Assembly (NCBI GenBank): GCA_031277015.1
Contig: JAISLZ010000108.1
Coordinates: 1 to 39,815, forward strand
Length of the DNA stretch: 39,815 nt
Direction: 5' to 3'
Source of the DNA: Eubacteriales Family XIII. Incertae Sedis bacterium
GTDB lineage: Bacteria > Bacillota > Clostridia > Peptostreptococcales > Anaerovoracaceae
Part shown: piece after piece, positions 1 to 39,815 of the stretch
Position numbering within the stretch: position 1 is the stretch's first letter
Layout of the letters: each line of letters begins with the position of its first letter
Made by a program: the position numbers and the translations under genes
The notes under the pieces: generated by a model
Told to the model about the DNA's origin: nothing
Database searches by the model: none
The model's input: the letters and a program-made list of their open reading frames with translations, nothing else

Positions 1-45
1 GGTCACGGAAATGCCCTGCGTTATATCAAGGAACGGCGGGGAGAT

Positions 46-64
46 GGAGCCATACAATGGCTCC
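46..64. other. small stem-loop at left edge
   Basis: A perfect 7-bp inverted repeat (GGAGCCA, 5-nt loop TACAA, TGGCTCC) lies 23 bases beyond the stop of the minus-strand 45-codon ORF. It could end the sigma/anti-sigma transcript, but no T-run follows it on either strand, so a rho-independent terminator is not established. The remaining bases 1-45 show nothing else that I can support. Confidence 0.35.
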
Positions 65-87
65 TCCCTTACCACATTCTCCCTGAT

Positions 88-225
88 TCAATTATCCCAG
101 AAATACTTTACACCGTGCATAAATCTATCAAACCTTTCAGGCACAATATTCTTTCTGTCCGCCAGCATCTTCTTGATATCCGCAATCGCAAGATTCTTGA
201 ATATCAAGCGTCGCTCAATCGTCAT
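88..225 (-). CDS. small hypothetical protein, 45 aa
   Basis: This ORF is too short for the ORF track. It reads MTIERRLIFKNLAIADIKKM... and ends ...VKYFWDN. The ATG overlaps the stop of the PepSY-domain ORF by 11 bases and has an AAGGA ribosome binding site 8 bases upstream, so it looks translationally coupled to the anti-sigma remnant. It is rich in K, R, D and I, with no signal peptide or membrane segment, and reads like a small helical basic protein. I do not recognise the family. It may be a genuine last gene of the operon or a chance ORF in a decaying locus. Confidence 0.4.
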   Translation of the reverse strand: MTIERRLIFKNLAIADIKKMLADRKNIVPERFDRFMHGVKYFWDN

Positions 226-797
226 ACTCAATGTCCTTGTGAAGTATCTTGCCGCCCTTCACAGCGATGTCGTAGTCGTACTCCAGTCGACCCTTGCTGA
301 AACTGATTTCATATATCCATTTACCCCATTCGTAGTCCTTCTCTACTTCCACGTCGTATACCTGCGAACGGGTTGCGCCCGCGTTCTTCAGCGCAATGTT
401 CAAGGCTTGCTTTTTCGTGATATTCTTGCCCTTGCTGCTCTTCTTTGTTTTTTTTCGGCGCCTTGCCTTCGCCGATGTACTCTCCGGCGGCGGCTTTGCC
501 GGACGAGCTTATCCCTTGCACGGCGTCCCTTCGCCCCTCTATGAGAAGGTTGATGTCGTTGATCGGCAGGCCCGCCAGGTCTTCAAACCTGAACCTCGTA
601 TCGGACTGCACCAGCTTCCTTATCAGTGCGGCCTTGCCGGGGGATATGCCGTACTTTTCCGCGTCGACATCCGGCTCCCTGCCTGTGGCTATCGTCTGGC
701 TGAGCACCGCGCCGTCCACACCGTCCGCGTTCAGCAGCGCGCCTATCTCATCAGCGAGTTTTTTCTCAAGGGCCCTTGCCCTGCTCCCGCGCCCTCA
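215..797 (-). pseudogene. RsgI/PepSY-type anti-sigma factor remnant, 5'-truncated and frameshifted
   Basis: Two overlapping ORFs in different frames form one protein. The first contains ALEKKLADEIGALLNADGV, then a helical segment around YGISPGKAALIRKLV and DLAGLPINDINLLIEGR, as in the C-terminal half of RsgI-like anti-sigma factors of Clostridia. It continues to GEYIGEGKAPKK, where an A8 run (448-455) shifts the frame. After removing one A the reading continues NITKKQALNIALKNAGA and a PepSY domain (YDVEVEKDYEWGKWIYEISF) to the end. The N-terminal sigma-binding domain, membrane segment and periplasmic middle domain are absent, because the homologous reading begins directly after the sigma-factor ORF loses its own homology. 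The protein cannot act as a membrane anti-sigma factor as written. Slippage at A8 could restore the 3' frame but not the missing 5' half. Confidence 0.7.
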
Positions 798-1168
798 ATC
801 TCGGGCGGCAGTTCCACGGTCGAATTGTCCTTGCTCCGCAGCATCATAAGCGCAAGGTTGCGGGCGATGGTGAACATCCATGCCAAAGGTTTGCCCTGCG
901 GGGAGTACTTCCCCGCCGCTTCGTATATGCGGATGAAAACATCCTGCGTCACGCTCTCGGCACGGCTTCTGTTGCGCAGAATCGAGAGGACATAGCCGTA
1001 TATCCGGCTAGCCGTGAGTTCGTAAAGCTCGCCGAGCGCGTCCTTGCGCCCGGCGGTGTCTGCTCCGGCAAGCCGCAGCAGCAGGCCTTCGATGTGCCTG
1101 TCGTTCGAACCACCCCGAGGCGCCGCTGCGAGCCGGTTCCCTTCCGTAAATATCGCAGATATACGCAT
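743..1168 (-). pseudogene. ECF RNA polymerase sigma factor, truncated after region 2
   Basis: The product has sigma-70 region 2: LYELTASRIYGYVLSILRN (2.1) and AESVTQDVFIRIYE with KPLAWMFTIARNLALMMLR (2.2-2.4). ECF sigmas are normally about 160-200 aa and need region 4 for -35 recognition. Here the ORF ends about 15-20 residues after the end of region 2 with the non-homologous tail GPLRKNSLMR. In another frame the same DNA already encodes the anti-sigma C-terminal half, so region 4 and the anti-sigma start look deleted. I prefer the ATG at 1168, which has a GGGCGG upstream and lies just after a TATAAT box. The ORF track starts at 1180. It is probably non-functional, unless the contig was joined wrongly here. 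Confidence 0.65.
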
Positions 1169-1178
1169 AATACCGCCC

Positions 1179-1184
1179 ATTATA
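1179..1184 (-). promoter_or_regulatory. putative -10 box for the ECF sigma remnant
   Basis: A perfect TATAAT lies 10 bases upstream of the preferred ATG at 1168 and overlaps the alternative ATG at 1180. I see no good -35 at 16-18 bp, so an autoregulated ECF promoter or an alternative -35 is possible. Transcription from it would give a leader of only a few bases. Confidence 0.3.
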
Positions 1185-1391
1185 CATTAATAACGTGTCA
1201 GCGTCGGGTTTTATCGCACTGCAGCGCGCGCTTTTTTATGCGAGTTTAACAGGCAATTTACTTCATCGTGATTTAAATAATACATAGGGCGTTTATCGTA
1301 GTAAGCGATGAAAAGAATAGAAGAAATAGAAAAGATGGAAGCAAAGCAAGAAATGATGCTGAACGAAAGCACTAGGAGAAATGAATCTGAA

Positions 1392-1841
1392 ATGAAGGTA
1401 AGAATACCGATAGTTACCATAGTCATAGCGGCGATGCTGTCGTGCGGTGCTCCGCACGTATTCGCCGAGGCGAATGGAAGCGTGGAAGCGACGACCAAAG
1501 TCATGCTCGCGGAATCACAGACCGATTTCAACGTACCGCTGATGATAGAATACGAGAGCATTCGCCTAGTGGCAAACACACTGCCTGCCGATCTCGACAG
1601 CGCCCCAAACGAGCAAATCACATCCGGCGACATTGGGAATAATACGGTCCCGATATCTTCCTCCGAAGTTCCCCTCGCCGGGGGGAACACAAAACCAACA
1701 ACCCAGGGAGATGGCGCATCCGCGCTGAACATGGCGACGCTCATCATGGCACTCTCATGCCTAGCCGCCTTCGCCTTCCTGGGTTTTTTATTTATAAAAA
1801 GAAGAAAGGAGGAGAAGAAGTTGAAGGCAGAAAGCAGATAA
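1392..1841 (+). CDS. small exported protein with C-terminal membrane anchor
   Basis: The 149-aa product starts with a signal peptide (MKVRIPIVTIVIAAMLSCGA..VFA-EA) with a plausible cleavage after VFA. A Thr/Ser/Gly-rich extracellular stretch follows, then the sequence EVPLAGG..KPTTQGDG, a hydrophobic segment (MATLIMALSCLAAFAFLGFLF) and a basic tail IKRRKEEKK. That order (short motif, hydrophobic helix, positive tail) resembles the sorting signals of Gram-positive wall proteins, although no canonical LPXTG is present. An AGGAG lies 12 bases before this start. The ORF track places the start at 1308, which would add 28 charged residues with no clear ribosome binding site. It is divergent from the sigma remnant. 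Family and function are unknown. Confidence 0.6.
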   Translation: MKVRIPIVTIVIAAMLSCGAPHVFAEANGSVEATTKVMLAESQTDFNVPLMIEYESIRLVANTLPADLDSAPNEQITSGDIGNNTVPISSSEVPLAGGNTKPTTQGDGASALNMATLIMALSCLAAFAFLGFLFIKRRKEEKKLKAESR

Positions 1842-1909
1842 AGCAGATCGATCTCCTTCTCCTTGCGCAACGCATCTGGGTAAAAGCATCTATATCTTGC
1901 AGACACGGC

Positions 1910-1932
1910 CGCACCGCAAGCAATACGGTGTG
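1910..1932. terminator. possible bidirectional terminator hairpin
   Basis: The stem CGCACCG / CGGTGTG (7 bp with one G-U pair, 9-nt loop) sits between the convergent ends of the plus-strand exported protein (1841) and the minus-strand dehydrogenase (1933). Only a short T stretch (CTATTT) follows on the plus strand, so the call rests mainly on position. Confidence 0.3.
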
Positions 1933-3120
1933 CTATTTGCAGCTAACGCCTTCGCTTTCGCGTTCGATTTTTTCGTGGATGCGTATGCCACGCCGTCCGA
2001 GTTCATGGAATACGTCTGCGGGGTCGAAAGCGTACTCGGGGATGAGCAGCCCCGTGCGGCGTTCAAGCACGCGCCCGTGCGCGATGAGCTGCGCAGCTAT
2101 ACTCATCGGTATTCCCACGTTGCGCGTGTAGGCGCGCAGACCTTCCCAACCGGGTACGGAGCCGTCCGACGCCGGGTGGGTGTGGTAGAGTGTGTAACGC
2201 AGCGTCTCGTCGTCCTTGATGCCGACGACTTCAACGTGAAGGGCGTAGCCGTAAAGCTCGGTTTCCGTTCCTTCTTTTGAATGGATCAGATATTCGCTCA
2301 GGCAGTCCATGATGCCGGCTTCCGCGCCGTTCACCGTGATTTTGTCGTTGCGCAGGATGCCCCATTCGTACAGGGCGCGGATGAGGCGCATATTCTCCGG
2401 GGGCCAGGTGCCGCGCACTTCGACGAGGCGCACTCCCTTGCTCTGCAGCGATTCAGCCACGGTGTGCGTTTCGGAGTGCGGTATGATGTACTGTTCCGTC
2501 CTGCCGTACGGTTCCGGCAACAGAACTTCCCTCGGGCGTGCGAACGGCGGCACCTGTACGAACTTGCCGTTTTCAAAAACGACGCGACTTTCGAGCAACG
2601 GGTCGTATTCATACGTCGTCGTCTCCGCGATTGAACGTGAGAACGCGAATGGGCGATACGCGCCGTGGCTGATCCTGACGGTGTCTATGGCATCGAGCCG
2701 GGCTGACGCGTGCATGACCATCATCTGCGTGACGCCCGGGGTCATGCCAAACCCGGGTACAAATACGAGGCCCTTCTCCTTGAAGGCGTCAGCATAATTG
2801 TTCTCGTCGCCCATGCCGTTGAGGTTGACGGCGTGGCAGCCGGCATCGGCGATGATGGCGCTCGTCCGTCCGTTGATCCCGATCGTCGTGCCGTCCGCCA
2901 CTATGTCATAATCCTTCATTTTCTCGACAGACGCGTCGTGATCGGATATGTCGAGTTTGACAAATTTGACGCGGCCTGACCCTATCTCCGATACGACCTC
3001 GGCACCGGCTGCCTCGTCGATGTCCGCTATCGCAATCTCTTCAAAGTCGGAAAACTCCGCAAGGTCGAAGGCCGTTTCGCGGCAGATACGCCCGGCCCCT
3101 CCGAGACACATGATTTTCAT
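1933..3120 (-). CDS. saccharopine/lysine dehydrogenase-family NAD(P)-dependent oxidoreductase
   Basis: The 395-aa protein begins with a Rossmann fold (MKIMCLGGAGRIC, then an acidic strand end AIADID) typical of the saccharopine dehydrogenase NADP-binding family. That family includes saccharopine reductase and L-lysine 6-dehydrogenase, which oxidise C-N bonds. A catalytic/dimerisation domain follows with FVPGFGMTPGVTQMMVMHA. The start is the ATG at 3120, which has GGAGGT 6 bases upstream and overlaps the phnX stop as ATGA. The track start at 3135 lies inside phnX without a site. It is the last gene of the aminophosphonate operon, where a PhnW aminotransferase would be expected. I infer that it may oxidatively deaminate 2-aminoethylphosphonate to phosphonoacetaldehyde. 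The family call is firm; the substrate is a hypothesis. Confidence 0.8.
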   Translation of the reverse strand: MKIMCLGGAGRICRETAFDLAEFSDFEEIAIADIDEAAGAEVVSEIGSGRVKFVKLDISDHDASVEKMKDYDIVADGTTIGINGRTSAIIADAGCHAVNLNGMGDENNYADAFKEKGLVFVPGFGMTPGVTQMMVMHASARLDAIDTVRISHGAYRPFAFSRSIAETTTYEYDPLLESRVVFENGKFVQVPPFARPREVLLPEPYGRTEQYIIPHSETHTVAESLQSKGVRLVEVRGTWPPENMRLIRALYEWGILRNDKITVNGAEAGIMDCLSEYLIHSKEGTETELYGYALHVEVVGIKDDETLRYTLYHTHPASDGSVPGWEGLRAYTRNVGIPMSIAAQLIAHGRVLERRTGLLIPEYAFDPADVFHELGRRGIRIHEKIERESEGVSCK

Positions 3121-3908
3121 AATAAACCTCCGCATATACGCCGGATAAGGTCCGGCAATTCCGTGATGTCAGCTATGACGTGATCGGCGCCCACGTCCTT
3201 GTATCCGCGCTCCGCACCGTGCGACAGCCATGGCAGTTCCGCGGTTTTCGCAGTCTCGTATTCCGAGGCGTTCAGGCCGAGCATACTGGACCCTTTGACG
3301 ATGCCTACGGAGAGGCAGCCCGCGTTCTTCCCTTCCCATATATCGACGGCCGTATCGCCGACCTTCAGCGCCTCTCCTATCGACTGTACGCCAAGTTTCT
3401 CAAGGTTCCTCCACAGCATATAGGGATATGGACGTCCCACTCCGCCGACGTCGTCCGGACATACGAGTACATCCGGCTCGTAGCCCGCGCTCTTTGCGAG
3501 CGGCGCGACGGTGTCCATCATCGCCTTGTTGTAACCTGTGGTCGAGCCTATGGCGATACCCATTGCTCTAAGTTCCCGGACGATGCGCGGCACATCTGGC
3601 AGTGGTTCGGCGTGTTTCTCTATGACTCCGAACAGAGCCGGTTCAAAGCGCGCATAGATGCCGTCCACATCCTCCTGCACAGGAGGTGCTCCGTGTTTCA
3701 CCCGCCAGAGCTCGGCCAGGCGTCTGCCTTCGAGCATCCTCTCGATGTGCTTCCTTTTCGGCAGGCCCATCGGCGCGCGGATTTCCTCTATCGTGGGGGT
3801 GACGCCGTAGGCTTCGAACGCTATGGTGAACGCGTCCACGGGAGCAAAACTCCCAAAGTCGACCGTCGTCCCCGCCCAGTCAAAAACAACTGCGTTTATT
3901 TTATTCAT
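3117..3908 (-). CDS. phnX: phosphonoacetaldehyde hydrolase (phosphonatase)
   Basis: This haloacid dehalogenase-superfamily enzyme cleaves the C-P bond of phosphonoacetaldehyde to acetaldehyde and phosphate. The 263-aa product has the PhnX form of the nucleophile motif, VVFDWAGTTVDFGS, with Asp10 and with Ala12 where other HAD hydrolases have a second Asp. The cap motif MGLPKRKHI supplies the Schiff-base Lys51. Further HAD motifs are GSTTGYNKAMMD (motif 2) and KVGDTAVDIWEGKNAGC (motif 4). Its length is usual. The ATG overlaps the permease stop (ATGA), and the dehydrogenase start overlaps its own stop, so these genes are translationally coupled. Cytoplasmic; last step of 2-aminoethylphosphonate use for phosphate and carbon. 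Confidence 0.95.
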   Translation of the reverse strand: MNKINAVVFDWAGTTVDFGSFAPVDAFTIAFEAYGVTPTIEEIRAPMGLPKRKHIERMLEGRRLAELWRVKHGAPPVQEDVDGIYARFEPALFGVIEKHAEPLPDVPRIVRELRAMGIAIGSTTGYNKAMMDTVAPLAKSAGYEPDVLVCPDDVGGVGRPYPYMLWRNLEKLGVQSIGEALKVGDTAVDIWEGKNAGCLSVGIVKGSSMLGLNASEYETAKTAELPWLSHGAERGYKDVGADHVIADITELPDLIRRICGGLL

Positions 3909-5581
3909 ATAGCTTCCTTTCTACGGGCTCTTTTTTTCATCAACCTTATAATCAGTTCATACAGCAGCCTGACGAATACGTTTATCAGAAGGATGAGTAT
4001 GCTCATCGCCGCCGCCTGCGATATGTCGCCCGCTTCTTCCATGTGTGATATAGCGATGGAGGCGACCTTGAAGTGGGCGCTGTACAGGAAGACTACGGCA
4101 GAGACCGTGACCATCGAATTGACGAAATAGTACATGAATATCTCGAGTATCGCGGGCAGTGACAGCGGTGCGCTGACGAGCAGCAGCGTCTTGTAGCGCG
4201 GGATGTTCATGCTCTCGGAGACGCTCTCATACTCACGGTCCAGCTTTTTGAGTGCGCCGGTCGCGGTGAAGAATGGCACCGAAAAATAGTGGAGGATGTT
4301 AGAGAGGACGAGGATTGCGACCGTGCCGTAGATGAAGTTGAGCGGGTTTTCCGGGGAGTTGAAGAAAAATATGTAGGAGAGCCCTATGACCATCCCGGGC
4401 AGGGCTAGCGGCAGTACGGAGAGCAGCTTGCCGTATTTGCGTAGCGCGCCGAGACCGTTCGTCTTTTCCATCATGTAGGCATAGATGAACACGAATACGG
4501 TCCCGAATACGGCTGTGAGCAGGCTCATCTCCAGCGAGTTGAAGTAGCTGCCCATGCCGCCTGTGGACATGTTGAACGCAAAGTGCTTCAGCGTGAAGGA
4601 CAGATCAAACGGGTAGTATTTTGTCAACGCGCCGAGGAAGAGCGATGCGATCAGGGTCAGGAACGACAACGTGACAAACGCGCAGAGCGTGAAGAAAATG
4701 GCGTCGCGCGGGCGGCTTTTTTTGATGGTGAGGGTGGTCGACTTCGCGCTGATCGTGCCGGTGTTCCTGCTGTCCATGAGCCGCCCGACGATGAACGACA
4801 GCACGGCCGGTATGAGCAGCAGCGTGCCGACGACGGCGCCCATATTCATATTGAACTGCCCGGCCACCTGCTTGTATATGTCGGTCGCAAGCACGTTGTA
4901 GTTACCGCCGATGACCTTAGGCGCACCAAAGTCGGTGAAGGCGAGCGTGAAGCAGACGAAGAACACATTGACGGCCGTATATTTCACCTCAGGCAGCGCT
5001 ACGCGGAGGAATTTGGCGAGTGGAGGAACTCCCATCGAGTCGGCGGCTTCGTACAGTCGGCCGTCCGCATATTCCAACGCGACGTAGAACATGAGGAAGG
5101 CTTGGGGGAATGTGAAGATGATCTCCGATAGGATGATCCCGAAACGTCCGTAAAGTTCCGTATGGAATCCGAGGCCCGTCAGTATCCCCTGGTTGCCAAA
5201 GAGATATACGAGCCCGAGTGCGTGCACGATGGTGGGTATAAAAATAGGGATCAGGGCGGTGTATTTAAAAAAGGACTTGAACGGGATGCGTGTGCGAGCG
5301 AGGGCGTAGGCGTACAAAAAGCCGATCACGGCGCTGAATACGGTGCTGACTAGGGAGATGTCGATGGTGTTCCAAACGGAAACGGAGAGGGAGGGCGTAT
5401 CAAAATACCGCGCGTAATTCGCGAGCCCGACGAACCCTCCCGTCTTACTGAGGAACGCGTTCGAGAACAGTGAGAACAGAGGCAGGACCAGTACCACGGT
5501 GAACGCGGCGAGCATGCATGACATGACCGTGAGTTGTGGCAGGTTGACCCCGGAAAAACGATGTTTGATCCTATCAGGCAT
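3905..5581 (-). CDS. phnU: 2-aminoethylphosphonate-type ABC transporter permease (fused, two permease domains)
   Basis: The 558-aa inner-membrane protein contains two tandem binding-protein-dependent permease domains, each with about six membrane helices. EAA-type cytoplasmic loops are visible in both halves: AADSMGVPPLAKFLRVALPEVK, and SESMNIPRYKTLLLVSAPLS. This duplicated architecture is characteristic of the putative 2-aminoethylphosphonate permease group (PhnU2-like) and of related iron(III) permeases. The neighbours PhnX and PhnT/PhnS-like proteins support phosphonate. It starts 3 bp after the ATPase stop and overlaps phnX by 4 bp. The tail is basic (MKKRARRKEAI). The permease role is certain; the substrate rests on context and family resemblance. 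Confidence 0.85.
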   Translation of the reverse strand: MPDRIKHRFSGVNLPQLTVMSCMLAAFTVVLVLPLFSLFSNAFLSKTGGFVGLANYARYFDTPSLSVSVWNTIDISLVSTVFSAVIGFLYAYALARTRIPFKSFFKYTALIPIFIPTIVHALGLVYLFGNQGILTGLGFHTELYGRFGIILSEIIFTFPQAFLMFYVALEYADGRLYEAADSMGVPPLAKFLRVALPEVKYTAVNVFFVCFTLAFTDFGAPKVIGGNYNVLATDIYKQVAGQFNMNMGAVVGTLLLIPAVLSFIVGRLMDSRNTGTISAKSTTLTIKKSRPRDAIFFTLCAFVTLSFLTLIASLFLGALTKYYPFDLSFTLKHFAFNMSTGGMGSYFNSLEMSLLTAVFGTVFVFIYAYMMEKTNGLGALRKYGKLLSVLPLALPGMVIGLSYIFFFNSPENPLNFIYGTVAILVLSNILHYFSVPFFTATGALKKLDREYESVSESMNIPRYKTLLLVSAPLSLPAILEIFMYYFVNSMVTVSAVVFLYSAHFKVASIAISHMEEAGDISQAAAMSILILLINVFVRLLYELIIRLMKKRARRKEAI

Positions 5582-5584
5582 AGG

Positions 5585-6577
5585 CTATATCAATGATCCT
5601 TCCGAATATTTCATCACATTGTCTTCCGGCATGCGCAAAAATATCATGCTGTTTTCCCTGAGACTCAGGTTGTCGACGGCTTCCGACGATATGTCCACAA
5701 ATATTTCCTCCGCGCCGGGCAGTATTCCGTGAATCCGCGTGAGCGGCCCTTTGAACTCAAGCGACTGTATCTTCGCGCTGGCGTCGTAAACGTCCCTGCG
5801 GTCCGCAAGCGCGATATTTTCCGGGCGGATGGCGCAGACCTCCCCCTCCCTCTCGTAAAAATTCATCATGCCGATGAAGTTGGCGACGAAGGGCGTAGCG
5901 GGATGGTTGTAAATCTCGCGCGGCGTTCCTATCTGCTCCACCACGGCGTTGTTCATCACGATGATGCGGTCGGCCATAGTCAGGGCTTCCTCCTGGTCAT
6001 GTGTCACCATGACCGTGGTAACGCTCAGTGCACGCTGAATTTTGCGTATCTCACCGCGCAGCTTCACCCTGACCTTCGCGTCGAGCGCGGAGAGCGGCTC
6101 ATCCAGGAGCAGATAGTCTGGCGAAAGAGCTATGGCGCGCGCGAGGGCTGTGCGTTGCTGCTGCCCTCCGGAGAGTTGGCGCGGATATTTGTCCTTGTGT
6201 TCGAGCAAATCCACGAGCCGCAGGACTTCCAGCGCTTTGGCGTTGGCCTCATCCCTGGGCAATTCCTTCTTCTGCCGCAATCCGAACATTATATTGCCAT
6301 GTACAGTCATATTGGGGAATAGCGCATAGGATTGAAATACGATACCTAGGTTGCGCTTGGACGCGGGCAGTTCCGTACAGTCCCTTCCGTCCATGTATAT
6401 CCTTCCCCCGTCGGCCGTCTCCAGGCCCGCGATGATGCGGATGAGCGTAGTCTTCCCGCAGCCGCTCGGCCCGAGGATGCAAACCAGTTCGCCGCGTTCT
6501 ATGCTCACGTTGATATCGTCGAGCGCTGTCTGCCGGCCGAATTTTTTCGTGATATTCTCTACTTCCAAAAATCCCAT
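5585..6577 (-). CDS. phnT: 2-aminoethylphosphonate-type ABC transporter ATPase
   Basis: The 330-aa ATP-binding subunit energises the fused permease. Walker A is GPSGCGKTT, the ABC signature LSGGQQQR, Walker B LLLDEPLSALD with the switch His in MVTHDQEEAL. A C-terminal TOBE-like regulatory domain contains AIRPENIAL. The start is the ATG at 6577 (MGFLEVENITKKFG) with GGAGG 6 bases upstream; the track start at 6589 has none. It is related to the PotA/FbpC group, and the neighbouring phnX gives the assignment. It follows phnS after a strong intercistronic hairpin, so it is probably made at lower level than the binding protein. Confidence 0.88.
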   Translation of the reverse strand: MGFLEVENITKKFGRQTALDDINVSIERGELVCILGPSGCGKTTLIRIIAGLETADGGRIYMDGRDCTELPASKRNLGIVFQSYALFPNMTVHGNIMFGLRQKKELPRDEANAKALEVLRLVDLLEHKDKYPRQLSGGQQQRTALARAIALSPDYLLLDEPLSALDAKVRVKLRGEIRKIQRALSVTTVMVTHDQEEALTMADRIIVMNNAVVEQIGTPREIYNHPATPFVANFIGMMNFYEREGEVCAIRPENIALADRRDVYDASAKIQSLEFKGPLTRIHGILPGAEEIFVDISSEAVDNLSLRENSMIFLRMPEDNVMKYSEGSLI

Positions 6578-6597
6578 CAGAACCTCCATAGCGGAAA

Positions 6598-6623
6598 GCG
6601 CGCGGTCGAGTCCGGCCGCGCGC
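6598..6623 (-). other. GC-rich intercistronic stem-loop after phnS
   Basis: A perfect 8-bp stem GCGCGCGG / CCGCGCGC with a 10-nt loop sits between the phnS stop (6644) and the phnT start (6577). No U-run follows. Such hairpins after solute-binding-protein genes commonly protect the 3' end of the upstream message or reduce readthrough, giving excess binding protein. The structure is read directly; the effect is inferred. Confidence 0.6.
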
Positions 6624-6643
6624 GACGCAACTCTATCCGGATT

Positions 6644-7777
6644 TTATTCTTCTGCGGCTGACTTGCCGTCATAATTCTTGATCCACTTCTCCAATATGGC
6701 CTCGCGGTTCTGCGCGGTCCAGACGAAGTCGTTGTCGATAAGCTGTTTTACCGGGTCGCTGTCGTAGCCTTCATATGTGCCATCGCCGCCGGTCGCAATG
6801 ATGGGGTAGTTCTCCTTGTAGAGCGCCATCGCCTCGTCGCTTATCGCCCAGTCGAGGAAGATATGCGATATCGGGTTGATCTCGCTTTTTTTCATCAGCG
6901 CGTTGGCTTCGAGGTCCCATCCGGAGCCTTCGGAGGGGAATATCACCTCCACGGGCGCGCCGTCCGATTTCTGGCTGATGCCCGCATACCCGAAGCTGAC
7001 GCCAAGCGCACACTCGCCCGCCGCCGCCATCTTCGCAGGCTTCGAGCCGGAGTGCACGTACTGGTCAACGTTCTCATGCAGCTTGTTCAGATAGTCCCAA
7101 CCGGCTTCGGTATCCTTGCCTTTGAGCTGGAGCAAGCCCGCTACGGTCAGGAATCCCGTGCCGGAAGAATTGGGGTTGGACATGACGATCTGGCCTTTGA
7201 GTTCCGGGCGCAGCAGGTCCTCATATGACTTGATATCCGATGGGGATAGGCCGAGTTCTTCCAGCTTGACCGTATTGACGATGAAGGCTGTCTCCCACGC
7301 GTCTATGCCTACCCAGGTCGGCGGCTGCTTGTCGGACTTAAATTCGGGAAGTATACGGTCTACGCCGGCCGGGGTATAAGGCTCGAGCATGCCCTGGTCG
7401 TCGAGCACCATCATGGACGAAGCCGCGGTGCCCCAGATCAGATCGGCCTGGGGATTGTCCTTCTCGGCCAGCAGCCTCGCGGTGATAACGCCTGTGGACT
7501 CGCGGACGATGTTCACCTTGACGTCCGGGTACTGGGCATTGAACACGGCCAGGTATTCCGTGACCTGTTCGTCCTCAAGCGCGGTGTAGACCGTTATCTC
7601 CCCTTCCGGCGTGGATGGATCAGTCTCCTGCGCGGCCTCGTCGGCGACGGGGGCGGGCGTGGCAGTCTCCTGCGCGGTGTCCTCCACGGATGGGGATGTC
7701 GCACCTCCCTCTGTACAGCCTGATAGCATCAATGCAGCGAGCAGTACGGCAATAAAGATAGTTGCGAGTTTTTGCAT
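6644..7777 (-). CDS. phnS: 2-aminoethylphosphonate-type ABC transporter substrate-binding lipoprotein
   Basis: The 377-aa product has a lipoprotein signal (IAVLLAALMLSGC) and a flexible acidic Ala/Thr/Glu/Pro-rich linker. An extracellular-binding domain of the iron/phosphonate class follows: EITVYTALEDEQVTEYLAVF, ADLIWGTAASSM and QIVMSNPNSSGTGFLTV. It is the receptor of the adjacent PhnT/permease transporter. AGGAGG lies 5-6 bases before the ATG, and a -35/-10 pair about 50-75 bases upstream marks it as the first gene of the operon. The long linker fits an organism without an outer membrane. The binding-protein role is secure; 2-aminoethylphosphonate as ligand follows from phnX and family resemblance, and iron or another phosphonate remains possible. 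Confidence 0.85.
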   Translation of the reverse strand: MQKLATIFIAVLLAALMLSGCTEGGATSPSVEDTAQETATPAPVADEAAQETDPSTPEGEITVYTALEDEQVTEYLAVFNAQYPDVKVNIVRESTGVITARLLAEKDNPQADLIWGTAASSMMVLDDQGMLEPYTPAGVDRILPEFKSDKQPPTWVGIDAWETAFIVNTVKLEELGLSPSDIKSYEDLLRPELKGQIVMSNPNSSGTGFLTVAGLLQLKGKDTEAGWDYLNKLHENVDQYVHSGSKPAKMAAAGECALGVSFGYAGISQKSDGAPVEVIFPSEGSGWDLEANALMKKSEINPISHIFLDWAISDEAMALYKENYPIIATGGDGTYEGYDSDPVKQLIDNDFVWTAQNREAILEKWIKNYDGKSAAEE

Positions 7778-7823
7778 CTTAACCTCCTATTAAATCATCT
7801 ATTTGATTCGAATGTCATGCATG

Positions 7824-7851
7824 ATTTTAGCCATAACTTTAAATCGCCCAA
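7824..7851 (-). promoter_or_regulatory. putative sigma-70 promoter of the phosphonate operon
   Basis: TTGGGC, a 16-bp spacer and TAAAAT stand upstream of phnS on the minus strand, with an expected transcript start near 7817, about 40 bases before the ATG. No Pho box or riboswitch fold was recognised in the 135-bp gap. Confidence 0.45.
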
Positions 7852-7858
7852 GTAAAAT

Positions 7859-7885
7859 ACAATACCATCATCAGGTAAGTATTGT
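7859..7885 (-). terminator. possible terminator after hypF
   Basis: On the minus strand ACAATAC..GTATTGT forms a 7-bp AT-rich stem with a 13-nt loop, followed by ATTTTAC, 28 bases past the hypF stop and just before the phnS promoter. Position and T-content support termination, but the stem is weak. Confidence 0.4.
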
Positions 7886-7912
7886 GTAAAAAATCAGCGG
7901 GGGAGGGGGGCG

Positions 7913-10267
7913 TTATGAGAAATAAAATTGTTTTGAAGTAAGGATGCGCTGCATCGCAACATAGGCCTGGCCGAGGGCGACGCCGCCGTCGTTCGGGGGG
8001 ACAGCGATGTTGTAATACGGCGTGAAGCCGTCCGCATGCAGCAGGCGCAGGGTTTCTTCTATGAGTATCTTGTTCTGGAATATGCCGCCCGAGAGGCAGA
8101 TCGTGTCTACCCCGCGCTCTTCGCGCGCAGCGCGACATTCGGCGAGAATGGTGCGGCAGACGTCCATATGAAAACGCAGAGCAAATGCGTCGGCTTGATC
8201 TACGGCACGGGAGGATATGGCACGTTGTGCAGCGTTTTCGAGCATGACAGCGCACTCGCCTTCGTACCTGTTGACGTGATGGATGCCGAGCAGGGCGGAC
8301 ACGGCGTCGAATAAGCGGCCCATGCTCGATGTTCGTACAGTGTTCACCCCGCCAAGGACGGCCGCCTCAATCATGCGACGATCTGCTTCGTAATCGTTCA
8401 GAGTGTCGTTTTCTTCCGCGTAATTCAGGACGTAGGAAATATCTATGTCGAAGGTCCTCTCGCCTTTCGGACACACAGAGACATTGGACGCTCGCGTTGC
8501 TTGCACCCTGTCCTCATGTGTTTTCCCAGAGTAGTCTCGGCGGGCGCCTGCCAACCGGCAGGCCGCGGATTTCCACGCGTCCCGCATAGAAGCATCGCCG
8601 CCTATCATCTCTATGTTCCGCAGATATGAAAAGCGTTCGAACTCAGCGCATTCGCAGATCAATATTTCACCGCCCCATATCGTACCGTCCGCGCCGTAAC
8701 CCGTGCCGTCAAAGGCGACGCCGATGACGGGTCCGACAAGGCCGTGCTCGGCCATAACCGAGGCAATGTGCGCGTGATGGTGCTGCACGGCTAGCAATTG
8801 GGCGCCCTTTGTCTCCGCGTATTCCTTTGCAATTTCAGCCGTCCGATACAGTGGGTGCGCGTCGTGGGCTACCACGCAAGGCGTGATATCGAAGAACTCC
8901 TCCATGTCAGCGAGGTTCCCACCGTATACGCGTTCCGTTTCGATGTTCTCCATATCGCCGATATACTGGCTCATGTAGACGAAGCTGCCCTTTGTGAGCG
9001 CGAATGCACTCTTGAGATCCGCACCCGCCGCAAATATCCGGTCATTTTTTGACAGACTGTCAGTGCCGCGAAGGTAGATGGGTACGGGCGTCCAGCCCTT
9101 TGAGCGGCGTATGAGCTGGGGCTTTCCGTCACAGACGCGCGCTACGGAGTCGTCAATCCCGCGGACTATGCGGCGTCCGTTGTACAGTATGCCCGCGACG
9201 CGCCCGTCCCTGGCGGCGAGCGACAGCATCTCCTCGTCGTCGCGGATGATGGGGAGACCTGCTATATTGGCACTAGTCATTACGAGCGGCCCGAGCGCGG
9301 AGATGAGCATATACTGCAACGCCATGGATGGAAGGAAAGCCCCGATGAAACGGCTCGTGGACAGCACTCCCGGAGCAAGTGGCGGCGCAGCATCCTCCCC
9401 TGAGCGATGCTGTTCCAAAAGGACGATTGGCCGCTTTGGCGAAGTGAATAGGGTTTCTTCTTCGTCATTCAATTCACAATACGCGCGTACGCCCTCCACC
9501 GAGCTGAACATCACGGCGAAAGGCTTGTGCTCTCTCAATTTGATATCGCGAAGCCGCTCTACGGCATTCTCGTCAAAAGGGCTACACACGAAGTAATATC
9601 CGCCCACTCCTTTCAGAGTGATGACGCCACCGCCCCTGATCGCGCCAATCGCTTCGGATATGGCGGCGTTCCCATGTGCCACGGACGCCGCCCTGCCCGC
9701 ATGCCAGATCGCCTGAGGGCCGCATTCATGACATGACACCGTCTGGGCGTGATAACGACGGCTCGCAGGATCAGTGTATTCCGCTCCGCAAGAGGGGCAC
9801 ATGGAGAAATCCATCATGGCGGTCGTATCCCGGTCATAGGGCAGTCGTTCCATGATGGTATACCGTGGGCCGCAGTTTGTACAGCTGATGAACGGGTGCA
9901 TGTATCTCGAATTTGCGGGGTTACGAAACTCGGAGAGACATTCGCCGCACACCGCTATGTCCGCGGGTACGGCCGCTATCTCGTCCTCCGCTGTCGCGCT
10001 CGACACTATGCGAAAATCATCGAATGGTACTGTGTCTATGACTTCCCGGTCTATACGCATGATGTCCGCCATGCGCGGCTTGCCCGCCTGCACCACCTCT
10101 ACGAACTCGCCTATGCGCTCCGGCTCGTCCGTCACGATGAGCTGTACGAAGGCGCCCATATTCCGCACCTGCCCGCGCATGCGGTATTTGGCCGCAAGTC
10201 TTGAAAGCGTCGGCCTGAAGCCGACGCCCTGAACGATCCCCCAAAACGTAATAACCTCTGTTATCAT
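7913..10267 (-). CDS. hypF: carbamoyltransferase HypF, [NiFe]-hydrogenase maturation
   Basis: HypF makes the cyanide ligands of the [NiFe] active site by activating carbamoyl phosphate and transferring it to HypE. The 784-aa protein is full length, with domains in the usual order. The acylphosphatase domain has GIVQGVGFRP and the Asn of VRNMGAF. Two zinc fingers (CGECLSEF..CTNCGPRYT and CPSCGAEY..CHECGP) follow, then a YrdC-like domain (about 200-385). The Kae1-like domain has the metal-binding HHHAHIASVMAEHG, FDGTGYGADGTIWGGE and LSGGIFQNKIL. The ATG overlaps the stop of the repeat-tailed membrane protein (ATGA), putting hypF at the end of the ech operon. The other hyp genes (A-E) are not in this window. 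Confidence 0.96.
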   Translation of the reverse strand: MITEVITFWGIVQGVGFRPTLSRLAAKYRMRGQVRNMGAFVQLIVTDEPERIGEFVEVVQAGKPRMADIMRIDREVIDTVPFDDFRIVSSATAEDEIAAVPADIAVCGECLSEFRNPANSRYMHPFISCTNCGPRYTIMERLPYDRDTTAMMDFSMCPSCGAEYTDPASRRYHAQTVSCHECGPQAIWHAGRAASVAHGNAAISEAIGAIRGGGVITLKGVGGYYFVCSPFDENAVERLRDIKLREHKPFAVMFSSVEGVRAYCELNDEEETLFTSPKRPIVLLEQHRSGEDAAPPLAPGVLSTSRFIGAFLPSMALQYMLISALGPLVMTSANIAGLPIIRDDEEMLSLAARDGRVAGILYNGRRIVRGIDDSVARVCDGKPQLIRRSKGWTPVPIYLRGTDSLSKNDRIFAAGADLKSAFALTKGSFVYMSQYIGDMENIETERVYGGNLADMEEFFDITPCVVAHDAHPLYRTAEIAKEYAETKGAQLLAVQHHHAHIASVMAEHGLVGPVIGVAFDGTGYGADGTIWGGEILICECAEFERFSYLRNIEMIGGDASMRDAWKSAACRLAGARRDYSGKTHEDRVQATRASNVSVCPKGERTFDIDISYVLNYAEENDTLNDYEADRRMIEAAVLGGVNTVRTSSMGRLFDAVSALLGIHHVNRYEGECAVMLENAAQRAISSRAVDQADAFALRFHMDVCRTILAECRAAREERGVDTICLSGGIFQNKILIEETLRLLHADGFTPYYNIAVPPNDGGVALGQAYVAMQRILTSKQFYFS

Positions 10268-11394
10268 TTTTTCTTAGGATTGACGCTACGTCGAGGCTGG
10301 ACGGCAGTCCTCAATGTGTCGGCGCCATCTTTGGCTCGATTGGCCCGGCCCGCAACCTTGTCGGCGCTATCCTTGCTCCGATTGGCCCGGCCCGCGATCT
10401 TGTCGGCGCCCACTCGAGCCTTGTCGGCGCTATCCTTGCTTCGATTGGCCCGGCCCGCAATATTATCGGCGCCCACTCGAACCTTGTCGGCGCTATCCTT
10501 GCTTCGATTGGCCCGCCCCGCCCCTTCAATCGCCCGGCGATACCTATCATAGTCTTCAGCCGTGGGCACTTCGTGCTCCTTCAGGTCCTCAATGTCGGGG
10601 ATCACCCTCCTCTCCAAATATGTCGACACGGTGGGAGGCTCATATATCTCGTGGATTTCGGTTTCTTCCTCAATGAGCTCCGCCTCCATCTCCAGGCTTT
10701 CAAGCCTATCCCAACGCTCCTCCCTTTTGATCATACAATAGGTCATGAGCACGGACAGCATGAAGAAATACGAAACCACATCAAGCGCAAAAGCCACCAA
10801 ATACATGTAAAAGTCACCTTCACCGAACTTACCGTTGAGAATCGTAATAGTGTGGTTGTAGATGATAAAAATGGCCGAACCCAGATACGATAGCACGGCG
10901 ATGATCGCGGTCACCCACCCAAAACCCTGCGTGATACGCAAGGATGGCAATATTATCACAAGAAGCAAATATATGGCCGTGATAGCGGCGAGAGCGGCGT
11001 ATGGGATGAAAATGGCATACTCTATCGAGTCGTAGAGATCCTTGAATTTCTCCCCTATCGGAGATACTTTTTCATACTCCACATATATTGAAATCAGATA
11101 GATGCATAGAGGGACTATCAGAACGAGTCTCCTCAATATGTTGGTGCGGTATGGGTAATTCATGAACGCCAGCGCCGCTACCGCGCCAAACACCAAGAGG
11201 TAGATGACCGTACCCAGAGGGGAATCGCCGGCCTCAGGTACTCCGGAAGCAGTGAGCTCCATTCCCGACAGATATGCTTGCAATGCGTTCCAATAGTAGC
11301 CTAGCGGATAGCTAATAGCGATGTGAACAGCCGCAAGCGCTATCATCACGAGCGCGGAACTTTTGATTTTTCTGAAACAATAGTCGTCCATCAC
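10264..11394 (-). CDS. multi-pass membrane protein with basic tandem-repeat tail, in the ech-hypF operon
   Basis: I do not recognise this 376-aa protein. Residues about 10-225 hold roughly six hydrophobic segments (for example LLVFGAVAALAFM, LVLIVPLCIYLISIYV, FFMLSVLMTYCMI). An acidic cytoplasmic linker follows (EMEAELIEEETEIHEIYEPP), then a conserved-looking segment (PDIEDLKEHEVPTAEDYDRYRRA). The tail is highly charged and repeats the 21-residue unit AGRANRSKDSADKVRVGADN with small changes, ending RRSVNPKKK. It overlaps echF upstream and hypF downstream by 4 bases, so it is made with the hydrogenase. It may be an assembly factor, anchor or accessory ion-translocation subunit; none is proven. 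The tail resembles disordered, nucleic-acid- or protein-binding low-complexity sequence. Confidence 0.75.
   Translation of the reverse strand: MMDDYCFRKIKSSALVMIALAAVHIAISYPLGYYWNALQAYLSGMELTASGVPEAGDSPLGTVIYLLVFGAVAALAFMNYPYRTNILRRLVLIVPLCIYLISIYVEYEKVSPIGEKFKDLYDSIEYAIFIPYAALAAITAIYLLLVIILPSLRITQGFGWVTAIIAVLSYLGSAIFIIYNHTITILNGKFGEGDFYMYLVAFALDVVSYFFMLSVLMTYCMIKREERWDRLESLEMEAELIEEETEIHEIYEPPTVSTYLERRVIPDIEDLKEHEVPTAEDYDRYRRAIEGAGRANRSKDSADKVRVGADNIAGRANRSKDSADKARVGADKIAGRANRSKDSADKVAGRANRAKDGADTLRTAVQPRRSVNPKKK
10326..10522. repeat. 63-bp in-frame tandem repeat coding the protein tail
   Basis: Units begin at 10356, 10419 and 10482, exactly 63 bp apart, and are almost identical (CCTTGTCGGCGCTATCCTTG at each start). 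The last unit is partial, and a degenerate half-unit precedes the first (10326-10355). Each unit encodes 21 residues, so unit gain or loss keeps the frame. Expansion and contraction between strains is likely. Confidence 0.9.
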
Positions 11395-11930
11395 TCAATC
11401 TTGAGGCTTTTTTTCGGGCATCCCTCTATGCAGAGCCCGCACCTCGTACATTTGTCATCATCCACTTCCCACTTTTTATCTTCACGGATAACGGCGATCG
11501 CACCCTGCGGGCACTTTTTCGCACATATACCACAGAACACGCATGTGTCATCGCATTTCAGGCTACCTTCGTTTGCAGCGCTGCCCTGATCCTCTGGCTT
11601 CTCAAAGGTATCTACTATCTTATAGACATCCGGCGTCGTGTATGTTGCCTCATTAAACAGACACTTCTTAGGGCAGACATCGACGCAGCAGCTACACTGT
11701 ATGCACTGCATTCGCCCGATCGACCAGGTCTTGGCGTCCCGGTCCACCGTGATGGCATCCGTCGGACATTTCTTGCCGCAGATGCCGCACAGTATGCAGG
11801 TGTCCATGTCTACAGCGATATGCCCTCTCGTTCTCTCTTTCCATTCGCGGGGGATCACGGGGTACATGAGCGTAGCCGGCTTCCCGCCCAGGCTGCGCAT
11901 GATCATCTTTCCTATCTTCAATCCGGGCAT
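11391..11930 (-). CDS. echF: Ech-type hydrogenase ferredoxin subunit with four [4Fe-4S] motifs
   Basis: The 179-aa NuoI/EchF-like subunit carries electrons between soluble ferredoxin and the small subunit. Four complete CX2CX2CX3CP motifs are visible in order: CILCGICGKKCP, CIQCSCCVDVCP, CVFCGICAKKCP and CTRCGLCIEGCP. Classical EchF has two, so this is a doubled, polyferredoxin-like version. The N-terminus (MYPVIPREWKERTRGHI) matches the usual membrane-associated start of this family. The start is the ATG at 11930, with AGAGGTGA 5 bases upstream overlapping the echE stop; the track start at 11966 lies inside echE. The stop overlaps the next gene by 4 bases. Confidence 0.9.
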   Translation of the reverse strand: MPGLKIGKMIMRSLGGKPATLMYPVIPREWKERTRGHIAVDMDTCILCGICGKKCPTDAITVDRDAKTWSIGRMQCIQCSCCVDVCPKKCLFNEATYTTPDVYKIVDTFEKPEDQGSAANEGSLKCDDTCVFCGICAKKCPQGAIAVIREDKKWEVDDDKCTRCGLCIEGCPKKSLKIE

Positions 11931-11934
11931 ATTG

Positions 11935-13014
11935 TCACCTCTCTGTACAGCTGATACACGGGTCAATCGTCAGCACCAGCACCGGCACGTCTGCGAGGTC
12001 GCATCCCTGAAGCATCCTGACAAGCGCGGGGATGTTCGCGTTGGTAGGGGTGCGCACTCTGATGCGTTCGAGAAATTTGCTCCCGTTACCCTTGCTGTAA
12101 TAATACGCTTCACCGCGCGGCTGCTCCATACGGCCCACAAACTCTCCCGATGGATTGCCCTTCACCTTCACTTCGATGTCGCCTCCGGGCATATGCCCGG
12201 CCGCCTCTGCTATGAGGTCTATGGATTGGAACAGCTCCCTCACCCTGACCTTGCACCTGGCCATGGAGTCGCCGCCCTCCTCTACGCAGGGTTCAAATCC
12301 GAGATCCGCATACGCGCCGTGGCCATCGAGCCTGACATCCATCCTGACGCCCGAGCCCCTTGCGACGGGCCCGACGGCACAAAGCTCCTTCGCGTCTTCC
12401 GTGGACAGCACCCCGACCCCTTCGAGCCGGTTCTTCACGGACAGGTCTTCCAGGAACACGTCCGTCAGTTCCTTGAGCTCGGGGATCATGCCGCGCAGCG
12501 TCCCGGCTATCTCCGCGAGCTTCTCGTCCGGAACGTCCTTCCTGACGCCGCCGACCTTGCATACGGAGAATATCACCCTGCCGCCCGTCGTTTCCTCGAA
12601 GATATCAAGCACCGTCTCGCGCAGCCTCCAGCTGTGCATGAACAGACTCTCGAACCCGAAGCTGTCCGCAAGCAGGCCGAGCCACAGCAGATGGCTATGC
12701 ATACGGCCGAGCTCATGCCATATCGTGCGCAGGTATTCCGCACGCGGCGGGACAGTGATGCCTAGGTTGCCTTCTACCGATTTGCAATATCCCCATCCGT
12801 GCCCAAAGCTGCATATCCCGCAGATGCGTTCGATGACGTAGACCATCTCCGGCCATTCGTTCTTCTCGACGAGCTTTTCGAGGCCACGGTGTATGAACCC
12901 GATGGACGGTATCGCCTCGACGACCGTCTCGTCCTCGAGGACGAGGTCGAGATGTATAGGCTCGGGCAGGACAGGATGCTGAGGCCCGAATGGTATAATT
13001 GTACGTTTAGCCAT
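11935..13014 (-). CDS. echE: Ech-type [NiFe]-hydrogenase large (catalytic) subunit
   Basis: This 359-aa group 4 [NiFe]-hydrogenase large subunit is related to NuoD. Both nickel-binding pairs are intact: RICGIC (Cys65, Cys68) near the N-terminus and DPCISC (Cys353, Cys356) at the C-terminus. The enzyme is therefore predicted to reduce protons or oxidise H2, unlike complex I. The chain ends DPCISCTER, at the residue after which most hydrogenases are proteolytically trimmed, so no cleavable tail is encoded. The N-terminus KRTIIPFGPQHPVLPEPIHL is typical. The gene starts at the base where the echD stop begins and ends 4 bases before echF. Confidence 0.95.
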   Translation of the reverse strand: MAKRTIIPFGPQHPVLPEPIHLDLVLEDETVVEAIPSIGFIHRGLEKLVEKNEWPEMVYVIERICGICSFGHGWGYCKSVEGNLGITVPPRAEYLRTIWHELGRMHSHLLWLGLLADSFGFESLFMHSWRLRETVLDIFEETTGGRVIFSVCKVGGVRKDVPDEKLAEIAGTLRGMIPELKELTDVFLEDLSVKNRLEGVGVLSTEDAKELCAVGPVARGSGVRMDVRLDGHGAYADLGFEPCVEEGGDSMARCKVRVRELFQSIDLIAEAAGHMPGGDIEVKVKGNPSGEFVGRMEQPRGEAYYYSKGNGSKFLERIRVRTPTNANIPALVRMLQGCDLADVPVLVLTIDPCISCTER

Positions 13015-13481
13015 TACTTTCCTTTCCTCTCCTTATCTACCTTATCTTTCTTATTCTCTTTATCTGTCTTCGCTGACTTCAATTCTTTGCCTGACGCTTC
13101 CCTCGGCTTCGCGCCGCGATCTTCCACGGGATTCCACGGCGTCTCGGACGCTATTTTGAAGAAATGCCCGCCGTAATCGAGCGCAAGGTTTCTGAATGTG
13201 ATGCCAAAAAGGTCATGCATCTCGTTCTCGTATATGAATGCTGGCCAATATATGCCCGATATGCTATGGATCTCGGGATCTTTGTCCTCAATGCTGACCT
13301 TGAAGTTCTTCAACGTTTCGTCCTTTTCAAACGAGTACAGTATCTCCACAGCCCCCTCGGCTTTTGTGGCGCACGCCTGGCCAAGGCGGTAGCCTTCCGA
13401 TTTGATGTCCGATACGGACTCGAGCAGATGGGAAGCCTCTATCGTCACTATATCCTGTATCAAGTCTTTTCTCTCGCTCAT
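13014..13481 (-). CDS. echD: Ech-type hydrogenase NuoC-like subunit
   Basis: The 155-aa protein corresponds to the 30-kDa (NuoC) subunit that braces the large and small subunits. The family signature is YENEMHDLFGITF. The C-terminal 40 residues are unusually rich in Lys, Asp and Glu (KTDKENKKDKVDKERKGK) and extend past the conserved fold, reading like a disordered tail. The start is the ATG at 13481 with AGGAGG 7 bases upstream; the track uses a GTG one codon earlier. It shares one base with the echC stop (TGATG). Confidence 0.9.
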   Translation of the reverse strand: MSERKDLIQDIVTIEASHLLESVSDIKSEGYRLGQACATKAEGAVEILYSFEKDETLKNFKVSIEDKDPEIHSISGIYWPAFIYENEMHDLFGITFRNLALDYGGHFFKIASETPWNPVEDRGAKPREASGKELKSAKTDKENKKDKVDKERKGK

Positions 13482-14107
13482 CACGCTTCCTCCTTTCCGC
13501 TCCCAGAGTTCTTGCTGTCATCAGCGCTCTCGTCATCGGGCTGCGTACCGAAATATTTCACCTCAATGTCGTCACCGGGAAGAACAAGCTCCTCAAGCGG
13601 TTCGGGTGGAGCCCCGTCGGGAAGGCCCATCCTGTCCAGATTCGCAACCGCTTCAGCCGCGGTAGTCGTCTCATGCGGACGTTTCTCCATCGCTTTCTTC
13701 TTCTCGTCCAGCGCTCCGAGCGCACGTACGACACCATCGATGATAGCCTCTGGCCGCGCGGCGCAACCTGGGACGTAGACGTCTACGGGTATGACCGTGT
13801 CGACGCCCCCCATTATATTGTAGCAATCCTTGAACACGCCGCCCGATGTCGCGCATATCCCTATGGCCGCGACTGCCTTCGGTTCGGGCATCTGTTCGTA
13901 TATCTGCTTGACGACGCTGACGTTCTGTTCGTTGATGGACCCCGTGATCAGGAATATGTCGGCGTGCTTCGGGTTGCCCGTGTTGATGATGCCGAACCGT
14001 TCGACGTCGTACATGGGAGTGAGGCACGCGAGCACCTCAATGTCACAGCCGTTGCAGCTTGACCCATCGTAATGTATGATCCATGGACTCTTTGTGATGT
14101 ATGACAT
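13481..14107 (-). CDS. echC: Ech-type hydrogenase small subunit (NuoB-like)
   Basis: The 208-aa subunit binds the proximal [4Fe-4S] cluster next to the [NiFe] site. The four expected cysteines are seen in SSCNGCDIE, GICATSGG and VPGCAARPE. About 55 C-terminal residues (ELVLPGDDIEVKYFG..DDSKNSGSGKEEA) form an acidic extension beyond the NuoB core. The start is the ATG at 14107 with AGGAGG 6-7 bases upstream; the track start at 14170 lies in the echB 3' end. It follows echB after 13 bases and is coupled to echD. Confidence 0.94.
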   Translation of the reverse strand: MSYITKSPWIIHYDGSSCNGCDIEVLACLTPMYDVERFGIINTGNPKHADIFLITGSINEQNVSVVKQIYEQMPEPKAVAAIGICATSGGVFKDCYNIMGGVDTVIPVDVYVPGCAARPEAIIDGVVRALGALDEKKKAMEKRPHETTTAAEAVANLDRMGLPDGAPPEPLEELVLPGDDIEVKYFGTQPDDESADDSKNSGSGKEEA

Positions 14108-14120
14108 ATCGCGCCTCCTT

Positions 14121-15020
14121 CTACATAAGTCCCCTGAGATAGTATAGCAGTATGAGGTTGGCTGCGCCAAATGTGATCGTCACAAGCCAGCTCGATTTGA
14201 GCGCGAACTGCCATTTCATCCTCGCGAACGCATTGTCGATAAACACTTCGAGGAAGAAAGCCAGCAGCGCGACGGCGGCGCCTATGACGGCCATGTACCA
14301 CGTTCCATTCGGGAAGAACAGGAATACGAAGCCGAGCAGGAACACATTCTCATACCAATGCGCTATCTCGATGAGGGCGAGAGTCCTCCCCGAAAATTCT
14401 GTCGTCACACCCTTGACCAGTTCCTGATGCGCGTGATGCGAAAGGGAAAGGTCAAAGGGCGACTTGCGGAATTTCATCGTGAGAATGAAAAGATAACCGA
14501 TAAATATTCCGACGAGATACTGTAACGGTATGCCTCCGCTATCGAGACCTACACCCGCCACTATGTCTCCTATGCGGAAGCTGCCTGTCGTCATATACAG
14601 GCCGACCGCCGTTAGCAGCACCATGGGCTCGTACGCCATCATCTGTAAAAGCTCCCGCTCCGCGCCTATCTGCGCGTAGGGTGAGTTGGACGAATAGGCG
14701 CCTATCACGAGGAACAGGTTGGCCGTCGTGAGCGTAAAGATGACGAGCAGCAGGTTCTCCCCGAAGAAAAAGAGGCCGCCCGTAATGATGATGAAAATGA
14801 GAAAGCACATCACGTAGAAGTCCTGCCCGCTATTGACGGTCACAGGCTCCTTCTCCATGAGTTTGCGGACATCGTAGAAGGGCTGCATTATCGGCGGACC
14901 GAATCTGCCCTGCATGCGCGCGGTGACCTTCCTGTCTATACCTGAGAGCAGCCCCCCTACGAACGGGCCGGCTATAAGGTAGCAGACGAGGCCGATCACG
15001 GCATAAATACTGACTGGCAT
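14121..15020 (-). CDS. echB: Ech-type hydrogenase membrane subunit (NuoH-like)
   Basis: The 299-aa integral membrane protein anchors the hydrogenase arm to the membrane, as NuoH does in complex I. It has about eight helices, the quinone-site-like loop GRFGPPIMQPFYDVRKL near the N-terminus and the acidic loop GAERELLQMMAYEP, both signatures of this family. MKFRKSPFDLSLSHHAHQEL matches the conserved charged loop of EchB. The start is the ATG at 15020, overlapping the echA stop as TGATG with GGGGGT upstream; the track start at 15167 is inside echA. Confidence 0.94.
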   Translation of the reverse strand: MPVSIYAVIGLVCYLIAGPFVGGLLSGIDRKVTARMQGRFGPPIMQPFYDVRKLMEKEPVTVNSGQDFYVMCFLIFIIITGGLFFFGENLLLVIFTLTTANLFLVIGAYSSNSPYAQIGAERELLQMMAYEPMVLLTAVGLYMTTGSFRIGDIVAGVGLDSGGIPLQYLVGIFIGYLFILTMKFRKSPFDLSLSHHAHQELVKGVTTEFSGRTLALIEIAHWYENVFLLGFVFLFFPNGTWYMAVIGAAVALLAFFLEVFIDNAFARMKWQFALKSSWLVTITFGAANLILLYYLRGLM

Positions 15021-17026
15021 CAGAACGTACCCCCTCCCTGTATATACCTGAACACCGATATTGCGAGCGAACCCGCGAACGAGAACGAAACCGCAAATAT
15101 GACGCAGGTCGTGACAAGCCCAACGCGGTTCATTAGCTTCTCGCCGAACACGCCTTCCATATACCAATTGCGCAGGCTCACAGGGATATCCTTGCCCATC
15201 GAGCCCGCAAAGGTCAGGTTGTCACCCTCGTTCGCACCGCCCATGTAAAGGGGGACGACGCGCTTGCGCGTGCGCCCGTAGAATAGGAGCGGCAGCACGA
15301 GGATAGTAGCGGCGAGTACAACCATGATGATCATGTTGTCGCCCGACAGCGCGACGGCTGTAGCGTCAGTGATGCCATCGAAGAAGTGAGTGACGAACGG
15401 AACTATGACGCTGCCGGAGAACAGAGGGAACGAGAGGGATATGATGATGACGAGCACAATGTGCCCCGTCAGCACGAACCACTCCTCACCGTGCACCTTG
15501 TCCTGTATGTTCTGCCTGTTTGCCACTATTGCCGTGAGCTTGCCGAGCCATTTACCCCAGTAGAACACGGTGACGGCGGATCCGAATACTATCATGAGCA
15601 CGACCCACACCCCACCCGCGTCGACGAACGACTGGAGGGCCGCCCACTTGGATATGAGCATCCCGAACGGCGCGAGGAACATCGCGGCTATACCGATAAT
15701 CATGTATACAGCCAGCCTCGGCATCCTGCCGAACAGCCCGTCCATATCCTCTATATCTCGACTGCCTATGTTGTGCTCGGCCGTACCTACGCTGAGAAAG
15801 AGCAGTGACTTCGTGACCGCGTGGAAGATAATGAGCATGATTGCGGCCCATACGCCCTCCGGAGTGCCTATGCCTGCGCACGCGACGATGAGGCCGAGGT
15901 TGGCAATAGTAGAATACGCGAGGACACGCTTCGCATTGCTCTGCGTGACCGCCGCGAACGATGCAAGGACGAATGTGAGCCCCCCGACCATCATAACCAT
16001 GAATCCCGGCCCACCTATGTCCATGATGCCCTGCACTCCGAGCAGGGGCGAGAGCTTCACGATGAGGAATACGCCCGCCTTGACCATCGTCGACGAGTGT
16101 AGCAAAGCCGACGTAGGCGTCGGCGCGACCATCGCCCCGAGCAGCCAACTGTTGAACGGCATCTGCGCGGCCTTCGTAATGCCCGCAAAACACAGCAGCA
16201 TGACGACCGCGTTCACGATATAGTCAGGCTGGCCCAGAGCCTTCGCCGATGAGCCGAGCTCAAGCAGCCGGTCTATCTCAAGCGTCGCGTAGGTGCCGCC
16301 GAGCAGCACGATGGCGAGCACGAAGGCGAGCCCACCAAGCAAGTTCATGATGAGCGCCCGGAAAGAATTCCTTACAGCCTCCTCTGTCTTCGTATACCCT
16401 ATCAGGAAGAACGAACAGAGCGTCGTGATCTCCCAGAAGAAGTACATATATATCAGGTTGTTTGAGAGGACGATGCCAAACATCGCGGCCAGGAAGATGA
16501 ACATGAGGAAGAAAAACCACCAACGCCTGTCAGGGCCCTCAGGGTGATGGCTCTGAAAGTCTTTCATGTAACCGACAGCATATACGCATATGAGCGTACC
16601 TATGATGCCGATGATAATGACCATTATAAGCGCAAAATGATCTATGCCTATGTTGTTCTTCACCTCGATGCTGTGACCCGCGTGCAACTCAAACCATATG
16701 AGGATAAAACATTGCACCGGTGCAAGTATGCACGCCAACACTTTTTTGTACTTGATCCCGAGGATGAAGATAACTACGGCTAGCGCCGCCTCTATCCCCA
16801 TCATCACGTATCCCGTGGCTTCCGCCGACTCCGTCCCGCCTGACCACAGCATGTTCGGTCCAACGTCAGACCATATACCCTGCCTGACCGCCAAAATCAC
16901 CGAAAAGACGGCCGTGGCCGCGGCTCCGATGAAAATCACCGGGCCACGCGCCACGTCACTCCTGATGAACAGCAGAGCCAAAGCGATCACAAGTGGGATC
17001 AGTACGAGAAAAATTATCGTTTCCAC
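15020..17026 (-). CDS. echA: Ech-type hydrogenase antiporter-like membrane subunit (NuoL-like)
   Basis: The 668-aa protein with some 14-16 hydrophobic segments belongs to the NuoL/MrpA antiporter family and provides the ion-translocating channel. Conserved features include the charged helix YMYFFWEITTLCSFFLIGYT with its Glu, the Lys-containing MPFNSWLLGAM and AHTVAESLQ-free central region ALLHSSTMVKAGVFLI. The start is GTG at 17026 with GGAAGGGA upstream, 23 bases after the permease stop, so both are likely on one message. It is the first gene of the ech block echABCDEF. Confidence 0.92.
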   Translation of the reverse strand: METIIFLVLIPLVIALALLFIRSDVARGPVIFIGAAATAVFSVILAVRQGIWSDVGPNMLWSGGTESAEATGYVMMGIEAALAVVIFILGIKYKKVLACILAPVQCFILIWFELHAGHSIEVKNNIGIDHFALIMVIIIGIIGTLICVYAVGYMKDFQSHHPEGPDRRWWFFFLMFIFLAAMFGIVLSNNLIYMYFFWEITTLCSFFLIGYTKTEEAVRNSFRALIMNLLGGLAFVLAIVLLGGTYATLEIDRLLELGSSAKALGQPDYIVNAVVMLLCFAGITKAAQMPFNSWLLGAMVAPTPTSALLHSSTMVKAGVFLIVKLSPLLGVQGIMDIGGPGFMVMMVGGLTFVLASFAAVTQSNAKRVLAYSTIANLGLIVACAGIGTPEGVWAAIMLIIFHAVTKSLLFLSVGTAEHNIGSRDIEDMDGLFGRMPRLAVYMIIGIAAMFLAPFGMLISKWAALQSFVDAGGVWVVLMIVFGSAVTVFYWGKWLGKLTAIVANRQNIQDKVHGEEWFVLTGHIVLVIIISLSFPLFSGSVIVPFVTHFFDGITDATAVALSGDNMIIMVVLAATILVLPLLFYGRTRKRVVPLYMGGANEGDNLTFAGSMGKDIPVSLRNWYMEGVFGEKLMNRVGLVTTCVIFAVSFSFAGSLAISVFRYIQGGGTF

Positions 17027-17049
17027 TGCTTCCCTTCCTTATCTACGAC

Positions 17050-18912
17050 TTACGCCGCTTCTTCGCCAGCTACAGCCGTACGCCGGCCGAGCTTCATTGC
17101 ACCGAGGAAAAGTATCACGTATGTGACGAGCTCCACACCCATCAACGCCCATACCTTCGACATCGCAGGATCGGTGAATATGTTGTATCCCTCTGCGATC
17201 TCCGCGGGATTGGCGATGATCGTCACAAACGACAGAGCTATCGACACAATGCACACGACCGTAAGAAGGACGATCCATGGCGCGCCGCCTCCGATGATCT
17301 GCTTCCGCGCTGCCTTTTCCGCGTCCTTCTTCTCGCCAGCGGAGCCCGGCTTTGCGGGGAATTTCATGTTGAACGTGACCTCGTCCGAGCCTATGACCAA
17401 TGTCTGCCTGATCTTGCCCCGGTACTTCTGTATAGCGAACACGACTACAGGCGCGATGATGATGTCCATCGAAAGCAGGAAGATCGGAATACCGTCCCCT
17501 ACCTCGAAGATGAGCAGGACCATAGCCGCAACCTGCAGGATAATGGCAAACCACTCCAAAACTGGGAACATTGCCGCTTTGACCGTCAGAGATTCCTTAG
17601 GATCGTAGCCGCGTTCCTTCATCTTCTTGCGCATGAGTATCTGCGAATATAGGATGCCCACCCAGCATAGCGTACCCGTGAATCCGGCGATGCCGACGAG
17701 CGCCGTGTAGAGCATGTTGTCCTCGCCGCCCATCATGCCGAGCTCGGAGATAAGGAAGCTGAGCAGGAAGACGAGCCATATGAACACGAGCGTGAAGAGC
17801 GTGGCGTTCTGTGGTGTGCTAAAACGGTTGAGCTTTGACAGGAACTTAGGTGCGAGGCCCTCGACGGAGAGCCCGTACAGCGAGCGCACCGTGCCGTAGA
17901 AACCGGAATTGGCACAGCTGAACGCCGCTATGAGCGTGACGACAGTAAACACGCTGCTGCCCCAGCCAAAGCCGTAGGCCGCGAGCGCCTGCGCGAACAC
18001 CGAGCTATCGAGTGTCGCCACCGTGTACGGCATTATCAGCGAGAGTATGAAGATAGGCACCAGATAGATCAGTATGATGCGGTAGGCGACCTTCTTGCAA
18101 GCCGCCGGCACGTTGACCTCCGGATTCTGCGTCTCCGCGGCCGAGAGCCCTACTATCTCCGAGCCCTGGAAGTTCACGAGGGTCCATATCATGAGCGTGA
18201 TCATCACGATGCCACCCCTCGGAAAGAGCTGATGCATGACACTCTCGCCCACGTTCGGAAGCAACGCCTGCGAGCCTACGAAGCCGGCAGCGATATCCGC
18301 CGTAGTTTCGTTGCCCTCAAAATGCGCTCCGCTGTTCACTACGCCGAGGAAGATGAGTACGCCGAAAATGATGAACAGTATGATGGCGAATATCTTGATG
18401 ATCGCAAGGATGGATTCGAGATGGCCGAACCATTTGACATGAAAGATATTGATGAGCGTTAGAAGAGCGAGCGCTACGATACCCCACAGGAATGTGAGCG
18501 CCGGAGTGCTCTCATATGCCGGATTGATATTTTTAATAAGTGCGTTTACAAAAATGGCTGTAGCGAGAGCCTCTGATGGTATGTAGCACACCCAGTTCGC
18601 CCAGAACGCCCAGCCGATGCCCGCGGATGCCGTATCGCCCATGAACTCGCGAGTGTAGGACACGAACGAGCCGCGCCTCGGTATGTTGACGAGAAGCTCC
18701 GCAAATGACTGCATGACACCGTAGATAGTAACGCCCGCGACGGCGTAAGTGATAAGGATAGCGCCAGGCCCCATTTCGTTGAACGTGTAGCCCAGCTCCA
18801 GAAAATAACATGAACCGATGATGCCGCCGAGGGCGATGAGCGAGACGTGCCACGGCATGATTCCGCGCGACAGAGTTCTTTCGCTCTGTTCGACCAATCT
18901 CTCTTGAGCCAT
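17050..18912 (-). CDS. APC-family amino acid permease upstream of ech
   Basis: The 620-aa protein belongs to the amino acid-polyamine-organocation superfamily, AAT/YAT type. The first helix is ISLIALGGIIGSCYFL-like (SLIALGGIIGSCYFLELG), followed by GSFVSYTREFMG and the conserved loop NFQGSEIVGLSAAETQNPE, shared with lysine and other cationic amino acid permeases. It has about 12 helices plus two more after a hydrophilic basic insert (KFPAKPGSAGEKKDAEKAARK), longer than the usual 450-500 aa. AGGAGGT (as GGAGGTAAGTA) precedes the ATG and a TATAAT lies 27 bases upstream. Only 23 bases separate it from echA, so amino acid uptake and hydrogenase appear co-expressed. The exact substrate is not readable. 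Confidence 0.85.
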   Translation of the reverse strand: MAQERLVEQSERTLSRGIMPWHVSLIALGGIIGSCYFLELGYTFNEMGPGAILITYAVAGVTIYGVMQSFAELLVNIPRRGSFVSYTREFMGDTASAGIGWAFWANWVCYIPSEALATAIFVNALIKNINPAYESTPALTFLWGIVALALLTLINIFHVKWFGHLESILAIIKIFAIILFIIFGVLIFLGVVNSGAHFEGNETTADIAAGFVGSQALLPNVGESVMHQLFPRGGIVMITLMIWTLVNFQGSEIVGLSAAETQNPEVNVPAACKKVAYRIILIYLVPIFILSLIMPYTVATLDSSVFAQALAAYGFGWGSSVFTVVTLIAAFSCANSGFYGTVRSLYGLSVEGLAPKFLSKLNRFSTPQNATLFTLVFIWLVFLLSFLISELGMMGGEDNMLYTALVGIAGFTGTLCWVGILYSQILMRKKMKERGYDPKESLTVKAAMFPVLEWFAIILQVAAMVLLIFEVGDGIPIFLLSMDIIIAPVVVFAIQKYRGKIRQTLVIGSDEVTFNMKFPAKPGSAGEKKDAEKAARKQIIGGGAPWIVLLTVVCIVSIALSFVTIIANPAEIAEGYNIFTDPAMSKVWALMGVELVTYVILFLGAMKLGRRTAVAGEEAA

Positions 18913-18938
18913 TACTTACCTCCTTTTGTCTTTTTTAA

Positions 18939-18944
18939 TTATAT
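18939..18944 (-). promoter_or_regulatory. putative -10 box for the permease-ech-hypF operon
   Basis: TATAAT in an AT-rich stretch of the 96-bp gap between the two permease genes, 27 bases before the ATG. No convincing -35 was found at normal spacing. If real, it starts the transcript running through echABCDEF to hypF. Confidence 0.4.
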
Positions 18945-19008
18945 AAAATGATTGTTACGGCGCTCCACGCTTTTGTGCCGTTGAACCGATACCCGTTATC
19001 GTCCCGAG

Positions 19009-20739
19009 CTACGACGATGTCACCGTCTGATCGGAGTCGATCTTCTTCCACATCAGATAGAATACCGCCGCCAGAACTAGCACGACCACCGTCGCTATAC
19101 GGATACCCATCCACATCGCCTCCTGCGACCCGAACACCGTCATGTCGTAGTTTTCGGCGAAAGCTTCCGCATAGGACATGCCATCCTCCTCTACCAGGGA
19201 ACTCACCCAATCCGACTCGTACCACGGCAGGAAGAAACTGCCTCCGATGCCGACGAGGCCCAGTATGAGAAAGAGGAACGACATCCGTTTCATATCTCCA
19301 CTTGCAAGGCGAGTCTTAGGGTTGGGCGGGTTGCTCACGGAATCTTTCCGCGAGAGACCACCATACATGGCCCTCCATATCGCGTAGAGTATGGGGCCCG
19401 TGATAATGCCTATCATGCCGCCGATGAAGTAATCCGTCCCGTTCACGAGGAAGGAAAAGAACGCGATACAGATGGGCATGACGCATATCACGCAGAGGAA
19501 TCTATAACCACCCGGCGTTTTGAATTTGTAGTCTTCCGGAGGTATCGTCTTTCTGAGCTTCATCGCGGAGATGTAGACGAGGATGTACGACGATACGAGA
19601 AGGAACACGTCAACAACGACAAGGATGGAAAAGTCTATCATGCAAAGCGCGATATTGACGACAGCGACAGAAACAACGGCGACGTAAGGTACGCCATGCT
19701 TCTTGTCCACCTTGACCATGAACGGCGGAGCGAGATTGTCGTCCGCCAGGGCAAAGAAGCCGCGCGAGCCCGATGCGATATACGTGTTGAATATGGAGCA
19801 CTGGGCGATGATGGCGACTACACCAAAGAACAGGCCGAGCGCCGGAGCTACGAAGTGTTCAGGCAATGTGGCGTATCCGATGACGCCCTCTCCCGCGTCG
19901 GAGCCCCAGTTGAGGAAACTAAATTCCTCGCCCGCCCCCTTGAACGCAGCCAGCGCGGCCAGCGTCGGTATGATATATGTAGCCATGATGATGGGCACTG
20001 ATATGATCGTCGCGCGGGATATGACCTGCGGGTCTTCGAGCTCGCCCGCGATCGTGGACATCGACTCGTATCCCGAGTACATCCACATACCTATCGACAG
20101 ACCGGCGCCGATATAGAAAAACCAGTCGGAACCCGCCTCTATCGGATAGGCCGTGACCGGGTCGAAAGGATTGCCGCCCCAGTTCATGAAACCTACAACG
20201 GCCACCATAGCGAACGCGGCAATGACAAAGACCGAGAGGATATTCGTAACTATGCCGACGTCACGCACCCCTCTGATATTGATGTACATGAACACGAGTA
20301 TCATCGCGAGCTTGAACGCGAACTCCGCACCCCACCCCATATGCAAAATGCCCGCGAGATAACCGCCCGCGAGCACCACATATAGAGTGTTGTCTATGTA
20401 GATCGATATCGTACGCCACCAGCCCGCCTGAAACCCCCAGAACTCACCTAGGGCCTCTTGAACCCACTTGTAATAGCCACCTTCCTGCGGCCTCGCTGAG
20501 CCGAGCTCCGCGGCGACAAGTCCGAACGGAAGTCCCCAGACGAACGGCAATATGATGAGTAAAATGAGAGTGAGCCCTGGCCCGGCTTCGGGGATCATGT
20601 CCTCTATGCCGTAGCACCCCGCAGCGACGAGTGAAAAAATCATGAACACCACAGTGAAGGTGCTCATCTTGTGCTTTTTGAGCCCTCGCCCGGCGGTATC
20701 CATCGCTACCGAAGGATTGTTGGTAACGTTGCTTGCCAT
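19009..20739 (-). CDS. second APC-family amino acid/polyamine permease
   Basis: The 576-aa protein has about 12 helices plus an additional C-terminal helix pair around a 60-residue loop (FLPWYESDWVSSLVEEDGMSYAEAFAENY). APC hallmarks are VFMIFSLVAAGCYGIEDMIPEAGPG in helix 1, LPFGLVAAELGSARPQEGGYYKWV in helix 2-3 and MYSGYESMSTIAGELEDPQ. The PQEGGYYKWV loop and helix 1 resemble permeases of the polyamine/cationic group and differ from the neighbouring permease, so the two are not recent duplicates. AGGAGG lies 7 bases before the ATG. Its substrate is unknown; an amino acid supplied to fermentation is the reasonable guess. Confidence 0.85.
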   Translation of the reverse strand: MASNVTNNPSVAMDTAGRGLKKHKMSTFTVVFMIFSLVAAGCYGIEDMIPEAGPGLTLILLIILPFVWGLPFGLVAAELGSARPQEGGYYKWVQEALGEFWGFQAGWWRTISIYIDNTLYVVLAGGYLAGILHMGWGAEFAFKLAMILVFMYINIRGVRDVGIVTNILSVFVIAAFAMVAVVGFMNWGGNPFDPVTAYPIEAGSDWFFYIGAGLSIGMWMYSGYESMSTIAGELEDPQVISRATIISVPIIMATYIIPTLAALAAFKGAGEEFSFLNWGSDAGEGVIGYATLPEHFVAPALGLFFGVVAIIAQCSIFNTYIASGSRGFFALADDNLAPPFMVKVDKKHGVPYVAVVSVAVVNIALCMIDFSILVVVDVFLLVSSYILVYISAMKLRKTIPPEDYKFKTPGGYRFLCVICVMPICIAFFSFLVNGTDYFIGGMIGIITGPILYAIWRAMYGGLSRKDSVSNPPNPKTRLASGDMKRMSFLFLILGLVGIGGSFFLPWYESDWVSSLVEEDGMSYAEAFAENYDMTVFGSQEAMWMGIRIATVVVLVLAAVFYLMWKKIDSDQTVTSS

Positions 20740-21092
20740 AGTTCCACCTCCTTTGCTTGTCTCTTTCGCCTATGACCATGTTATTGTCCGTCACCGCTTG
20801 CCTGCACGCCTAGCCGCAGCGAAAAAATCCCACGCAGTTTTGACACTAAGAGACAACGGCATCGCGAGCGATCACACGCTCCACCGCGCCCGTTGAATCA
20901 GAGATGCGCCGATACTATGGAAATACCGGTCAATAAGAAAACCCGCACTTCCCTATAACAATAAATGATTGCCGCGCGAGAGGAATACTCCGCCCACGCC
21001 ATATGTGAGAATTATATGTTAGCACGCCCATGCTGTCAATCACACGGAGATTAAATTTCGCCTGATCGTTCACGATTCGTATAGTTTTCATA
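20740..21092. other. intergenic region between divergent permease and FIST genes
   Basis: About 350 bases with no gene I can support. It holds the AGGAGG site of the permease at one end and an AT-rich promoter zone at the other. The minus strand has a TTGACC near 20930, but I cannot place a matching -10. No riboswitch, T-box or terminator was recognised. The 105- and 63-aa minus-strand ORFs crossing into the FIST gene are shadows. Confidence 0.5.
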
Positions 21093-21101
21093 TGATATAA
21101 T
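21093..21101 (+). promoter_or_regulatory. extended -10 promoter for FIST-kinase pair
   Basis: TGATATAAT is a perfect extended -10 (TGnTATAAT). The expected transcript starts about 30 bases before the ATG at 21138. A conventional -35 at 17 bp is absent, as is common for extended -10 promoters. Confidence 0.5.
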
Positions 21102-21137
21102 AATGGCGTTTGAGGATTTGGTTGATAGGTATCCGAC

Positions 21138-22316
21138 ATGATGAGATTTTTTACGTTGACTACGAGCGAGATCGACGATACCCAAGCGGCGATTGCCGAG
21201 ATAACGGAGCAGTTGGACGCACAGAGCAGCCTGCTCGCGCACAGCATGGGCTTACTGTCCTGTTATTCCGACTTCATCGAAGGCGAGGTGATATCCGCGC
21301 TGAGGGACGCCCTGCCCTTCGAATTTGTGGGGACGACGACCCTCGGGACAGCCGCGCCGAATACGGATTCCCTCGTAGGGCTCACCATCCTCGTGCTGAC
21401 ATCCGATGACATCTCCTTTGTAACAGGACTCAGCGAACCCATCGTGGACGAAGACGTGGACGTGGTTGCCCGCGCATACGCGGAAGCCATAGGAAAAGCG
21501 GACGCCGCGGCAAGGCCCACCCTCATGTTCAGCTACGCTCCTCTGCTCATGAACGTGGGCGGGGATTACTTCGTCAACACCCTGACAGAAATTTCAGGCA
21601 ATGTGCCCAACTTTGGGACTATTTCCATGGACGACACCATCGACTACCACAACAGCCACGTAATATTCAACGGCGAACTCCACAAAGACAGGCTCGCCTT
21701 CGTCCTCGTCTTAGGGGACATCAAGCCAAGGTTCAGGTTTGCGTCCATTTCAAAGGAAAAGATATTCCGCGATAAGGGAGTAGTGACATCCTCGGAAGGC
21801 AACCAGCTCCATAAGATCAACGATATGTCAGTGGAGGATTATCTGCTGTCGCTAGGGCTCGCCAAGGGGGAGGACGGCGCCATCATGGGTATCAATTCCT
21901 TCCCGTTCATCGTCGACTACAACGACGGCACCAAGCCTGTCGTACGCATCATGTTCGCCATCACCCCGGAGGGGTACGCGGTCTGCGGCGGCGACATTCC
22001 AGAAGGCGCGACGCTGTCCGTTGGCTCCATAGACGGCAACGAGGTGGTCAAAGCCACCGGCGATCTGCTACGCGACATTCTGGCGGAGGGCAGCATAGGC
22101 GCACTTCTCATCTTTTCCTGTGGGGGAAGGTACTTCTCCCTCGGCTATGGCTCTGAACGTGAGGCCTTAGAGGTGCGAGGCTTGCTAGAGGGGGCGGGCA
22201 TACCATATACGCTCACCTATTCCGGAGGGGAGATATGCCCGGCATACGTCACCAAGGACGCTAAGGCGACGACGAACAGATTTCACAACGATACCTTTGC
22301 GGTGTGCATCTTCTGA
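21138..22316 (+). CDS. FIST-domain sensory protein
   Basis: The 392-aa soluble protein carries the FIST N domain (about 25-190, with GTTTLGTAAPNTDSLVG and PTLMFSYAPLLMN) and FIST C domain (about 215-375, with GALLIFSCGGRYFSLGYGSE). FIST proteins are proposed sensors of small ligands, perhaps amino acids, and often sit next to signalling genes. Here a hybrid histidine kinase begins 3 bases after its stop. No signal peptide or membrane segment is present, so sensing would be cytoplasmic. Two ATGs in tandem open the ORF; the ribosome binding site is weak (TAGGTA). It probably acts as the input partner of the kinase. Confidence 0.85.
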   Translation: MMRFFTLTTSEIDDTQAAIAEITEQLDAQSSLLAHSMGLLSCYSDFIEGEVISALRDALPFEFVGTTTLGTAAPNTDSLVGLTILVLTSDDISFVTGLSEPIVDEDVDVVARAYAEAIGKADAAARPTLMFSYAPLLMNVGGDYFVNTLTEISGNVPNFGTISMDDTIDYHNSHVIFNGELHKDRLAFVLVLGDIKPRFRFASISKEKIFRDKGVVTSSEGNQLHKINDMSVEDYLLSLGLAKGEDGAIMGINSFPFIVDYNDGTKPVVRIMFAITPEGYAVCGGDIPEGATLSVGSIDGNEVVKATGDLLRDILAEGSIGALLIFSCGGRYFSLGYGSEREALEVRGLLEGAGIPYTLTYSGGEICPAYVTKDAKATTNRFHNDTFAVCIF

Positions 22317-22319
22317 ACT

Positions 22320-24044
22320 ATGACTGACTCTCCCATGTCAGACAACATGAATGAAGGTCTTGCAGCCGAGAACAAGCGACTGAACCTCGAGATCAAGAAG
22401 CTCACGAGGGCGCTGAAACGCGAGCAGACCACCAATGAGCGCAATCGTATCACTTTTGAAGCGAAGAACAGACTCAGCGACATCATCTCCGCGGACCGGT
22501 CCAAGCTGGAGCAATATATGAACCTGCTACTGGACAACAGCCGCGACTTCATCCTGCTTTTCGATGCGGACGGGCGTATCGCCTATTGCACCGAATCATT
22601 CCTCAAAGCCTGCGGTATAGCTGGCTTTGGGCTCATAAAAAATAAAACTTACAGGGAGATACTCGGCTCTTTTATAGATGATGAAATCACACGCGATATG
22701 GACCGGACATTCCGCGAAGGCGGCAAGTCTGGTTTGGCGCGGTGCTATAGGCGCGAGCAGGCGATCGACTTCAGCGGCGATAGCCGGGAACGCATCTACT
22801 CCATAGAGCTCAGTCCCATGCAACAGGATGATGGCGCTGTCGTGGTGATGATCGTGTTCTACGACACGACGGACTACGTGAACGCCAAGCAGGAGGCTGA
22901 ACGCGCGAGTGCGGCCAAATCCGATTTTCTCGCCACTGTTTCCCACGAGATACGCACGCCTATGAACGCCATCATCGGTATATCGGAGATGATGGGCGAT
23001 ACAGAACTGACGGACAAACAGCGCGAATTTCTTGCGAAGATACAATCGTCATCAGCCGTCCTGCTTGACCTTATCAACGATATTCTGGATTTCTCCAAGA
23101 TCGAAGCGGGCAAATTGGAGCTGATAGATGAGTATTTCGATTTCCATAGATTGCTCAACAGTCTAAAGTCCGTGTTCGATCTCATAATGTCACAAAAGAC
23201 TCTAGGCTTCAATTGCGATTTTGAGCCTAATCTGCCTAAGGTGGTGTTTGGCGACGCGAAACGCATACGTCAGATACTGACCAATCTGCTCAACAACGCT
23301 TACAAATACACGCCGAGCGGCTGGATAGATTTCAAGGTTTCCATGAACCACGACGGGGTGGTGCGGTTCGACATCAAGGACACGGGGATCGGTATTGAGG
23401 AGGAGGATCTGCCTAAGCTGTTCGATGAGTTCGTCCAGCTCGACCTCACAAAAAACAAAAACGTCACGGGCACGGGCCTCGGGCTCGCCATCACGAAGCG
23501 GCTGTGCGAGATGATGCACGGAGAGATAAGCGTCAATAGCGTATATGGGGAAGGCTCGATATTCACCATCATCCTGCCCCTGCAGACGGGAAGCGATGCC
23601 GACCTGCCGGTCGAGGTGGAGAGCGCAGGGAAATTCGCGGCACCTGGCGCGAAGATTCTCATAGTGGACGATGTGGAAATCAACCTTGAAGTGGCGGAAT
23701 ATATGCTCGAACCGTTCGCGGTGGATTGCGATCTGGCCTACGACGGACAGCAGGCGCTTGACAGGATTGTCAAAAGCTCATACGATTTGGTGCTGATGGA
23801 CCACATGATGCCGAGGATGGACGGTATCGAGGCGACCCGCCGCATCAGAAAGATGGACGGGCCGAAGTCCAAGATTCCCGTCGTCGCGCTGACCGCCAAC
23901 GCCATCAGCGGGAACGAAAAGATGTTCATCGAGGCAGGATTCGACGGGTTCATATCAAAGCCCATCGACGGGCACGCCTTGGCTTCTACCCTTTTGAAGT
24001 TTCTTCCGGCAGACCTGATAGTTCACGCGGACGCGGCGCAATAA
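22320..24044 (+). CDS. soluble PAS hybrid histidine kinase with receiver domain
   Basis: The 574-aa kinase has an N-terminal coiled coil (about 10-65), a PAS domain (about 70-190), HisKA with SHEIRTPMNAIIG (phospho-accepting His209), HATPase with NLLNNAYKYTP (N box), DTGIGI (G1) and GTGLGLAI (G2), and a receiver domain (about 445-565). The receiver phospho-acceptor is Asp494 in VLMDHMMPRMDG and its conserved Lys is in ISKPIDG. No membrane segment is seen, so the signal is internal, plausibly from the adjacent FIST protein. No DNA-binding regulator or Hpt gene is nearby, so the output partner must be elsewhere. It starts 3 bases after the FIST stop without its own clear ribosome site, suggesting coupling. 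Confidence 0.92.
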   Translation: MTDSPMSDNMNEGLAAENKRLNLEIKKLTRALKREQTTNERNRITFEAKNRLSDIISADRSKLEQYMNLLLDNSRDFILLFDADGRIAYCTESFLKACGIAGFGLIKNKTYREILGSFIDDEITRDMDRTFREGGKSGLARCYRREQAIDFSGDSRERIYSIELSPMQQDDGAVVVMIVFYDTTDYVNAKQEAERASAAKSDFLATVSHEIRTPMNAIIGISEMMGDTELTDKQREFLAKIQSSSAVLLDLINDILDFSKIEAGKLELIDEYFDFHRLLNSLKSVFDLIMSQKTLGFNCDFEPNLPKVVFGDAKRIRQILTNLLNNAYKYTPSGWIDFKVSMNHDGVVRFDIKDTGIGIEEEDLPKLFDEFVQLDLTKNKNVTGTGLGLAITKRLCEMMHGEISVNSVYGEGSIFTIILPLQTGSDADLPVEVESAGKFAAPGAKILIVDDVEINLEVAEYMLEPFAVDCDLAYDGQQALDRIVKSSYDLVLMDHMMPRMDGIEATRRIRKMDGPKSKIPVVALTANAISGNEKMFIEAGFDGFISKPIDGHALASTLLKFLPADLIVHADAAQ

Positions 24045-24152
24045 TTATCTGCATATTTCATCAGATATACGGACACGGAGCAACAATAATCCACCGATCT
24101 CATCATCTATGCGATCATAAGGCAATATTATCTAGTTCCGTGAATTTATGGG

Positions 24153-24755
24153 CTATATATCCCGGCGGCCTGTGATGGCACGGGAGAGTGTCTCGTCGTC
24201 CGTGTAGTCGAGATCTCCGCCTACGGGAACGCCGTGCGCTATGCGGCTGATCTTGATGCCGGACGGGCGTATGAGGCCGGCCGCGTACATGGCCGTCGCC
24301 TCTCCCTCTATGTTTGGGTTCGTTGCAACGATGATCTCGACGACCTCGTCGTTGCCTTGAAGCCTGACGATGAGTGAACGGAGGTTGATGTCGTCGGGAC
24401 CGACGCCGTCCATCGGCGATATGGCGCCGTGCAGTACGTGATAGAGGCCCCTGTATTCCCTCATGCGCTCAATTGCCGCGACATCCCTCGGCGTCTCGAC
24501 AACACAGATGACGGTGCGGTCACGCGAGTTGTCGGAGCATACTGCACAGGGATCGGAATCCGTCAAGTTGCCGCACACGGAGCAGTATGTCAGCTCCTTC
24601 TTGGCGGCAGTGATGGCATTCGCCATCGAGAACGCGTCCTCGTCGTTCATAGAAATGATATGGAAGGCGAGCCTCTGCGCCGTCTTGCCTCCGATACCGG
24701 GCAGGCGCGACAGCTCCGCGATGAGTTTTGCGAGAGGCTTTGGGTAGTTGTTCAT
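24153..24755 (-). CDS. recR: recombination mediator RecR
   Basis: The 200-aa protein acts with RecO/RecF to load RecA on gapped DNA. The N-terminal helix-hairpin-helix ([19 protein letters not shown]), the four-Cys zinc motif ([16 protein letters not shown]), the Toprim domain ([14 protein letters not shown]) and the C-terminal motif ([10 protein letters not shown]-like, [18 protein letters not shown]) are all present at normal spacing and length. It is the last gene of the ffs-dnaX-ybaB-recR block, the standard arrangement in many bacteria. Confidence 0.97.
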
Positions 24756-24809
24756 ATATTGCCTCCAGCGGTGGCCATGGTGAAGGCGCCCGCCACTCCG
24801 CCGTCCTGA

Positions 24810-25184
24810 TCAGAACGGCAGATTGATACCTCCCGTCACCTTCTCCATCTCAGACTGCGATATCTCCTCTATTTGACGTATCGCCTCGTTGACAGCTACG
24901 ATGATGAGGTCCTGCAGCATCTCCGGGTCGTCACGGTCCATCACGTCGGGGTCAATCTTGACGGAAACGAGCTCCTTCTTTCCGTTGACCTTGACAGCTA
25001 CGGCGCCGCCGCCCGCGGTAGCTTCGGCTTCTTTCTTCTCTATCTCCTCCTGCACGGCGTCCATCTGCGCCTGCATGGCCGTGAGCTGCTGCATCTGTTG
25101 CGCCTGCTGCATCTGCATGGCTTTGCGACCACCGCCACCTCCACCTTGCGGCTTCCTGCGGCCGGCTTTCATGCCCTTACCCAT
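24810..25184 (-). CDS. ybaB: YbaB/EbfC-family nucleoid-associated protein
   Basis: This small dimeric DNA-binding protein is encoded between dnaX and recR as usual. The core (about 25-115) includes MQAQMDAVQEEIEKKE, VAVKVNGKKELVSVKIDPDV, and DLIIVAVNEAIRQIEE. The start is unusual in composition: a basic Gly-rich leader (GRRKPQGGGGGGRK) and a Gln/Met-rich stretch (MQMQQAQQMQQLTAMQ). The first 20 residues may add non-specific DNA affinity. Length is 124 aa, slightly above the family norm of about 105. Confidence 0.93.
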   Translation of the reverse strand: MGKGMKAGRRKPQGGGGGGRKAMQMQQAQQMQQLTAMQAQMDAVQEEIEKKEAEATAGGGAVAVKVNGKKELVSVKIDPDVMDRDDPEMLQDLIIVAVNEAIRQIEEISQSEMEKVTGGINLPF

Positions 25185-25237
25185 TCACGTCCTCCTTTTT
25201 TCATCATATATTCTTTCATTATATATCTGCCTATCAA

Positions 25238-26398
25238 TCAAGCACCGGGCGCTGGGCCGGAATGGCTTCCATCATTTTCCATCTTAGACATCTCCACTAT
25301 CGCTATTTCGAGTAGGACGCGGACGTGGGGCGACCATCTGCTGTCATTGAACAGCTTCGATAGACGGTAGATGCTGTCATTGATAAATTCAACACTATAG
25401 CCTGCAGAAGCACGGCCGATCTCATCGATGTTTTCCGCCGAGCGGCTGATAATCCGCCTGGGATCCTTCACGAACTTGATGAGCAGGGCGCTGTGCAGCC
25501 AGTCGATCCATTCTTCTATGACGCGTCTCTCCTCTTTGCCCTCGGCGAGCATCTCATTCACCTTGACGAGAGCTTCGGCCGTCCTGCCCACGTGAACGGC
25601 GTCTGTCAGCGCGGCTATGGCGCTATCTCCGGGGCTACCGAGAACATCGAGCACGAGCTCTCGCGTGAGGCTGCTATCGCCGGATGTCACACACTGTTCG
25701 AGCAGGCTCATGCCATCGCGGACCGAGCCGTCCGCGTTCTGGGCCAGCAGGGCAAGGGCGTCATCCGCCGCATCTATACCGAGTTTAACCGAGACGGCCT
25801 TCATCCCACCTGCAATCTCGGACGCCGCCACGCGACGGAAGTCAAAACGCTGACATCTGGACAGTATGGTCTGCGGCAGCTTGTTCGGCTCCGTCGTGCA
25901 TAGGATGAACAGGACGTTTGGCGGCGGTTCCTCAAGAGTCTTGAGCAGCGCATTGAACGCTTGCTTAGAGAACTCGTGAACTTCGTCAAATATGAAGACA
26001 CGTTTGCGGCCAAGCTGGGGCGGATATACGAGCAACTCCCTGAGATCCCGCACATCGTCAACGCTGTTGTTGGACGCGGCATCTATTTCGGCCACGTCGA
26101 CGAACACTCCGTTCTTGATCTCTACGCAGTGCTCGCAGATGCCGCATGGGCGCACCGCACCGTCCCCGGCTATCTGGCCGCTACCACCGTTCAGGCAGTT
26201 GACACCCTTCGCGAGAAGGCGCGCAATAGTTGTCTTGCCTGTACCGCGCGTGCCGCTGAACAGGTACGCATGCCCGACGTTGCCCACATGTATCTGGTTC
26301 CTGAGCACCCTTACGACATGTTGCTGGCCGAGCACCTCATCGAAGGTCTCGGGCCGGAAGCGCCGGTATATTGCGATGTACCCTTTCTGTTCTCCCAT
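25238..26398 (-). CDS. dnaX: DNA polymerase III subunit gamma (DnaX), short form
   Basis: The clamp-loader ATPase shows Walker A GTRGTGKTT (about 49-57), the zinc module C..CGICEHC, Walker B FIFDEVHEFSKQAFNALLKTLEEPP, sensor 1 CTTEPNKLPQTILSRCQRFDF and sensor 2 GSVRDGMSLLEQ. The start is the ATG at 26398 (MGEQKGYIAIYRRFRPETFDEV) with AAGG just upstream; the track start at 26551 runs into the SRP RNA gene and is wrong. At 386 aa it stops after domain III and lacks the tau-specific domains that bind DnaB and the polymerase; no continuing frame follows the stop. It lies between ffs and ybaB. Confidence 0.95.
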   Translation of the reverse strand: MGEQKGYIAIYRRFRPETFDEVLGQQHVVRVLRNQIHVGNVGHAYLFSGTRGTGKTTIARLLAKGVNCLNGGSGQIAGDGAVRPCGICEHCVEIKNGVFVDVAEIDAASNNSVDDVRDLRELLVYPPQLGRKRVFIFDEVHEFSKQAFNALLKTLEEPPPNVLFILCTTEPNKLPQTILSRCQRFDFRRVAASEIAGGMKAVSVKLGIDAADDALALLAQNADGSVRDGMSLLEQCVTSGDSSLTRELVLDVLGSPGDSAIAALTDAVHVGRTAEALVKVNEMLAEGKEERRVIEEWIDWLHSALLIKFVKDPRRIISRSAENIDEIGRASAGYSVEFINDSIYRLSKLFNDSRWSPHVRVLLEIAIVEMSKMENDGSHSGPAPGA

Positions 26399-26521
26399 TT
26401 GCCTTTCCGATTCAATCTTCCAAATCTTCCGTTGGAAATCAAGCAAGACCAAGCCTGACCGTTCCTGGCTTCGGCGCGCGAGGCTCCATGTGGCTAAGCC
26501 ACACTCCTGAACTATATGCCG

Positions 26522-26632
26522 TGGGCGAGACCGGATGTGGCTGCGGCACACAGCACGGTCCGCTTATCGCTGCTCCCTTCCGGGCCTGACGAGGTTCACG
26601 GGGCGCTGTTGCGCAGGACCCGGCCTCGCCCG
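26522..26632 (-). ncRNA. ffs: signal recognition particle RNA, small bacterial type (4.5S)
   Basis: The minus strand carries the universal SRP domain IV sequence: GTCAGGCCCGGAAGGGAGCAGC, with its GGAA tetraloop and both internal loops. The ends pair to close the hairpin (GGGCGAGGCCGG with CCGGTCTCGCCC), giving an RNA of about 110 nt. There is no room for an Alu domain between the promoter and the 5' end, so this is the short form. It lies immediately upstream of dnaX. A small inverted repeat (TGTGG..CCACA, 26489-26503) follows but lacks a T-run. Ends are set by pairing and could be off by several bases. Confidence 0.93.
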
Positions 26633-26650
26633 CGGCACATTACAGACCAT

Positions 26651-26680
26651 ATTTTAGCACATTTCGGGCGGCTTCGACAA
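26651..26680 (-). promoter_or_regulatory. promoter of the SRP RNA
   Basis: TTGTCG, an 18-bp spacer and TAAAAT end about 19 bases upstream of the predicted RNA 5' end, consistent with a sigma-70 promoter for a stable RNA. The short distance also argues against a long SRP RNA with an Alu domain. Confidence 0.55.
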
Positions 26681-26962
26681 CGACCGTGATCTTTGGGGGT
26701 AAAAACGAAGCATACCGAGGTATAACGATTTGGATTTGGCGCTTGCGCACTGTGGCTGATTAAGTGTAGGATATATATGTTGTATTGACGCGTATAAGAC
26801 ACGCATAAATAAGAGTGTGTGAAATAGAATCACGCGGCGTAGGGTATAATAATTGGTATAAAATAAAAGCGATAAGTGAGATGAAGATAGCGGGCAGGAA
26901 TAGGATTTTGAAGATTTTAATTCCAAATATTTCCATTTATGATGTTTCCAGAGGGACTAACT

Positions 26963-27106
26963 ATGGGCAATCCTTTTTCTGCCGTAACCTACAGATTTGA
27001 TCGTGTAGCGGTGACGAGCGGCAGCGCCTTGGTGAACGTGATAAATAGTACAGCAAATTATAACACTGACGCGGGCTACGAAGTTTATACTGATTTGAAA
27101 TGGTAA
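26963..27106 (+). CDS. small orphan ORF, 47 aa
   Basis: This ORF is too short for the track. It starts ATGGGC after AGAGG (8 bases) and encodes MGNPFSAVTYRFDRVAVTSG... ending NTDAGYEVYTDLKW. The residue make-up (N, T, Y, V, S; beta-like alternation) is like a piece of a secreted or structural protein, not random translation. No signal peptide is visible. I cannot name it. The surrounding 26681-27167 is otherwise AT-rich with no gene I can support; the 61-aa ORF at 26815 has no ribosome site. It may be a remnant. Confidence 0.35.
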   Translation: MGNPFSAVTYRFDRVAVTSGSALVNVINSTANYNTDAGYEVYTDLKW

Positions 27107-27134
27107 AGATGCGACACTGATGTTATTGCTGAAA

Positions 27135-27160
27135 GCAGGATTGGGGCAGTTCCATCCTGC
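27135..27160. terminator. possible bidirectional hairpin between small ORF and fumC
   Basis: GCAGGAT and ATCCTGC form a 7-bp stem around a 12-nt loop that can add two GC pairs. It lies 28 bases after the plus-strand small ORF and 8 bases beyond the fumC stop, so it could end either transcript. T-runs are short (TTTC on the minus side). Confidence 0.4.
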
Positions 27161-27167
27161 TCCAGCG

Positions 27168-28514
27168 TCAGGTCATCTCTGCGGGGCGGACGAGACCATC
27201 GTATTCCTCGCCGGTCAATAAGCCGGAGGCTATGGCCGCCTCGCGCAGGGCCAAGCACTCCGCGTGCGCCTTATTCGCGATCTCCGCCGCCCGGTCGTAG
27301 CCGATCTTAGGCGTGAGCGCCGTTACTAGCATAAGCGAACGCTCCAGATGTCTGGCGATGACGGCCTCGGCCGGCCGGATGCCGCTCGCACAGTTCGCGC
27401 GAAAGGAGCGCATGGCGTCTGCGAGCAGCCGGATAGACTGCTGGGTATTGTACGCGATGACCGGCATGTAGACGTTGAGCTGGAAGTTGCCCTGCGACGC
27501 CGCAAAGCCTATCGTGACGTCGTTGCCCATGACCTGGGAGCAGGCCATCGTAAGCGCCTCGCACTGGGTAGGATTGACCTTGCCGGGCATGATGGAGCTG
27601 CCCGGCTCGTTCGCAGGGATCGTGATCTCCCCGATGCCGCACCTCGGCCCCGAAGCCAGCATACGCACATCGTTGGCCATCTTGACCAGGTCGGCCGCGA
27701 GCGCCTTCAGAGCCCCGTGAAGATTCACTATGGCGTCTCTGCTCGTAAGCGCGTGGAACTTGTCCGGTGCGGTCACGAACGAGTGGCCCGATATCTCCGT
27801 GATCTTGGCGGCGGCCAGCTCCGCAAAACCCGGATGCGTGTTGAGACCCGTACCGACCGCCGTGCCACCGAGCGCGAGCCGCCTGACAGGCCCGATCGCG
27901 GAGAGGATCATCTCCCCCGTCTCCGAGAGCATGGCGCCCCACGCGCCTATTTCCTGCCCGAGCGTCAGCGGCGTCGCGTCCTGAAGATGCGTGCGCCCGA
28001 TCTTCACGATGTCCGCGTATTCGCGCGACAGCCTGTCAAACTCCAGCCGCAGGCCATCCAGGGCAGGTAGCAGCAAATCCTCCACGGCGCTCACCGCCGC
28101 TATGTGCATCGCCGACGGGAATGTATCGTTCGAGCTCTGCCCCCTGTTGACGTCGTCGTTCGGATGCAGCCCCGTGATATGAGCGATCACCTCGTTGACA
28201 TTCATGTTTGTCTGCGTGCCCGAGCCCGTCTGCCACACCGACAGAGGGAACTCGTCCGCCAGCTCGCCGCTGATGATCCTGTCTGCCGCCTTCGCGATCC
28301 TGCCCGCCTTGCCTTTCCCTATGGCCCCGAGATCCGCGTTCGCGAGCGCGGCGGCCTTCTTGACGACGCCAAAAGCCCGTATGACGTCCGCAGGCATCTT
28401 CTCGTCGCCGATCGCGAAGTTCGCGAGGCTGCGCTGCGTCTGCGCACCCCAAAGCCTTCCCTCCGGCACCCTGACCTCTCCCATGCTGTCCTTTTCAATC
28501 CTGTATTTTCCCAT
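27168..28514 (-). CDS. fumC: fumarate hydratase class II
   Basis: The 448-aa iron-independent fumarase interconverts fumarate and malate as a homotetramer. The signature GSSIMPGKVNPTQCEA, TGSGTQTNMNVNEVI, SSNDTFPSAMHIA and GRTHLQDATPLTLGQE are all present with normal spacing. The start is the ATG at 28514 (MGKYRIEKDSMGEV), which matches the family start; the track ORF adds 73 non-homologous residues. A perfect promoter lies so close that the message would have only about 3 leader bases. It stands alone, with unrelated orphan ORFs on the other strand on both sides. Confidence 0.96.
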   Translation of the reverse strand: MGKYRIEKDSMGEVRVPEGRLWGAQTQRSLANFAIGDEKMPADVIRAFGVVKKAAALANADLGAIGKGKAGRIAKAADRIISGELADEFPLSVWQTGSGTQTNMNVNEVIAHITGLHPNDDVNRGQSSNDTFPSAMHIAAVSAVEDLLLPALDGLRLEFDRLSREYADIVKIGRTHLQDATPLTLGQEIGAWGAMLSETGEMILSAIGPVRRLALGGTAVGTGLNTHPGFAELAAAKITEISGHSFVTAPDKFHALTSRDAIVNLHGALKALAADLVKMANDVRMLASGPRCGIGEITIPANEPGSSIMPGKVNPTQCEALTMACSQVMGNDVTIGFAASQGNFQLNVYMPVIAYNTQQSIRLLADAMRSFRANCASGIRPAEAVIARHLERSLMLVTALTPKIGYDRAAEIANKAHAECLALREAAIASGLLTGEEYDGLVRPAEMT

Positions 28515-28523
28515 AATACATCC

Positions 28524-28552
28524 ATTATATTCAGCAACCGCCCACAATGCAA
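28524..28552 (-). promoter_or_regulatory. promoter of fumC
   Basis: TTGCAT, exactly 17 bp, TATAAT. The -10 box ends 10 bases before the fumC ATG, giving a predicted leader of about three bases. A weak GGATG sits inside the promoter-to-start gap. Confidence 0.6.
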
Positions 28553-28603
28553 TGACGTTACGGCGGAATAGCGGGGACAGGTCTGTGCGCTGGACATATA
28601 TTT

Positions 28604-28617
28604 TTGCGCAAGCGCAA
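28604..28617. promoter_or_regulatory. 14-bp inverted repeat upstream of fumC promoter
   Basis: TTGCGCAAGCGCAA is an inverted repeat with a 2-bp centre, about 52 bp upstream of the fumC -35 box. Position and symmetry fit a dimeric regulator site, but no partner regulator is encoded nearby. The inner ten bases recur as GCGCTTGCGC at 26740-26749. Confidence 0.3.
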
Positions 28618-28683
28618 GTATGAATAAAAGGATAAATAAGTGGTATATAATTATTGCTGCGATAAAAGGCGCCGGGGAGATTT

Positions 28684-28977
28684 TTGCCGTATACGCGGCA
28701 GCGTAGCCGGAGACGCATTGCCGTATTGGGCATCGCCCATTATGGAATAAATAATGCACAGTACGAGTGGCCTACACATGCAAAAGGGTCGATCTTCACT
28801 TGGAATCCGGGATTACAGCGCTACTTCTATGATTACACGACGCTGGCCGGAAATCCTAATTCGTACAATATCTCCTCCGTCGTTTACAAGGATGACGATA
28901 ATCCCCAGGACGCGTTCAGGAGAAGGAATGATCCGTCCCCTTCCGGACGCGGACGCCTGACTCTTTTCTCACAATGA
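28684..28977 (+). CDS. orphan ORF, Asn/Tyr-rich, possibly a remnant
   Basis: The 97-aa ORF opens with TTG after GGGGAG. Residues about 18-80 (GINNAQYEWPTHAKGSIFTW, then YNISSVVYKDDDNPQDAF) have the composition of a secreted or surface beta protein, and the third-position pattern looks coding. The first and last 15-20 residues are Arg/Ser-rich and look non-coding. A TATAAT at 28646 and a good plus-strand terminator at 29057 bracket it, so this strand may be transcribed. I do not recognise a family; a fragment of a larger lost gene is as likely as a small gene. Confidence 0.3.
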   Translation: MPYTRQRSRRRIAVLGIAHYGINNAQYEWPTHAKGSIFTWNPGLQRYFYDYTTLAGNPNSYNISSVVYKDDDNPQDAFRRRNDPSPSGRGRLTLFSQ

Positions 28978-29056
28978 CGGTGTGCTGTTTTCGTATAGAG
29001 TTCTTCCGGGGCGATATCTATCTCGTCGCTCTATGCAACCGACATGCCGTCGGTAT

Positions 29057-29084
29057 AAGCCCTCATAAAGAGGGTTTTATTTTT
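29057..29084 (+). terminator. rho-independent terminator
   Basis: AAGCCCTC, loop ATAAA, GAGGG followed by TTTTATTTTT on the plus strand. The stem and T-run are typical. A second small hairpin (ACCGAC..GTCGGT, 29038-29053) directly precedes it. No confident gene lies upstream except the orphan ORF at 28684, so it may end that transcript or a small RNA. Confidence 0.6.
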
Positions 29085-29287
29085 CAGAGGCTCGAAGACC
29101 GTCTTTTCAGGCGGGAAGGGTCCATTTGCGCCATTTTCTATTTCACACAGGCCACCCCATAACGCCATTTCCTTAGGATACATATATCTTTATGTGCCAA
29201 ACATGATGAAATATGTTATAATAAGAGCATTCGTTACATTTATATCTAATATTTGTTTCGGGATATTGTAGTTGGGAAGGCGCGGAA

Positions 29288-30334
29288 GTGTTAATGCATC
29301 CGCGATATGGGGCAATAGAGGGCTGGTTCGATGCTCGGCATAGAACCATTGTGGAAATGGCAGTTGTAACGAAACAAAACAAATCCAAGCCAACGACCAT
29401 AATCAGAGTACTGCCGTTGACGGTTGTTTGTTGTGTAGCTGCTCTTTGGGGAATATCAGAATTTTTGTATTTTCTTACCGGAACCTCGTACTGTTACATA
29501 CCGCAGTCCATATACCGAATTTCTCATCATACGCGCAATGTCGCCGGTCTTGTCGTACGGGACAAGACAGATGAATATTACGAATACGAAGCGAAGTTCC
29601 TCTTTAATAACAGGTCAGGGCAACACGGCAAGATGAATTTCACTTTTCTGATGGATGCGGTCGAGGGTTTTGATGAAGACGCTGTGACCTTCAGCGAGCC
29701 GAACGTCACTTACGACGTGGCGGCGGCGGAAGATGGCTGGCGCAGACTGACGATCAATTGCAAGGGATTGAACGCCGACGGAGCGTTGATCGCAAAGCTA
29801 CGCTATCCGGCCGACGTGCTTGCCGTGCGCGATACGGCACCGGGATATTATAAGTGGGATATAGAAACGTACACTGAGGAAGACATCCCTGAACTGGACA
29901 GCGCGATAACGTCATTCAAAAATCCTTACGCCTGTGCGAATTGGATACGTCAAAACATCGACTATGAAAACATCGCGAAGGGGCCTCAGACCGCAGCGGA
30001 GACTTTCAGGATAAAAAAGGGGGACTGCGATGATATTGCCATATTATTTTGTTATATGACAAAAAGGCTGTTCCCCGAGATGGAACCCAGAGTCGTGGAG
30101 GGTTGGATTGCCGGGGGAGGTTACCATGCGAATGTGGCAGTCCACACGGACGCTGGGTGGTTGATGCTTGACCCGTCCCTATCGAGCGCAAGGTTTGGAG
30201 TATTCGATTTTGGGCCGTTCGTCCCATCAGGTACGATATCGACCCCCTTCCGCATAACGAACGCGTCCGGCTGCAAGATCGACGAAGGCGGGATAGATAT
30301 TTCTTTCGGAGACAGCACGGTCAGGAATGTCTGA
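29288..30334 (+). CDS. membrane-anchored transglutaminase-like protein
   Basis: The 348-aa protein has a short basic N-terminus, one membrane helix (about 38-63), a beta-rich extracellular domain (90-195) and a transglutaminase/papain-like domain. The catalytic triad can be read: Cys247 in KKGDCDDIAILF, His280 in GGGYHANVAV and Asp295 in WLMLDPS. Such proteins act as cell-envelope peptidases or cross-linking enzymes. The start is uncertain: GTG 29288 or ATG 29294 (GGAAG 5 bases upstream), with a third ATG at 29357. It stands alone and converges on the TRAP permease across a perfect hairpin. The substrate is unknown. Confidence 0.7.
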   Translation: MLMHPRYGAIEGWFDARHRTIVEMAVVTKQNKSKPTTIIRVLPLTVVCCVAALWGISEFLYFLTGTSYCYIPQSIYRISHHTRNVAGLVVRDKTDEYYEYEAKFLFNNRSGQHGKMNFTFLMDAVEGFDEDAVTFSEPNVTYDVAAAEDGWRRLTINCKGLNADGALIAKLRYPADVLAVRDTAPGYYKWDIETYTEEDIPELDSAITSFKNPYACANWIRQNIDYENIAKGPQTAAETFRIKKGDCDDIAILFCYMTKRLFPEMEPRVVEGWIAGGGYHANVAVHTDAGWLMLDPSLSSARFGVFDFGPFVPSGTISTPFRITNASGCKIDEGGIDISFGDSTVRNV

Positions 30335-30343
30335 AAATCATAT

Positions 30344-30360
30344 TTGCCACCGAGTGGCAA
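30344..30360. terminator. bidirectional hairpin between convergent genes
   Basis: TTGCCAC, loop CGA, GTGGCAA: a perfect 7-bp stem in the 30-bp gap between the transglutaminase-like gene and the TRAP permease gene. It can serve both strands. No long T-run follows. Confidence 0.45.
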
Positions 30361-30364
30361 TCCA

Positions 30365-32308
30365 TTACGCACCCAGCTTGGTCTGCCGGTTTCGACGATA
30401 TACGCGAAATTGGATCATCGACGGCACAGAGATGATAGCGATCCCTATTATATCCGTGAACACTCCGGGAATGAACAAACACATTCCGCCTATGGCGCAC
30501 AGGATTCTTTGCCAAATATTCAGAGATGAAATCATATATCCTTCAAGCGCTGCAGAAACAAAAATGATTCCTGCAAAGGCGGTACCGGCGCTCAACGCAA
30601 TTTCGATCGGCGCTCCTATCAAAAGCAACTCAGGAGAGAAAATACAGACAAACGGAATAAGAAAACACGCAATCCCAAGGCGCATTGCCTTAAAGCTGAC
30701 TTTCATTCCATCTACACCAACCATGCTGCCTGCCATATAGCTCGCAAGCGCAAACGGTGGCGTAATAAACGAAGAAATCGACATGTATAGTATAAAGAAG
30801 TGCGCTGCTATGACCGGGACACCCAGATTGACCATAGCGGGAGCCACAAGAATCGCCATCAAAATATAGCTGACGATCGGAGCCATCCCCATTCCCATAA
30901 TATAGATTGTCACAGCGGCAAGGATTGCAAGAATAAGAAGATTTCCGTGTGCCAACATCCCGAGCGATGATGACAATTTCAGGCCAAGCCCGGTAATTGT
31001 GACTGAACACATGATAATCCCTGCCGCGGCGGAAACCGCAATCGTCGGCAATGATGAAATACCCGATTCAAAAAATGCCCTCTTAATATTCGGCACAAAA
31101 TAATCACGATCTCTTTTTCTGATAAGTGCAATAATGATCATAATCCCCAATGATCTATATATTGCACCCGAAGGCGTCCATCTTACAACGAGTAGGAAAT
31201 ATATGAGGACAGCAATGGGAATGAGATAAATCCATCCTTCCCTGAGCACATTTTTTATGTGAGGGATGTCCGCCGTAGTAACCGCTTTATATTTGTGCTT
31301 TGACGCGTAGAAATCAATTTGCCAGAACACCGCGCAATAAAATAGAATAGCAGGAATAATAGCAGCCGTAACAATCGCCGCATATCCAAGGCCGGTCATC
31401 TGCCCCATCAAAAATGCAACCGCTGCCATCACCGGCGGCATGATCATGCTTCCACAGGAAGATACCGCGACCGCTGCCGCACTAAACTCCTTGTTATAAT
31501 TGAGCTTTTTCATCAACGGTAGAGTTAGCGGGCCTACAATACCGGTATTGCTAACCGGCTCGCCTGTCATTGTCGAGAACAGGCAGGAGCACAAAACTGC
31601 AACCTTCGCCGCCCCGCCCCTAAGAGAACCCATCATCGAAAGCGCTAGATCTTTATAAAAATCTCCTGCTCTGCTACAAGATAGAAATGCACCAAATGTG
31701 ATAAAAGCGATAACCATGGTTGAAATGATCTGCACGGGCATCCCGAAAATGCCTTCGGATGACAAATATAAATAACTTATGATTTTCTGTGACGAGAAAG
31801 ATGTGGTATGCATGAAGCCACTCAGATTATTCCCGAAAATCGCATATAGTATAGCAACAACCGCCACGATCACCATAGGAATCCCAACAGCCCGCCTTGC
31901 CGCCTCCAGTACAATGACAGCCAGCAACCATCCCATAATCTGTTGATAAAGTGTGTTGGTGACAGAACCAACTCCGTAAATACTTTCCCAGTTAAATCCA
32001 ACATAGAAACATAGGAAAAGGCCGATAATTCCAACCGCGAGACTGAACCAACCGATGTGGCCATCCTGATTATCTCCCTTTTTCGCCGGGAAATTTAAGA
32101 ATACCAGGAAAATACCTATCCCCGTGAAATACATCGTGTAAGATTCAGCATAGATAAAAAATATATTCGTCAGATAAGGGAACAACTCCGAATATAATAT
32201 GGCAAAAATCACAAGCGCAACTGTAAATACGAACGTCAATTTTCGCTTTAGCGATCCATGAGGCGCGGCCGCCAACGTAGAATCGGTAGGAATTATTTGC
32301 TTATCCAT
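30365..32308 (-). CDS. TRAP transporter fused permease (DctQM-type, TAXI system)
   Basis: The 647-aa membrane protein joins the small (DctQ) and large (DctM) TRAP permease parts, the usual form for transporters with a TAXI receptor. About 16-18 helices are visible. The N-terminal four (20-125) form the small domain, and the large domain carries CLFSTMTGEPVSNTGIVGPLTLPLMKK and SSCGSMIMPPVMAAVAFLMG, which line the substrate path. It imports organic anions with sodium or protons. It is the last gene of the operon, about 90 bases after the TAXI receptor with a strong hairpin between. The ligand is unknown; the neighbouring aconitase-like genes suggest a hydroxy- or unsaturated carboxylate. Confidence 0.92.
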   Translation of the reverse strand: MDKQIIPTDSTLAAAPHGSLKRKLTFVFTVALVIFAILYSELFPYLTNIFFIYAESYTMYFTGIGIFLVFLNFPAKKGDNQDGHIGWFSLAVGIIGLFLCFYVGFNWESIYGVGSVTNTLYQQIMGWLLAVIVLEAARRAVGIPMVIVAVVAILYAIFGNNLSGFMHTTSFSSQKIISYLYLSSEGIFGMPVQIISTMVIAFITFGAFLSCSRAGDFYKDLALSMMGSLRGGAAKVAVLCSCLFSTMTGEPVSNTGIVGPLTLPLMKKLNYNKEFSAAAVAVSSCGSMIMPPVMAAVAFLMGQMTGLGYAAIVTAAIIPAILFYCAVFWQIDFYASKHKYKAVTTADIPHIKNVLREGWIYLIPIAVLIYFLLVVRWTPSGAIYRSLGIMIIIALIRKRDRDYFVPNIKRAFFESGISSLPTIAVSAAAGIIMCSVTITGLGLKLSSSLGMLAHGNLLILAILAAVTIYIMGMGMAPIVSYILMAILVAPAMVNLGVPVIAAHFFILYMSISSFITPPFALASYMAGSMVGVDGMKVSFKAMRLGIACFLIPFVCIFSPELLLIGAPIEIALSAGTAFAGIIFVSAALEGYMISSLNIWQRILCAIGGMCLFIPGVFTDIIGIAIISVPSMIQFRVYRRNRQTKLGA

Positions 32309-32358
32309 CGTTTAGCCCTCGCTTTTTATGAAGCATTGAAAGCGCTGATTCCGTTTAC

Positions 32359-32389
32359 GCCCCGCCGGCCGGTCATATGCCGGCGGGGC
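32359..32389 (-). other. 11-bp intercistronic stem-loop after the TAXI receptor gene
   Basis: GCCCCGCCGGC / GCCGGCGGGGC pairs perfectly over 11 bp around a 9-nt loop, between the receptor stop (32399) and the permease start (32308). No U-run follows, so mRNA stabilisation of the receptor message or partial termination is more likely than full termination. It parallels the hairpin at 6598-6623. Confidence 0.7.
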
Positions 32390-32398
32390 AACGATATT

Positions 32399-33484
32399 TC
32401 ATCCCGCATACTTCTCGGTCTGTTGTACGTTCCAGGTGTCCCACTCGTCGTTCCACATCCCTATTTCTTTGTAATATTTTATGGATCCGGAATGATACGG
32501 AAATCTTGCGGTTTCTGAAAGCGCTACATCATTTGTCCATTCTCTAAGTTCTTCGCAAATTTGCGAGAGTGAATCATAGTTTTCCATAAGTGTCTTCGTA
32601 ATCACGTAAACAACATCCTCAGGAAGATCATCCCTGCAAAATAGTGCCGTAGGCATGCCGACACAGGGAAGCCCTTTTGAACCACCGGGGACATCGCTTG
32701 CAAGCTGGGCTGGAACAACGGAAGAATACTCCGCCGCAACTTCCGTTGCTTGCTCAGGTTCGACGGCAAGTATTTTCGGGGTAATCTTTGAAGCGAGTTC
32801 TTCCAGCTTGCTGCCACTAATTGAGCCAATACACGCGTCTGTCCTTCCCTCCGCGAGATCCGTAAATCCGGAATTTGAGAAAGACATCTTCATGCGTTCG
32901 ACATCTTTGTTCGGATCAAGACCATATGCGCGCAGGATTGCTTCCGTTATTTGCTTATGCGTATCACTCAGACCGTCAAACGTTACCCTTTTCCCTTTCA
33001 GGTCGGCTACCGTCTCAATCCCGGAGTCCGCATTTGTGACCAATGCAAAACAGAGCGTATTACCGTTTTCGATGGTCCTCATATTGCCCAGTGTATACGA
33101 ACCTTCCGAATCATCCCAATAGTTCTCAAAATGATCCGAGCAGTTGACGGCCAATTGGGCTTCACCCGCCTTAATGGCAGCAACAATCCCTTCCGGACCG
33201 GTCGAAGGCGTAACAATCACATTGAGAGGCGTATCCGTTGATAATAGGCCACCTTGTCCCGCACCTATCGCATAGTAACCGGTTCCTGTCGGATTGGTCG
33301 CATACACAAGGTCCATCGGTTCGATCGTGTCATCTTCAGGCTCAGTTTCGGATTGGACATCTCTACTGCCCGTGTCTATGGTCGATGTCGACTCCTCGCC
33401 GGATTTGTTTCCGCTGCAAGATGCCAACATCATGCCCAACATGAGTACCATTGTAGCTATAATTAATAATTGTTTCCTTTTCAT
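32399..33484 (-). CDS. TAXI-family TRAP solute receptor lipoprotein
   Basis: The 361-aa extracytoplasmic receptor has a lipoprotein signal (LMLGMMLASC), an acidic Ser/Thr linker (GEESTSTIDTGSRD) and the TAXI domain starting LVYATNPTGTGYYAIGAGQGG. Conserved stretches include GIVAAIKAGEAQLAV, ETVADLKGKRVTFDGL and AILRAYGLDPNKDV. The start is the ATG at 33484 with AGGAGG 8 bases upstream; the track start at 33553 overlaps the M24 gene. It captures the ligand for the fused TRAP permease downstream. TAXI receptors often bind glutamate, 2-oxoacids or related anions; the ligand here cannot be read. Confidence 0.92.
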   Translation of the reverse strand: MKRKQLLIIATMVLMLGMMLASCSGNKSGEESTSTIDTGSRDVQSETEPEDDTIEPMDLVYATNPTGTGYYAIGAGQGGLLSTDTPLNVIVTPSTGPEGIVAAIKAGEAQLAVNCSDHFENYWDDSEGSYTLGNMRTIENGNTLCFALVTNADSGIETVADLKGKRVTFDGLSDTHKQITEAILRAYGLDPNKDVERMKMSFSNSGFTDLAEGRTDACIGSISGSKLEELASKITPKILAVEPEQATEVAAEYSSVVPAQLASDVPGGSKGLPCVGMPTALFCRDDLPEDVVYVITKTLMENYDSLSQICEELREWTNDVALSETARFPYHSGSIKYYKEIGMWNDEWDTWNVQQTEKYAG

Positions 33485-33524
33485 TAGATATTCCTCCTCT
33501 TTGCGTTTTTTCGATTTTATGCGT

Positions 33525-34664
33525 TCACAGCCCCATGCTGTGTTCGGGTCCACTTAAAGACATTAACCCTTCCTGCGACGTGACAAACGTATCAGCAATA
33601 AGCACAGGTGAACTCACCTGATCCAGCAGAATACTTACAACATGATTCTTTCCACTAGCGGCCATCACGCCAGGATTCTCGTCCAAGTCCATCCCGATAT
33701 GTTGAACCGAGCTGAACGTACCTGCCTCCCTGCGAATGATAGACCACGGATCCCTGCCGTTGGTGATTGCTTTCTTAATCTGCTCGAAATCCAAATAAGC
33801 CGCCTCTAATCTTTCGTCATATCGCATGCAGGCAGTTTCGGGGCAGACTGTCACTGTCAAGCCATATTCCGCCTTGTACCCGAGATACTGAATCTGCATG
33901 AAAATCTTTACGATATCATCTTCAACGAATAAGGCTGTACTGGAAAAACGGAGGCGTCCGCCCGTCGAAGCGGTTCCGATCATAATACGTACATCTTCCG
34001 CGCCGAAATAGCGAATACGCCGATCGATATCGGCCGCCGCTTTCGCTTCCGTATTGCACGGCAGGCATTCCCTCGCCAGCTCAATGCAACCCCAACGCGC
34101 CAACGATGTAGCCTGGCCAATCACTGAAATCTCCCGTGGCATTTTGATCGATCTCATTTCCTTGAACGCAGAGGTCAAGTCAGGAATGTCGCCCAACGTA
34201 GAAACGAGTGCGGATTTTACCGCCCATGGTGCGCTTTCAAGGTTGACTCCTCCCCATTTTTTACTAGAGAGCCCCAGCGCGTTTAATTGCTCAGCGACTT
34301 TATCCCCGATGTGATCGTTCGCGACAAGGCTTAGACCTACCAACGTGATCTCAACGTCCTTAGGCAGTACAGCCTTTAGCCGTTCCATATCCCTGCCCGG
34401 TACTGCGGCAAACAGATGCGCCGTCCCGTCCCTATCGAGGGCGAGCATAACGTTGGACCATGTAATCACGCAGTTGTACCCGGAAAAATAAGCAACATAC
34501 CCATTGTTTAAGCTATCGGCATAGCAGATACACCCGTCGAATCCATGCTTCGCAAAAATCTTTGCAAAACGTTCCCGCCTGAGTCGAAATTCCTTCGATG
34601 GCAATTGATATTCGTCACGCACATAGCGACCCCGTACCAGCGCGGGGATTGTCCTAATGCTCAC
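33525..34664 (-). CDS. M24-family (creatinase/aminopeptidase fold) protein without metal ligands
   Basis: The 379-aa protein has a creatinase-type N-terminal domain (about 20-165, with RRERFAKIFAKHGFDGCICY) and a pita-bread domain. In metal-dependent M24 peptidases the second domain carries Asp, Asp, His, Glu, Glu. Here the matching places read IFMQIQYLGYKAEYGLTV, VQHIGMDLDE, VVSILLDQV and VLIADTFVTS, so only the His is kept. Creatinase itself is a metal-free member, so this is probably a C-N or similar hydrolase/lyase or a non-catalytic partner, not a peptidase. GTG start overlapping the preceding stop (GTGA), with GAGGTGA upstream. It is paired with a second M24 gene, suggesting a heterodimer. 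Confidence 0.8.
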   Translation of the reverse strand: MSIRTIPALVRGRYVRDEYQLPSKEFRLRRERFAKIFAKHGFDGCICYADSLNNGYVAYFSGYNCVITWSNVMLALDRDGTAHLFAAVPGRDMERLKAVLPKDVEITLVGLSLVANDHIGDKVAEQLNALGLSSKKWGGVNLESAPWAVKSALVSTLGDIPDLTSAFKEMRSIKMPREISVIGQATSLARWGCIELARECLPCNTEAKAAADIDRRIRYFGAEDVRIMIGTASTGGRLRFSSTALFVEDDIVKIFMQIQYLGYKAEYGLTVTVCPETACMRYDERLEAAYLDFEQIKKAITNGRDPWSIIRREAGTFSSVQHIGMDLDENPGVMAASGKNHVVSILLDQVSSPVLIADTFVTSQEGLMSLSGPEHSMGL

Positions 34665-35785
34665 TGTGTCACCTCCTCAATCTCATATAGGTGCACCGGC
34701 AATTTGCTCAAGCGCCGAATGCCGGTAGCTGTCACAATGATGGTCTCTCCACACGCAAGATATCCTGTTTCCGGTAAATACTGGTTCGGATGCACTACCA
34801 TTGCCATTCCCTCACGCAATTCTTCCTCGTTGTCCTCCGTCAATTCAAACTGTCCGAGCCCGAAATTATGCCCTCTTGATCGCATATATGGAGGTTTACA
34901 ATATTTTTCATATCCCTCAGCGCCAATAATCTGATTCTGTATCTTTGCTATTTCTCCAGCTCTCACTCCGGGTTTAATCGCGGAAAGGGACTTTTCAAGC
35001 GCTTCAACCAGCAACATGTATTTGTCATATTCGATGCTTGTCGCCTTGCCTAGCTTTGCAGTGCGACAAAGTTGAACGGCATACGTGATGGAGCATTTCA
35101 TGGGCGTGATTTCCGAAAGAATTAAATCACCGGACTCGATCTTTTTCTCACGAGGAACATGCATACACGAAAGATCTTTTCCTGCCGCCAACATCTGAAA
35201 ATTATCATCGGCGCCCGCCGCGCACATTGCGAAATTCATATCAGCGGCAAGTTCATATTCCTTCAGGCCACAGTGAATGGCCGAGATTTCAGCAAGAAAC
35301 CCTATGTCAGCCAATTGTCCGCCATCTTCAAGGAGTTTAATCTCCCAGGGGCTTTTAATTTTTGCCGCTTCATCAATAATATGAAGGCCGTTCCGTAGAT
35401 GGTCACAAAACGCTATGTCAAATGCCGCATATTGCTTCGCGGTGAGTATTTCAAGCCCCGCGACAGCGCACACGTTTCCATGCATTCTTGCCAAAGCAAT
35501 GACTTCGGTGAGATCATATCCGTCAAATAAGCGGACATCACGAATCCAGCCTGTTGATGCCGCGCGTTCCATGTCCCCTTCTTCTGAAATAAACAGGACA
35601 GGATCGGATGAGAGTGGAAGCACCACGCAAGCGGACAGGCCCAACATGCGGTAATTCGAAAGATAATGTACTATTTCCGATTTCCATTGCATGCTGTAAG
35701 CGACGAGTACACCAATACCTTCGGCGGCCATATGACTCCGGATGATTTCCGTGCGATTTTCCGCCTCTTTTAAAGGAAACCCCAT
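34661..35785 (-). CDS. M24-family (creatinase/aminopeptidase fold) protein with altered metal site
   Basis: The 374-aa protein has the two-domain creatinase/prolidase architecture (NRTEIIRSHMAAEGIGVLVAY at the start; pita-bread from about 150). The metal-site positions read GDLILSEITPMKC (Glu for the first Asp), an Ala/Val-rich stretch for the second, RGHNFGLGQFE (His kept), MAMVVHPNQYL (His for Glu) and GETIIVTATG (Glu kept). This partly resembles altered-ligand members such as DddP-type lyases and ectoine hydrolases. The start is the ATG at 35785 with GAGGTGA 5 bases upstream; the track start at 35827 overlaps the leuD-like gene. It is coupled to the next M24 gene by GTGA. The substrate is not known. 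Confidence 0.8.
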   Translation of the reverse strand: MGFPLKEAENRTEIIRSHMAAEGIGVLVAYSMQWKSEIVHYLSNYRMLGLSACVVLPLSSDPVLFISEEGDMERAASTGWIRDVRLFDGYDLTEVIALARMHGNVCAVAGLEILTAKQYAAFDIAFCDHLRNGLHIIDEAAKIKSPWEIKLLEDGGQLADIGFLAEISAIHCGLKEYELAADMNFAMCAAGADDNFQMLAAGKDLSCMHVPREKKIESGDLILSEITPMKCSITYAVQLCRTAKLGKATSIEYDKYMLLVEALEKSLSAIKPGVRAGEIAKIQNQIIGAEGYEKYCKPPYMRSRGHNFGLGQFELTEDNEEELREGMAMVVHPNQYLPETGYLACGETIIVTATGIRRLSKLPVHLYEIEEVTQ

Positions 35786-35795
35786 CCTACTCACC

Positions 35796-36389
35796 TCATC
35801 CTTTATCATGAACGGCATCAGCTTCATTAACTTCGCCGAAAAAACCCTCTACGTTTTTTCGCACCCCGGCTGAATGGAATTTTATAACAGTCGGGTAGTT
35901 TTCCGGATGTTGTTTGATCCATTCGATCATACCGCCTACTTCCCATCGCTCCAACAGAAGTGGAATAGGCGCCTCCGCTTGAATCTCTTTACCGTTTGTA
36001 AGATTTTTGATTTGCCCATTTTCTATATCGACCGCTAATTCGTCCCCTCTTTCGACAATCGAAAGGACTCCCGGGCACTCAAGTACCGGTACTCCGATAT
36101 TCCAAGTATTGCGATAGAAGATACGCGCACTGCTTTCGCATATAATAGCGCGCAGATCCATGGCCTTGAGAACGAGCGCCGCAGGCCGTGAAGATGAATT
36201 ACCAAAGTTTTTTCCCGCTACGATGAAATCGCCGGAGCTCATTTCTTTCGCGAAATTTGGATCGTAAAAACGAAGACATTCAGCAATCGGCAAATGCGCC
36301 CCATGATCCGCCGAGCTTGCCATAATACTTTCCGTATTCACATTATCGCCAAAAGTAAACGCCTTGCCTTGATATACTTTACCCATCAT
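35796..36389 (-). CDS. divergent LeuD-like (aconitase-family) small subunit, pair 2
   Basis: The 197-aa swivel-domain subunit would form a hydro-lyase with the large subunit encoded upstream. The fold is recognised by VYQGKAFTFGDNVNTE, GDFIVAGKNFGNSSSRPAAL and ARIFYRNTWNIGVPVLEC. The usual GxNFGCGSSRE is changed to GKNFGNSSSRP: the Arg stays, the CG and Glu do not. The substrate loop that reads YLRT-like in isopropylmalate isomerase is replaced by IMASSADHGAHLPIAE. A C-terminal extension of about 30 residues (KFHSAGVRKNVEGFF) is not usual. The ATG pair has AGGA upstream. An unusual substrate is likely. Confidence 0.8.
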   Translation of the reverse strand: MMGKVYQGKAFTFGDNVNTESIMASSADHGAHLPIAECLRFYDPNFAKEMSSGDFIVAGKNFGNSSSRPAALVLKAMDLRAIICESSARIFYRNTWNIGVPVLECPGVLSIVERGDELAVDIENGQIKNLTNGKEIQAEAPIPLLLERWEVGGMIEWIKQHPENYPTVIKFHSAGVRKNVEGFFGEVNEADAVHDKG

Positions 36390-36458
36390 GTATTCCTTTC
36401 TGTTATCTTTCTTCTTTGCCTTTATCTATATCGTCGCAACCTTGATATATATGGTTTA

Positions 36459-37718
36459 TCAAAGCATGACACGTGGATCTACGATCCTGCCATTTGCCGC
36501 GGCAGCCGCAACCGTATACGGAGAGGATAGAAAAATATTGACATTCACACCCGCTCTGCCAGGCAGATTCCGGGGATGGGTGCCTATCATGGTTTCACCT
36601 TCCCCAAGAAATCCATAACACATCATCTGGCATGGACCACAATATGGCGCACTGATGATTGCTCCTATATCCTCAAAGAATTGCAGCAGACCTTCCTGTC
36701 GCATTTCCGCAAGAATTTCCTGTGTCCCAGGTACTATGATCAGGCGCGTGTCCGGATGAATTGACCTGCCCTTGAGAATCTCTGCCGCCATCCGGAAGTC
36801 CTCGGTGGACGAGCCTGTACACCCTCCGATGTACGCCTGGTCGATCTTCACCCCCTCGACCTCTGAGATGGGTTTATTGTTGCTCGGACGTGGCGGGCAG
36901 CCTACCAATGGCTCGATTTTGCTGACATCCACGTGCCATTCTTTTTCAAAGGCACAGTCTGAATCGTTGTACTCGGCCTCATACGGTACATGCACTCTAT
37001 TCCTGATATATTCAAAGGTCTTACGATCAGGTTCCATAAAGCCTGTCACACCACCCATTTCAACCGCTAGGAACGACAAAATCGAACGTTGCATGATGCT
37101 CAAGCTGTCGATATAGGAACCGGTGTAGTCGATGGTCTTCCAAAGAGCGCCATCCGCCCCCACGACATCTCCGACTAAATGCTGACCAACATCTCTGGCG
37201 CAGACACCGCGCTGTGTGGCCCCTTCTAAACGGATACGTACAGTCGCGGGCACCCTAAACCATGTCTTACCTGACAGCATTGCATCGGCGACTTCATAGG
37301 TAATGGCCGTTCCAAAAGCGCCCAATACCCCGTAGACCGTAGCATGAGAATCGCCACCAACACACAAGGCGCCGGGGAACACGTGACCTTTTTCAAGCAT
37401 CAAAAGATGGGAATTTCCCGTTCCCATATCATACACATGGCGGATTCCATATTTTTTCGCCCACTCCCGGCTTTGTTTGAGGAATGTTGCATATTCTTGA
37501 GTAGAAGGGAGGCATACATGGTGCCCGAGACCAAATGTCACTTTATCTCCGTCAAAGACGCTACCAACCTCTCCGATTTCATCAAATAACGGGATTGCAA
37601 GCCATGGGCTGTGATGATATACAAGATCGAGATCACATATGACAGCATCTCCCGGAAATACCTCTTTATTACCTGATTTCTTTGCCAGAATTTTTTCTGT
37701 AGCAGTATGACCACCCAT
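36459..37718 (-). CDS. divergent LeuC-like (aconitase-family) large subunit, pair 2
   Basis: The 419-aa protein is the [4Fe-4S] catalytic subunit of an aconitase/isopropylmalate-isomerase-type hydro-lyase. The three cluster cysteines are present: GGCTGSS, then APYCGPCQMMC. The conserved GGDSHATVYGVLGAFG and TEKILAKKSG start are typical, but the pattern differs from pair 1 (GLGHHVCLPS for the usual IDHxxP, CTGSS for CTNGR). AAGGAGG lies just upstream of the ATG. It precedes its small subunit by 69 bases. With pair 1, two different dehydration/hydration steps are implied for one pathway. Confidence 0.85.
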   Translation of the reverse strand: MGGHTATEKILAKKSGNKEVFPGDAVICDLDLVYHHSPWLAIPLFDEIGEVGSVFDGDKVTFGLGHHVCLPSTQEYATFLKQSREWAKKYGIRHVYDMGTGNSHLLMLEKGHVFPGALCVGGDSHATVYGVLGAFGTAITYEVADAMLSGKTWFRVPATVRIRLEGATQRGVCARDVGQHLVGDVVGADGALWKTIDYTGSYIDSLSIMQRSILSFLAVEMGGVTGFMEPDRKTFEYIRNRVHVPYEAEYNDSDCAFEKEWHVDVSKIEPLVGCPPRPSNNKPISEVEGVKIDQAYIGGCTGSSTEDFRMAAEILKGRSIHPDTRLIIVPGTQEILAEMRQEGLLQFFEDIGAIISAPYCGPCQMMCYGFLGEGETMIGTHPRNLPGRAGVNVNIFLSSPYTVAAAAANGRIVDPRVML

Positions 37719-37749
37719 AAAATACCTCCTTGAATTACATAAAAGATTT

Positions 37750-37779
37750 ATTTGACACCATTCTAACTATAATTTGACA
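37750..37779 (-). promoter_or_regulatory. pair of direct repeats TGTCAAAT upstream of leuC-like pair 2
   Basis: TGTCAAAT occurs twice, 22 bp apart (37750-37757 and 37772-37779 on the minus strand), in the only sizeable gap (76 bp) inside the operon, before AAGGAGG and the ATG of the second LeuC. Two-turn spacing fits tandem regulator binding or a -35-like TTGTCA. I could not place a matching -10, so it may be an internal control site or chance. Confidence 0.3.
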
Positions 37780-37794
37780 ACTCAGCGTAATCTG

Positions 37795-38295
37795 CTACTT
37801 GTGCAGACTTTTTCTCAGTTTTTCCTTCAAACCGCCCATTGCAAGCTGCTCTAAAAGAAAATCCGGAATAGGTATACCCTTTAACGTGATTGCTTTCGTA
37901 TGATTGATAATTATTCCTGAACTGACATCCACTTCGAGCTCATCGTTGAGATCGATCTGCTTTTCTGCACCGTAACACTCAATAACCGGCAATCCGATAT
38001 TTATCGCGTTACGGTAAAAAATACGCGCAAATTCTTCTGCGACCACACATAATGTCCCCGCCGCTTTCATACCAATCGGGCCCCACTCTCTACTGGAGCC
38101 ACAGCCAAAGTTTTTCCCCGCAACCACAAAACCACCCATAGCCATCTTTTGTGGAAACGCAGGATCCAAATCCCTCATACAAATCCTTGCCAATTCATTC
38201 GGTGATGTTGAAGTCACGTATTTTGCCGAACTCATATCGTCTGTACTCACATCGTCGGCAAATTTGCTGAGCACCGTAGCTCTGATATTATTCAC
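37795..38295 (-). CDS. LeuD-like (aconitase-family) small subunit, pair 1
   Basis: The 166-aa protein is the short archaeal/anaerobe-type small subunit. It holds DDVSTDDMSSAKYVTSTSP, the strongly conserved GKNFGCGSSREWGP and ARIFYRNAINIGLPVIEC. The substrate-discriminating loop reads YVTSTSP, unlike YLRT of isopropylmalate isomerase or YLVY of homoaconitase, so the substrate is probably something else. GTG start overlaps the large-subunit stop (GTGA). No leuA or leuB is adjacent and a carboxylate importer closes the operon, which argues for catabolism; 2,3-dimethylmalate dehydratase of nicotinate fermenters is a known catabolic member. Confidence 0.85.
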   Translation of the reverse strand: MNNIRATVLSKFADDVSTDDMSSAKYVTSTSPNELARICMRDLDPAFPQKMAMGGFVVAGKNFGCGSSREWGPIGMKAAGTLCVVAEEFARIFYRNAINIGLPVIECYGAEKQIDLNDELEVDVSSGIIINHTKAITLKGIPIPDFLLEQLAMGGLKEKLRKSLHK

Positions 38296-39548
38296 TTGAT
38301 TCCCTTTCTCGGATCGGTAATATATCCGTTGACAGCCGAAGCTCCCGCCGTTGCGGGGGAAGATAGATAAATCTCCCCTTCCGGGCTTCCCATCCTTCCC
38401 TTAAAATTCCTATTATGTGTTCCCAGTACAATTTCTCCTTTTGCGATGAGCCCCTCATGCATACCTCCACAGGGCCCACAGTTTGCATTTAAGATCACAC
38501 ATCCCGACTCTATAAAAAGGTCAATAAGACCTTCCTTCATCAGTTGTGTATAAATTTCGTTGGAGGCTGGCAAGATCAAGCATCGTAACCAGCGTGGGAT
38601 TTTTCTCCCTTTTAAAAAGGCGGCGGCGGCAAGAAAATCCTCCATTCTCCCATTTGTACATGATCCGATCAATACCTGATCCAATCTCTTCCCTTCGACC
38701 TTTTCAACAGGGACCACATTGGCGGGATTATGAGGGCAGGCGACTTGCGGTCCAAGATTGTTACCGTCTATCTCGACTATTCGCGAATAATGAGCGTCCT
38801 CATCGCTTGAAAAAAGCGTGACGCTCTTTTCATATCTACCTTTTAAGTACTCGACGGTTTTATCATCCGGCGCGATAATTCCGTTCTTTGCGCCGGTTTC
38901 GACGGCCATATTGCAGAGTGTAAGTCTGCCATCCACAGACATGTCCCTAATCACGTCTCCGGTAAATTCCAAAGCTTTATATGTAGCTCCGGCGGCACCA
39001 ATCAAAGAAAGAGTTTTCAGGATCACATCCTTCGACATGATATAATCGCCCAACTTGCCTCCCACGACGACTTTGATCGTTTCAGGAACCCGGAACCACA
39101 AGCGGCCAACCACAAAGACTGATGCCATCTCTGTAGAGCCGATCCCTGTGGAAAAAGCGCCAAGACCGCCGTATGTGCAAGTGTGTGAATCGGTACCTAC
39201 GATAATCAGCCCGGGCGCTACGAATCCCCGCTCAGGCAGTAACTGATGCGCGACCCCCTGCATATTGAAAAAATGTTTGATATCATAATCCATCACGAAT
39301 GAAACCGTCTCGTGGGCAAGCTGGGCGTGCAACAAAGCGCTCGGTGGCGCCGAATGGTCAATGACCACAACGATTTTATCTTTATCCCATAGATCGGCGC
39401 CTAGATTTCGTATCGTATCAAAGACTATCGGGCCCAGTCCATCGTGCGCCATCGCCACATCTATATTGGCTTGAACGATATCGCCCGCATGTATCGATTC
39501 GATGCCCGCCGCTTTCGCCAGTATTTTTTCGGTTATTGTCATTCCCAC
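38292..39548 (-). CDS. LeuC-like (aconitase-family) large subunit, pair 1
   Basis: The 418-aa [4Fe-4S] subunit has all landmarks of the family: TITEKILAKAAG, VIDHSAPP, GTDSHTCTYGGLGAFSTGIGSTEMA-type region (GTDSHTCTYGGLGAFSTG), GSCTNGRMEDF and NANCGPCGGMHEG with the three cluster cysteines. Length fits the short 3-isopropylmalate/homoaconitase/dimethylmalate group, not the 470-aa E. coli LeuC. GTG start at 39548 with AGGAG 6 bases upstream. Coupled to its small subunit by a 4-base overlap. It is a standard-looking hydro-lyase; the pathway is unknown. Confidence 0.9.
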   Translation of the reverse strand: MGMTITEKILAKAAGIESIHAGDIVQANIDVAMAHDGLGPIVFDTIRNLGADLWDKDKIVVVIDHSAPPSALLHAQLAHETVSFVMDYDIKHFFNMQGVAHQLLPERGFVAPGLIIVGTDSHTCTYGGLGAFSTGIGSTEMASVFVVGRLWFRVPETIKVVVGGKLGDYIMSKDVILKTLSLIGAAGATYKALEFTGDVIRDMSVDGRLTLCNMAVETGAKNGIIAPDDKTVEYLKGRYEKSVTLFSSDEDAHYSRIVEIDGNNLGPQVACPHNPANVVPVEKVEGKRLDQVLIGSCTNGRMEDFLAAAAFLKGRKIPRWLRCLILPASNEIYTQLMKEGLIDLFIESGCVILNANCGPCGGMHEGLIAKGEIVLGTHNRNFKGRMGSPEGEIYLSSPATAGASAVNGYITDPRKGIK

Positions 39549-39584
39549 TTTTTTCTCCTCACTTTTCCACGATTCTGATTCTAT

Positions 39585-39815
39585 TTATCTCGGCACAAAG
39601 ACTATTGCAGAACTCGGGCAAACGCATTTGCAAATCCCGCAGCCTTCACATATCTCGCCATTGACGACCGCTTTCCCATCACCCATTGAGATGGCCCGGC
39701 AAGATCCGATTTTCATACAGGCGCCGCAACCTCTGCATTTTTCCTGATCAACCTCCGCATAGCTATAAATGTTTTCCAATTCCGCGGTCGTACAGATATA
39801 GTTCAATGCCACGCC
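39585..39815 (-). CDS. 2[4Fe-4S] ferredoxin domain, 5' end beyond the window
   Basis: The frame is open to the window edge, so this is probably the C-terminal end of a longer protein; the track's GTG at 39812 is not a convincing start. Two cluster motifs are seen: CRGCGACMKIGSC (CX2CX2CX5C, an unusual last spacing) and CEGCGICKCVCPSSAI (standard). The preceding YSYAEVDQEKC matches ferredoxin tails fused to oxidoreductases such as indolepyruvate:ferredoxin or corrinoid-activating enzymes. It sits 36 bases before leuC-like pair 1, so it likely belongs to the same operon and would bring electrons to the pathway. Confidence 0.75.
   Translation of the reverse strand, partial: GVALNYICTTAELENIYSYAEVDQEKCRGCGACMKIGSCRAISMGDGKAVVNGEICEGCGICKCVCPSSAIVFVPR

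Follow-up and report, generated by a model that had tools for sequence, protein, structure and literature searches.

The window analyzed here is a stretch of 39,815 nucleotides from a bacterium of Eubacteriales Family XIII. Incertae Sedis, whose genome is available as a 1.98-Mb draft of 117 contigs that is 87% complete. A phosphonate operon is encoded on its minus strand. It begins with phnS2 (positions 6644 to 7777), coding for a PhnS2-type aminoethylphosphonate substrate-binding lipoprotein that scored 419 bits to TIGR03261, above the cut-off of 392.75. The PhnT2-type ABC ATPase encoded next (phnT2, 5585 to 6577) reached 432.8 bits to TIGR03265, its top family, slightly below the cut-off of 457.7. 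The PhnU2-type permease (phnU2, 3905 to 5581) scored 665 bits to TIGR03262, above the cut-off of 593. These genes are followed by phnX, for phosphonoacetaldehyde hydrolase (3117 to 3908), and by a gene for a saccharopine-dehydrogenase-family, NAD-type dehydrogenase of 395 amino acids (1933 to 3120), here referred to as SDH. We did not find Rfam elements, including riboswitches, near the operon, and promoter and terminator scans gave no more than shuffled sequence does. Directly upstream of phnS2 is hypF, followed on the same strand by genes that resemble those for subunits of a membrane-bound hydrogenase or complex I-like enzyme (window positions 7913 to 17026). On the other side of the operon, on the plus strand, a 177-amino-acid open reading frame (ORF; 1308 to 1841) with an N-terminal signal-like stretch, a C-terminal membrane anchor and no Pfam or NCBIfam match borders an ORF resembling an ECF sigma factor (743 to 1180).

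The phnX product scored 320 bits to TIGR01422, well above the cut-off of 220, and alignment to the solved PhnX structure 2iof revealed that the nucleophile motif FDWAGT and the lysine of MGLPK are kept. With the cut-off passed and both the catalytic aspartate and lysine present, the gene at 3117 to 3908 codes for a true phosphonatase. It overlaps the stop codon of the phnU2 permease gene by 4 bases. In the ORF reading, the SDH start codon lies within an ATGA that overlaps the phnX stop codon (3117 to 3120), by which the two genes are translationally coupled. An initial sequence-only reading of this DNA had described an aminoethylphosphonate (AEP)-type importer together with phnX, and a saccharopine dehydrogenase relative joined to phnX by the ATGA overlap; both descriptions were borne out.

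SDH passed the Pfam gathering scores for PF03435 (42.2 versus 25.1 bits) and PF16653 (56.3 versus 31 bits), which places it in the saccharopine dehydrogenase superfamily, with an NADP-binding and a C-terminal domain. It did not reach the cut-off of any NCBIfam equivalog; the best was carboxynorspermidine synthase NF043000, at 21.4 bits versus 800. An AlphaFold2 model based on an alignment of 33 sequences had a mean pLDDT of 90.5 and a pTM of 0.90. The carboxyspermidine/carboxynorspermidine dehydrogenases (8deb, 8h4z) provided the closest PDB folds (TM of about 0.81 to 0.83) as well as the top PDB sequence matches, followed in fold by L-lysine 6-dehydrogenase (3abi; TM 0.73/0.81) and saccharopine reductases. 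No functionally characterized enzyme, carboxyspermidine dehydrogenase included, was more than about 20% identical to SDH, and the transfer of a substrate to SDH is therefore weak. Gene context also differs, SDH lying among phosphonate genes and carboxyspermidine dehydrogenase in polyamine operons.

The active site was compared with that of the Bacteroides fragilis carboxyspermidine dehydrogenase, in which His228 is the proposed base, hydrogen bonded to Glu230 and onward to Ser144, and a role in positioning the aldehyde substrate has been proposed for Glu188 and Glu229 (PMC10413350). His228, Glu230 and Ser144 map to H215, E217 and T131 of SDH, all three invariant in the alignment, so that the catalytic histidine and the proton-relay glutamate occur in both enzymes. 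In contrast, the counterparts of Glu188 and Glu229 are lost, being P174 and S216. The complete His228-Glu229-Glu230 triad is thus not found in SDH, where the corresponding codons, for H215-S216-E217, lie at 2470 to 2478 and the middle residue is serine or alanine across the 33 aligned sequences. Judging from these residues, SDH has retained the proton machinery and given up the substrate-positioning acids. Four basic residues, R195, H313, H315 and R329, are invariant in SDH but missing both in carboxyspermidine dehydrogenase and in the distant paralogue described below, and are candidates for holding the phosphonate. An aspartate, D33 (codon at 3022 to 3024), is likewise invariant and stands where the second Rossmann strand ends. 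An acidic residue at this position is expected to favor NAD over NADP; D33 therefore suggests that NAD, rather than NADP, is the cofactor of SDH.

The sequence-only reading had taken L-lysine 6-dehydrogenase as its model for the chemistry of SDH. Lysine 6-dehydrogenase is an NAD-dependent amine dehydrogenase and shares the fold of SDH, and to this extent the analogy stands. However, 3abi gave no sequence match to SDH even at an E value of 10 or less, and the His-Glu-Glu motif, of which SDH keeps the histidine and the second glutamate, is absent from both saccharopine reductase and lysine 6-dehydrogenase (PMC10413350). In its fold and catalytic residues, SDH resembles carboxyspermidine dehydrogenase, which acts on secondary amines, more closely than it does lysine 6-dehydrogenase, and the latter is the weaker analogy. 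Family and fold nevertheless support the broader claim of that reading, namely, that SDH is an NAD-type amine dehydrogenase that could make the substrate of PhnX without oxygen or a transaminase.

The same reading held that SDH takes the place of the missing PhnW, the AEP:pyruvate transaminase that supplies PhnX with phosphonoacetaldehyde. The operon indeed carries no phnW, and tblastn with the PhnW of a relative as the query revealed no remnant of one anywhere in the window. The absence does not extend to the organism. The genome search that the reading had proposed found a PhnW-AepZ transaminase gene at the very end of another contig (C47:25-1146, minus strand; 462.6 bits versus a cut-off of 360.8), a result that counts in part against the replacement. 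Its neighbors encode a major facilitator superfamily (MFS) transporter of the organophosphate antiporter (OPA) family, the family of the proven AEP permease AepP (PMC8316502), and a PhnX-like hydrolase that scored about 150 bits to TIGR01422 and retains the aspartate and lysine catalytic motifs. Since contig C47 holds phnW, the MFS transporter and the PhnX-like hydrolase in addition to the operon in the window, this genome contains two separate aminophosphonate gene sets. Modules of the second type, with a diverged PhnX-like protein, an AepP-type MFS transporter and a PhnW-AepZ transaminase, were seen at L116 (C47:25-4943), L117, L118 and L121; PbfA joins the module in L118, and a copy of SDH joins it in L121.

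We then surveyed 85,462 genomes for SDH; the query was the window protein aligned with a relative from the same genus. The scan required one of two short conserved motifs and so misses more distant members. It returned 41 loci with best-segment identities of 52 to 76%, making 42 with the window. The hosts were Paenibacillus, Brevibacillus, Bacillus and relatives, Christensenella, other Clostridia, and metagenome-assembled genomes (MAGs) of a Desulfovibrio and a member of the Spirochaetales. With the window counted, 40 of the 42 loci had phn genes (phnX, phnW or the importer) within about 8 kb: phnX in 36, phnW in 35 and the importer in 34. Typically, the genes stood in the order X-W-SDH or X-SDH on a single strand, either overlapping or separated by a few to about 150 bases, and phnW often directly adjoined SDH in the 35 loci carrying both. 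In Paenibacillus the order was mostly T2-U2-X-W-SDH-DeoR-S2, with at most about 75 bases between phnW and SDH. L031, the closest relative of the window operon (75% identical across the aligned region), shares its gene order and continues with phnW directly after SDH; the PhnW of L031 scored 560 bits to TIGR02326. SDH was paired with two unrelated importers, the ABC transporter PhnSTU2 and, in the Desulfovibrio MAG (L121 and L122), an OPA-family MFS transporter accompanied by a PhnX-like protein. Variants of the arrangement were also found: a PhnX-like gene, a permease gene and SDH without phnW at L121; an importer and SDH, with neither phnX nor phnW adjoining, in three Clostridia (L064, L067 and L071); and SDH distant from the phn genes in two Brevibacillus genomes with phnX and phnW elsewhere (L034 and L037). 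Among 61 relatives of the window, G052 carries phnX without SDH, so phnX does not always bring SDH with it. A distant paralogue (27% identity; L006) in genome G012 had none of the searched phn markers within 14 kb (L123) and, owing to this lack, was left out of functional inference.

Among 40 Brevibacillales genomes, phnX was present in 18, and phnW above the cut-off occurred in the identical 18. SDH was found in 17 of these 18 genomes and was missing from all 22 others (Fisher P = 2 × 10^-10, an optimistic value, as the genomes share ancestry). The association of SDH with phn genes far exceeds chance, which supports the proposal that the function of SDH is linked to PhnX and to the uptake of aminophosphonates. 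The replacement of PhnW, on the other hand, was not borne out. All seven genomes that lack phnW at the SDH locus carry it elsewhere, so that phnW is present in all 42 SDH genomes; whole-genome searches covered 10 genomes, in three of which the transaminase was of the PhnW-AepZ type and below the TIGR02326 cut-off. The survey of SDH loci thus confirmed the predicted co-occurrence with phnX but not the accompanying absence of phnW, and a stand-in role for SDH is rejected. Because phnW occurs in every SDH genome, and given the Brevibacillales co-occurrence, SDH is a recurrent, phylogenetically broad accessory of the phosphonatase pathway, an add-on to PhnWX and no substitute. PhnW is a pyridoxal phosphate (PLP) enzyme, and the two coexist.

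Several other features of these clusters were observed. The Desulfovibrio MAG combines glutamate dehydrogenase, the OPA-type MFS transporter, PhnW-AepZ and SDH in one cluster (L122:8870-14078) and carries SDH once more, as an 85% identical copy, on a different contig (L121). The Bacillus piscicola cluster ends with another, diverged copy of SDH (L041:15881-17077, minus strand), which lies next to its own phnS2-type gene and has GFGAGPG in place of the GFGMTPG of the others. A single 648-amino-acid ORF (L043:6032-7978, plus strand) joins PhnX to PhnW, and more fusions are hinted at in G101, G012 and G048, where PhnX lies within long open frames of 668, 652 and 620 amino acids, respectively. In Bacillus, Peribacillus and Brevibacillus, phosphonatase clusters also contain genes for microcompartment shell proteins, for an acetylating acetaldehyde dehydrogenase of the EutE type (641 bits to TIGR02518), for PduL and for an Eut-like protein (L041:10108-14221, L044:7884-11824 and L047:10020-13827; also L035, L045, L046, L048, L066, L068 and L070), and look as if a microcompartment handled the acetaldehyde produced by PhnX.

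Other enzymes are known from AEP gene clusters. PbfB, PbfC and PbfD are, like SDH, amine oxidoreductases encoded recurrently in phnWX clusters; they act on N-methyl-AEP, and SDH would share their product, phosphonoacetaldehyde. However, they have an unrelated fold (PF01266) and use FAD (PMC10590968). PbfC and PbfD oxidize N-methyl-AEP, which PhnW cannot process (PMC10590968, PMC12366243), and genes of this type can also accompany phnX on its own. PbfB is found chiefly in beta- and gammaproteobacteria, and PbfC turns up only occasionally in Terrabacteria (PMC10590968). PbfF, an NAD-dependent HAEP racemase, resembles SDH in being an NAD-type accessory enzyme found through AEP-cluster context, but it belongs to another family (pfam02826), is linked to pbfA and is alphaproteobacterial (PMC12366243). 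An identity of SDH with PbfA, PbfB, PbfC, PbfD or PbfF was rejected, as those proteins belong to other families. PbfA itself is encoded in some SDH loci (L048, L058, L059 and L063); the clusters of Pontibacillus and Salibacterium carry its gene. As for room for FAD amine oxidoreductase genes inside the clusters, unassigned stretches of more than 600 bases between the labelled genes were present only in L037, L042, L045 and L070. A search of the openly accessible literature returned no paper that connects any relative of saccharopine dehydrogenase with the degradation of phosphonates. The superfamily and the pathway were already known; the recurrent pairing of SDH with phn genes, and its likely role, appear to be new.

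From the gene order, association, conservation and fold, we infer a reaction, cofactor and substrate for SDH. SDH probably makes phosphonoacetaldehyde from some aminoethylphosphonate. According to our model, PhnSTU2 would import an aminoethylphosphonate-type amine, SDH would oxidize its C-N bond to an imine with NAD+ and without oxygen, the imine would hydrolyze to phosphonoacetaldehyde, and PhnX would cleave the latter to acetaldehyde and phosphate. The substrate may well be an N-substituted AEP. With PhnW present in all SDH genomes and PbfA in some of the loci, AEP and R-HAEP are already served by other enzymes in these cases. N-methyl-AEP is favored because PhnW, which acts on AEP, accompanies SDH in every genome; because the catalytic motif of SDH is that of a secondary-amine enzyme; because PbfC and PbfD, the other amine oxidoreductases of AEP clusters, act on N-methyl-AEP; and because PbfB and PbfC occur mainly outside the Gram-positive groups that have SDH. 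With this substrate, the products would be phosphonoacetaldehyde, methylamine and NADH. An NAD+-dependent amine dehydrogenase that opens an accessory entry into the phosphonatase pathway, with N-methyl-AEP as its first-choice substrate, is a proposal for and against which the chances seem to us evenly balanced. The low identity to characterized enzymes speaks against it, as do the Clostridia loci L064, L067 and L071 and the Brevibacillus loci L034 and L037. If it holds, SDH would be a Bacillota counterpart of the FAD enzymes PbfB, PbfC and PbfD.

Three other readings were weighed against this one. SDH could oxidize plain AEP, a primary amine, in the manner of lysine 6-dehydrogenase, as a transaminase-free route beside PhnW or when PhnW is not expressed. 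Such an oxygen-independent route would fit anaerobes, the 3abi fold matches, and neither the window operon nor L121 holds phnW; the window operon is where this reading would apply above all. Yet the presence of phnW in all SDH genomes, usually adjacent to SDH, and a catalytic motif of the carboxyspermidine dehydrogenase type make plain AEP a rather unlikely substrate overall. Alternatively, SDH might act as an opine-type enzyme that, like saccharopine reductase, cleaves conjugates in which a 2-phosphonoethyl group is carried on the nitrogen of an amino acid or amine, releasing phosphonoacetaldehyde and the amino acid. Chemistry of this kind is native to the carboxyspermidine dehydrogenase/saccharopine reductase fold (PMC10413350), but the acids that position the amino acid aldehyde in carboxyspermidine dehydrogenase are lost in SDH. 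Moreover, we know of no natural N-(2-phosphonoethyl) amino acid, and we consider conjugate splitting improbable. If it did occur, it would imply that Gram-positive bacteria and gut anaerobes draw on a pool of natural phosphonates that has gone unrecognized. A role in support of PhnW, for example, in recycling the alanine formed or in acting on other phosphonates, such as (S)-2-amino-1-hydroxyethylphosphonate or phosphonoalanine, would agree with PhnW being the usual neighbor of SDH and with the glutamate dehydrogenase gene within the L122 cluster. We doubt it strongly, as the substrates of the saccharopine dehydrogenase family are terminal or secondary amines and not alanine, and as L121 has SDH with a PhnX-like hydrolase and a permease but no PhnW.

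Both AEP and N-methyl-AEP occur widely as natural phosphonates. Those enzymes already known to channel N-methyl-AEP into the phosphonatase pathway depend on FAD, and PbfB and PbfC have been recorded mainly outside Gram-positive bacteria. The present results correct the view of SDH as a stand-in for PhnW and define a protein family, present in 42 genomes, that is amenable to a simple assay. As an accessory for N-methyl-AEP, an NAD-type enzyme conserved among the phosphonate genes of Paenibacillus, Brevibacillus, Bacillus and gut anaerobes would close the gap left by the FAD enzymes in an oxygen-independent manner.
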